Shown: positions 1 through 64,000 of the stretch, piece after piece
How positions within the stretch are numbered: position 1 is the stretch's first letter
How the letters are laid out: each line of letters opens with the position of its first letter
DNA from: Symbiotaphrina buchneri
Taxonomy: Eukaryota > Ascomycota > Symbiotaphrinales > Symbiotaphrinaceae
DNA: 64,000 bases
NCBI GenBank assembly: GCA_001599915.1
Contig: BCIG01000006.1
Span: 496,001-560,000 of the forward strand
Direction of reading: 5' to 3'
Position numbers and translations under genes: made by a program
The notes under the pieces: generated by a model
The model's input: only the letters and a program-made list of their open reading frames with translations
Database searches by the model: none
Told to the model about the DNA's origin: nothing

Positions 1-8
1 GGGAATAC

Positions 9-3000
9 ATGGAGGAAGCGGACAAGGTCTTGCCACTTTATGGTGATTCTGGCTCTGAGAATGAATATGATTTAGATACCTGGCAGGCTATTGAGGAAGA
101 GCAGGGTACCGTCAGCCGGCCTTCGGGCAGAACAAGGGGTGAACAGCTCAACCAAGACGAAGTCGAAAGAGTCGTAGCCGAGGCAATCGAGGAGCTAGTC
201 AAGGAGTGGCGACAGAAGAGACTACCCCTCAAGGAACGAAAGGCCCGAAGCATATGGACCAAGTCGAGAATTCAGATGAACAAGGACGCCTCTGTGCAGA
301 AAGCGCAGGGGCGTATCGTTTGGTTGGATCACCGACTGGAAAAACTGTGTAAAGAAATCGGCGAGGGAGTCTGGAGCAGCGCTGTCAAGCTAAAGAAGCA
401 GTGCAGGATATTGGAGCAGACAATATTTGAACGGGAGGAACTGTTGTGGAATATATCCGTTCTAGAAGCGAAGAAGCAGCCGCCGAAGCCATCTTTTCCG
501 AGCAGGAAGAAAAAGCCTGTGAAAGCTCCACCACTTCCCGAGACAGACGACGAAACCGCTGAGGTGCTAGAGTCTACTGATACTTCCAGCTATACTGACG
601 AGGACATGGATGACTTCATTGTCCCTGACGAAGAGGATGATCGCGGCGTTGAGGCAGACGAAGAAGACGCTGCCTTGCCTGTCATGGATGACGAACTCGA
701 TGATATTAGGGATGACGGTGATGTCGACTTCGAAACTGGAGATCCAGAGCTTCTTGGTATGTTTCCCTACCGTACTTCAAGTCTGTCAACTGATCTAAAT
801 AGCGCCAGTCACTCAAGAGGTCCCTCCCTCACAGCAGACGAATGCTAGTTTGACAGCCGCTCCCGGTCTGGGATTACTGGCTGACCGACATGTATCGCCT
901 TCTGAGACGGATGTGACTGCCCTTGGACACAAGGGGGGTATAAAACAAGAGCCTAGCCGAACGAATAGCGGAATTATTGACCTCACATTATCTTCCGATT
1001 TGGATGAGCCGCAAGAGCCGCAGGGAGTCAAGACTCCACCTGTCAACTCGCCAAAGTACAACCCCTTTGCTGAAGGTTCTTTGCAAACACAGGCTCCGCG
1101 TGAAATAATCGAGGTGGACACTGAGTATTCATCCAACAACAGTTGCGATTACGAAGAAGAACCATTGCCTCCGTACGATGACGTTCGAGCTATAAAGCGG
1201 GTCGACTGGGACGTATTTTCGGAAAGAAGAGATCGGAAGCGCCTCTTGATCAAGATTCTTTCAAAAACAAGCCCCGGAGTCCGGTCAGGGTTGATCACCC
1301 GTTTACAGTTGGTGGCTTTCAAAGACATTCAAAACGAGGTTCGGGCCGGCATGAAGGCTTTCATGGCCAATACTCAAACCATACCGGGTGTGGAGCCGAA
1401 AATTCAGAAAGTGATACTCTCTCTGACCTCCCTGTGGTTGTGGTGGGTGGAATGCAGATACCGAAGGGACGGGATTCCAAAGCACGTTGTCCAAGACGGC
1501 CTTGGGGAGCTTGGGACTTTCAGACAATTCTATACTGTTCTACGAGAGCAGCTTAGACGGTACGAGATCAAGGACGGGTCAAGCCCTGAAGCACGAGCGA
1601 CACGGACGAAGGATCTGCAAAAGCGAAAGCGTAACCAGTAAGTCTGCCAGCTGTTAGGCGAACTTCATCTGATGCATATATCTAGGAGCGACACAGAATC
1701 TGACTCTTCCGCGGATTCTGAGCCGGTTCATTCCACCCCTCATAAGAAGAGGAAACGTGAAGGTAATGATGCGCTTAGCCCCATCATTCTGATTGTTGTT
1801 CACGTGTCCATAGTGAAACAAGATGAGAGAGCCGCAGATCTGCGGGCTGTGGCTTCCCAAAGGCTAAGACTGCAGGAAAAGCGCAGACGTATTCTGGAGA
1901 AGAGGCTTCCGACGGGCGAAAGTGTCGATCAGGACAAGAGTCGCATTGTTGTCAACCTCATCAAAGCTGATGACGAAGACTTCATATATATCAATCCCCG
2001 CATTGGAAGCAGAATCAAAGCCCATCAGGTGGGTAATTCCTTGTTTGCTATAGTTTACAGAGATGGCTGACCATACTGGAGATCGAGGGAGTGCGTTTTA
2101 TGTGGAGAGAAGTGGTAGTTGGCGGCGGGGGTTGCACCTTAGATAAGTTCTTTTCTATCTTCCCATGGTCTTCTAGGCTAACATATTTCCACCCATGGCG
2201 ATGGGCTTAGGGAAAACCATGCAAGCGTAAGGCTCTTCCTTCCGTGTCCACAGGCATGTACTGATCTTGTCAGCATCACCCTTCTGGCTACGATAGCCGA
2301 ATCTGCCAGTAGTCCGCATGAGAACGTCAGCAAACAGATCCCCGAGGACTTGCGACATTTGCGAGCACTTGTCTTGTGCCCTCCCACCCTCATAGATAAC
2401 TGGTGCGATGAAATTATCATGTGGGCGGATCCTCAGCCCGTGCCTGGAAACGTTGGTCAGCTCATCAGGATCGATGCCGCGCTCGATGCCAAGGAACGTC
2501 TGCTGGAGATAGCAGCCTGGCATGACCAAGGCGGAATACTGGTGATGTCGTACGACCTGTTCCGTTCATACATCCACAACAAAGGTAGCAGTGGCCGCGC
2601 CGCACCTTTGAGTGAGGATGATCATGCCCAGGTTTTTGACCAACTCATTCGCGGTCCTAATATCGTCGTTTCGGACGAATCGCATCGTTTGAAGAATGTG
2701 AAGAGCGCGATTTCTGCTGCTGCGGTTCAAATCCAGACTAGTCGTCGAATCGCTTTGACAGGTAGCCCTCTGGCTAATAATCTCGAGGAGTACTACGCTC
2801 TGGTTTCTTGGACAAGTCCTAACTATCTGGGTGATGCCGTCCAATTTCGATCGAAGTACGCTGAACCTATTCAGGAAGGGTTATGGCAAGATAGTACTGC
2901 TAGCGAACGACGCAAATGCTTAAAGATGTTGCATGTCCTGAAAAAGGACTTGGAGCCCAAGGTTCTTCGGGCAGGCGTTGAGGTCCTCAAAGAGAGTCTT

Positions 3001-5290
3001 CCGGGAAAGACTGAATTTGTGTGAGTTCGTTAGGTCATACTTTGATGGCGTACCTAACAATCACAGCATCAAAGTGCCTCTTGATGAAGTTCAGGAAGGC
3101 GCATATAAGCTATTTGTGGATGGAATGCTCCCAGGTATAAGAGATGCCACTGTTGGCAATACTACGCTTTGGTCCTGGCTCTCCTTTCTACAACTACTCT
3201 GCAACCATCCTATCTGTTTCAAGGAGAAGCTTCTCAGGAGAGACGAAGAACGCCGAGGGCTCACAAAGAGGACACACCCTAAAAAGTTGATACTCGAGCC
3301 GGCTGACGGGGATGAGACTACAGAGCCTGCTCCCGGTGACGAAGATGTCGTCAGCATGGGCATCCCACAAGAACTGATTACCACATTGCTGGACTATTTC
3401 ACAACTCTCAATTTGGATTTGACTCTCACACATTCTTACAAAGCCCAGGTCTTCTTGCAAATACTCGATCTGTCAAAAAATGCTGGTGATAAAGTCCTAG
3501 TATTCTCTCACAGCATACCAACATTGGATTTCTTGGAAAGCCTGATCAAGGACAGAAGCTATAAGCGGCTTGATGGGAAGACGAAGATGTCGGAGCGCCA
3601 GAAGGCAACAAAGGAATTCAACAAGGGGGATATAGATATATATCTTATCAGTACCAGAGCAGGTAAAAAGTGCCTTATTCCGACCTTCTCTCACGAGACA
3701 CTAAATAGTTTGCAGGCGGTCTTGGGCTCAATCTCTTCGGGGCCAACAGGTGTATACTGTTTGATAGAAACTTCAACCCCACTTGGGAGGAGCAGGCCGT
3801 CGGAAGGGCATATCGAATCGGTCAGGTCAAGCCAGTCTATGTCTACCATTTCATAACAGGCGGGACATTCGAAGAAAAAGTCCACAATAAAGCGGTCTGG
3901 AAACTGCAATTGGCGAGCAGGGTGGTTGACAAGAAGAATCCGGAACGTTACTCAACCAAAACAGCGAAAGACTATCTATTCCACCCGACTGAAGTGGAAA
4001 GAAAGGACCTGTCTGAATTCCTTGGAAAAGATCCCAAAGTGTTGGATGCCATCCTTAGGAATCAAGCATTGTTAGTAATATGTTATTTTCGGACGTGGAC
4101 TATCTCTGACTGAGTGCAGGACGCGATCTATATGCTCGATTGAACTCACGGAAACTTTCCAAAAGGATGACGATGAGTCTCTGCTCACTGCGGCGGAACT
4201 CGCGGAAACGGATGAAATCATCAGGGAGGAACACCTCAAGCGGACTAATCCAGCAGCATACGGAAGATTGCAAGCACAGAAGCAGACACTAAGACCTGTA
4301 CCAGAACAGGCTATACGACCTCTACAGCTGCCTCCTCAGAATATCCCTCATGGTCTTCCCATGCCTTTTGTGTCTGACTATCCTCAGGCTTTGTCTTATC
4401 CGCCGCCGGCAAGCGCAGTATCGAACGATTCTACATATCAATCTTTACAGCCTATTCCTGGGGCCAGCACGAGGGTCCGTGAGTTGTCAGTCTTCTCGCA
4501 GCCGAACGATGTTCTCAGACACCTAGAGAGGGTATGTAATTCCCTGCTAATACGGGATGTAGCTGACTAGAATATCTCAGTCCCCTCAAAACTTGTCCCC
4601 GTCATGGTCGAACAATATCAATCCTCTGATTAGTCCACATGCACGGCCGGCATCTAGTGCATCTGAGGGCCGTGGTTCTCGGGCTGCAGGCGACAAAGCT
4701 CCATCTGACGACCGGCGTGGTCGTCCAAGATCGTCACCAGGTCGCGCCCCTGTGCAGACCGCTTCAGGCGCGAGCGCGAGCGCGACAGCTGAAGCTAGAC
4801 ATGGAGAAAGGCGGGCTCCAAGCTTTGTCGACCGAGCCAAGGGAAGCGGTATGCAGCCGATAGCGAGTGCAATAACAGTGACCAGGGATGAGAGGAGGTC
4901 CTCGTCGCCTCCAGCAGACTCGCCATCACCGCCTAGACAGAGCGAAGTCGGGCTTCGGAAGAGTGGAGGTGACAGCTCGTTGGCGCCACCAGCTGGGAGT
5001 CGGACCCCTGAGCAACGTAACAAAGCCCCAACAGAGGCACAAAATGTAAAGCTCACCAAATTATCTCCTTTCAACTTCACGAAATCCCTCTTCAATAGGT
5101 TCAGATCAAGCAGAGATGGAGACTAACGTCAGCCGCAGTCAAGTCGAATTCTCAGTACGCAAGCGCTGATGGACCAGATGAAAAGGGCATTGGAGCGGCC
5201 TCCACCGCTCGGCTTTTCCGGCGGGTCAAGGCATCAGTCGCGTCATGTCTGAACAACCCTGTTCACGTCGACGCGTATCATCTCCAATAA
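9..5290 (+). CDS. SNF2-family ATPase, Rad54/ARIP4-like
   Basis: Nuclear DNA-dependent ATPase of the Snf2 superfamily, probably a chromatin or recombination remodeler. My model has 12 exons: 9-756, 803-1637, 1686-1762, 1814-2028, 2082-2142, 2193-2226, 2274-3020, 3067-3662, 3716-4070, 4120-4531, 4581-5045, 5099-5290, giving 1578 aa in one consistent frame. Visible motifs are KAHQIEGVRFMWRE, the Walker A MGLGKTMQ, a DESH box (VVSDESHRLKN), ALTGSPLANNLEEYYALV, and in the C-terminal lobe [11 protein letters not shown] and GRAYRIGQVKPVYVYHF. The N-terminus is acidic and low complexity, the C-terminus Ser/Pro/Arg-rich. The frame is open to the window edge, so the true start may lie upstream. Intron 2143-2192 appears to be AT-AC, and intron 2029-2081 would end in GAG. 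Intron 1763-1813 is 51 bp with no stop and could be retained. The last intron (5046-5098) is chosen because it opens a further 63 codons; without it the protein ends at 5126. Confidence 0.85.
2143..2192 (+). other. Probable AT-AC (U2-type) intron
   Basis: The coding frame is closed here unless 50 bp are removed. The only junction I find that keeps phase and restores the conserved Snf2 motif starts with ATAAGTT and ends with CCAC, with a GGCTAAC branch-like element just before the 3' end. The spliced product reads GCTLAMAMGLGKTMQ, aligning residue for residue with the family pattern GCLLAHTMGLGKTMQ. The GT-AG alternatives I tried (donors at 2131 and 2147, acceptor ending at 2176) give the wrong phase. 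Confidence 0.7.
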
Positions 5291-6154
5291 ATAACAGCTT
5301 TATGGCGGGCTTATGGCAGCTTCTCTCGCTTTAACTTGCATTTCAGCGTTACTTCCACTCTAGCATAGATACCCAGGGAATCGCATTTGCTTTTTGCATG
5401 AGTGGGCGTTTTCGGTGCTTCAACGGAGGATTACTACCGCTAAATCGCACAAGATACAGAGTAGTTAAAATTATTAACGTCTTTGCTGCATTATAGTTGG
5501 CCCATATCTCGTAGAATCATAAGCATAATAAAGAAAATAATGGCAATAAATATAAAATAAACATGTGCGGGACGGGAAATGAAGCAAGTGAATGGAGAAG
5601 CTCGTTATCGGTCGCAACTCGTTCATTGTGATTTTCTCATTGCCCGTGACTTCAGAGACGATCAGGCGGCTTTCCGATTAGTGCGGCTTGTCACACCAGA
5701 GACATACTAGGACGTACTCCCTGTATGCAGGAGATCACATAGGAAAAATATGACTTCTGTCTCATCATGCCTGTGAAACAAATCTTGGAACAATGCTCGG
5801 GGTTTCGAGTCCGGACGAGGGTTCTGGACCATGAGCTGACTGACACAGAGCCCGGGCGGCGTTGGCCAATCAACAACATTGCTTTTGCAAGCCGTAGATT
5901 CCGCGAGGAAAGCGCCAGTGATCAGAGACCCCTTGGGCGTTGCTTGTGGAACGCTAGCCGCGTTTGTATCAGGATTACGCTTACGCTTCCCTTACGGGTG
6001 AGATTTCCCCCACTACGGTACCAGAGGAGTGCGATGTGAGACTTCATACATAATCGGGACCGACCACTGTCCCCATTTTCTCTTCCCAAACCATCTTTCT
6101 TGTTCCCCCTCGATCACTTCAGCACCACCAAAATAGTCGACTTGGCTGAAAGCA
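5291..6154. promoter_or_regulatory. Intergenic, 3' of SNF2 gene and hemA promoter
   Basis: No convincing coding sequence. The first part is AT-rich and fits a 3' region. A CCAAT box lies at 5866-5870, about 285 bp before the hemA start, and a pyrimidine-rich leader runs from about 6065 to 6125. CCAAT-binding-complex control of hemA is known in aspergilli; use of this box is inference. Confidence 0.45.
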
Positions 6155-8049
6155 ATGGAGGCCCTCCTCAATCAATCCCGGTCTATGTGCCCATTTCTGC
6201 ACAAGACCTCGCCCGCCACTTTGCGGTCCTTATCTACCGCTACTCGCAATGTCTCGCCCGGCGGTGGTAGCATGTCCAACTTGCAAGTCATCGCTCGCAG
6301 ATGCCCGGTTATGAGCAAGGCCCTCGCTGTGCAAAGTGCCAAAGCGAACAATGCCACTCTGGCTGGCGTTTTCGGCGGCGCCAGGGCCTACACCAGTAAG
6401 GCAAGGCTTCACACGACCAGGGCCAAGGAGGCCAGGGCTGTGGATGTTGGGATTTTGGGAGCCAATGAAGGTGAGAAGGTATCGCCTGCCCCATGCAGGA
6501 CAGTCTGCTGATCGTGATATCTGCTACAGCCCCATACCCGCCGCAAACACCGGCCACCCCGCACCATGCGACCGCGGCTGGAAGACCGGCGACTTCCCCC
6601 CCGTCCAAGTTTGATTATGACGGTTTCTACCAGGCTGAGCTGGATAAGAAACATGAGGACAAATCCTACAGATACTTCAACAACATCAACCGTCTCGCAA
6701 AGGAGTTCCCACGCGCGCATATGGCATCGGAGGAGTCCCGTGTAACCGTGTGGTGCTCCAATGACTACCTTGGAATGGGCCGCAACCCTCATGTACTGAA
6801 ATCCATGCACGAGACCCTCGACATGTACGGTGCCGGTGCAGGAGGGACTCGCAACATCTCTGGGCACAACAGACACGCCGTCGGTTTGGAGGATACAATT
6901 GCAAAGCTACACGCCAAGGAAGCCGCCCTCGTGTTCTCTTCATGCTATGTCGCCAATGATGCGACGCTTGCCACTTTGGGCAGCAAGATACCAAACTGTG
7001 TGATACTCTCCGACAGCTTGAACCACGCCTCCATGATCCAAGGGATTCGGCACTCAGGGGCCAAGAAGTTAGTCTTCAAGCACAATGATCTGGTCGACCT
7101 TGAGACGAAGCTCGCTTCGCTTCCCGCGGATGTGCCAAAAATCATCGCCTTTGAAAGTGTCTACTCTATGTGTGGATCAGTCGCGCCGATTGAAGCGATA
7201 TGTGACTTGGCCGATAAATACGGCGCGATTACTCTTCTTGATGAAGTGCACGCTGTCGGCATGTACGGACCGCATGGCGCTGGTGTTGCCGAGCACCTGG
7301 ATTACGATGCCCATGTGAATGGTCAGCCGAAGGGGACTATCATGGACAGGATCGACATTATTACTGGAACTCTGGGCAAAGCGTACGGTTGTGTCGGTGG
7401 ATACATTGCCGGTTCCGCCAAGATGGTTGATACTGTCCGGTCGCTTGCCCCTGGATTTATATTCACGACGTCTCTCCCCCCTGCTACGATGGCAGGTGCC
7501 AAAACAGCCATTGAGTATCAGATGGGTTATCAGGGTGACAGAAGGCTCCAACACCTCCACACCCGCGCGGTGAAGGATGCTTTGAATGCACAAGACATTC
7601 CGGTTATTCCTAACCCAAGCCATATCGTCCCTGTTCTGGTCGGGAATGCTGAAGTTGCCAAGAAGGCCTCTGACATGCTTCTTGAAGACTGGGACATCTA
7701 CGTGCAGGCCATCAATTATCCTACAGTGCCTGTTGGACAGGAGCGTCTTCGAATTACGCCCACTCCTGGCCATGTTCGCCAGTACCGTGAGCATTTGGTG
7801 GAAGCTGTCAACGGTGTTTGGGACAAGCTGAAGATCAAACGTACCAGCGATTGGGCAGCCGAGGGTGGATTCATTGGCGTGGGTGAAGCTGATCGTACGC
7901 CAGTGAGTCCCCTGTGGACTGATCAGCAGTTGGGCGTCGACAAAGCCTTGAAGGAAATCAAGGCTGGACAGGGGCCTGTTGGCGTTTTTGAGGCCCTCCT
8001 CGAGAGAGAGGCTGCTGAGACGGCGAGACTGGTCTCCGCAGTTGCGTAA
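6155..8049 (+). CDS. hemA: 5-aminolevulinate synthase, mitochondrial
   Basis: Condenses glycine and succinyl-CoA to 5-aminolevulinate, the first step of haem synthesis, in the mitochondrial matrix with pyridoxal phosphate. Two exons, 6155-6470 and 6530-8049, give 611 aa; donor GTGAGA at 6471 is the only one that keeps phase. The presequence is rich in Arg/Ser/Ala and carries two Cys-Pro haem-regulatory motifs, CPFL (residues 12-15) and CPVM (50-53). The catalytic core starts near [27 protein letters not shown], the [12 protein letters not shown] strand and the PLP lysine in [11 protein letters not shown] (about residue 389) are all present. Family and start are clear. Its substrate succinyl-CoA is handled by the ligase encoded at 21346-22722, which is probably coincidental proximity. 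Confidence 0.97.
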
Positions 8050-8508
8050 GCAATTGAAGAGTGCTAAGTTATCTAAGCTCCACCGTGGCGGTATATCATC
8101 GCCATGTTGCTGTTGAGCAAGCGTACCTCTTGGATCTTCACTTCCCAATAGGCGGTCTGCGTTGGCTCAGATCCGTCGGCCTGAAAGCCATTTATCTTGG
8201 ATTTGCAGAATATGTCCAACTCCATTGTCAGATTAACAGACCATTATCTGTAGCAGCGGTAGTACCATCTACAACATATTCATCATGCACAAAACACTGT
8301 CCGTCGATTCGTAGTCAATGGAGTCTCGTGTTGACAAGCTTCTGAGACCTCTGATTGGAGAAGTAATTGAGCATTCCAAGCACGGCTGCACGTGACCTGG
8401 CGACGCAGTTTCAAATTGCGAACCTCACCAAAAATCCAACGTCAAGAGAACATCCAAGTCAGGTCCCCGTCGCGATTCGCTGCCCCACCGATCAACAAAG
8501 GGGAAGAG
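8050..8508. other. Intergenic between hemA and HTH-HD gene
   Basis: Holds the hemA 3' region and the promoter and leader of the next gene. No coding sequence supported. Confidence 0.5.
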
Positions 8509-9734
8509 ATGGGCAAGCCCCTCACCCCCGACCAACTCGAGGTCGTGTTCAATGCTTTGAAGGACGGTACATCCGTCGCCCAGGTGGCCGAGGACACGGG
8601 CGTGCACATTAGAACCGTAAGCCTGTTCTCTTCTGCTTCCTTTTCTCCCGTGTTAATCCAAGGCTACAGGTACAGCGGATTTCTTCCAATGTGAAGAAAT
8701 GGGGGACAGCGCGCAAGCCGCGGCTGGGGCCCGTTGGGCGGCCGAGGAAGATGAACGAGGAACAAGAGCAGGTGAATATGCCCCGATCTTCAAACAATCT
8801 AGAGTCTGGCCCTGACACAATGGGCACCTAGGTGCTATTAGCATACATGAACGAACATCCCAAAGCATACCTCGACGAGATCACCGACTTTCTGCGCGGG
8901 CAGTTCGACGTGGATATCTCGCAGTCGAGCATCTCCAAGATTCTGAAGCGGGCCGGGTACTCGCTGCGCGAGCACAGGAAGCGCAACCGGCAGCGGGGGC
9001 GGGACATGCGCACGCGGCTGGGGTTCAAGAAGGACCGGCCGATCGAGGAGAACCGCATTGAGCGTGATACGACGGTCAATCCGCTGGCCGCGCAGAAGCG
9101 CTTCCTGCTGAACCTGATCGAGACGGCCAAGGCGGACGTGCAGCAGTACATGGCTTCCTTCGACGCGAGCCATGATTTCGCGCACGTGTTACGGGTGGTC
9201 CGCCTGGCCGAGAAGATTCTCGAGGGCGAGATGTCGCGGCAGCACCAGGTGGTGTACAATAGGGAGCTGGTGGTGCTGACGGCCTACTTGCACGACGTGG
9301 GAGATAAGAAATACATCCAGGAAGGGCAGGACCCTAATTTCCTGGTGCACTCGTATCTGTTCAGCCGAGGCGCAAGTCTGGAACTGGCCGAGATGCTTCA
9401 GACGATTGTTTCCAACGTGTCTTACTCCAACGAGGTGGCCAACCCGGACGCTGTTCAGGCCGTCATACAGCGCTATCCCGAGCTCGCCATTGTGCAAGAC
9501 GCAGATAGGATCGATGCGCTCGGCGCGGTGGGGATCGGGCGAGCGTTCACTTTTGGAGGCGCGAAGGGACGCGCAGGCGGCATGGAGCAGACAGTGGCCC
9601 ACTTTGAAGAGAAGCTGGTGAAATTGGAGGGCATGATGAAGACCGAGACGGGTAGGCAATCGGCGAGGGAGAGGACGGAACGGATCCGCACCTTCCAGAG
9701 TTGGTGGAACGAGGAAGCTGGTGTACTCAGTTGA
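8509..9734 (+). CDS. HTH (transposase-type) - HD phosphohydrolase fusion protein
   Basis: Three exons, 8509-8616, 8670-8771 and 8832-9734, give 370 aa; all junctions are phase 0 with good GT-AG sites. Residues 1 to about 125 look like the bipartite helix-turn-helix of Tc1/mariner-type transposases: a first helical unit (PLTPDQLEVVFNALKDG...VAQVAEDTGVHIRTVQRI), a GRPRK basic linker, and a winged second unit (YLDEITDFLRGQFDVDIS, SSISKILKRAGYS). Residues about 160-370 are an HD-domain metal-dependent phosphohydrolase of the YedJ/YpgQ type, with SHDFAHV (His 184, 188), LHDVGDKKY (His-Asp 224-225) and QDADRIDALGAVGIGR. From family knowledge, stand-alone fungal HD proteins of this type lack the HTH. 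The ATG at 8509 is the first in frame after upstream non-ATG codons. Substrate unknown; nucleotide phosphohydrolase activity is inference. Confidence 0.85.
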
Positions 9735-10034
9735 CGACGATACCAAGGATCACCGGGAAACGGATATCGATGCCACCGCGTCATTGCTGCGAATCACGAG
9801 GGAAAACAGCATAAGGGGAGTTTGAGGTACTATCGCGGAGTCGGCTACTCTAGGGCATTTGGGCAGGCGCACTTATTTGAAGGGTTATCTTCATTCTTTC
9901 ATATCGAGGTCTAGGATCATTCTGGTCTTGTAAATATGTCGCAGGACTCCATCCAGAAATGCAAGATGCGCTTTTCGATATACATGATCATACCGCCATA
10001 CATTACCTTTAGGCATATAAGGGGAAATATACGC
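9735..10034. other. Convergent intergenic spacer
   Basis: Three hundred bases between two convergent genes; contains AT-rich stretches compatible with two 3' ends. Nothing else seen. Confidence 0.5.
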
Positions 10035-11741
10035 TTAGTCCGGTCTCCCCATCAGGAACGAGTTTACTGCTTGTAGGGTCGACCGTGACGGATTCGCATC
10101 TGGCTTCGACATTGTTATCCAGCCTAACCTCCGCCTGATCAGTTTCTTATCAATGCCGGCATTGACAGAAGGCCCAATACACCGCCCTGTTGCCCGTCAA
10201 TGTCCCGACGCCCCAGTCAGGGTTAACCACCATGGGCAACTCACCTGAGTCGTCGAAGAAAAGGCAGAGCAACATGACCGCCACGCCGACGCTGAGATCC
10301 TTCCCGGTTGCGCACGCGACGAGTAGCTTCTCAGGGAATCTCGGTAGCCGGAGCAGGTGATCTCGAGCTTTGGGAAGCTCCTTCCGCAGATCCCGCGATC
10401 CGAGCTTGCCAGATGCGCAGTGCAGGCGCAGGACGTTCGTCTCCTCATTTTCAGGTAGATCATCGAGCTGCCGGTCGGAGCAGATGAGCACGCAGTCGAA
10501 AGCGGAGGAGGAGCTGGAGAGACTCTCTAGCGTGCTGATGAAGAGATTGGAGGTTGGACTGATCAATGTGTACCCATCTGTTCTTGTGGCTGACTGTTCT
10601 TGTGCTAAGAGGTCGGCGATGATGTCCTGCAGGTCCTCTTCTGGTGCGGCTATCAGCTCGTCCTTGTGTTTCCAGAATACTGGTGGCGTAAGCCCCTTGT
10701 TAACCAGTCAGCCGGTTGCCGTTGATCTCGTCCGTACAAGGGTTGAGACATACGTGAGACCAGCCCTCGCTGTCATCCCCTGCACCTTGTATATAGCCCC
10801 CTTCGGAGGCTTCCGCTCCAACCACACGGCGCGAAGCCGTGCAGAGGATGATAGGGTGGAATGACGGAAAGGAGGGCGGTTCGGATGGCAGTTCAGAGTC
10901 TTGGGTGACCCATATGGGACGCAATGGCTTCGAAACCTTTCCCGTCAGGTCGCTGAGGTCCAGTCCGAGCTCCTATATTCCTTGAGTCCCTCTCCTCTGT
11001 GTCTGGGGGACAGAACATACGCCAAATTGCGCGACGAATCCGTCCAGGCGTGCCCCTATCTGCGATTGCTCGGACTCAGACACTACCTGGGGAAGCGTAT
11101 GTAGTTTCTGTGCTTCTGGGTCGTTGGGAAACAACGCGCGGTTCAAGACGGTGCACCATATGGGGATGGTTTTGGACAGCGCATCCGGCATCCCTGTTGC
11201 GCACATCCTCGTCGTCAGCCGGGTGTTGCAATTTCCACCGAATATTTCAAGCATGGATTGCGCCAACAGCGAGCATACTCTTCCCTCTGCGCGTACTATC
11301 CACAATAACGCACCTGCCGCCAGCAAGTGATCAGCCATATATCCTTAAGCAAAACCAAGACCCCTCTTCAACACCGTCGAAAGTGCCAGATCGCGCCCCT
11401 TACCCATCTCTCTCCCCGATCAGCTGCAATAGATGCAGATTCAGCCTCCTCCCACTAAAACTCCACTGGCCGAAATGGCCATCCGTGCTCTTGAAATACG
11501 CGCCACCAGCCTTGCGCTCGGGCGGGATGTACCAGCTGCCACAGCGCTCGTTGGCGACGAGCGGGCGCGCATACGCGTCGGCGACGGCGCACGCGAACGC
11601 GGCATCGGCGAGGATAGAGCGCAGGCGGTTGGGGATGGAGAGCGTGCTGCGCCGGAGGGACGATAGGTGGCTCGAAATAGGCGCCGACAAGGTCGGGAAG
11701 ATGAGGTCGGCTGTCGTTAGTGGTGCGGTGGGCGTTGTCAT
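10035..11741 (-). CDS. rit1: Initiator tRNA 2'-O-ribosyl phosphate transferase (Rit1)
   Basis: Adds a 2'-O-ribosyl phosphate to A64 of initiator Met-tRNA so that it is excluded from elongation. Six exons on the minus strand: 11741-11404, 11313-11279, 11193-11021, 10972-10754, 10695-10245, 10186-10035, total 455 aa. Family signatures include ANERCGSWYIPPE, AYFKSTDGHFGQWSF, CVIVDSTRRGKRMPDALSKT (split by a 35-bp exon), LRLHCASGKLGSRDL and the C-terminal KPDANPSRSTLQAVNSFLM. Start 11741 matches the yeast Rit1 N-terminal layout; an upstream in-frame ATG at 11990 would add 83 low-complexity residues. If the last intron (10187-10244) is missed, the protein ends early at 10150 without its conserved C-terminus. 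Confidence 0.95.
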
Positions 11742-12536
11742 GGCATCGCTTCCCCCGGTCTGGTTTGGAGTTGACAGTTGTGTCGCGCCGCGGGTTCTGG
11801 AAATTTTTGGCGCGGGGCTACTACTACTACTCTGCCGTCGGGGGACTTGGAGTGCAGTGGTGGGGTGCGCGCAGGTTTGGTTGGCAGTTTGCTGCTCGTC
11901 TCGGCCCGCTCCCGTAGGGGCTTTAGGCCATCTGCAGCAGCTTGTCAAAGGACGCCGCGTTTCTGGTGATGCAAAACATAGCCAGGACACTTGCTCTCTG
12001 GACTTCTACCGCATATAATGAGAAGGATTGGCATTGAAGCTCAGTCAGAGCAGCAATGTCGGATGCTCGGGCGGTATTGGAATGGCGGACGGTACGGAGG
12101 ACTCACTTAGCGGTACCAAACGGCAGGCTAAAGAACAAGCTCCCGAGGAATTTGACAGATTCGCAGATCAAGTGCTCATGTTTGACCGCGCTTCCAAGTT
12201 GCGCAAGACCATTTGTCAATGAAATACGTGTAGTCTTTGGTGAGCAAAGACGCCGGGTCTCATGGGTTTGGTCACCACCTCACAAAGCGCCGAGATAGCT
12301 CTGTCACCAATACGGAGTAGATTCGATTGAATTTCTGTTATATAAGGGCAACAGGCCACGAATAAATGGGTATAAGGAAGCGCAAAAGGTCGTTAATTGC
12401 TGCAATTGGTATCCATGCCGTGTCAAACCCACGAACAAGCGCTTAGAGAAATGCGCAAAGTAGAAGTCGCCCACCCTAGAAGACGCAAACCAAACAAAAA
12501 GAAAGAGAAACGACGAGGTCTACCACCCGTAAAGAA
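11742..12536. other. Intergenic between RIT1 and Myb-like gene
   Basis: The RIT1 promoter and the 3' region of the Myb-like gene. Only short frames with no recognisable domain; I see no gene. Confidence 0.45.
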
Positions 12537-13265
12537 TCAAGGGGTAGACCACCGCATTCCCTCAATCTTGCCCCGTTGTTTCCCAACCCGCCGTTTTCCT
12601 TTCAGACCGATGCTTCCTTCGCTCATCAACGTCTTCCAGCGCCGGCCAACAGCCCCTTTGTCCTTCCCGAGGCTCCTGGCGCACATGTCCCAGTCGCTTT
12701 TTGTCAACTTCAGATTTTCCAAAACCATCTCTACAAGGACACGATCATCCTCGAAAGACCATTCGCCGTTTGGCTGATCGTTCGAGTCTTCTTCTATGGA
12801 CTCGACCGGCGCCTCGCCTCGTCGGGTTCTTCTCTGCTGGACTTCCTGTTCGCTTGAACCCCGGCCTGCCTCTCGATCCAGAGCTTCAAAGTCGCTCTGT
12901 GTTAAGCCCAGAGGGAGCACCGCAGGCGCAAACCTCATGCGCTTCGGTGTACTCGGCTCGTCTGTCTCCTGGTCGCTACTGCCATCGTCCTGCTCTGCTC
13001 TCCTGCGCTTGTTCTTCCCTCTCGGAGGGATCCTGGGAGGCCGGGTGGTCTTGCGGACCTTGAGTTTCGGCGGTTCTGCCAACGAGCTGGTGTTGGTCTT
13101 CCTTGGACGTGGCTGGAGAGGAGGCGACAGCATCGACTGTAGTGCGCGACAAGTCTTGAACAACCCCACAGTCGGCGGAGACTCGTTGTCGGATGGCGGT
13201 GGTGAAGAGAACAGGCGCGAGCGGGTCAGCGCGCGGTCGCAAGGGATCGCACTGGGTAATAACAT
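12537..13265 (-). CDS. Myb/SANT-like DNA-binding protein
   Basis: Single-exon frame of 242 aa from the ATG at 13265 (an upstream in-frame ATG at 13421 is less likely). The N-terminal two thirds are Pro/Ser/Lys-rich and low complexity, with basic clusters such as RPPRIPPRGKNKRRR that could be nuclear localisation signals, followed by an acidic patch. Near the C-terminus a single Myb/SANT-like helix-turn-helix is visible: GEWSFEDDRVLVEMV, SDWDMCARSLGKDKGAV, GRRWKTLM, with the expected Trp spacing. A basic tail follows. No introns needed. Probably a nuclear DNA-binding or chromatin protein; I do not recognise an orthologue with a known role. Confidence 0.7.
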   Translation of the reverse strand: MLLPSAIPCDRALTRSRLFSSPPPSDNESPPTVGLFKTCRALQSMLSPPLQPRPRKTNTSSLAEPPKLKVRKTTRPPRIPPRGKNKRRRAEQDDGSSDQETDEPSTPKRMRFAPAVLPLGLTQSDFEALDREAGRGSSEQEVQQRRTRRGEAPVESIEEDSNDQPNGEWSFEDDRVLVEMVLENLKLTKSDWDMCARSLGKDKGAVGRRWKTLMSEGSIGLKGKRRVGKQRGKIEGMRWSTP

Positions 13266-15330
13266 GATTGCGGTGCTCTGCGGTCCTAATTTCCACGGTG
13301 GTTCGGCACAGGCAGGGAGCGGTGTGCAAGATGCGACGGAATGAATATGGTCAACCTCGCCCAAAATCGACTCAATTGGTATGTATGTGTAGCTGGCAGC
13401 GACGCGATTCTGTTCCAGCAATCAATGAGACCGCGAATGGTTGTTGTCGCAGGTTTTTGAGATCGGAATAGTGGAGGAGGCAGGGTTTGCGACGGGATTT
13501 TCGGCTGGAAAGAAGGGTGGAAGGGAAGCGGGCGGCCGGTAGGTGCAGAGTAGCTTAAGAGGAGTGGCAGCGTGGGAGTCTTGGTGGGAGCCATGGGAAA
13601 AGCAGCCCCGGTTGACCTTTTTAGTGTGCAGGCCAGTCACCGGTCACTTTAGCGTCCCAAAGTCGCCCAAAGTGCGCACTGAAGGTCATGAGAACGAGGC
13701 CCTTTAGGGATCGTTTCGCTCCATTCTGGCCTAGCGTTAGGCGCCTTCCCGTTTGTTGCAGGAGCCACAGCTTCGAAAGGAGAACGTGGACAGGCCTTTC
13801 ATCCCGTATTCGGGGGGTCCCATAATGCTCTTTTCCCTTCCATCGACGAGATAATTTCTATGAACCGTCCTACCACACCCCTTCCCTTCTCTCGTGGCCC
13901 AGAGAGAACAGTACTAAGTACCTTACCTTACCTTCCATCCAATTCAGAGTGACATACTATTGATCCAGCAAACTGTTCTCCTGTGGTAGTGTGTCCAATG
14001 AAAGTATCAAGTATCAATTGCGTTGGCCGAAGCAACCAGCTCCAGGATCCCTGCGCAAAACTTGTTTGTTGTGGAAACGTTTGATTCCACAATGTCGTGC
14101 GTTTTCCTATCGTGCGTTTTGTATGCTGTCAGCACAGATAGCGCACCAGCCATCGACCGCCTATCTCCCTGCATATGCTGGCCACCTGGGGACCCGCGGC
14201 CATGAGCGACGGTTTCCCTCTGCCGGCTTAAGCGTACGGTGCACGAGCTCTGGCGTCGTGTAACCGGTGGATCCAATGGCTTGCTTCTTCGGCGTCTCCC
14301 TCTCCACACCCAAACGGCCCCTTGCTCATTAATCTTCCCCATGGACCGGTACCTGCGAATCTGCGACAAGCTCGGTTTCACGACAAAAAACCAAAACCTG
14401 GATATTGTAAAATTGCGAATGATCTCAATCGTAGGAACAGGGGCCAGCAAAGGCAAGCATGCCAAGGGTGACGATCAAGTGCTATCTCAGGTGGCCGATC
14501 CCTTCATTTCTGCCAGTCTCTCTCTTACCCCTTGTTCTGGCGTCGGAGAGGGTTACGAACACATTGCGACACACAGGTTCTACCGCAATAATGACGTTTC
14601 CATCGAACCTGTCAGAAAGCCAGGGCGGGACCTAAAGCTTTAGGGAGAGACGCCATGGGAGGCGGGAAGAGAATGCTCCGTGGGCTAAAGGTTCAATTGC
14701 CGGTCTGACATCAGGGCAAAGTGCCCGCACGACCATGGACGATCTTCGATCTGATTCCTGGGGCGCGTGGTGTATTTCGTATGTTTGCAATGCCCAAGGT
14801 GGTCTTTGTCCCAGTACTCACCTTCTTGCGCCTTGAGGTGGGAGCAATCGTACCTGAACCTCTGAAGGCCGTCGTGGAAGTGGACGCGTCGGTAACGCGG
14901 CAAACGCGCGTTGACGCTAATCCGGTTCAGGACGGATGATTACCACTTGTACTTCGTACCGATGAGCTCTCAGAAGTGACCTTCTGTTTCTTGTCTTTCT
15001 TTCGTCACACATGGTCGATCTGTTTACAAGGTCCTGAACACTTATTGCTCTCTGATATTTTCTTGTTATTGGCCGGATTGCTGCTTGGTAGGGTACTTCG
15101 TAATAGGATCTTCGCTCTCCATCCCTCTGTCCTTAATTGTTAGATAACTAAGGTACCGGGTAGCGGGGCTCGACATCATGTCGGCTATGACCCCGCCCGT
15201 AGGAAGCATGTCATGTCCTATTTATGTCCCTGATTAACAGTGGCGTGAAACACGTCCGAGTGCTTGAGTGCCTCGCCGGGTCTCGATCCTGGCTTCTGGA
15301 ACGTCTTCCCCGATGGGAAGCCTGTTGCGA
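13266..15330. other. 2 kb intergenic region without a supported gene
   Basis: Contains several overlapping frames of 60-150 codons on both strands, none with a domain, plausible splice structure or family resemblance. A run of CCTTACC repeats sits at 13914-13936 and an AAGGTACC word at about 15149. The stretch may hold the promoter of the Myb-like gene, the 3' end of the PhyH gene, and perhaps a non-coding transcript or a decayed gene. Confidence 0.4.
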
Positions 15331-16536
15331 TCAAACACTAGCTGCATCCTTCTTCATCTCTCTCAATATTTTGCCCACTTTGTCAGCAGCCCACCCTTCC
15401 TTCAGCGCCTTTAGACACACGTCCTGTTCACTCTCCGGCGCCATACCGCTGATGCTGGGCTGTCTCCTGTCCAGGTTCGTTGGGAACGGATATCCCTCAG
15501 CTACTGCCCTGATTGCAGCGTCGACCTCCCTGCTCAATCCTTCGCGCTGATATTTCGTAATCAGCGCATCCCAGCAGACATCGACCAAGCTTGTTGTATC
15601 GATGGTCTCCATGGGTTTGCCAAACGCCGAACTGACTTGCAGCAGGTTTGCGCTGCGAACGAAATCGTCCGTCATGTTGGCGCCCGCGGCGTGAAACAGG
15701 GCGGGGTTGAAGAATAGGCCATCCCCGCTCTCCAAAGGTAATTGGACGTAGTGCTGCTCGAAGAAGTCCCGAAACTCATCCGTCCTATAGGCTTGGTAGC
15801 CCTGGGCAAATTGCTGGCTGAATGGGAGCAACTTTGTCGGCCCGGATTCGATCGGCATATCACTATGCGCCACAGCCCCTTGCAGCGTCAAGAGCTGAGA
15901 CGCAACCTGCATCTGAATCGGATACCTTGCACAAGCTTCGGCTGTTTGAAATCCCAGATGGTAGTCTCGGTGACAAATCTGTGCGGCCCCGCCTGGCTTT
16001 AGGATGTTGACTTGAGCGGTGATTCTGTACGCTGGGCCTAGCCATGCTTCGCAAACAAGTGCCAGCAGCGGATTGCTGTAATATTGAACGAATGATGTTG
16101 GATCCAGCCGTCCGTGCTTCTCAAACGAATTCCAGATTCTATCGTTCTTGCCTCCAGCAGCAAGATGATCGCACTTAAAATGTTCCCGTTCCCTGTCAAT
16201 GATCTGCTGAAAAACAGCGTTTACGCCATGCAAGAGATTCTTATCCGTGTACATGTGTTTCAGCACCAAAACTCCAGGGCCATGATAGAGTATATAGTTC
16301 CACTCGTCCTGCAGATCGGATGCGATCCGATCGTTAGTGATGTCGAGCTCCTCGGCGTCGTATATGGGAATGTTCCGCTCGACTGAACGAGCTAGAGGAC
16401 AGATGCGACTGTTCGTAGACTGCAAGGACAAGGACTTGAATGCTCCCAAAGAAGGTTGGGTACGAAAGAGCCTCCCTTTCGAGCCTGCCACATCCGGCGG
16501 GCTTGGGTCCCTATCCTGCACCGCAGACGGCGCCAT
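15331..16536 (-). CDS. Phytanoyl-CoA dioxygenase (PhyH) family protein
   Basis: Intronless, 401 aa. Fe(II)/2-oxoglutarate-dependent oxygenase fold: the metal ligands fit CHRDYHLGF (His-x-Asp) and the distal His in FNPALFHAAGANMTDD, and the Arg of FVRSANLLQVS is placed to bind 2-oxoglutarate. The upstream RITAQVNILKPGGAAQ strand is typical of fungal PhyH proteins. The C-terminal 80 residues (YPFPTNLDRRQP to KILREMKKD) are of the kind seen in large fungal PhyH members. Fungal relatives act on many small molecules and the substrate cannot be told from sequence. There are no biosynthetic neighbours, so a cluster role is unlikely. Confidence 0.88.
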   Translation of the reverse strand: MAPSAVQDRDPSPPDVAGSKGRLFRTQPSLGAFKSLSLQSTNSRICPLARSVERNIPIYDAEELDITNDRIASDLQDEWNYILYHGPGVLVLKHMYTDKNLLHGVNAVFQQIIDREREHFKCDHLAAGGKNDRIWNSFEKHGRLDPTSFVQYYSNPLLALVCEAWLGPAYRITAQVNILKPGGAAQICHRDYHLGFQTAEACARYPIQMQVASQLLTLQGAVAHSDMPIESGPTKLLPFSQQFAQGYQAYRTDEFRDFFEQHYVQLPLESGDGLFFNPALFHAAGANMTDDFVRSANLLQVSSAFGKPMETIDTTSLVDVCWDALITKYQREGLSREVDAAIRAVAEGYPFPTNLDRRQPSISGMAPESEQDVCLKALKEGWAADKVGKILREMKKDAASV

Positions 16537-17343
16537 TATTCACCATGAAGGTGGGCGCTGGCATCCCTTGACCCTAAGAGCGGGCCGGAAAAGCAAGCAT
16601 GCGATTGAACGCTAGTTAGGAAAACGAGACTCAAACATTCTCGGTCTAGTAAAACCCGAATTGAAAGAAAATCAACAAAAGGGGCTCCGACATCAAGAAT
16701 CGGAATATAGGTATGCTATCTTGGATGGGATAATTTCCCTATGGTTGGGATCATGTTGTGGAATTTTTGAGCAGATAGTGTCGCAACTGGTGGTCGTCAG
16801 ATGGGATCTCTCCGAGATCCAACACACAATAATAAAGCACACCGGGTATGGACTATAGAAGTTCGAATAAGTTCGTTCCGGGCCACGAACACCTCTCTTG
16901 TGCAATGGGTAGTCGACGAGGCGTATTTGATGACTTTTTGGATATTATATGTCCGGACAATTCCCTAGCAACCCTGGGCAAGTCCCGGCGAAAGCAGCAG
17001 TTCTCTGTTCCGGAACGACCACTCGGTGCCTTGGTGCCAGTTTTGATACTTCTATGCTCCCTGTGAAGATCTGGCACAGGCTTTGTTGTGCCGTGGCTAC
17101 TTCTACGGCGAGCAATTGCAGAAAGAAAGCACTGTCTATTGGAATACTGAAGTTGCAAGAAAGCACAACCTGAAGTGAAGCAAAAGCCACATGAGATAAT
17201 GAAAAAGCGTTCGCTGCATTCTCAGGGGAGACTTCCTGCCGAACTTCCAACCACCTTGCTCAATCGACCTTAAGCAACGAGAGATCCAATCTTTATATCC
17301 AATGTATGTTCATCGCTAAATCATCTGAACGGATCATCTTTGT
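16537..17343. other. Intergenic between PhyH gene and BTB-like gene
   Basis: Promoter of the PhyH gene and 3' region of the BTB-like gene. AT-rich segments; short frames only. No gene seen. Confidence 0.45.
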
Positions 17344-18766
17344 CTACCACGCCCAGGGGTAGTCTCCTTCGCTAACCTCGGTACAGGTGAGGTAGTCAAT
17401 GCCCACCTCCACCACATCGATCATTAAGTTGTTGCTTGTTATGCGCTTGACTATCATGGAAGCCGCCTCTTTCAATGATCTTAGGTTCTCGTAGGCCTCG
17501 TCCCAAGTACCAGCCGAGTCAGCTTCTGCAAGGTTGCTCTGCACAACCGTGTACGGCAGGTAGTGGTCCCCTCCCTTCTGGATCAAGCGGAAGTAAGGGG
17601 CCCTGTATGGAGGACCATCCTCCAGGGCTGCAATCATTTTCTGGCAAAGCCAATCTCGGAAAATCTGCACGACGACCCATGTCTCTTGGGTCCCCGCACG
17701 ACCGCTGAATATGACCTTTTTGCCGCCAATCTTGATAGTGAGTAGCATCATATTCCTTTCCACGGTCCACCTTAATTCATTCAAAGCGCGCGCCTTTGTC
17801 TCTATGAGCTGTTTGAGTTCCTCCGACATGTCTTTGAAAGGTGTCGGCCAACAACTATAGGGCCAGCAACCGACAACATGAATGAGCGCTTCTGTGAATA
17901 GCGAAGCTGATTCCAGAGCAACGGCAACGCGGAGCCATCTCGGGGGTCGCATGCTATAGCACGAAATAGCGCGTGCCGGTGCCGTAGGAAGGCATTCTCA
18001 ATGTAGGTCTTTACGACATGAAGGCTGTCGTACTTCCTGGCCGTTTCTATCAGCGCTTCTGCTTCCTCCAATGCCAGCTGAGGGTCGCTGGGGGATATGT
18101 TAGGACTGCGATTGTAGTATATCAGGAAGAGGTTGTTGTATGCCTTTAGGCGACGCCCGCGCTCGGTGATTGAAAGCCTCTTAAGACCTGAGTTATCTTC
18201 AGAGCATGGCTCTTGTTTGACTTTCACCATATCCTTAGCTCCAGTATCCTCAGTGGCGTCCGAACGGTTCCCGGAGCTAGGTACATATGGCAGCTCATGT
18301 AGCTCTGGATTGACTTCTGCCCTTGCGGGAAGATTCGCTCGTGCCCTAGCATATTCTTCTCCTAGACCATTCGAAGGCTGCAGCGATCTGTTTAGTATTA
18401 TGTATAGTTGAATAAGAGTAAGTAGCTGCAGCTCACCTTGCAGACCAAGTCGAAATCACTGTCTTCATCGTTATCTGGACAAAAGTGTAGCTTTGTAGCA
18501 TGTTCCGCTGTAGATCCGCAAGAGGGAGTTTGCGAGCCGGAAATATCCAGGTGGGACTGCCACCAGGAAGAATTGTTTTCGAGAACAGCTATGTGAAGCT
18601 TGTACTGGTACTTCGCGATGTCATGAGATAGAACGATCTCGACCTCGCCGTTTTTGAACCTAGGGAACTGGTCCTCCCTAGCAGCAGGCTTTCCCAGGTC
18701 CTTCAATCGTTTGTTGGTTCCGTCACCGTTGGGATCACAATCTCCCGGGCGCTCCCGTTTGTGCAT
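17344..18766 (-). CDS. Fungal BTB/POZ-like protein with an apparent frameshift
   Basis: Exon 1 is 18766-18437 and exon 2 begins at 18377, with a good GT-AG intron between. Exon 1 holds the BTB-like start (EVEIVLSHDIAKYQYKLHIAVLENNSSWW) typical of lineage-expanded fungal proteins. Exon 2 runs through RHRHALFRAIACDP and then hits a run of five G on the plus strand (17942-17946, C on the coding strand). In the original frame the text becomes meaningless and stops at 17802. One frame over it continues as PPRWLRVAVALESASLFTEALIHVVGCW, the expected family sequence, to 17344. A one-base loss in the homopolymer fits best: a real mutation or a sequencing error. A 71-bp intron with donor GTGCTA would also bridge the frames but would remove conserved residues. 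Confidence 0.7.
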
Positions 18767-19520
18767 CTGTAAGGGAGATCAATTTGGGGACTAATAGATA
18801 GTGGAGAATGCTCACATTGATGGATATCTGAGGATTGCTACCTCAATCTCTTGAATCAAGGACCAACTAGTTCATAGCTGAGAGAAGGTTTGAGGGACTG
18901 CAAGAGATGAATGAACTAGTTCGACAACGAACTGGGATCAAACGACTGTTTCACGTCAAAGTGAAACTGCTTGAGGTCAAAGTGATAGGGGCATAGTTGG
19001 CGGAGGCGTTAGTGGGTGTTGGACTGGTCAATGGCGATTCAGAAGAGAAGAGTCTGGGGAGCTCTCAGGAAATTTGTGGTGGGATCGTCAGAAGCACTGA
19101 GTCTCGTATGATAAAGGCAATCAGTGGTCCGGAAACGCAGCGTAGTGCCCGTAGCTCCGCTTCTAACACACCGAGAAAAGTGAAGTAGCTGTAGTCAAAC
19201 GATGTAATGACAAGATGCAGTAGATTCTAGAGCTTAAAGGGCGATTCGGGTCTTGTTCTCTAGTTTGCAAACATATGGAGCCGGGTGGGAGGGGAGGGAG
19301 GGGGCGGGGCGGTAAGGTGTCCTAACATTTGTAAAGAAGGTAGACCTGAGCTTATGAAGAAATCAACTCCTTTGCAATGCTATCTCTAACTCCAGGCAAT
19401 GCAAAAAAGATAACAAAGAAGAGATCTCAGCTAGACCGCCCAATAAAAAAGTGGCCATTGAGGAGGTATCAGAATCTATCATCTGATCAGCAAAAAGCAG
19501 TTACGAAAGACAGGGAATAA
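18767..19520. other. Intergenic with a G-rich tract
   Basis: Promoter of the BTB-like gene and 3' region of the AP-2 mu gene. A dense G-run tract lies at 19283-19312. No coding sequence supported. Confidence 0.5.
19283..19312 (+). other. Potential G-quadruplex
   Basis: Thirty bases contain five or more runs of three to five G separated by single bases, which fits the G3+N1-7 pattern. It lies about 210 bp beyond the stop codon of the minus-strand AP-2 mu gene, so a long 3' UTR transcript would carry the C-rich strand. Confidence 0.6.
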
Positions 19521-20930
19521 CTACCGTATCTCATAACTGCCAGCCCTTGTCATGTAACGCACCCATTTCACACTGCTGTAATTGCTCTTCTCAAAAACCT
19601 TCAGGTATCGTACAAGCAGTCCAGAACTGGTAAACATCAACAGTGAGAAGTTCAAGCTCAGCGGAGGCCGACTCCACGCCTTTTGATTGGTCATTGATGT
19701 CAAGGTCGCCTCGGCAGATAATACATATTCGCTCTGCCCAGTGAAACGGGGAATCTTCCATACGATGTTGTTGTGCTCCGGCTCATATTTGGCTTTCCCC
19801 TGCGAGGTTCGTTCTGTTATCCTAGCTGTGTTGAGAGGAGTAGGAACCCGGACAATGACATTTGTGGCGAAAAGTTTGGTTCCATAGTTCGCCTTGATGG
19901 CGATGCTATATTCAACTTTTGTTTTGCCAACTTCATTAACGATAGCATGGACCTTAAATGGAAGATTGACGTTCTCAGTAGCTCGATATCGCATCAGCTC
20001 GAACTCGCCATCGGGTGGAATGAATGAGATGATGCGATCCGTGTCGAATTTGCCCAGTTTCACACATTGGTGGAATTGGCAGTCTTCCAGAGTGACGCTT
20101 CCAGCCGCAGCTTTTGTAGCTTTTTGCCCAATGCGGTTCCCTGATGGTGTGGTTAAACTGTCCCCCTCAAGGAGCAGCCGATCATTAAGACCGAATTTGC
20201 ATTCTGGAGTCCCTGAAAGATAAGCACGCATTATAATTTGCCCGCTGACATCCGCGCGAAGAACTGTTCCAGCTGCAGACATCAAAAGATTGACATCTTC
20301 AATGACATCAACGAACGCCTCATTCTTTCGGTACTTGATATCTGATCTCCGCCAGGATAAAGCTCCCGTAGTTTGCATGGTGATCCTGGAAGAGTCCTCC
20401 TAAAACCTGAATTAATATTGAGGAAGTCATCCCTGAAGGTAGCCTTACCATAGTCCGCTCCGACTTCACTCCCTCTGTTGTGATGTGCATTTTTAGGGTA
20501 TCTGTTTCGGTATTCTGAGGATAGCCGAAATCGAGGATCTCTATGCGATAAGTGAGCGACAGAAAGCCTGGAACTCAAAGTCCAGAGACTGACCGTCCAG
20601 AAGCTCGTAGACAAGCACGAAGTTGTTCTTGACAGCTTCTTCGTCGAATTTACCAAAATAACTACGCCCTAATGCCACCAGTCTATAGAGAAACTCGAAG
20701 ACAAGGGCGGCATTGGCGTTGCTTCTTGTGACCGCCACAAGATATATGTTCTCGTGTTTGACATGGCTGAAAGTGGTCGATCCGAGGGTCAGGACAGGGG
20801 AACGGACTTGAGCATTTGAGATAACGTGGATGCGGAAGATGTCCGCAAGCCTCGGACGGACCTCTGGCCGAAAGGCGCGAAAGATCAAGTTCTCGCCCTT
20901 CTGATTGAAGATCAGAATGCCCGAGAGCAT
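19521..20930 (-). CDS. apm4: AP-2 adaptor complex subunit mu
   Basis: Medium chain of the clathrin adaptor AP-2, which binds cargo at the plasma membrane during endocytosis. Three exons, 20930-20594, 20540-20449, 20399-19521, total 435 aa, the usual length. The N-terminal longin-like domain begins MLSGILIFNQKGENLIFRAFR; the mu homology domain begins near WRRSDIKYRKNEAFVDVIE and includes FIPPDGEFELMRYR and the C-terminal SNYSSVKWVRYMTRAGSYEIR. In the alternative frame over the first intron the chain would end at 20541. The ATG at 20930 was chosen because MLSG is the family start, although an in-frame ATG exists 36 bases upstream. Confidence 0.96.
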
Positions 20931-21345
20931 GGTTCCGGTAGATGGCCAGGCGGGGATGTTTGGCAAGTCGAGGGAAGTTGAGGGTGACCTTTAGTTAGAC
21001 GGAGCTTTGACCGGTAAACTCCGTGGTGTATCTACGAGCATGTTCAGGGACGGGATTAAGACAAGTAGCGGGTCAAAGGGAAAGAAGGCTCCGCGGCCAA
21101 TTACACTTCTCTCAAGAAGGAGGCATAGAAAGTTGCCCAAGGCAAGTTTGCGCTTACTCATTCTATAGCTGTTAAATTACGCCGAGTGTAGTATCTGTAC
21201 AAACTTATCAATGAAATGGAAATAGTCGAAGTAGGCCATCCCGTCTGGCAAGATACAGATGTGCCCATCAGCGTTCTTGATACGTAGTTGTCTGGGATAG
21301 CTTGAGCACTGAGTCTGTCTCATCGTAATATAAGGCAGCCGCCCC
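20931..21345. other. Intergenic: AP-2 mu promoter and 3' end of succinyl-CoA ligase gene
   Basis: No gene seen. Both neighbours are on the minus strand, so this holds the AP-2 mu promoter and the next gene's terminator. Confidence 0.5.
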
Positions 21346-22722
21346 CTAAATCATATCCCGCTTGACGAATTCTGCGTGCAACGCCTTTCCTAGCGACGCC
21401 GGGCTTCGCTCTACGACAACACCTGCAGCTTCAAGTGCTGCAATCTTGGAATCCGCACCACCCTTGCCACCACTGACAATCGCGCCTAACCACTGTGAGT
21501 AAAGGACGTGGGTATACACGAGATAAGGCAAGGACTTACCAGCGTGGCCCATGCGGCGTCCTGGAGGAGCAGAGATACCTGCAATGAAACTTACAGCAGG
21601 CTTGTTCTTGACATTGTTGGACTTCCAGAATTCAGCTGCGTCTTCTTCGGCCGATCCACCAATCTCCCCGATCATGATGATACCATCTGTTTCCTCGTCT
21701 TCTAAGAAGACCTTCAGGCAGTCGATGAAATTGGTTCCAGAGAATGGATCACCCCCGATACCCACAACGAGGGACTGACCGAGACCAGCTTGAGTGGTTT
21801 GGTTGACAGCCTCATAAGTTAGTGTTCCAGAACGTGAGACGATGCCAACCCTGCCACGTTTATGAATAAAGCCTGGCATAATACCAATCTTGCATTGACC
21901 CTGCACGAAATCAGTATGAGCGTTCAACCATAACACATTGGCAGATTATCTTCCGTACTGGAGCGATCAAGCCTGGACAATTTGGGCCTACTAGCCGAGT
22001 CTTGCCCTGTGTCTTCAGCATGCTCGTTATGCGCAGCATATCTAGCAAAGATATTAATTGCGAACTTGCGAAGTGTATAAAAATGCGGCGTACCATGCTG
22101 CGGGATGCCTTCGGTGATACTGGCAGTAGATGGATCAGTCAAGGAAACCGCGTTCACGTAGGGTATTCACATACCACACGACGAGGGGAATCTCTGCCTC
22201 AATGGCTTCCTCAATCCCTGCTGCTGCAAGTGGTGGGCTGGCTAGACGTTAGAATACGATTCTAAACAAAAAGAGACAACGCTTACGGGACAAAGATTGC
22301 TGAGGCAGTCGCTCCCGTTTCCTTCACAGCCTCGGAGACCTTGGCAAATACAGGCTTGCCCAAGTGTATTTCACCAGCCTTCTTAGGATTCGTGCCACCG
22401 ACAACATTCGTGCCTAAAGGAGATGCTTAGCTTCATCATTGCGGTCATTCATTGAGCCGAGGTGTAAGATACCATAATCTATGGCCTGCTGAGCGTGGAA
22501 GCTAACATCACCATGTCAGCACCCTGGAAAATTCGAATCAGACTAGGTTTGCAAGACTTACGTCCCTTGCTTTCCTGTGAAACCCTGGTATATGACCTTG
22601 GTGTCCTTCCTCAGGCGGAGGTTTTTGTTCGTGGCCGCGTAGTCAGAGCTTGCGGTAGCATAACCCTGCCTTCGAATAGTGGCCTGCAACACACGGCCGG
22701 TTGTCCTTGTGAAGCCCTGCAT
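21346..22722 (-). CDS. LSC1: Succinyl-CoA ligase alpha subunit, mitochondrial
   Basis: Alpha subunit of the TCA-cycle enzyme that converts succinyl-CoA to succinate with nucleotide triphosphate formation. Eight exons: 22722-22562, 22501-22473, 22413-22287, 22237-22175, 22119-22094, 22041-21959, 21900-21540, 21485-21346; total 329 aa, the normal length. Two exons are only 29 and 26 bp. Features: mitochondrial presequence ([19 protein letters not shown]), Rossmann-type CoA-binding start ([19 protein letters not shown]), [52 protein letters not shown], and the catalytic phosphohistidine in [14 protein letters not shown], which is split by the last intron. All phases agree. Confidence 0.97.
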
Positions 22723-23023
22723 CGTGCTGACACAGATGATTGAGCAACAAGACGAGAGGCTGATCTGGGATGAGCAAATTGTTGTTGAAATGAAGTTCCG
22801 GACCCAATGTGTCCCTGTTCCCATGTGAGATGGGGTCCACTAGTGCACATGGCTCTTTCTTCGGCTATTGCCGCGGGTCGACAGTGATTTATTTCATTTT
22901 CTAGATGCACCGAGGATATCAGGAGCCACCCCACCATTTGAAAGAAAAACATCAAAGCTGCTGGTCTACGGCTTTACCACTTTAGCAGTGGTCATAAGCT
23001 CAGCTCCGCCTTGATCGCCGGCC
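22723..23023. promoter_or_regulatory. Divergent promoter region LSC1 / ELP3
   Basis: A 301-bp spacer between two genes transcribed away from each other must hold both promoters. No specific site is recognised. Confidence 0.5.
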
Positions 23024-24803
23024 ATGGCTACCGAGACGATGACGATGACGGCTTCGACTGGCCCAAAGGGAAAGAAGTCGAAGAATATCAAGCTTCCCCC
23101 GGAAAATGAAAGATTTCTACGGGCATGTTCAGATATCGCGAGTGCCTTGATACAGGATTATGAATCCCAGCAAGATAGCTCCCAACCGCAGAAAGATATC
23201 AACTTGAACAGTCTCCGGGGTCAGATGGCAAAGAAACACAGCTTGAGCAACCTGCCTCCCCTGACCGCCATCATAGCTGCAGTTCCTGAACACTATAAGA
23301 AATACATCCTGCCAAAGCTTATAGCCAAACCAATTCGTGAGGACTACCCGGTCCATACAAGGCGATGTCTAATGTGGAGTAGGGACTTCCAGCGGGATCG
23401 CCGTGGTTGCGGTAATGTGTAAACCGCACCGCTGCCCTCACATCTCCTACACAGGAAACATATGCGTATACTGTCCAGGAGGGCCTGACTCCGACTTCGA
23501 GTACTCGACACAGTCCTATACTGGTTACGAGCCTACTTCCATGCGGGCTATCCGTGCGCGCTACGATCCTTACGAGCAGGCGCGAGGGCGGGTAGATCAG
23601 ATCAAGTCTCTAGGTCACAGTGTTGACAAGGTCGAATACATTATTATGGGAGGCACCTTCATGTCTCTACCGGAGAATTATCGAGAGAACTTCATCGCAC
23701 AACTACACAATGCGCTCAGCGGTTATCAGACTGAAAATGTGGATGAAGCTGTTGCAGCAGGAGAAATGAGCAACACCAAATGCGTCGGCATCACAATTGA
23801 GACCCGGCCTGACTATTGCTTGGACACGCATCTTAGCAGCATGCTTCGTTACGGTTGTACAAGGCTTGAAATCGGTGTCCAGTCACTTTACGAGGATGTT
23901 GCACGGGATACAAATCGTGGACACACTGTTGCAGCCGTAGCCGAGACATTCAAACTGGCAAAGGATGCCGGGTTTAAGGTCGTCAGCCACATGATGCCGG
24001 ATCTACCAAACGTGGGCATGGAGCGAGACCTGGACCAGTTTCGCGAGTATTTCGAGAACCCAGCGTTCCGTACAGACGGTTTGAAGATCTACCCCACGTT
24101 GGTCATACGTGGAACTGGTCTGTACGAACTGTGGCGGACCGGCCGCTACAAGAACTATACGCCAAACGCACTCGTCGATCTGGTAGCACGAATACTGGCT
24201 TTGGTGCCTCCCTGGACTCGCATTTACCGGGTCCAGCGCGATATCCCCATGCCGTTGGTCACTGCCGGTGTTGAGAATGGAAACCTCCGTGAGTTGGCTT
24301 TGAGCAGGATGAAAGATTTTGGCACCACTTGTAGAGACGTCCGGACTCGAGAGGTCGGTATCAACGAGGTCAAAAACAAGATCAGGCCCTCTCAGGTTGA
24401 ACTCGTCCGCCGTGACTATACCGCGAACGGTGGCTGGGAAACGTTTCTTGCTTACGAAGATCCCAAGCAAGATATTCTCATTGGCTTACTACGTCTGCGG
24501 AAATGCAGCCCTACCCATACGTTCCGTCCCGAACTCACTGGACAGCAGACGAGTTTGGTACGAGAGTTGCATGTATATGGATCTGCGGTGCCAGTCCATG
24601 GACGCAACCCGAAGAAATTCCAACACCAAGGCTACGGTACTTTGCTCATGGAAGAAGCTGAGAGAATTGCGCGTGATGAACATGGGAGCAGCAAAATAAG
24701 TGTAATTTCAGGGGTTGGAGTAAGGAGTTACTATGCGAAGCTAGGGTATTTCCTGGATGGACCATATATGAGCAAGATGCTTGACCAACCGGAGGAAGAT
24801 TGA
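23024..24803 (+). CDS. elp3: Elongator complex catalytic subunit Elp3
   Basis: Radical-SAM acetyl-CoA-dependent enzyme of Elongator that forms cm5U-type modifications at tRNA U34. Two exons, 23024-23336 and 23383-24803, give 577 aa. The intron falls inside the conserved [22 protein letters not shown] segment. The radical-SAM region carries the cysteines in [17 protein letters not shown] followed by [16 protein letters not shown]. The C-terminal GNAT domain carries [28 protein letters not shown] and [14 protein letters not shown]. Length and motif order are as in other fungal Elp3 proteins. Confidence 0.98.
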
Positions 24804-25141
24804 AGAAGATACTGTTCTGGAACTGGCATCAATACAAGAGGATCGTTCTAGGTGGCTTAACAGGCGTTCAACGGTTGGTAGATAGATAAGGCATCTGGTT
24901 AAGGGCAGGCGGATTCGGCGCATATCAGATGCATGGGGCGGAGTTGGGCCTGTCAACTGCATAAATTTAGAACGGCAGACAAGAAGCTCAACGACACAAC
25001 CATCTGAACATGGTAATTTATACACGCCGTCACTCCGGTGTGATTCCAGAAACCATGAGACCCATGCCACCCACGAAACGCCGAAAGAAGGCCGAGGGGC
25101 CGCAGATAATAGGAGCAGTCTGTTACGCCAATGCCAATCCC
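24804..25141. other. Convergent intergenic spacer
   Basis: Lies between the 3' ends of ELP3 and the small membrane protein gene. Nothing else seen. Confidence 0.5.
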
Positions 25142-25499
25142 TCAGGACAGCGTGATGGCGCCTCGCCTGTTCTGCCTAATGTGAAGATATGCTTGCAGGC
25201 CGCAGAAGACGACGAAGACCTGCCACGAAATTGTTATTAGGTTCCGTCTTCGGCACGGGTAATAAGACCATCGGACATACGGCATAGATGATGACAGCGC
25301 CAAAGATCGAGCCTGCTACTGCAGGGCCATTCTCCGGCTGTTCAGTCGAGCCGGTCATAGAATGGTGGTTTTTCTGAAACAGAGCCCCGATAGTGGACAG
25401 AATGACGATGGCGAAGACGGAGATGACAATGCTACCGAACTTTGTGAGCTTCTTCTGCGACAGAGGTAGCGTCATGATCGATTTACCAGCTCCATGCAT
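25142..25499 (-). CDS. Small two-TM protein, V-ATPase subunit f / RNase kappa-like
   Basis: Two exons, 25499-25281 and 25219-25142, give 98 aa. The spliced protein has a basic N-terminus, TM1 (GSIVISVFAIVILSTIGALF), a lumenal loop with the family motif NHHSMTGS...PENGPAVA, TM2 (AGSIFGAVIIYAVFVVFCGL) and a short basic tail. This is the pattern of yeast YPR170W-B (V-ATPase Vo subunit f) and animal RNase kappa, which are orthologous. The intron cuts TM2; reading through it gives a false 107-aa protein ending SISSH. A second in-frame ATG at 25475 could be the start. Role in vacuolar ATPase is inferred from the family. Confidence 0.87.
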
Positions 25500-25922
25500 T
25501 CAAAGCTGAAACGACAGGCTTCATGATGGCGGATGATGTGGTTTAGGTTTTTTTGGAATATCTTGAGCACAAGCAAACCAGCCGGCCTTGCGGTAGGGAT
25601 TGAGAGATCTCGCTCGAGTCAGAGCGAAATAGATTCCCCGGTGGTCGGGCGTTACTGTCCTTTTCAGATAAGGTATGCAGATGATGTTGAGAGGTCGGTA
25701 ACTCTGTGGCTGAACAGATTCGCATGCCAATTGGTTCTGGCCGCTGACGCACGGCCGCTTACTTAAGATTTCCCACGCTCTCCTATACGCAGACTGGATG
25801 CGCGAGCGGACCGGTTTGGAGACCGTTGGATACCAAACTTGCACGTACTGCAAGCCAAAATATTCGAAGTAGGGTACATATCACGGGAGATTGGTCTCAG
25901 GCAGTGTTCTAGCCGAGACGGT
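25500..25922. other. Intergenic: small membrane protein promoter and HIS6 3' end
   Basis: No gene supported; short frames only. Confidence 0.45.
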
Positions 25923-26833
25923 CTACGGAACTTGTCCTTTATTCCATTCTACACAATCACGGAACTTTACACCGCTACCACCGAATATGTCTAGAGCGCT
26001 CCCAATTGTCAAGTCGACCTTTCCCTGACTTAAGCTCTTCACCTTTTCGAGGTCTTCTATAGACCTTCCTCCACCCGCATAAGTCACTGGGATTGAACAC
26101 CATTGTGCAAGTTTCTCCACCAGATCTCCATCAACCCCCTTCTGCAGACCTTCATTGTCTGCAGCATGGATCAAGAACTCGGAGCAATACGGTTCCAGTA
26201 GCTTTATGGATTCTAGAGCCTAGTGTGAGCTTTCATCCCCGCGCTGCTGGAAATAACGATGGAATTCGTAACTCACGTTCATTGACTTCCATATCGGTTA
26301 TGGTCTGCCACTTGTTCATGGCTACGAACCAGGTTGACCCTCGCCGTCGACAGCTGAGATCAACGACCAGTTTGTCTTTGTCGCCTTCGAGAGAATTCAA
26401 CACTGTTTCAAGACGGTGCATAGAGAATCTTCCCGCTGGGAAAAGGTAGGACGTGATTATGACCTACTGCTTCTCATTAGTCCGCAGTCCAATGGATCAA
26501 CTCGCCGGAAAAGAGCAAATGTCGCGCGTGCACCTTTTCAGCGCCCCATTCTATCCATTGCGCAGCATTCTTGTCTGTTATACCACCCCCGACTTGTAGA
26601 CCATGTTTCCAAGCCGCTACTGCTTCTCTTGCTGCGTTCTCATTGCCGGGCCCTAGCATAATAACGTGCCCTCCTGTCAAGCCGTGTTCCCGGTAAAGTT
26701 CTGCAAAGTAGGCTGCGGGGAGCTTGGAGACATAGTTGGTTTTGAGGTCCGATGATTCGGCAGTCAGCGTTCCTCCGACAATCTGTTTCACCTGGCCTGA
26801 ATGTAAATCGATACACGGTCGGAATTTCGTCAT
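25923..26833 (-). CDS. his6: Phosphoribosylformimino-AICAR ribotide isomerase (HIS6)
   Basis: Fourth step of histidine biosynthesis: Amadori isomerisation of ProFAR to PRFAR, a (beta/alpha)8 barrel. Three exons, 26833-26534, 26463-26277, 26212-25923, total 258 aa. Motifs: start [21 protein letters not shown] with the catalytic Asp, GLQVGGGI at the phosphate-binding loop, [12 protein letters not shown] across intron 1, [11 protein letters not shown], and the second half [26 protein letters not shown]. The eukaryotic insert pattern and short C-terminus fit fungal HIS6. An ATG at 26851 would add six residues. Confidence 0.96.
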
Positions 26834-27023
26834 CCTTGATCGGGAGGACAAAGTGGTGGAACAAATACTGCGTCACATTGGACCTGAAGAATGCGATAAC
26901 GGCGAGACGGTCAAGTGGGAGCTCGGCAACTTCCGCGAAGCGATAGCTCCAACATTTTCTTTCCCCATTATATCAACTCGTAGACAACCAGCAACGAGAT
27001 CCTCTCATAACTACCTGCTAGTA
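26834..27023. promoter_or_regulatory. Divergent 190-bp promoter HIS6 / FAF1-like
   Basis: The two start codons are about 190 bp apart in opposite directions, so the promoters must overlap. I do not see a consensus Gcn4/CpcA site (TGACTCA) in it. Confidence 0.5.
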
Positions 27024-27940
27024 ATGGCCGTTATGCTTGGGAAGAGAAAGCGCCAAAAGGTGCCCAAGGCAGCCATCCCTGAAGAACCTCAGCTGTCGGA
27101 AAATGTCTCAACAGGTTCCGAAGACCTGCAGGCGGTCTTTCGCAGGCACTTCGAATCACACTTTGCTCCTCTGGAGGAAGAGCAGCACCGGAAACGAAAA
27201 GAAGTCGAGAATCCACCGCCTGCGGGCGAAGGACAATCCAGCAGTGACTGGGAAGGGCTCTCAGAAGACGGGCAGGAGGTTGTGGAAGTTGTCGAGCATG
27301 CCATCAGAAAAGACACCAAAGGTGACAATGCCGTTGGACTTTCCAGAAAGGAGATGAAGGCTTTCATGGTAGGAGCACACGGGGTGTCACGCCAAGCAGA
27401 CTTCTGATCTATCTTCTCTAGTCCACAAAACCGCCGAATGTCGGCAGCGAACAACCTCTGGCTAAGAAGACACAAAAGGCCGAGTCGGAAGCCGAAGATG
27501 CATCAGATGCTGCCAACTTGAAAAATGATCTAGCCCTTCAGCGACTACTGAAAGAATCGCACCTGCTTGATTCCAATGCGTCTACTCTTTCCAGCACTGG
27601 TACAAATCGTCACAAATCCACTGATCTTAGATTACGAAGTCTGGGTGCGAAAGCATCCATCTTGACCCAAGAGAAAATGCCCCTTTCGCACAGGAAGGGC
27701 ATCGTCTCAAAAGCCGCCGAACGGGAGCATAAGAGGCGGAAAGAAGCCAGAGAGAACGGGATTATTCTTGAGAAGGTGGCCAAAACCCAGACTGGCCCGC
27801 CGCAGCGCAGGGAAAGAGGCGTTGGTGCACCAACTGTTGGGCGATTCAAGAGCGGCACTTTGAAGCTAAGCAAAAAGGATGTGGCAGATATACAGGGACC
27901 GAGAGTACATTCTGGAAAGTCGAGAAGGAGCAAAAGATGA
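27024..27940 (+). CDS. faf1: Faf1-like nucleolar 40S biogenesis factor
   Basis: Two exons, 27024-27368 and 27422-27940, give 287 aa. The protein is basic and largely charged: MLGKRKRQK N-terminus, a central acidic segment, and a C-terminal block with KAAEREHKRRKEARENGIILE and RGVGAPTVGRFKSGTLKLSKKDVADI. That block is the signature of yeast Faf1 (DUF4602-type), needed for 18S rRNA maturation in the nucleolus. The Lys/Arg-rich tail fits RNA binding and nucleolar targeting. The start could also be the ATG at 27033. Confidence 0.85.
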
Positions 27941-30900
27941 TGGAAGTTACGAAAACCACTGAAGTCATCTATCCATATCACAGCCACGCATCGATGGCTG
28001 AGGACCAGGTGACGGATGCGTACCAGCGGATCGTTGCTCCATTGACAACCGCTCTCTTGAGTCCCTCCATTATCGGCGACCCGGGTAATCCGAGACACTC
28101 CCAACACCGGTTAAGGTCTCATTCAAGTCTCATTCTTCCTAGCAGACAGTAATGGCAGGAGATCTGGACGGAAATTGGACCAGCCTAAGATCTCAGACAG
28201 TCCTCACTCTGCCAATTCGCGTCAAGGATGCTCAGCTTTCTGTTGGTGCGTCCGCTGACGATCAGCTAAGCTAAGCCAGCAGAGATGTCCTCTGGAAGGA
28301 TGCTGGAGTAATCGGCGTATCCATCTGCCTTATACCTGAGCACACCGGTGGAAGTCCCACCGCAGCTGTCAACTACCCCTGCGAGAATACGAAGGAGTCT
28401 GACTATGATCTTAAGCATGCTGGAGCTGGATATGTCCTGTTGCAGAACTACAATGGCGGCTTCCGGGATGATTCCAGTTAATTGCGGACTGTTCCCGATC
28501 CTCTCCTGGTGCATGACTGCTCACGGTCTTTTTTTGTCTTACAGCTTTCGACGCCTTCCACCCGTATCTGCATCAGTCTCCGAGCTACGTTGATCCACTG
28601 GATGCCCTGTCTCTTGTGGATCAACTGCCAGGTCAAAGTGGTCGGTGACCAAAGCAAGCTGCAATTTGGAATCATCGAATCAGTCAATGTCGGTTGCTCA
28701 GATAGGGGAACCGAATTGCAAAGCGGCAATTGGTGGACCGCTTGTCTAGGTCGAAGCGGGTCGTCGTAGTACCCCAACTTCGCTCTTTTGTCGGAAGTCT
28801 CGCGCCGTCCCTGTTTCAGGCTCGAGCCGCTCGGAGTGCCTTTCCCGTCTCTGGCTCAAGTTTAGGGTCCAGTATTGCCGCTTCATCGCTGCTGGCGTCA
28901 TTCTGCTATGGAAGGCCTCTTACAGTGCTTTTTCTTGGGCGGGAGTACAGGTAGTGGCTACATCAGAACCAGCTGGCTTTTTGTCGCTGTTTTGGACGAT
29001 CCCTACCTGTATTATTCAACAAAGTTAAATTTCAATGGATACAATCAGTAGGGTGCTTGCTGACTGATATGCTTCTGCTCGATGTTCTTTGTGGATCAAC
29101 GGTGAGATTTTCTCACAAGTATCCGCCTGGTTCAAGCAACAACCAGCATGGTGGTTCATCGGCAAGGCTTATGGTCCGAAAATAGCAGCAGCCGCTCAAG
29201 CCAGTGATTCAGATCAGCCACCTAGTTCCCGGCATACGCTCCCGCCTGCGAGCAAGAAGCAACGAAACATGTCCAAAAGGGGCCGTGGTGATCACTTTTG
29301 CTCCTAGCTGTTTCAGAGAAATGCTTGGTAACTCGACCCCTACTGAAACACCACAGTCGGAAGATGGGCGATCTATTAAGCTACCACTAGTCTACAGTAC
29401 GATGATGGACTCATTACCACTGTGACAGCCGTAGCATGATGACAGCTCTTAGGCCAGATCCATTGCAGCCTACTGCTATCTGGCTAGCGAGTTACAGATG
29501 GTTAGGCCGTGCTTTAGGGATCCGGGGAATAACATTTGAACAAGAGGGAAGCTTGACTGCTTGCCATATTTGGGTGGACCTTGTCCGATTCGAGCCAGAA
29601 GCGGTTTTGGAGATGTGATCTGATTCAACAATCTTCAGCGCCTACGGTCTCAAACACTGTGATGTGCAGCTCATGGCGCCTTATCCAAGCTTTTCGTATC
29701 AAAAGCACGTCCACTCCTGTACGTAGCATTTACAGATCATTCGTGATGTGGACTGGCCTAAAGGCACACCATAAGGCAGAGCGACTGTTATGAAGATGAT
29801 AACATGCCACTGCAGTTCCGCGGCTGTGCTATGGCCATCTAGTAACGATATCATGATCTCGGGATGCTGCGCATGGCGAGACACTGAGCGCGAATAAAGA
29901 AAGCCGAGAGGACTACGGGCGGACTGGAAGGGCGAGATGCTGAAATGGTCGACAGCTCCCGGGCTGCCATCTCCCGCTGTCTCACCATTGCCATGCATGG
30001 CTTTCGTAGCATGTACCGGCTGATTCGCTCTGTGGACAAAAGAAGTACTACCGGGTCTATTGCCACCTTGGTGACTCTCCTAAGTCGGCGCATTACTTTC
30101 GTTGATTGCAAACATAAAATCTCCCCGCAGGCCCCGGCCAGTCTATTATCTTCCGGTTGAAGCCATCACGCATTCCTGGCTTCATTCTCTGACAGCCAGT
30201 AGTGCCTCGTGGGTCGTTTCAGGCCGTCGGTGCCCTGTTTCGCAAACAAGCCACGCTCTCGTCGCTTCGGTCCCGGGCCGCTTGCCGATCATTGATTGGC
30301 CAATTGATCAGACGTGCTACAGATACGCACCAATTACCCTTTAACCTTCGACTTCAACGGCGCATGCAGCGTGCCTTGGCAGGAAGTCTGCGATCACGAT
30401 TGTGGACGAAACCACAGGACAAGAGCCGTCCACGAAAGAACGCACTACCTGGGCCAGAGCTCACCGAGTAACAGCGCATCTATACCAGTATGTACTCGAC
30501 TCTCTGTGGCTACTGTTACTTTTATTTTAATTGTTTGCAGGTACTGTACTCGTGCGACTACCCCACAAGTCAAGACCCGACCGCCTCAACGTTGCCGGGC
30601 CCAGACAAGGCCGTCAAAGCGGGAGGGAAGAGCTACAAGTGTGTCGTAGAGGGAAAACGTCGACGTCTCCCTTCTGCCGACCTACGGGCTTTCTCGCCAT
30701 CAACAGGGCTCTGACCGGAGATTACCATCTCACCTGTCCCTGCAAGTGCCGAAGACATAAAAATAGGGCGGTGCACTTCGCATAACAGACAATCTCAGCA
30801 TCGCTAGCTGCTTACCCAGTCAAAAGTTTCGCAACCAAAAGTTATTTGCAACTGCTGAGATAGGGAAAAACCGCTGCACGGTGCGGAAGAGCCATCTCGG

Positions 30901-32723
30901 GGTAATTTCAATTGCTGCAAGGCACGCGACTTTATCACAGCCGGACTGCATCGCCCCAGCTCGCTCAGCACTGTTGCGCTCGGTTAGGAAGCCGAGGCCA
31001 AAGCTTTGTTGTTGTTATCCATTTTGCTTCCTCCGCGCCGGTCGGTGGCTGCACGGTGTGGAACGAGCCAGCGGACATCCCGTATTCCCCTGGCGGGTAC
31101 TGGTACCTTTATCTGCCTTTAAGACTTCAAGGAGCAGACTATCCGGCCGTCCCGAACCTTGGTGGACCCCTCGCATAGTGGATTTGTGGGCTGACTGGCC
31201 GAAGAGTGCTTGGTTGCGGCAGAAAGGTGCAGCAGGTGGTGTGTGCCATCATTGGTCTCCTTTTTGGCTCGTCCAAGGGAAAGGAAAAGCTTTGGTGCAC
31301 GGACTGAAACGATCGACAGAGAGAGGCAGAGAGAGAGAGAGTGACACTTGCGAGTCGCCCGCGAGGTAACGACCGGATCCAGCCAATTATCATTAGAGTC
31401 GTACTTGGGCTCGAGTGGGATTGTTGGATAATTGGATTTGACTGGGAGCGACGGTTAAGCAGAGTGAGTGGTACAGTGTGCTGTATGTTCCTTCTTGTGG
31501 TTGTACAGCACTTACCAAGGTACCTTACTCTTTTTAGCCCCGTAATAATCTCCAAGGGCGCCACAGGTCTGATCGTCGCTGCTATTCTTGCGACACGCCT
31601 AATCTGCCCCTGGCGCCTGTTTCGGCTGGGCCTTGGGCACCATCTCAGAAGCTTCCGCGCTTTCCAGCTTTCCAGGCCCAGAAGTCGCCAACCCTGGAAC
31701 AGACGACCGACCAATAACCACCGGCCACTAACCACTACTCTCATACCTTTCCTCCACCGGCCCTACCGCTCTCAGTCTGACGGGGCTCTTGCGACCAAAC
31801 AGTCAGGGATCGAGTCCTCGCTACTCACAACTGCCCCTACGAGCTACTTACACCAGCCCGAGTCAACTGCCACATCGATCATTATTGTTGTTCTTATTAT
31901 CACTTCTACGGCTCCGCCTACGACTACTACTGCCGACTGCCTAGGTGCAAATTACGGCTTCTAAGTTCTGTGGCTCCCCTATCCGTCGCATTCGTTCCCC
32001 CTGCTCACTCGCTTGCCCGGGTGTTCCCTGCTCAAACAACTTGCTTAGTCCAACGGCCATACCGGAATGGGAGCAGTCACCAATCCCACGACCACCACCA
32101 CTACCGCGGCCTCCTCATAACAAGCAGGCACCACCCCCGTCAACCCATACGAAGGGCCCGCTCTCGTCCTGTCCGATTCCCGCTGGTCGTCCACTCGCTG
32201 TCCACTGAACCGCACACACTTTGCCTTCTTGCTTTTCTTCCATTTCACCAACCCGCCGTTCCCTGTCGCAGGCTCGTTTCAATTCATATTAAGCCCTACG
32301 CTGCCCCCCGATCCCCGCGCCGTGGGCCTTTCTCATTCTCTCCAGCTCGCCGTCACCAAAGGAAACCTCTCTCCGAGCTCCTCTTCTGCGAAGAGTTGAG
32401 ATTGCAGACAGGCGGGCCTGCCACGTCTCACTTGGTCGCAAAAAGCTCCGGCCCTCTTTGTTGCAGCATTTCGATCTCCGGTCTCGTGAGGCAGGCTCCT
32501 CCAGCCCCATTCTCATCAAGAGTGCTATCGCGTCGATCGCGAGTGTGTCACCTTTTTTGCCGCCAACCGCGATCTGCTTGCTCACTACGCGATCGACGAT
32601 AATCCAACTTCGAATTGAAACCGCGAAGTGGCTCCAAGACTTGTGCAGCCCAATTACCTATCCCTTCCGGGGCCTCATATCGTTTCTTTATATTATACTA
32701 CAATCTAATACATGGCACAAGTC
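27941..32723. promoter_or_regulatory. 4.8 kb gap with steA upstream region
   Basis: No frame here has a domain or a credible exon chain, although many of 60-200 codons occur on both strands. About 31700-32700 is strongly pyrimidine-rich on the plus strand, which suggests a long 5' leader or core promoter for steA. A GA microsatellite lies at 31315-31342 and an AAGGTACCTTA word at about 31515-31526. The proximal part 27941-28500 could hold the FAF1-like 3' end and perhaps a degraded gene. Developmental regulators in aspergilli often have such long upstream regions. Confidence 0.45.
31315..31342 (+). repeat. GA-rich microsatellite
   Basis: An almost pure GA-repeat tract with one GGC interruption, located about 1.4 kb before the steA start. 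Confidence 0.7.
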
Positions 32724-35004
<2,281 letters not shown>

Positions 35005-35578
35005 CATTTACGTGCATGCTTTTTTTGCTTGAGATACACCACTTGCGTTACAAGAATTTCGTACGTTGTCTTCTATATTGTTGTTGGTTGCTTCGCTCCA
35101 GCGATTCTGCATAGTTGCCCGCCTGCATTTCTGCACCCCAATCTGCTGTCCGTCACACATGGCAATTCGCTGGCTGTTGCGGACATTCTAGATTTCCCTT
35201 TTCGTCTTTGTCTGATGTGATTGACGACCATTTCTATCGGCGAGGGTCTGGTGAAAGAATACGGAAGGCAGGTTGTCTGCCCGGTGTGGGTCGATTATGA
35301 AACTGTCCGGGGATGAGGGGATGCCTGCGCGAGTACCAAACTCGTCCATGTACCAGCGGATGAATAGTCCAAGGTCTACAAGTTGATCCACTCTGAGAAG
35401 GTTATATCCTATGGCATATTGAAGATCTGATAAGCCTAGTAGAATCTCTCAAATAACTCCCGTGCATTTGACCCATGGTATATCCTGGCCTCTCCGGACA
35501 GATCTAGTCACCCACTAAAAACACCGCCCGTTGCAAACATGCCAGAACTCTTAGAGATCATCCACTGTCACAATCCCC
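35005..35578. other. Convergent intergenic spacer steA / NHX
   Basis: 3' regions of two convergent genes. No coding sequence seen. Confidence 0.5.
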
Positions 35579-37874
35579 TCATGGTCCTGGTCCTTTGCCT
35601 TGGTCCAGCAGCAGCTTAGGCTTGATGTACCCTTCATCTAGTTGCCGGAACCAGGTCGCATGGTCATCGCTCGTGCTCGAAAACAGCTGACTTATAGCTC
35701 CCGAAGCGGTCAATCCGCCCTCTGCGGGGCCTTGTCCCGGGCCAGCAGTCGCTCTACTTCCGGACAGAGGATATGGACCGGCTCCCGTTCCAGCTCCTGC
35801 GCTGGGCTCGGTCTGCCGTCTGCGCGGCTCCCGTCTCGCAGCAGGGGGCAGGTCAGAAGTATCCGAGTCGACGTCGTCATCGTCACTGACATTGCCGCTG
35901 CCACTTCGGCTGCCCAAGAGGTTCTGCTCTGCTGCCTCGCGAAGCCGTTGGCTGGACGTCTTCCGCGCGTTCATGCCGGGATGCGGCGCATTTGGAGGGC
36001 TGAGGTTGCCGCTGCTATAGGTTGCAAGGCCCAGACCAGGTTCGCCGTGGCCATTGGTGCGGAGGTCGAGAGGCACACCGTCAGAAGAACGCTTGGGGAA
36101 ATTGCCGATTGAGGTTCCCCCTCGCTTGTAGTACGTCCCGCCTATGGTGGCTTCGATGTCGAACTCGTCGTCGGAATCAAGCTCCTCCACTACTCCAGTG
36201 CGGATACCGAGAATCTCCAACATCCTAGCTGTTGTCCCGCCAAAAATAATGACAGTAAGCACGACAGTGACGAGGACTGTTGCTTTCAGTGCCTGCCCAT
36301 TCTCGCCCCCCAAACCGGCTGCTAGAGCCACGCCGACTGCTCCTCGAAGACCCGCCCAGAAAAGCATAGCTTGGTACGAATACGGAAGTTCATCAGCAAC
36401 ATCCCTCCCTCGCCTTTGCGCACGGTATCGGATGAACCAATTGATGAGCCTCGAAAGAGGGAAAACGGCCGCCCACCTGGCAATGCAGATGCCAACAACC
36501 GTGATGAGAATGAAAAGAGGCTTGAAGACGAGTCTCTGTTCCGTAAACAGGGTCAGACCCAGGTAGATGAAGATAAAGTTCTCCGAAAGTTGGGCCAGGA
36601 CTTGGAAAAGATACTTGGTCGTCAACTGAGTACGGCGAGACATGTTGTAGTAAGCGTAGTGTTTCAAGGTAATCCCGCAGAATAGCAGTGACACAATACC
36701 TGTCCCGGAGTTAGCTTGACTTCAATTGAGGCTCTTCAGGCGACAAACCAGATAGGTGACAGCCATTGGAAAAGAAGTAGCTGGCATAGGCGATAAGCAC
36801 GATCAAACAGCTTTCGATCTTTGGGTATCTTCTGACGTAAGTATACTTTAAGCCGAGTGCTGTGACGATTCCCACCACAACCCCGATGATAAGGCTGCTG
36901 AAGAAGACAAGCAGGAAAATGCCGACACCCTCAAAGAAGCTCAAGACACTGAGAGCACTTCCCCCTGCACCTCCTTCTTTATATCTTTGTGCTGTCTCGA
37001 ATAGAACAATCGCAATGGCATCATTTAGAATAGACTCCCCGAAGATGACTGTGTACAGTTTCGGGTCGACCTTGTATGTGTTGAAGATTGCCAGAATAGT
37101 TACCGGATCCGTTGCGGATAGGGTTGCACCCACTGAAAGTGCGTCAACGAAGGTGATGTTCAGGCCTTCCAAAGGGATCCGCGTCCACAGAAATAACACC
37201 AGACCGAGGACCACCGCTGAAATGAAAGTTCCGGCGAACGCAAATGTAAGAATGGTGCCCACATTGCGGAAGAAATTGCCCTGCCGAGCAACGTTAGCCT
37301 AGTAATGTCGTCACGTAAGCAAGATGTTGTACCTGGTGCAACTCATATCCGGATGCGAGGATGATAGGCGGCAGGAGCAGGTTAAAGAAGAACTGATAGT
37401 TGAAGCTCACGGCATCCTGTATCGATTGACCCGGTGATATTCGTATTATAAGCCCCACCACCATGCCTATCGAACGATATTGATCAGTGTCGAACTGAGT
37501 TAGAGGAGCTGTGGTTCATACCTGCAAATATGGAAACTACCGTCTCATGTACGGCTTGTATCTTCTTCTGTTGCAGAAGATAGCTCGTGATAAGAGCTGC
37601 CATCAGCAGAATTATAACAATAAAGAGCGCCCATGACGAAAAGATTTCCTTCTGCCCCGCATCAGGTTCTGCGCTATATGTTAGATAAACATCCTTATCG
37701 TCATCTGGGTCTGGGGTTTACTGACCTTCTGGGTCTGCTTCGTCGGCCTCTCGTCCTAAAGCAGAAAAGTCAGCGGCTTGAACAAGAGATAGGCGCTGCA
37801 CAGAGATGTGCCTGCCACGGTGAGTGTCACATACTGAGAAGCTCAAAAGCTGCAGCTGCCACTGTCGAAGCCAT
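35579..37874 (-). CDS. nhx1: Endosomal/vacuolar Na+(K+)/H+ exchanger, Nhx1 type
   Basis: Six exons: 37874-37835, 37755-37726, 37668-37522, 37466-37333, 37280-36749, 36699-35579; total 667 aa. Exchanges cytosolic Na+/K+ for lumenal H+ in late endosomes, affecting pH and traffic. Multiple TM segments. Motifs: FNLLLPPIILASGYEL (amiloride-site region), GATLSATDPVTILAIF, the ion-binding FGESILNDAIAIVLF, FIYLGLTLF, FWAGLRGAVGVALAAGL. A first exon of 13 codons and a second of 30 bp encode the short N-terminus. The cytoplasmic tail of about 230 residues is acidic and Ser-rich and ends in a YIKPKLLL-like segment found in fungal Nhx1 proteins. Confidence 0.95.
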
Positions 37875-38908
37875 CGTTTAATGGCACGTTCCGAACGACC
37901 ACAATTTCGCGTCCACTGCTCTCCTCTCTGTCAAGAGATGTGGAGATGCTATACCACAAGCATATAGAGGCGCATTGAGGCCGTACAATCTCACTCAGTC
38001 GATTTCCTCGAAGCCAGATACTGCAGAAGAGATCGCGGCTGATAGCGACGGCCAAGCTGGTAGATGACAATGCGTGTTGCTGACAGCCTAGATTCTGATT
38101 TACGTAGAAAGGAGGAGATTGAATCTTTTCTGGGGCGCCCGACAGGTGAAAATGTATGGGACCAAGATAGAAGAAGGATGTTGAATGAGTACCCTTGAGG
38201 CCGTTCCCCTCGGTCCACGGTTCTCGACTTCGAAAGCTACCATAGGTGGCTCGTAGAATCAACGGTCTACGTACTCCTAGACTGCCATGCCACAGGCGGT
38301 GCGCACGGAACGAGGTTGCCGGAAGTACAAAGTTACGACTGACCACACACCTTCAGTGCCACGCTGTGACGCTGCCAATGCTGCCAATAATCGCAGCTGA
38401 CCGGGCCCCTTGCACCTTCCTACTGCTTACCCCAGAGTCCCAGACGCAGCCCGCCTTGTCTCGCCGTCAAAGTGCCAGGGTACGCGGGACATCAACCTCC
38501 CACAAATTACGCTCTTCCACGTACGAGGTATCACCAGCATCCCGCCTTCTACAGCCGCGGAATAATAAGACCGCATTTGCTTCTCATAAAACACTTCTTG
38601 AAGCCTCCGTCGATTGTGGTTGTGCCCAAGTCACAGTCTAGTCGTTAGGAAGCATTCCGTCCTATCAACTGGTCCTCAATTTCGTCAGCGCGTGACGCAC
38701 AAGTATGGACCGAAGGTCAGCGCTGCAAGTCACCCGATAGCGAACATTCTTCACTTGGACAAACTCTGCTGGCCAGTGAACCTCTGTTTTCAATCTGCCA
38801 TTATATTATAACATCCTCATCGCGCCATTGTTGCGATCCAACCGCTGAACAAAGGCTTACGCCTTCTCTCGAGGAACCACCCCTTCATCGGACCAAAGGC
38901 CCAAATCC
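37875..38908. promoter_or_regulatory. Divergent promoter region NHX / sugar transporter
   Basis: About 1 kb between two divergently transcribed transporter genes. A 167-codon frame on the minus strand overlaps the NHX leader and has no family resemblance. No specific regulatory site recognised. Confidence 0.45.
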
Positions 38909-40823
38909 ATGGTGTCTGCAGCCAGCTCCGCTTCTTCTACCGCAGCATCTTCGCGGCGGCAGTCCAAGGAGACGCTTATGGGCAATGATGGGGCCAGCCC
39001 GCATACACGGGCCGGTTCAGGCCCGGTAAACCATGTGAGGAAGTCTGCCGAGCAAGTCAATGAGAACTCGCCGCTACTGTCGCCCAAACTGTCAGTTGAG
39101 GGCCATGACGAGTCCGACCCACCACGATTTTCACTTGACGAGAATGATGGCAAGCATGAGGAGGGACAGGAGACGAAGAGCGCCTGGCGCCTGTTCCTCC
39201 TGACCGTGTGTCTAGGAGGATTGCAAATTACGTGGTCTGTGGAGCTATCCAATGGATCACCATACCTGTTATCCCTAGGGCTCAGCAAGTCGTTGATGGC
39301 TTTTGTCTGGATTGCTGGGCCCCTCTCGGGGACCTTAGTTCAACCTTACGTCGGGATCCGGAGTGACAATTGCCGCATACCTTGGGGGAAACGTAGGCCG
39401 TTCATGATTGGAGGGGGCTTTGCTACCGTTGTGTCGTTGCTGACCCTCTCATGGGCGAGAGAGATAGTGGGTGGCTTCCTCGGGATCTTCGGCGCAGACA
39501 GAGCATCCCACGGTGTCCAGGTTGCTACCATAATATTTGCGGTCATCTCGCTCTATGTGCTTGATTTTGCTATCAACACTAGTAAGTTACTACCATAATC
39601 CGAGAATATCCGCAGAATGTTCAGCTAATGCTTTCTACGCAGTTCAAGCAGCTATCCGCTGTTTCATCGTAGATAATGCGCCCACACACCAGCAGGAAAC
39701 CGCCAACGCATGGGCAGGCCGCATGACAGGGGTCGGCAATATCCTAGGCTATATATTCGGGTATATGGATCTTCCAAAGGCCATGCCCTTCTTCGGCAAT
39801 ACTCAGTTCAAAGTCCTTTGCGCCATCGCCTGTGTGGCACTGATAGTCACCGTGAGCATCAGCTGTCTCGCGGTGAAGGAAAGAGATCCACGTCTTGAAG
39901 GCCGTCCTCCGGAGAATACAGGGGGCGTGGTGAGCTTCTTTAGTCGCCTCTTCAAGTCAGTCTTGCGACTTCCGCCACAAATACGCAAAGTCTGTGAGGT
40001 GCAGTTCTTTGCTTGGATAGGCTGGTTCCCCTTTCTTTTCTACATCACCACATATATCGGCGAGATATATGTGTCGCCCATATTCGAACAGCATCCGGAG
40101 ATGACCCCAGAGGAGATCGACAAAGTATGGGAGACGGGCACGCGAGTAGGCACCTTTGCCCTGCTTATCTTTGCCATCACGTCGTTCACGTCCAATATGC
40201 TCCTCCCGTTCATCATCGCGCCTACCTATGCTGTCAAGGCTACGACGGGGGACGAGGTACTGACAAAGGCTCCAACCGGCTTGGCACGCTTCCTAGAAGC
40301 CATGCAGATCCGCTGGCTTACCCTTCGTCGAGCTTGGCTCCTTTCCCACATCATCTTCGCCATCTGCATGTGGTCGACCATCTTCATTACCACGGAAAAT
40401 GCTGCCATTGTTCTGGTAGGGTGTGTCGGTCTGCCATGGGCCCTCACCACGTGGGCTCCGTTCGCCCTTATTTCGGCCGAAATATCGAAGCGCGACGCCA
40501 TCAGGCGTGGGCAGATCCGCATGCGGAACGCCGCAGACGCCGATTCGGTCCTCGAAGGCGACTCGGAGGATCAGGCTGGCGTGGTGCTGGGGATCCACAA
40601 CGTCGCCATTGCTGCGCCACAGGTGATCGCGACGCTGGTCAGCAGCGCCATCTTCAAGGCCCTGCAGAAACCGCGCGGACAGAGCGGAGACGACAGTGTG
40701 GCGTGGGTGCTGAGGTTTGGAGGAGTCGCGGCCTTGATCGCCGCATATGTGGCCAGCAGGATCGATGATGATTCGGGGAACCTCAAGACTACAGACACCG
40801 CTTCAGAGAGGATTCAGCAGTAG
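38909..40823 (+). CDS. Sucrose/alpha-glucoside H+ symporter, GPH family
   Basis: Two exons, 38909-39581 and 39643-40823, give 617 aa. Twelve predicted TM segments in the GPH/SUT arrangement, preceded by a 95-residue cytoplasmic Ser-rich N-terminus. Signatures: LGGLQITWSVELSNGSPYLLSLGLSKS in TM1, the SUT motif RSDNCRIPWGKRRPFMIGGG after TM2, NAWAGRMTGVGNILGYIFGY, EVQFFAWIGWFPFLFYITTY. Relatives include S. pombe Sut1 and plant sucrose transporters, which move sucrose or maltose with protons at the plasma membrane. The loop LEGDSEDQAG before GVVLGIHNVAIAAPQVIATL is family-typical. Substrate is inferred. Confidence 0.9.
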
Positions 40824-41134
40824 GAGCAGAGGTCTATAACTTTTCGAGCAGTGGATTTCCTAAGGCTACGATAGCATACAATTGGTTGAGCAGAAGTTGC
40901 AAGGAGCCGAGAAGAGCGAGTATTGGAATTGGCGCAGTCAGCGTTGCATAGTAACAATTCGTTTGTGCTCCTAGGATTGTGTGCTTGTATCTATATATAT
41001 GACAGTCTATTTGTTACGACAGTTCAGGTGTAGACTCTGGCGCAGGGCAGTCCATTGTCTGCTTGATGTTATTCAGCCAGGAGTGACGATACAGGGGCTA
41101 TGTCACGCCCGCTGAAGCCAAGGCTCCTCTCCTT
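40824..41134. other. Convergent intergenic spacer
   Basis: Space between two convergent transporter genes; no coding sequence. Confidence 0.5.
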
Positions 41135-43076
41135 CTAAGCCACCTTGACAGGTGGGTGCTCGTCCTCAATGAACCCAGGCGGGGCAGGGTCTTCGGCAAT
41201 AGCCTTCAAGTCCGCCTCGCCCATCTCGCCATCCCAGCCGTTCGCGACCAGGTAGGCGCGGAACTTCTCGTCTTCCTTGGCGAGGTCCTCGCCCTTGAGG
41301 TTGGGCACAAAGAACCAGGTGACCAGGACGCCGACGACGCCGCAGATGGCGGCGATGATGAACGTCCAGCGCTTGCCCAGGTGGTTCTGGATCGGCGTGA
41401 AGGCTTGCGTGCCCACCGCTGCGCCGGTCTTGCCGATGGCCGCCGACAGGCCGTAGCAGGTTCCGCGTACGGCCGTGGCGTAGCTCTCCGAGGACAGCAG
41501 CCCGAGCATGTCGCCCGGACCGAAGTTGCCAGAGGATTGCATGAGCCCGTAGAAGACGACAAATAGGGGGATGCTGTGTTCGTGTTAGCGAATAGATTTT
41601 AGGGCCTATTGTTCCGGATGCTCACATCTTCGTGATCTTGTCATAAGAGCAACCGATGATCAATCCAAAAACCAGGTATCCGCAGAACTGCAGGTCAAGT
41701 CAGTCGAGCCTCGAGTGTCCTTGGTAGCAGAGTCAGGACTTACACCAAGCATCATGACGTTCTTGCGGCCTAGCTTGTCGCAAAGCATCGCACCAAGGAA
41801 GACACCCGGTAGAGACAGGGCTCCAAGAAGCAGCTGCCATTCACCCGTCTTCATGATGCTGCTGTCCTTGACCACGCTGGAGATGATGGTCCCAGAGAAG
41901 ACCCCGTTTGGAAACGTGACGAAGTCGTACAGGAACCAGGCTCCGCACGTTCCAATCAGGGTCCTCCAGTAGTACTTGATGACCAACAAGTACGGTACGT
42001 GCTTCTTGATGGCTCCTCGGCGATAGAGTTTGGAGTTCAGCATCTTGATGCGGAAATAGAAGACGGTCAGGGGAAAGATGCACCCGATGCCGAAGCAGAC
42101 TCTCCACACCGTCGACAGATGATTGGTTCCGGCGGCGGAAAGGACGATGAGGAAAATGCTCACAGCCAGAGGGCCACCAAACGACAAGGGGAAGTTTGTC
42201 ACCATGATGAATGTCGGCCCTCGGTGTTTCAAAGTATGCTCATTCGCTGCTTCGCTGGCGGAGGTCGACGACTATTCGAATATTAGCCACCGAGGACATA
42301 CAAGTGAGCCCGGTGGAGCGTACCGCAGGATATTCACCGCCAGTGCCGAATCCTACAATACCACGGGAGATCTGTTGTTATCAGCCGAGAATTCGGGGGT
42401 TTCTGGGGTAAGTTGGGGATCTCACAGTCATCATCCAGAACATGCCGTCGATGGTAATGCCATGAGAAGCTGAACTAAGCTTTAGCACATTGCCCACTGC
42501 AGTCCATGCAGAGTCCGCTGGACCTACCTGTAGCCAGAATGCCTCCAATGACAATCATGGATGTGGTAAGGATGATAGCGAACTTTCGGCCCAGATAGTC
42601 GCAAGTCAGACTAGATATTTGTCAGTCGTCTGGCAATTGCGATTGGGATCGGCTGCTTTACCCGACCACGATCTGACCAATGATCTCACCAACGAGGAGT
42701 GCATTGGAGACTCGCGTGCTGACGGTGGAGGTGTACTCCTTCTTGTATTCCTGCTTGAGCAAGACATTGGTCATAGTCCTAAGAGATGCACGTCAGTTTA
42801 TGCATCACACGGCAGGAAGAGTTGCCTTACATCAGATTGTTCTGGTATCCATCGGAGATCAGGGCGAAGCCCGCACAGAACTGGATTGCCTGTCAGTCGC
42901 TGCTGCAAGAGCTCTTGTAGGACTGGGCAAGAGCTCACAATGGTAAACAAGTCTGATAGGGATTGCCTCTTAGAGGAGACTTCTCTGGAAGGAGCTCTTG
43001 GGTCATCAGGGGGAGGTGCTTGTGCTGCGGCACGTGGTGTCAGAGAAGTGTCGGCGATCTGCTTCTCGTCGGCCAT
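41135..43076 (-). CDS. MFS transporter, Git1-like (glycerophosphodiester/phosphate type)
   Basis: Nine exons: 43076-42939, 42883-42831, 42778-42662, 42610-42528, 42469-42426, 42371-42324, 42271-41744, 41687-41626, 41573-41135; total 503 aa, every phase consistent. Signatures of the phosphate/organophosphate symporter branch of MFS: FCAGFALISDGYQNNLMTM in TM1, VVGLTCDYLGRKFAIILTTS between TM2 and TM3, SRGIVGFGTGGEYPASSTSASEAAN in TM4, DKLGRKNVMMLG in the second half, FGPGDMLGLLSSESYATAVRGTCYG. Yeast Git1 imports glycerophosphoinositol and phosphate. Exact substrate is inferred. Its promoter side borders the palindrome at 43352. Confidence 0.9.
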
Positions 43077-43351
43077 TGTGGGCGGTTGTACAGCGAAAGC
43101 CAGCTGTGGCGTAATGATGATGATAAAAAGCGTCTAGTAACCCAAAGGCCCTGGAAATCTTCAATTGAAATGAAGCGGGGATGATGGGAGGACAGGGGAG
43201 GAGGGACGTCTTATTTAAGGGTCGCCTGCCTCTACCTTTCGCCGTCTTCATTTTCGAAAAAATTTCCTTTTCTCGCCTTTATCTGAATGTCGGCACGTGG
43301 ATCAGCGCAGGATGACGAAGAGGGTCCTTGATCGCAGAGTGCCATCGTAAT
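43077..43351. promoter_or_regulatory. Git1-like gene promoter
   Basis: The upstream region of the transporter, 275 bp, ending where the inverted repeat begins. No recognised motif. Confidence 0.4.
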
Positions 43352-43684
43352 CATCGAGGTTGATCAATGTACCAGCGCCGTGGCCCCACTTGGTTCACAT
43401 CAACTTCTGCAATCTTATCAATCTGCGTGGCGCAAAAGGGATCATCTCAGGACTGGACCGCTCCAAGGAAGCTGTGACGAAGGTCGAGGAGTTATGGTTG
43501 AACTCTCAGACCACCTAAGGGAACAAACGGCGCCGAGCGAAGGGGGAGGCGAGAGGCGGTGGTGATTGGTCCAAGCACAACCCAAGCAAGATCAAGCTCG
43601 GTCAAGCGTCGCACTTGAAGTCAAGGAGGGTCACTTGATGGCGCGCGGGAACAAGGCGCGCGTGCCGAAAAGCTCCCTCCTCAT
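43352..43684 (+). repeat. Left arm of perfect inverted repeat
   Basis: Reverse complement of 43813-44145. The arms match base for base across 333 bp by my reading, with no indel, because position i pairs with 87497 minus i throughout. Matching ends at CATCGAGG on the outside and at CTCAT on the inside. The same 61-codon frame appears in both arms (43380-43565 plus, 43932-44117 minus). Confidence 0.95.
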
Positions 43685-43812
43685 TGGCTCCCCCCGCACG
43701 ACTGTGAGACCGCGCGGGAATACCTGCGGTCCAACAAGGCTGGGCTTGGGCCTTGTCTGGATGCCCCCCGATTGGGTAAATCCTCGATCCAGGGTGTCGA
43801 CCTCAGGTTTAC
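43685..43812. other. Loop of the inverted repeat
   Basis: 128 bp of unique GC-rich sequence between the arms. No gene. Confidence 0.9.
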
Positions 43813-44145
43813 ATGAGGAGGGAGCTTTTCGGCACGCGCGCCTTGTTCCCGCGCGCCATCAAGTGACCCTCCTTGACTTCAAGTGCGACGCTTGACCGAG
43901 CTTGATCTTGCTTGGGTTGTGCTTGGACCAATCACCACCGCCTCTCGCCTCCCCCTTCGCTCGGCGCCGTTTGTTCCCTTAGGTGGTCTGAGAGTTCAAC
44001 CATAACTCCTCGACCTTCGTCACAGCTTCCTTGGAGCGGTCCAGTCCTGAGATGATCCCTTTTGCGCCACGCAGATTGATAAGATTGCAGAAGTTGATGT
44101 GAACCAAGTGGGGCCACGGCGCTGGTACATTGATCAACCTCGATG
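43813..44145 (-). repeat. Right arm of perfect inverted repeat
   Basis: Reverse complement of 43352-43684. On the minus strand an open frame enters from the flank at 44212 and ends inside the arm at 43979 (77 codons). The left copy of that frame meets a stop just outside the arm, which hints that the right copy is the source and the left a duplicate. Confidence 0.95.
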
Positions 44146-44212
44146 CCAGCATACGTCCCGTGCTGCTATCTCGACCCTGGTTCGTTGCAATCCTGCTGGC
44201 CGGGGATGACAC
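43979..44212 (-). other. Candidate gene remnant spanning palindrome edge
   Basis: A 77-codon frame, more protein-like than its neighbours (VPAPWPHLVHINFCNLINLR, AKGIISGLDRSKEAVTKVEE), ending within the right arm. It could be the 3' end of a lost or unrecognised gene copied into the palindrome. I cannot name a family. Confidence 0.3.
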
Positions 44213-44781
44213 TAGTCGCAGGATTATTCAAAGACATGCGGCGGCGAAAATTCTGTCTCCACGTGTGAGGACGGATCGAAAGGTCGCCCGTGTCGTGCAT
44301 GATCAACTAGTAGGGCGCGCTTGCATGCAGGAAGAAGTGCAATCGCTGCATATGCTCGCATTGGTCCTTGCAGCATCGGGGCGGTCCTTGCACCTTCTGC
44401 CGCCGTCCCGAACAATTTACCGTCATCTCTCAACTGACTGCAAGTGTCACACGCTCACAACGAACATCATGCACGTAAGAATATCTTTGACGAGCCGTGT
44501 ATACCCAATGTCATGGATGACGGATCAGGAACTTGGATGGTACACGCTGATTCATTCCTCTATCGTGCGCTAGAACGTCGGCGGCACCTAAGTACGAAGT
44601 AACAGAAACAAAGTAAAGGTAACCAGTGGCCTTGGAGCCATGACAATGGTGCAGGCTCAGTGGTTGCTCCTCCTAGGAAAAGGACGAGAGACCATCTAAT
44701 CGTGTAGCAATACAATCTCCAGTAACCCACCGCCGGATGATTTAGATCTTCAGACCAACGCCTATGTTCCCCCATCTGGTC
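44146..44781. other. Intergenic between palindrome and INO80 3' end
   Basis: Apart from the candidate remnant above, only short frames with no domain. Confidence 0.45.
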
Positions 44782-47700
44782 TTACACGTCGCCATCCGCA
44801 ATCGCCAATCGCTCCTTTGCCGTTTTGGCCCTCTTGGAAATCCCCTTTGCCTTGCCGCTCTTCTTCATCTTAGCCGGCAGTTCGGACGTAGAGACCGGCG
44901 TCGCCGCACCGGATGGTTTATTGCTTCCATCGTCAAAGTGACCTTCACCTGTAAAGAGGTCAGCGGCTGGACGTGGACCAGAAGCCCAGACGTCGCACTC
45001 ACCTTCATGATACATTTCGTCCAGCGACACGTCAGCCTGTCTCTTCTTGGTGGCCTTGCGTTTGCCGGAAGGCTGATTGGCCTCTTGGGCAGCGATTTCC
45101 GCTTCTTTCCTCTCCAATTCGGCTGCTTGGTCGTCGTCGGCCAACCACATAGCAATGTCCTTTGCTTTGTTTTCGCGAGACCGGGTATTGAAGTCGACCC
45201 CACCACCTGCTCCGCCGGATATGACCACGCGCTGAACTTCCTCTTTCTGTAAGGCACGCTTGCGGATGCGTTCCTCGATAGTCCCACGCGTGATCAGCCG
45301 GTACACGGTAACCTGCTTGGTCTGGCCAAGACGATGCGCACGATCCATGGCCTGACTGTCAATGGTTGGATTCCAGTCGGAATCATAAAAGATGACTGTA
45401 TCTGCAGATGTAAGGTTGATGCCCAGACCACCAGCGCGAGTGGAGAGAAGAAATATAAAGATATCCGGCCTTGTCTGGAAATCATGTACCGTATCTCGCC
45501 TGTCCTCCAGCTTGGTGGAACCGTCGAGTCTCAAGTACTTATAATTCCGGTACGTGAGATACTCCTCCATGAGGTCAATCATGCGGGTCATCTGGAAGTA
45601 GAGCAAGACACGATGACCACCTTCCTTAAGCTGTGCAAGCAGCTGATCGAGCTTCGCCAGCTTCCCAGAATCGGTCACGAACCGTCTCATCGATGGAACC
45701 TGGATGTTGGTATACCGAGCCTTTTCCGATATCGGCCTTGGGAGCAATTTGTTCGGCGGCAAGAAGGCCGGATCCACCTTTGCCTCCAGCAAATCCTGTT
45801 CTTCCTTTTCGGGAAGTCCATAGAGCGCATGGCGGACGGCGGGATTGAAGAAAAGGTTCTGTTTCTCAATGACACTGCTTTGGCTGAGGCAAACGACCTC
45901 AACAGGAGGGGCAGAGGCAGCCGGTCGAGCACATTGTTCGATGTTTCCGAGTCCAGAGTCGCTGAAGGCGGAGCGCGAAATATTCAACAGCTGCAATAAG
46001 CGGCCCTCTTGCGTAGCAGCAGCTACTTCTGAAATGTTATTGCGTTCAGCAACGTTGAGAAGGGCTCGCATTGGAGTCCAGCCTTGCGGATCTTCTTCAT
46101 CGTATACAACGTCAAGTCTAGCCAGCCGAGGGGACTTCTGCAGAAGACCAAGAGCACGCTGAAACATGTCGTTGAAGAATGCTGCTGAGGCATCACCTGC
46201 AGAGATATCCACGAATCGCAGCCAGGAGAAAGCAGTGCCTTGAACGGAGTCGTGTTGCACGTTTTCGGGTGTCCAGATATTCATCAACTGATCCAAGTAC
46301 TTCGTCTTGAAGCCGACCTTGTCATTATCAGGGCCAGGGAAATCGAGCCTGTTGTCAGTTGCGTAGATCAGACGCGGTAAAGGATACTCGATGAGATTGC
46401 GAGTGGAATAGCCCACGTTGACATTCAGCCCTTCCCGGAGGAAGGAAGCCGTCTCAGCGAAATAAGCCATAGACAAAGGTGACGTAGTCTCCGCTCTTTC
46501 AAATAAGTCTGGATGATTGCAGACCTTTCGAAATTGCATCACCAGGTTCATCAAGGTGGCCGTATCCTGTTCATCGCCAACTGCAGCTTTCTCGATCAAG
46601 TCCATGATGCTTATACGATTCCGGAGATTCGTATAATACGCACGCTGCCGGTAGGTAAGGTCACAGAATACATCTTCCTCGATCTTATCTCCCAGCTCCT
46701 TCTGCACGTGCTTTTTGATCCGACGTAACATGAACGGTTTCAAGATCATGTGAAGACGTCTGAGTTGATCTTCGTTGAGCTTTGTATTGCTCTGAGCATG
46801 GCTCTCAATGTCTTTGGAAAACCAGTCGCTGAATTCGTCATGGGAGTCGAACAAACTTGGCATGATGAAATGCAACAATGCCCACAGCTCCTGCATGTTG
46901 TTCTGAATTGGAGTCCCGGTCAGCAAAAGCCGATTTCGACAATGAAAGCCAAGTAGGCTCTTCCATCGAGAGCTCTGTGAGGATTTAATTGCTTGGGCTT
47001 CATCCAGAATCATGTATTGCCACCTGATCTTCTGAAAGTATTGCGCGTCCGCAACAACCAGCTGGTAAGAAGTAACCAGTACGTGAAAGGGTGACTCCTT
47101 GGTATATGTTATATGTTTACGATCCCAGAATTTGCGCAGAACCTTTCGATCTTTTGCAGTACCCCAGTAAGGGAGAACCTTCAGGTCAGGGACGAATCTG
47201 GTAATCTCCTGTTGCCAGTTATGAAGTGTCGAAGCTGGAGCAATAACCAAGAAAGGTCCCCAAATGTTATGGTTCTCAGCAAGATATGCCATAACGGAAA
47301 TAGACTGTACTGTTTTCCCTAGACCCATCTCGTCGGCTAAGATCCCATTGATACCTTGCTCGTACAAGTTTACCAGCCAGTTCAAGCCCTTCAATTGGTA
47401 CTCTTTCAACTGGGCGGTGAGCATCTTGGGCTGAGCGATATCCATATCCATCAGACTCGTTGGATTCTGGAAGTTCATCTCGCCTTCATCAAAGTCTGCT
47501 TGCTGGTTGAAAGCTCGCGCGCGATCTTGCGCTTCTTGAACGGCGTTCTGAGCATTGGCCATGGCGGCCTGTCGCAGTGCAGTCTCATCTTCGGCGTCGA
47601 AGTCAAGATCCTCGAAGTTCGTGACCTTCGCAGTCGGTTCAGCAACACTGTCAGGAAGGTCGATACTATGCGCTTCCGGCTTGCCGGCTGTGACTGTCTG

Positions 47701-50047
47701 CTTTGAGACAGCAACAGTGGCGTCGTCGGTTGACCTTTCGACTTCATCGGTCTTGATCTTCCGGCCGATGAAGTGGGAATATAGTTCCGTCTGAGATATC
47801 AAGAAGTTGAGTTTGCGCTTCTGCCGATTGGCTTCACGGTCCGCTTCGGCTTTCTTTGCGTTTTCTAGCTCTTGTCGTTCAGCCATGCGCCTGAGATCTC
47901 GCTCTTCCTTCTCGTTCCTCTTCCAGAAAGACATCATTTCACGCATGCTGCGCTTCGCGCGCGCCTGCACGTCTTTCATGCTCTTGTTGGTCCGAAGCTG
48001 CCATCTTCTCGCCTCCTTGGAAGCCAACTGAGCTGTTTTCCGGAGGTTGGATTGCTTCGTGCTGAGTGACGTCTCCTTGATACGATAGACTCTAGGTATA
48101 TCTTTTCGTGCCAGATCTCGCCAGATCTGGTCGTAGATCTGATTATATCCTTTCGAGACGTAGGGTGTGAACGGAGAAGGAGACGCTTCTTTCCGTTCTT
48201 TCGGTTCCTTTTTAAGGGTCTCTTTGCGACTTTCCTCCTTCGGCGCGATCGCTACAGGCTCCTTATTCTCCATAGCCGCATGCGCCGCCTCCGCGGCATC
48301 CTTCTCGGCCTGCTTCTGTTCCTTTGACTTGCGAGGGCGTGCGCCACCTCTGCCGGACTTCTTCTTCGACACCTCGGCCGCATTATCCAACCCAGTGGGG
48401 AAGAAGGACATTGTGCCTCCTTCCATGTTAGGAGGAAGTGGTGTTACCTCCCTGATCTCTTTCCCGGCGTTTCCACTTTGCAGCATATTTCTCGTTTGCA
48501 ACGCTTTCTGCTCCGCTTTCCTTGCTTCCTTCAGGTACCTCAACTTCTCCTCCTGGTCGGCAGCTTCTTCGGCTTTTTGCAAAGCCTCTTGTTTCTTCTC
48601 CAACTCGTTTTGTACCGTTTTCTCACGGCGTCGCTTGCGTTGCATATCTTTTTTCCGTTCCTTCTCGCTAAGCACCTCCTGTTGTTGAACGATAGCAAGC
48701 GCATCAGGCTCGTATTTCACACGGAAGCGGCGAGCGCCTGCCTTCGCATATTTCTTGAGTCGTTCGGCAAACGCATCAGCAGTTACAACTCTGCGTCTCT
48801 GCAGGGCAAATCAGTGAGGGGTACCACAGATAGGTCGCGGAATCCGCCACATACCTTCCTCTTGCTTGTTTCACTATCTTCGACTTCAATGGCCCGCTTC
48901 TGGCCTCTCTCCAGGAATCTCTTCTTGTCATCTTCAAACCCAGGACCATCGACATCGCTAAGCTCCATTGCGTCTATTTCAGCAAGGGCCTTAGCGAGCT
49001 CATTTTCCTTTTCGGTAACAGTTGGCTTGCTCCTGCTCGGGCTGCGTCGTCCGGTGCGGGCGGGATCTGAAGTACTGGTTGTTCGTGTGTGAGCCGATGG
49101 TTCCGAGGCCGGCGTCAGCGTGCGGTTGGAAGACCTCCTCAGATGTTGGCGCACGAATCCCTCCTCGGCTTTAGAAGACGGGTCACGGCTTGGTGACTTT
49201 GACGGTTTCCTTTGTCCAGATGATGGGTGACGATTTACTGAAGGGGCAGCTGGTTCTGTGGTAGAATCAGAGAGGATACTCGAGAAGGCCATCGGGTCGG
49301 AGGGGCGGGAGGGTTTCTTGAACCTGGGGTTAGCGATTGCTCTTTTAATAAGAAGTGTGACCTACAGGTTCGGATCTCTCTGATTCCGTAGGTGCAGCTG
49401 CCTTCTCCGCTGAATCCGCATAACTTATTCGGCCCAATACCGGAGACGACACGTCCGCACGAGAAGAAATCGGGGATGTTAGCTCTCCTGAAGGATTAGG
49501 ATGAGAATGTGGCAAGCTCTGGCTTGCAGATGGGTGGGCAAAATGACCTGCTGTTGGCGTGTGCAGGGGCCCCGCGGCGTATGATGCAGTTTCGGTGGAT
49601 GTCTCTCTGGTGAATCCCAAATTCCGGTGGCCCTGTCGAAGGTCAGATCGGCAACAACCACAATGCCACGCAGTAAAGCAACAATTAATGAACATGGTCA
49701 TCACGAACCTGTGACGGCGAGGACGTAGAATATGATTTCGGAGCCATAGACGTCCTTCTATCTGCCTGATCAGAAGTTGGATCATAGTACGTAGATGCTG
49801 ACCTGGCCTGGGCCGGGCCAGCTGAGCCATTCGCTGGCGATGGCCGCTTCGGCGGCACCAACGGAGGCAGGTCATAGAAAACGGGGGGCCTGCTGGCCAT
49901 AGTTACAGGTGCAGGTGTCGCTGGTTGGTACTTGTTCTGACCAGAAGCGGCAAACGTGCGGTAATCTGTTTTGGGCGAGTATGAGTTGTATCGCGAGTGA
50001 GGTGATTGAGGAGGATGGGGTGAATGCTGATGAGCTGATTCTTTCAT
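44782..50047 (-). CDS. ino80: Chromatin-remodelling ATPase INO80
   Basis: Catalytic subunit of the INO80 nucleosome-remodelling complex. Five exons: 50047-49709, 49632-49366, 49316-48855, 48798-45003, 44948-44782; total 1676 aa, close to other fungal INO80. The N-terminus is Pro/Ser-rich, followed by Lys/Glu coiled coils and the DBINO region ([38 protein letters not shown]). ATPase: [14 protein letters not shown], the INO80-type DEAQ box ([14 protein letters not shown]), [15 protein letters not shown]. After a long insert the second lobe has [51 protein letters not shown]. Intron 44949-45002 is 54 bp and open, so retention would only insert 18 residues. The acceptor at 49317 would be AAG; that junction is less certain. 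Confidence 0.96.
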
Positions 50048-51387
50048 CTTGCGTGCCCTCAAACGCTCGTCCTCATCTTCTCCGACTGGCCGCTGCAGCA
50101 CGCGATTGTAATTCCTTCACTGATCCGGCAAGCGCACTCATCCAACAGACATTATTGGCAGAGCGAAGGAGGCAAAGATCGAGCCCCGAAGGTTATCCAG
50201 TCATGCTCGGAAGGCCCACGTATGCTGGAAAATGCTTTTGTGCGAGGGACGTGGTGTATACTCGGCCGCGTTGATGATGGAGTCGCAGACTATGATGAGC
50301 AGTCAAGCGGAACGTAGTGGCCCTGGCCTGCTTGAGGTTCGAGCGACGCTAAGGTATGAAGTGGTGGATCGCCGGACTTTGAGATGGCTAGGTAGCTAGG
50401 CGGCGGGTTGTAGCTCTGACCCCGACTACAGCGAGCGTGACCGCGAGCGTGAGGATCCCTTCGGCGAAGCGGGATTAGAGTATGTATTGCAGGTTGCAGC
50501 TGGCGGTGCGCGAAGAACGGGAGAGATGAAGAAGAGGTGGAGAGTGTTTGGTGGAATGGAAGGTGGGAGTTCTTGCGCCGGGCAAACTTGTCATCGATCG
50601 GTGTCCCCCCTTTGTGGCCGTGCCTTACCTACGACTTGCCTTTTCACATAGTCGTAGTTCCTGGGGACGACGCGAGGCGTGTGAGAGTAGAACAACGGCC
50701 TAAGATTATTATCCCACACACAAGCGTATGAATGGGATCAATTTACAGCCGGGAAATTCGGGAGGTAAAGAACATCTTCTTTCAGGCAGTTTTGGATGGA
50801 TCTACAATCTACAACGAGTTCATCAAGGTTTTCTGATTTCACACAGACAATCTGCAGTTGAAGTAATAATAACTACAATAATCTCCAGGCGGCGACACTG
50901 CATTTGACAGTCGCGGGTCGCCTACCTTTATATACGAGCATTACCCGACTCGCTGAGCCAAGGTACCTCCTACCTCGCGAAGGTAAGGTACCTTACCAAA
51001 AGGGAACGTCTTGCCAAGATTTCGCTAATGATGATACTTCACTGAGTCGACTAAGGTAAGGTACCTCCCATGCTCGTACCTTAACGATCACACATTGGGA
51101 GCATCTCCTCAGCCATCGTCAGTTGAGCTGATAGCAACTTCAGCTGATAGCAACTTCCATTTCTTGGCTAACCTATTATCTATCAGTCGATTGGGGTCCG
51201 GTGGAAACCAGCGCGTGATATTTCCAGAGTGACTGAAATCCCCTCCTCCATTTGGTACGTTTGAAAAAAGCGAGCCATAAGCCGCGTGACCCCACTCAGT
51301 TCGCCTGGTTCTTCACTTGCCGCTCTGCCCGTTTTGCAGGCTGGCTCCCGCCCTGCTGTCCGACAACCGTGACTATCACCGACCTCC
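50048..51387. promoter_or_regulatory. INO80 promoter region and 3' end of BTB gene
   Basis: 1.3 kb without a supported gene. A cluster of AAGGTACCT/GGTAAGGTACC words lies at 50961-50998 and 51051-51085, forming short overlapping palindromes. Confidence 0.5.
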
Positions 51388-52842
51388 TTAAGATCGGTTG
51401 CCGAAAAGGGAGCCACTCCAGGACCCCATTCGGCCATCACCCGCCGCGACGCCAGACGTCATGTTCGGCATGTGTCTGTTGGTGATATTGGTGAGCGGTG
51501 CAGCCCTTGATACCACGGGCTGCTCCTCGGCTTTCCGCTTCACCCCTGCCAACCCTGTACTTGTCGCCGGCTCCAAGTCCCACCATGGCATTGTACGGGA
51601 GTCATTGAACTCATCCCATTTGACACTGTAGCGTACGACTCCATCCGAGGATGTCGTATTGATACCAGTGACGTACGCCACATGGAACCTCTTATCGAAG
51701 GGATAGCGTGCCAACACACGATCATGGAGGGCATATTCGCGAAACCTGCTGTTGCCTGCCGAGAATGATGGCAAAGTAGCAGGCATCAGAGTGCCTTGGC
51801 GGAGACTAGATGCCTGATGGAGTTGACGAGAAGAAGCTGCTAGGGTTTTCGCGGCAGACTTCACAACGGAGCTTCCTGATTGAATCGTCACGGGAGTCAT
51901 TTGGCCAGGGTTGGGATTTGCCGGGCGTGATATCGTGCTTGATGGAGCTCCGGAAATGAGCTTCGCCATCAAGGCAGCTATGTCCCTCGCAAACACGCCC
52001 CCTTCAAGTATGTATTCGAGCAACCACTCTTTGTCGGCTGCCGTCCGTACATGGGAGCTGGCAGTGCTATCGAAGCCCTCGAAGGCCAACTGGGGGGTCG
52101 GCGATATGGCTGTATAAATCAGGTTGTAGAAACTGAAATAGGTTCTGTCATCCAAAGGCTCCAGCTTGTGAAGCTTGGCCAATATGAGCTTTTCAAGACC
52201 GACCAAGGAGTATCTATGAGCCATGCAGAAGAGCTTTGCGAATTCTCCAGCTTTGTCTTCCCGCCACAGCTGTGAAAGGCCCCCTTTATCTAGTGACTCA
52301 AGCAAGGGAAAGAACTCGCGGGTGTAGAGATACTCCAGCAGCAGGCCGAAGACATGCTCATCCTCCTCAGGCAGCATTATAGTCCTTGTCTCGTACTCTT
52401 GGGTCCCTGGTTGCAGGTGACGGTCAAAGAAGGAAGATGTTTTTAGCACCTGCGCTGGAGCCACGAACTCTCTGCCGGTATCGCCAACTTTCAACGTGTA
52501 CGCTGGTCCCTCGAAGCGCCTATGCATTTGTCAAAACTTGGTCGAAGTCCAGAAGACTTACACAAACCCTCCACACCGATGAACGACCACACGTCTTTCG
52601 CTTCGTTGTGGCACTTCTCGAGAAGCATCCTCCCCGACGGGCTGGGACCGCCTGGGAGCTTCACCGGAAGGGATTTGCTCATAGGCTGGCGGCCCCTGCC
52701 CGTCAGACGGGACTGTCGCCACTATACCTGGAGTGTCTGGTAGCGTGACACCATCGGCGGGCTCTGTTTTGATGGGCTGATTGCAATTGCCAGACGGTAG
52801 TAGCTGTGGAAAGCTCGGCGCCCAACCTGAAGTGGACGCCAT
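51388..52842 (-). CDS. BTB/POZ domain protein
   Basis: Two exons, 52842-52562 and 52519-51388 (42-bp intron), give 470 aa. The first 85 residues are Pro/Ser-rich with a sumoylation-like IKTEP. A BTB fold follows: YTLKVGDTGREFVAPAQVLKTSSFFDRHL, EHVFGLLLEYLYTREFFP, FCMAHRYSLVGLEKLILAKL. The C-terminal half has a Tudor-like or chromo-barrel-like segment (YALHDRVLARYPFDKRFHVAYVTGI, YSVKWDEFNDSRTMPWWDLEP), which would suit a nuclear adaptor or ubiquitin-ligase substrate receptor. In the first exon another frame also looks protein-like, so the N-terminal model is less sure than the rest. Confidence 0.78.
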
Positions 52843-53616
52843 GTTCACAGCTAGGACACCGGTGATAATATCGCGCCTGATTCAGGAAGACAGAAACGAA
52901 CCAAGTCATGAAATACCCAGGCCAATGACTGAATCTCCAAGGCCTTCATGCACGATAGCCTGGCATGGACAGGGCAGTGCTAAGTGCTCGGCGGCTGTGC
53001 GAGTGATTTGGACAACAGACGAAGGGGAATGAATGCAGGCCGGAACAATTGTGGCACTTTTGTGTGCTCCGATTTTGCGTCACCACGCAAAGTGAAAGCT
53101 GACCACGTGCTGAGACTGGAAAGAACGACCGAAGGACCAAGAACACACACAGTTGGAAACTTGTTAACGTGCTGGGAGGCTGGATTGACAAAGCAGTCAC
53201 GCAGGACGCCAAGTTGCAGCGTAGTATTACCAGAGTGAATGCGCAAGGGATTAAGCATAGAACATGGAACGGCTAGTGGTTGGCACGGCTGTCGGTCCAG
53301 TCGCCATACAAGCTGAATGAGCATAGCATGAGTACGAGCAGCGCAGTATGGGATCGCAGTTACTGTCTGCTTCGTCAGCAACCTTTAATTGCAAGTATCT
53401 AAAAGTACAGAAGGTGGAGGGATCAGTGTCAGGACCAGGAATGTGGACGCCCGTAGTAGCGATCCTGACTGCATCCAAACGCGCCGGTAAAATCCCAGCC
53501 CAATACCTGTAAAAGCCGCAGATGTCTAGATTCCCCGGAGGAACTCCCTGATTACAAAAAAAAGTGGACCATAAAGACGTTACCAATAGCCCAGGCCCGT
53601 CTAACTCGCACAATGA
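52843..53616. other. Intergenic: BTB promoter and SWI/SNF 3' end
   Basis: No gene; overlapping short frames only. Confidence 0.45.
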
Positions 53617-56600
53617 TCAATCCTCGTCACTCTGAGCATCCCCATTGGCACCGTTCGCAAAAGAATCACGATTGAAAGTCAGTTTTAACTTCATTCCGCC
53701 GCTGGCCGATGCTGGTCGCGGTGTGCCTGCGCTTGAGACGGCTGCGGTAGATTGGCCATCGGCCACTGAAGAAGGCTCATCAAAATCAGCTAGTTCGGGA
53801 TGTGTTTCGGTTTCTTCCTTCAGTTTAGCCACGCAAGTAGCCTAGCACAAGTAAATAAAGAGGCACATCAATAATAGACACGGTCGGGCTCACCTCTATA
53901 AGGTTAGCATCCTGGAACAGGATGCTACCGTCCTCATTGTACGTCCTGGCATTCGTGCATAGCAAGCGAATGTCATCCCTGAATTCTTTCAAATTCTGGT
54001 ATTCCTCTTTGTTGATCTTTTTCCTGATAGAATCCATAGCAATAGGGCTACGAATGAATCTGTAGTAATCAGGGTACATGCTCTTCGGTGGAAGCTTGAG
54101 AAAAGGATCGATGACAGGCCGAGTCGATTCCTCCTCGTCCTCGCCATCGCCCGGAACTTCCACTTCGAGGTCTACTAGTGACTGATAGACATTGTTCAAG
54201 ATCTCTTGTAAGGTAGCCCGTTCCTCAGGACTAAGCGAGTCATGGCTCGCAGCTTTCGACTGCCGCCCGCGTTTGCGCTTAGCCGGCGGTGCTTCGTCAA
54301 TAGAAGCTTCTTCGGCCTTGCGCTTCTCCTTGTTGGGTTTGCGGCCTCGCTTCTTAGGCGCAGGGGTATCTGAATCCTCACGCTCTGGTTCGGGCGAATC
54401 CTCAGGTCCAGATGCTTGCCTCGCCCGCTTTTCTTTGTTGGCTTGGCGCCTGGCCATCTTGGCCTCTCTACGCGCGATAGCCTCTTCAATGGTGTCTTCA
54501 TCGTTATCGACAGCCTCGAGCCACTGTTCTTCGGTCAGACCATCATCGTATCGTACACGAGTCCTTTCTCTTGCTCCACGCCCGACGTTCTCTTCGATTT
54601 CCTCGACCACGGGGTTATCATCATTGAGATAGATGTCCGGCAGTTCAGAATCGCCCATAAGCCTGGGTAGCTTCTTGTTCGGGCCGTAGAGAGGATCGTT
54701 CGAACGTTCCGCGTCAAGTCGCTGGAACAACATCAGCTCATCATCAGTACGAGCCATGATGACGTTCAAATCGTCATCATCCATCTCCTCCTGCTCAAGA
54801 GTCTCCGTTGTATCGGCGCTCTCAAGTAGTGTCCTCAACAAAGCATCACGCTCTTCGTTGGTGGATTTGTTGTCGAACTTCCCTGCTTGAATAACCTTGC
54901 CATCCATATCCAGTTTGTACTGAGCCCGTTCGAGAATCTTTTCTTCTACCGAATTCGAGCTTATCAATCTCAAGATCCTCACCTCGTTCTTCTGCCCAAT
55001 ACGATGGGCACGGTCCTGAGCTTGCAGATCCTGATGCGGGTTCCAGTCAGAGTCAAAAATAATGACAGTATCTGCAGTCTGCAAGTTAAGACCGAGACCA
55101 CCGGCTCGAGTTGAGAGCAAAAAGCAAAAGTAGGGCGAGTCCGGGGCGTTGAACAGTTTGAGCAGCTCAGAGCGATCGTCAGATTTAGTAGAACCGTCCA
55201 GGCGCAGGTATTGCATGTCCTTCAGACGCAGGAAGTCCTCCATGATGTTCATAATTTGGGTCATTTGAAAAAACATCAACACTCTATGCCCTGATGCCTT
55301 GAACTTAGGTAAAACCCGGTCCAAAAGTTCAAACTTTCCTGCAGTGCGCCACAAAAGGTCATTGCTTAGTCTGCCAGGGTTCATCTGTTCCTCAACCTCG
55401 TCAAAAACAAAAGGATGATTGCACAGCTTTCGTAGCTGCATAAGCATGTTACTGAGACCGCGAACACCAGTTTTTGAGCCTTTGCCATCGCTGACGAACA
55501 GCTTATTATGAGACACCATCTGCTTGTAGAGCCTGGCTTGCAATGCAGAGAATTTGCATTTGATGACACGCTCTTGCTTCTCTGGCAGATCCTTCTCGAC
55601 GTCCTTCTTCAGGCGGCGAAGGAGGAAAGGCCTGAGAACCTTATGCAACCGTCGGATGACCAAAAGCTGTTCTTCCTCGGTCAATTCCATCTTGTCTTGA
55701 CCGCCAGTGTTTGCGAAGGGCGTGTTGAACCATTCATCAAAGGATTTGACAGACTTGAAGATCGTGGGAAGGACGAAATTGAGGAGCGCCCACAGTTCCG
55801 GAAGATTGTTTTGCAGAGGGGTTCCCGTAAGGATCAGCCGGTATTGAGTTGTGTAATATTGCGTCAAGGTACTGCTTAGCTTCGATTGTGCGTTTTTCAT
55901 ACGATGACCCTCGTCTACGATCATGTGCTTCCACTTGATCTTGCTCAAGACCGGCCGATCCTTGATGATGTACTCGTAGGTCGTCAATAGAACCTGGAAG
56001 TTCCCGTACCGGATTTGCTGCTGTTGTTGCTTGCGAGCATTGGGAGGCCCCTTGTACACCACTTTCACGACAGAAGGTGCCCACTTCTCGAATTCAAGAT
56101 TCCAGTTGGTCAGAGTACTATGGAACATGCGTCAGACGTATCCCCAATGGATCTTTGGAATGATCTTACCTCAAAGGCACAATGACAAGGAAAGGTCCGT
56201 TCTGCTTCTTCTTCTCAATCAAGTAGGTTATCAGACTTATGGTCTGAATAGTCTTTCCCAGCCCCATTTCGTCGGCCAAGATACCGTTGAGATGGTTATT
56301 ATACAAAGAGACCATCCATTGCAAACCCTTGATTTGGTATTCTTTAAGTGTCCCGCCGACTAGTATCGAAGGCTGTTCCCTGATCTCTTCCTTGATACGG
56401 TGTGCAACTTCGTAATAGTCGACTTTTCGGCCATCCTCATCATCCTCCTCTATGTCTTCCTCCTCCTCGAGGTCTTCGTAATCCTTCTCACCATAGTGCT
56501 CGGCAGCAGTCCGCTGTTGTTGTTTGACGGAAGATGCAAGCTGACTCAAGAATGCGTCCGTCTGTTTGAGGAGATGAGTGATCCTAGTATCCTTCGCTTG

Positions 56601-58108
56601 ATCAAGCAGTTTCAAGTAAGCCTCTTCATCGTTGGATTTCAGCGCTTGGAGACGCTGCTTCGCAGTTCTCTCGACGCGTTTCTGCTCTTCCTTCTCGATT
56701 TGCTGGTGTTGCTGAAGCATCATGCGGCCAAGTTTCTGGACTCTGGCTCGCTGATTGCTGCCCGCTGTGGCGACATCCTTCCCGTGGTTCAAGATAGACT
56801 GAAGATAATCGAAGTGCTTCTTCTTTTCCCTTGTCTCTCGGGCGTCGCGTTGTTGCTTCTCTAGCTTTTCTGTGATTCTGGCCTCCCTGAGAGATTGCTT
56901 CTTCATGCGCCTATAAAGTGAGCGGTTTGCAGTCATAGCCAAATGATCATAGGAGATCATGTCTTGGCTGATTCTCTCCCGCAGGGCACGCTGCTTTGGC
57001 AAGAGGCAGAGCATCTTATACTCGATGAGCGCTTTTAATTTGAGGGAATGATCTGTATCATCCGGGGTATCGGTCTTCGTGGTGTCCCATGAAGTAATAT
57101 TAGCTGGTAGTCTTTCAAGCTCCGACTTCCGTGATTGAATGCGGTTGAAGATAATCCGTTCTCGCTCTTCGCGCACTCGGTCGACGTCAACTCCTGAAGG
57201 CATAATACTTGGTATCAACACCCGTTTCTCCCTTGATCCGTGTTCGGGATAGCTGATGTATTTGGCAAGTTTGGAATATGGCGAAATAAACGTCTCGTAT
57301 CTGTCGCGGCGAACACTAGTATCGGATTTCTGGCCGTTTGTAGTCTTCTCATGATCTTGACTTGGGGCGTCTAATGCGTGTGATACGGCCGCAACAACTT
57401 GGGAAGCAGAGGGAGGCCGCTTGCTTTGTTGTGATGCGAACAGCTGTTGCTGTACGTTGGCCGGTATTGCTAAGTTCTTTGAAAGTAACTTGAAAGCCAG
57501 AATCTGATTCCGAAGTGTGTTCAGTTGCTCCGGTGTGAAATTGTTTGGGGGAGGGGCGCCAGATTTTTGCGAAGTGGCACCTCCCTGGCTGCTAGTCCCT
57601 GATGCCGTCTGCGGAGATGCGTTTTGCACACCGATGTTTCGAGCGGTAGAGGGAGAAGCCGATAATTGGGGAGGCTGTTGCGCAACATCTAGATATGTCC
57701 GTCAGTGAGACGACAGCAGCATGTGCCACAAATGACTTACCGCTGGCTCCATCTAATTGAGCAATGCCGTTAGGTTGTTGTTGCTGTCGGAGGACTTGCT
57801 GCTGCTGTTGTTGCGCAAGAGCTTTCTGCTTCGCAAAATGGGCTTGCTGCTGGACAGCAGTAAGAAGGTTGTGTGCTTTTATGAACTCCGGATCATCCTC
57901 CCTCACTCCCTGCTGTCTCATCTGCTGGTACTTCTTTTGAGGTGTTAGAAAATCATGATTGATGAAGGCGAGTGGGCATGGGATAATATCCACTCAAAGG
58001 TCCATTACTCACCGCCCATACTTCTTTGACCTGTTGATTGTTGAAATTTGGCGGCAGAGACGCTCCACTTCCCTGTGGTAAAGCCGGAGCTGTTTGCATC
58101 GTGGTCAT
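53617..58108 (-). CDS. snf21: SWI/SNF-RSC chromatin-remodelling ATPase (Snf21/Sth1 type)
   Basis: Five exons: 58108-58013, 57933-57741, 57688-56170, 56117-53894, 53841-53617; total 1418 aa. Order of parts: N-terminal Gln-rich region, a QLQ-like segment ([22 protein letters not shown]), an HSA domain (about residues 290-400, [23 protein letters not shown]), ATPase with [14 protein letters not shown] and DEGH box ([15 protein letters not shown]), [33 protein letters not shown], a SnAC-like acidic region, basic AT-hook-like GRKPNKEK and KRKRGRQSK, and a C-terminal bromodomain ([44 protein letters not shown]). The last intron splits off the final 75 residues. Confidence 0.96.
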
Positions 58109-59164
58109 GGCGCGACGCGTCCGCTCATCCAGTGGGTTTCAAAGCATACAGCTCTGGCCCAGATATTGCGCGCCAGCACGGCCAACGCCCTACTGTAAAT
58201 ACGCGGTGGATGGCAGGCAAGCGAAGAGCCAGGCGTGAATGGGTATTTGGCGCGTAGTCTGTTTCTGTGCGCAGCAAGAGGCTGAGATGGCGCGAATGTG
58301 GGCTCAGATTTCGCCTGCGCCTGTCCTGGATGAGGAACAGAAAAGTGAATCACACACACGGAAATGGTGGCCTCTTTGTTTCGGCGCGCAGAAGGGGCAA
58401 ACGGCGGGCTGAAGAGGATTGTGGCGCGCTCTTTGAGCGACGTCTGGTGAAGCCGGTGCTGCTGGTGCCGGTTGCTGCAGCGCGCGCGGGGACCAAGAAG
58501 GGCTACGGCAGCTGAGGGTCCCCAACGAACTAGGGGTGGTCGCGATCTCCGGTACTCGTGTTGTGTGTCTGTGTCGGTGAACTGCTCTGTTCGAGTGCCC
58601 TTAGGCTTTGCGTTTTGAGTGGTTTCTGGTCGTTGAAATAAACCTCGCCGCTAGCGCCATCTAGCGTGCCACAGTCTACGCCCCACATCGAGGCACCAAT
58701 GATCTCGAGCCGCGCGGCAACGGCAACACCCATCACTCTCCGATTTGATAAGACAAATATAAAGATAATGATACAGCCCAGTACGCATAGCACACACTAC
58801 AAGGACGAAAAGGATTGCGTAGGCATGGAGCGTGGCGGCCGATATCTAGATGCTGGAGCCAACCACCGGCTACTTGAAATCGCTACCTGGCCCTAGCAGA
58901 TATGACCATATTGATCTGGCTTGAGTGGGAAGACCGTGACGCACGCTCAAATTCATATTTCCCTATAGAAACAAACGCTCATTCTAGCCTTGCGATAGCA
59001 TCGCGCCTGTTACATAATTCTGTGGTATTAAACCGAGCGCCGGTGCATCAAGACTTCCAAGGGGGGGAAATATAGACCGTCGGCGAAAGCAATGTTTGGA
59101 CAATCAACACAACAAATGCGCACTCAGGTACGCGCTAATAATACCAACAGGATGCTGGCTAAAC
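58109..59164. promoter_or_regulatory. Promoter of SWI/SNF ATPase gene and BAR gene 3' end
   Basis: About 1 kb; GC-rich near the SWI/SNF start. No gene supported. Confidence 0.45.
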
Positions 59165-60681
59165 TCAAGTATAAGCTGCATTCGTGTTGCCCACCCCAGT
59201 CTTCTTCATGGGTGGAGGAGGTGGTGGTTTTTTGGCCCTCGACGGTGGCGGTGGCGGTGGGACCTTCTTGACAGTTGGTGCTACGCTACCGTGCGACGTC
59301 GCGGGAGATACAGAACGGGATATCGATGGTCCCTCAGGGCTTCCACTGGCGTAGCTGGCGGAGTCATCTTCAGGATCAGCAAAAGTGTCCGCCGAATTAT
59401 ACCGACTTGGCACGGGACGTAAAAGCGAACGGTTGGGGGGAAGAGCGGGGGGCTCCGTGGTCATTCGAGACAAGCGAAGGGTGTCGGGGCGACTGAGCTG
59501 TGTCGGTCCTTCGAATGTCGTCGCCCTGTTAAAGCTCGGCTTGGACACAGGGGAGTTCGTACGAGAAATCTGGCGCTGCATTTCACATTGGAAAGACGCC
59601 GTGGAGGGAACTCGACTCGCCCTTATAGTGGGACGCGCAACTGGCTCTGGAGTCGAAGCTTCTTCTTCGTAATAATTCGGTTGTTGACTGAACGACCGAC
59701 CTGCACGGGGACGCGAACCGCGTCTGGCTGCTGAAGAAGACTCCACACTGCGGGATATCAGCACAAACAAGAGAACAATGCGGGGCACACGGACCTAGCA
59801 GGCCAATCCTTCCTCAGCTGCAATAGCACCTCCCTACATCTGCCGTAATAGTCGAGCTCCGCATCGAGAAAAGAGGTGAGATCAGCAATGCTTTCCGCTT
59901 CAGCTTCCTTAATGTCCTGCATTCGCCTGTAGACGTCCTCATTCGCTTCCTCATATTTTGCTTTTTGGGTTCGAAGTTCCTCTTCTGCACGGAAGTCCTC
60001 CTTCTTGGCCTTTTCTATCTTCGTAAGGGAGGTATCATAGGCAAGCCTCCGGCTCTCTAGTTTCTTTCTTGCAGCCTAGGTACAATGAGCCGAGATGTTG
60101 ATGGAAAACGCATAGAAAATTACCTGGTATTCTCTCATCTGCACCAACGAGCGTTCCAGCGACTCAAGCCAGCTCGTTGTCGCGTTCGCAACGTACGACT
60201 CCTGTATCCTCGCGATCCTCTCGTTCGTCCTCCCAAGTCCTAGCATCGCGCCATCAGCAGCTGTCAACCGGAGACACGCGCGTCAGCCCCTATCCCACAT
60301 ACCAACGAGGCAATTGCCGAATTCGGAATCGCTTTCAAAATCCTCTCCGTGGCTGACCATAGTAGCCCCAAGATATGCAACTGGAAGCATTTTTTCTTTA
60401 TCGTCACCCTCGTTGCGTTTGGACAGGGATTTGACATAACCCGTCATGGATCTCTGAAGACGCTCCATCCCTGTGTAAGGTCAGCAGGGATGCCTCCAGA
60501 GCGCGAAGCCAATGCACCAAAGACAACTGATTAAGAGTATGAGAAAGTCAGCACCTTCTTGACGCAAGGCCATCTCAGTCTCGAGCGACCTAAAATCCTC
60601 CGAGACGTTTGTCTTCACCTCTCCACCCATACGCTCGCCGGCCCATTGCTTGAGCCTTCCAAGTTTCTTATTGACGTTCAT
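59165..60681 (-). CDS. BAR-domain protein
   Basis: Five exons: 60681-60555, 60470-60303, 60260-60124, 60075-59795, 59747-59165; total 431 aa. Residues 1 to about 235 form a BAR domain that binds curved membranes (MNVNKKLGRLKQWAGERMGGE amphipathic start, AARKKLESRRLAYDTSLTKIEKAKK, EAEAESIADLTSFLDAELDYYGRCREVLLQL). The tail is Ser/Pro/Arg-rich with two polyproline blocks near the end (KKVPPPPPPSRAKKPPPPPP), likely SH3 or profilin ligands. Unlike Rvs167 there is no SH3 domain. Likely function: endocytic or actin-linked membrane shaping (inference). Confidence 0.92.
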
Positions 60682-61811
60682 GCTGGCTTATCTGGAGGTT
60701 GGCGCCGCAAAGGCGAGTTTGGTTGGACAGCTAAAGAATCGGCGCGAAAGAGCGACTGTCAGATACGCAAGGTAGAGTGTTAGGACGCGAAGCAGGGAAA
60801 TGGCAATCTTGGAGCTTATAAACAAAGGCAAAGGAAGGTTCTACGAAGCGGACCGACACCTGGCAAACGAGCGAGTGAATGAGCGAGTGAGTGTTTAGAA
60901 GAACGGCAAAAGTGAACAGCGACGGGATACGGTGGTTGAATTCCTTTATCTCAGGCAAGGGAAGATCGAAGGAACCCCTGGGGTAACGGTACGGTCTACT
61001 TTGTACTAGGTAGCGTATGAGTAGGCGCAGATGGACGGGAACTTCCCCACCCCTAATTGAGACTGGCTCTTGCTTGTTTGACAGGAACCGCAGTGCGGAG
61101 GAGCAATTGAGGAGGTACTCAACACCAGGTAGGAGTACTTAAGGCTAATAATAATCATATTCAAGTACTCCGTACTCTACGTACCCACCTAAGGTGATTG
61201 CCCTATTTCGTACACTGAGAGTGAGTAGGAGTACACACCACCAGTACGCTCTGGACTCTTACGCGCTAGCTGTGTGGCCGCGAGTCTGCGACACGGGCCA
61301 ACAAATTGCGTGGCCCACGGCCGCGCTCAGATCTACCAAGCTACAGCACACACAGATGCCTATTGAGGTCAAATGCAAATTCCAAGTCGGTCCAGTTTCA
61401 TAGGCAAAAGAAATGCTCCATGAGAGCACTGGTCGACACTTTTACCTACCTATCAGCCCTGATCGTCCCGCGTGCTCCTGAACCCGCCGAGCCACTATCG
61501 CTCAGCGAATCGGCCGTATTATCACCCATGAGGCCCTGGGCTTTGTAATGTGCAGCGTGCTCTTCTTCGCGTGCAGATATTATACTCAGTATATTGGTTG
61601 CATGTTAGAACGCCTGCATGTGGACGTACAGTTACTGTTGAGAGGCATCCTCATGGTCAGAAAGCACGCATTCGCTACAGGAGCGTTGCCGTCGACAAAA
61701 ATATGGGAGAATAGCAAGAGATGGAGAATGTCCATTTTGAAAGCCGTTAGGTACATCCTGGCTTCCCATGTTTCTTTGAAAAAGCAACCCTGAACCCGAC
61801 GCACGACTACC
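60682..61811. other. Intergenic: BAR gene promoter and uL2 3' region
   Basis: 1.1 kb with no supported gene. Around 61105-61195 there are repeated GTACTC, TACTCCGTACTC and ACGTACC words typical of Eurotiales intergenic DNA. Confidence 0.45.
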
Positions 61812-62770
61812 CTAATCCTTCGTCTTTTGTGTACCACGTAGCAGACCAGTCCGCCTGGCGGCAATGAGACCAGCCTTTTGACCTTGCGCAGCGTAACGTG
61901 AGATGGTCGAAGCTTTACCAATGTGCTGATGGTTACCACCACCGTGAGGCTAAGAAAGATCAGTCAGCAGCGTGAAAGATAACGCAGAGACCCCGAATTG
62001 AATCGAGAGACGAGGCATCTTACATGGTCCACAGGGTTCATAGCCACACCACGAGTCTTAGGCCACGAGTTGCGCTTGACAGCGAACTTGTGCTTCGCAC
62101 GAGATGCCTCTACGGCGGATATTAGCATCAACATTCGCCGCGTCTTTGCATCTCCACTTACTCAGGAGAGGCTTGTCTGTCCTTCCGCCACCAGCAACAA
62201 TACCGATCATGCCTCGCGCACTGCTCTTGACGACCTTCTTCGCACCGCTGGGAAGTTTCACTCTGGTCTTGCCCTCGTCGGGGTTGTGACCAATGACAGT
62301 AACATAGTTTCCAGATGTCCGTCCCAGGGCACCTCTGTCGCCAGGCTTTTCTTCAACGTTGGTAACAACGGTACCTTCCGGCACAGAGCCAAGAGGCAGA
62401 ACATTGCCAACCGTAAGAGCCGCGTGCTTGCCAGAGTAGATGAACTGGCCAGTGTACATTCCTTCGTTGGCGATGAATGTCTCGGTGTGCAGCTTGAAGC
62501 GATAAGGATCCCGGAACACCACCTTTGCGAGAGGCGCACCGCGACCTGGGTCGTGGATAATCTCCCTCACAACACCGCGAATGTAACCATGTCGTTCCGC
62601 ATAATCCAGGGTCCTGAATTGAGCAGGAGCCTTGTTGAGACGGGTGTGGGCCGCTGTGAATAGAGTCAGCTCCCTAGGTAGACGGAAAATCCTACGCAGG
62701 CTTGACGCCAGGACAACGTACTGAAGTTGGATCCACGACCCTTCCTCTGGTTGCGGATAACTCTACCCAT
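61812..62770 (-). CDS. rpl2: 60S ribosomal protein uL2 (L2/L8)
   Basis: Four exons: 62770-62722, 62653-62162, 62109-62024, 61949-61812; total 254 aa, exactly the eukaryotic uL2 length. Binds 25S rRNA at the peptidyl-transferase centre. [16 protein letters not shown] is the universal start; [60 protein letters not shown] and the invariant [13 protein letters not shown] are present, the last spanning the third intron. The minus-strand ORF without splicing would stop falsely at 62058. Confidence 0.98.
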
Positions 62771-64000
62771 CTTTCACTAGACAAAGTAGCGCTTGTCAGT
62801 GACCAGGTCAATCGAAAAGCTTCGAGAGGTAGTGGGATTTAAAAGGGCATACCTTGGCTCTGGGTGCTGTCTGTGATGGTTGGCAAGCAGCAGTCAGATC
62901 TGTGGAAATTGAATGTGTGCGAAATGAGTTGAGGCTCTTAGCTAAGCGAGCAATAGTAACCCTAAGGTATCGCACTAAACAGCAAGGGGAGGCCCATTCA
63001 TCACGTGACCGATTGGTCTTACATCGCCTGCCCTCTATCTCGGACAGCATCGTACCTACCACCATCTACATTTACCACACCTTAGTGTACATTAACCTTG
63101 CCACACAACTGTTGTGGGTTTTCTGTGTTCTCTCAGATTAGGAAGTACACAAAAACATACGTATAGTGGTCTACAGGTAGGAAAAGAAAGATTTGCTTCC
63201 AAGCTTTGGTGCTTGTCTTGCTGTCTCAAATACTTTGTCTCTCGTTCCATGACTTGCAGGTCAAGCTTTACTTGATTTCTTTTTGTCTAATCTTTGCAGC
63301 TTGGGTGCGACACTCTGTAATCTTCAGTTTACTATAACGATCCGATGCGTTGGTCCAAGTTTTGTTTTTCGTTTATGATGGCGTCGCCGCGCCATCCCCG
63401 TCCTTGAGTTTTGAGCAACCTCTCCTGGGAACTTCTTTGTCCAAAACGCGCTCTGGCTTCCTACGTTGAGTTTCATTCTGGCGGCTTTCCAAATAACGAA
63501 ATTGACATTGGAGGCTGCTTCGATTGTTACCGTTTGTGTCATGTACGGTAATATGTGGTCGTGCATATGTGTCTAGTGATGGTATTTCGCTGTGATGAGC
63601 GATTGATTGATCCAAATGCGGAACATAATATCGTTTTGGGCGTTCCATGCGTATTCAACATATTCTCCAGTTCGGCGAAATGACTACAGACCATCGCCCA
63701 CGAGTTCTAACAGTCGAGAGGTGATCTGCCGCATCAAGGGACAATGCACTATGCAAATACGCGATCGAGAATCGTGTTTTTTGCCTATCTCTCCTCTGAA
63801 ATTGTGTCACTTTCCGTCCCGAGCCACTATGTGTTGGCATAGACCCCTCGCTATAGTACAAAACAGTGGCCACATTTGGAGAGCAAGCGGACTTGCGACC
63901 AGTGTTCCTCACGATCAGTCCCGTCTGTCAGTGGGAACTGTGGTTGTTCTGGGGAAGTGCGTGTACCGGTTGTTGTCCTGATAGGTCCATTCCGAGAAGG
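62771..64000. other. uL2 upstream region to window edge
   Basis: The first 350 bp form the uL2 promoter and leader. The rest has only short frames on both strands; I see no gene up to the edge. Confidence 0.45.

Follow-up and report, generated by a model that had tools for sequence, protein, structure and literature searches.

An ATRX-like SNF2 gene of Symbiotaphrina buchneri with a probable U2-type AT-AC intron in its Walker A region

Introduction

Does a chromatin-remodeller gene of the ascomycete Symbiotaphrina buchneri carry an intron with AT-AC ends immediately ahead of the coding sequence for its ATP-binding loop, and if so, which spliceosome would remove it? The question arose in a window of 64,000 nucleotides (C6:496001-560000), the whole stretch of DNA analysed here, from an assembly of 23.38 Mb in 82 contigs. 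The short introns, a U6 snRNA gene and the genes seen would by themselves suggest a filamentous fungus, probably an ascomycete. A first-pass annotation had proposed that a 50-nt segment of this window is a U2-type AT-AC intron. We weighed this reading against other splice junctions at the same site, against look-alike loci elsewhere in the genome and against the possibility that there is no intron. All positions are window positions unless a contig is named.

Results

The host gene runs into the window from upstream, starting ~1.8 kb before it if the first MMAPIQ is the start. It reads as a single open frame after removal of 11 segments, namely ten GT-AG introns of 46–53 nt and the 50-nt segment 2143-2192 (Table 1). 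A Pfam scan of 1293 residues returned DUF7607, SNF2-rel_dom and Helicase_C, and the top solved-structure match of the ATPase part was ATRX (9l06; E = 1.5e-32). The domain content places the predicted product in the SNF2 family, and it is probably ATRX-like, a subfamily assignment made by best match only. A scan of viral contigs returned 25 relatives, all distant (20–31% identity), which were set aside. The 64 kb contains three SNF2-family remodellers in all: the ATRX-like gene and two genes on the minus strand, at 44785-48810 and 53828-57701, one of which encodes a DBINO domain and the other QLQ, HSA, SnAC and bromodomain domains. From this domain make-up, we take the DBINO gene to be INO80-like and the other to be SNF2/STH1-like.

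Table 1. Features of the candidate intron and its host gene, in window coordinates
Feature	Position	Strand	Description and basis
Proposed AT-AC intron	2143-2192	+	50 nt, phase 1; sequence, frame, shuffles and Pfam comparison of splice products
Donor ATAAGT	2143-2148	+	GTAAGT with A at position 1; G at +5; read from sequence
U2-type branch site GGCTAAC	2176-2182	+	Read from sequence
Acceptor CCAC	2189-2192	+	Read from sequence
Upstream exon	2082-2142	+	IEGVRFMWREVVVGGGGCTL; sequence and frame
Downstream exon	2193-2226	+	34 nt, with MAMGLGKTMQ (Walker A); sequence and frame
Next intron, GT-AG	2227-2273	+	47 nt; gene reading frame
ATRX-like SNF2 gene, window part	1-5290	+	Starts upstream of window
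GT-AG introns of gene	757-802, 1638-1685, 1763-1813, 2029-2081, 2227-2273	+	
Further GT-AG introns of gene	3021-3066, 3663-3715, 4071-4119, 4532-4580, 5046-5098	+	

The segment reads ATAAGTTCTTTTCTATCTTCCCATGGTCTTCTAGGCTAACATATTTCCAC, with the signals in the order ATAAGTT...GGCTAAC...CCAC; the branch A of GGCTAAC would lie at 2181, 11 nt before the last intron base. The upstream exon is in frame 0 (mod 3) and stays open through 2143-2192 as far as a TAG at 2208-2210, and MGLGKT is in frame 2, so that the length removed must be 2 mod 3. Taking out 2143-2192 leaves the ATRX-like SNF2 frame intact, reading GCTLAMAMGLGKTMQ. The coordinates, length and letters given for the segment in the first-pass annotation proved exact on re-reading, and its claim of an uninterrupted Snf2 motif after removal is borne out by the predicted spliced product, which aligns to ATRX (9l06) gap-free from GC to MGLGKT. 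The Walker A exon is thus flanked by two short segments, the proposed AT-AC intron on one side and a GT-AG intron on the other.

Readthrough without an intron, in which the frame would stop at the TAG before MGLGKT is reached, was dropped. The same lack of an intron could mean that the gene is broken or that an insertion shifted its frame, which would fit the openness of 2143-2192 in the upstream frame. However, the gene is otherwise intact in its reading frame and in its SNF2 and Helicase_C domains, and a donor, a branch site and an acceptor stand in the correct order within the additional 50 nt; we regard this explanation as very improbable. Dinucleotide shuffling of the segment's 50 nt (100,000 rounds, 19 slides per round) gave the combination ATAAGT+CTRAC+AC once and the looser AT[AG][ATG]G+CTRAC+AC 6 times. 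AT..AC ends without other signals occurred 7,151 times and are therefore weak evidence alone, but the complete set of donor, branch site and acceptor is not likely to arise by chance.

Enumeration around the site gave 868 frame-open junctions, among them four GT-AG, three GC-AG and two AT-AC pairs. The GT-AG pairs run from 2112, 2115 or 2118 to 2176 and from 2131 to 2210, the GC-AG pairs from 2122, 2125 or 2134 to 2210, and the second AT-AC pair is a 26-nt one at 2157-2182. All of the GT-AG and GC-AG junctions lose or swap conserved-motif residues around Walker A. The earlier statement that the AT-AC junction is the only phase-correct one therefore goes too far, since these seven GT-AG and GC-AG junctions also leave the frame open. 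The broader claim of a U2-type AT-AC intron gained support from the donor, the branch site, the last C and the gap-free SNF2 motif, with the tested canonical junctions faring worse.

Four products were scored with Pfam. The AT-AC product had the top SNF2-rel_dom score (124.2 bits), followed by a 50-nt removal slid by +4, which has GT-AT ends (121.8 bits), a 35-nt GA-AG intron (115.1 bits; dropped) and a 59-nt GT-AG intron at 2118-2176 (112.1 bits), the one frame-open GT-AG or GC-AG junction included. For the ResIII family, with a cut-off of 22.5, the AT-AC product alone scored above it (23.4), and the other three reached 18.0–18.8. A canonical GT-AG intron with an altered protein could use any of the four junctions listed above, all of which keep the frame, but 2118-2176, the best placed and the only one of the four in the Pfam scoring, lies 12.1 bits under the AT-AC product. 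In addition, the junctions ending at 2176 lose GGGGCTL and gain ANIFPP, with no CTRAC in the segment ahead of 2176, and the junction 2131-2210 takes MGL out of the loop itself. Such an intron seems to us highly unlikely.

The closest competitor is the +4 slide, in which 2147-2196 would be a GT-AG intron with AT in place of AG at its acceptor, owing either to a mistake in the assembly or to a genuine mutation. Its product has the same length as the AT-AC product and scores only 2.4 bits less, a small margin, and the identical shift is the better reading at two control loci described below. Against it, the slide requires a GTTCTT donor, which none of the gene's ten GT-AG introns uses, as well as an AT acceptor, and it makes ATAAGT and AC coincidental. 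Among 29 slides of a 50-nt removal, L-A before the loop comes from the AT-AC slide only. At the Ala position, 18 readable SNF2 paralogue motifs of the same genome, a count that leaves out one motif cut by an exon end (L083), have Ala (13), Gly (3), Cys (1) or Val (1); none has Asp, the residue that the +4 slide places there. The next residue is a blemish on the AT-AC product, which has Met where 17 of the 18 motifs have Asp and ATRX has His. In 306,725 bases of overlapping loci, a weak test, GTTCTT showed no excess over its reversed control (9 versus 23); GTAAGT did (33 versus 16), and GTAAGG, a donor used in the ATRX-like gene, did not either (9 versus 10). Taken with its lower score, we consider the +4 slide improbable.

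Four pattern scans of the S. buchneri genome gave no excess of AT-AC-like patterns over reversed controls: 11 versus 41 for the strict pattern, 50 versus 119 for the relaxed one, 31 versus 78 for ATRTGT and 49 versus 180 for ATAAGV. All 11 strict matches were checked. The relaxed scan was covered in full (50 of 50 rows, with 52 distinct matches in the loci, read by eye and five of them more closely), and for 20 of the 80 rows of the ATRTGT and ATAAGV scans, picked by eye for looking intron-like, the flanks were checked. Candidates were judged by eye except for two that were scored with Pfam. Among the matches checked in these own-genome scans, at loci other than L058 and L060, none made a convincing second AT-AC intron; with no second case and no pattern excess, there is no independent sign that this species splices AT-AC introns. 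L060 (C29:279674-279729, minus strand) has an AT-AC-like pattern with open frames at both sides. Two further candidates, L049 and L036, were read by eye as GT-AG introns and a third, L041, as uninterrupted coding sequence.

The two Pfam-scored candidates were the strict matches with a correct frame, in a heat shock factor (HSF) gene (L012) and an Sds3-like gene (L019). As AT-AC introns both were rejected, as a GT-AG junction at +4 at both ends is better in each (87.0 versus 84.9 bits in HSF, 72.9 versus 66.9 bits in the Sds3-like gene). In these GT-AG introns ATAA precedes the start and AC lies 4 nt before the end, which permits an AT-AC misreading of the same length. In-frame AT-AC readings may therefore mislead, but the segment 2143-2192 differs from these controls, since here the +4 slide has the lower Pfam score and would have to use GTTCTT as its donor and AT as its acceptor. 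A literature search for AT-AC introns in heat shock factor genes of fungi listed no paper on this subject, judged by title and abstract.

Which spliceosome would act on the segment? AT-AC ends and a branch site near the 3' end are also features of U12-type introns, which are removed by the minor spliceosome. However, the U12 consensus given in the accessible text of PMC3033335 is ATATCC for the donor and CCTTAAC for the branch site, and the segment has ATAAGT and GGCTAAC. The segment has AT and AC at its ends and its removal restores the frame; its donor is U2-like, ATAAG with a +5 G, and so is its branch site, which lies close to the 3' end. A search of the genome found U6 RNA (best 47 of 1458 candidates scored) and none of the four minor snRNAs, namely U6atac (best 46 of 948), U12 (best 42 of 452), U11 (best 39 of 1007) and U4atac (best 48 of 419), an absence that is weak evidence because only the best candidates were scored. 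According to the accessible part of PMC10639083, neither Ascomycota nor Basidiomycota yielded convincing minor introns. Together, the U2-class donor and branch site, the failure to find minor snRNAs among the best candidates and this taxonomic pattern make the major spliceosome the likely route of removal, and a U12-type intron is extremely unlikely.

Discussion

Our results support a model in which 2143-2192 is, with good probability, a spliceosomal AT-AC intron that the ordinary (U2) spliceosome would excise; we infer both the splicing of the segment and the machinery used. In this model, ATAAGT would look to U1 and U6 like a GTAAGT donor mismatched at position 1, and U2 would pair with CTAAC. 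In the second step, A1 and the last C would replace the usual contact between the first G and the last G. Removal would rebuild the Walker A region of the ATRX-like SNF2 remodeller, and if the intron were retained, the frame would stop at 2208-2210, ahead of the ATP-binding loop. That stop raises the idea that a poorly splicing AT-AC intron is kept as a switch, with splicing efficiency setting the amount of active remodeller. We think this unlikely; if it were true, the gene would illustrate how an AT-AC intron can be acquired and maintained in a fungus that lacks a minor spliceosome.

If the segment is spliced as read, the catalytic core of this chromatin remodeller would be interrupted by a clean U2-type AT-AC intron, a natural substrate for tests of the first-base/last-base rule. 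Gene prediction that allows only GT-AG and GC-AG junctions would probably break the ATRX-like gene. Current knowledge of splicing is unchanged by this intron, which is probably a U2-type AT-AC intron, rare and of a kind already known.

AT-AC introns have been reported in other fungi at low frequency. In the accessible text of the respective sources, they make up 0.019% of annotated fungal introns (PMC7072748), account for 69 of the 14,305 RNA-seq junctions of Trichoderma longibrachiatum (PMC4324775) and are listed among the rare intron types of Fusarium graminearum (PMC3577648). RNA-seq of human fungal pathogens gave 0.09–5.19% (PMC6176087, likewise seen in part), a range whose upper values may partly be mapping noise. 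The accessible portions of PMC7072748, PMC4324775 and PMC3577648 contain no mention of an ATRX-like SNF2 gene. These reported introns rest on annotation or RNA reads, whereas 2143-2192 rests on sequence and protein homology.

Among the closest counterparts are the U2-type AT-AC introns of sodium channel genes, such as intron 21 of SCN4A, which are removed by the major spliceosome and for which the +5 G is important, according to the accessible text of PMC2831892. The S. buchneri segment shares their AT-AC ends and their G at +5. It differs in being 50 nt long and in lying in a fungus whose genome search turned up no minor snRNA. Since no minor snRNA was found, an origin by conversion from a U12-type intron, as proposed for the sodium channel introns, would be less natural here. 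With ordinary short fungal GT-AG introns, the segment shares a length of ~50 nt and a CTRAC-like branch site, and it departs from them in its first base, A rather than G, and in its last, C rather than G.
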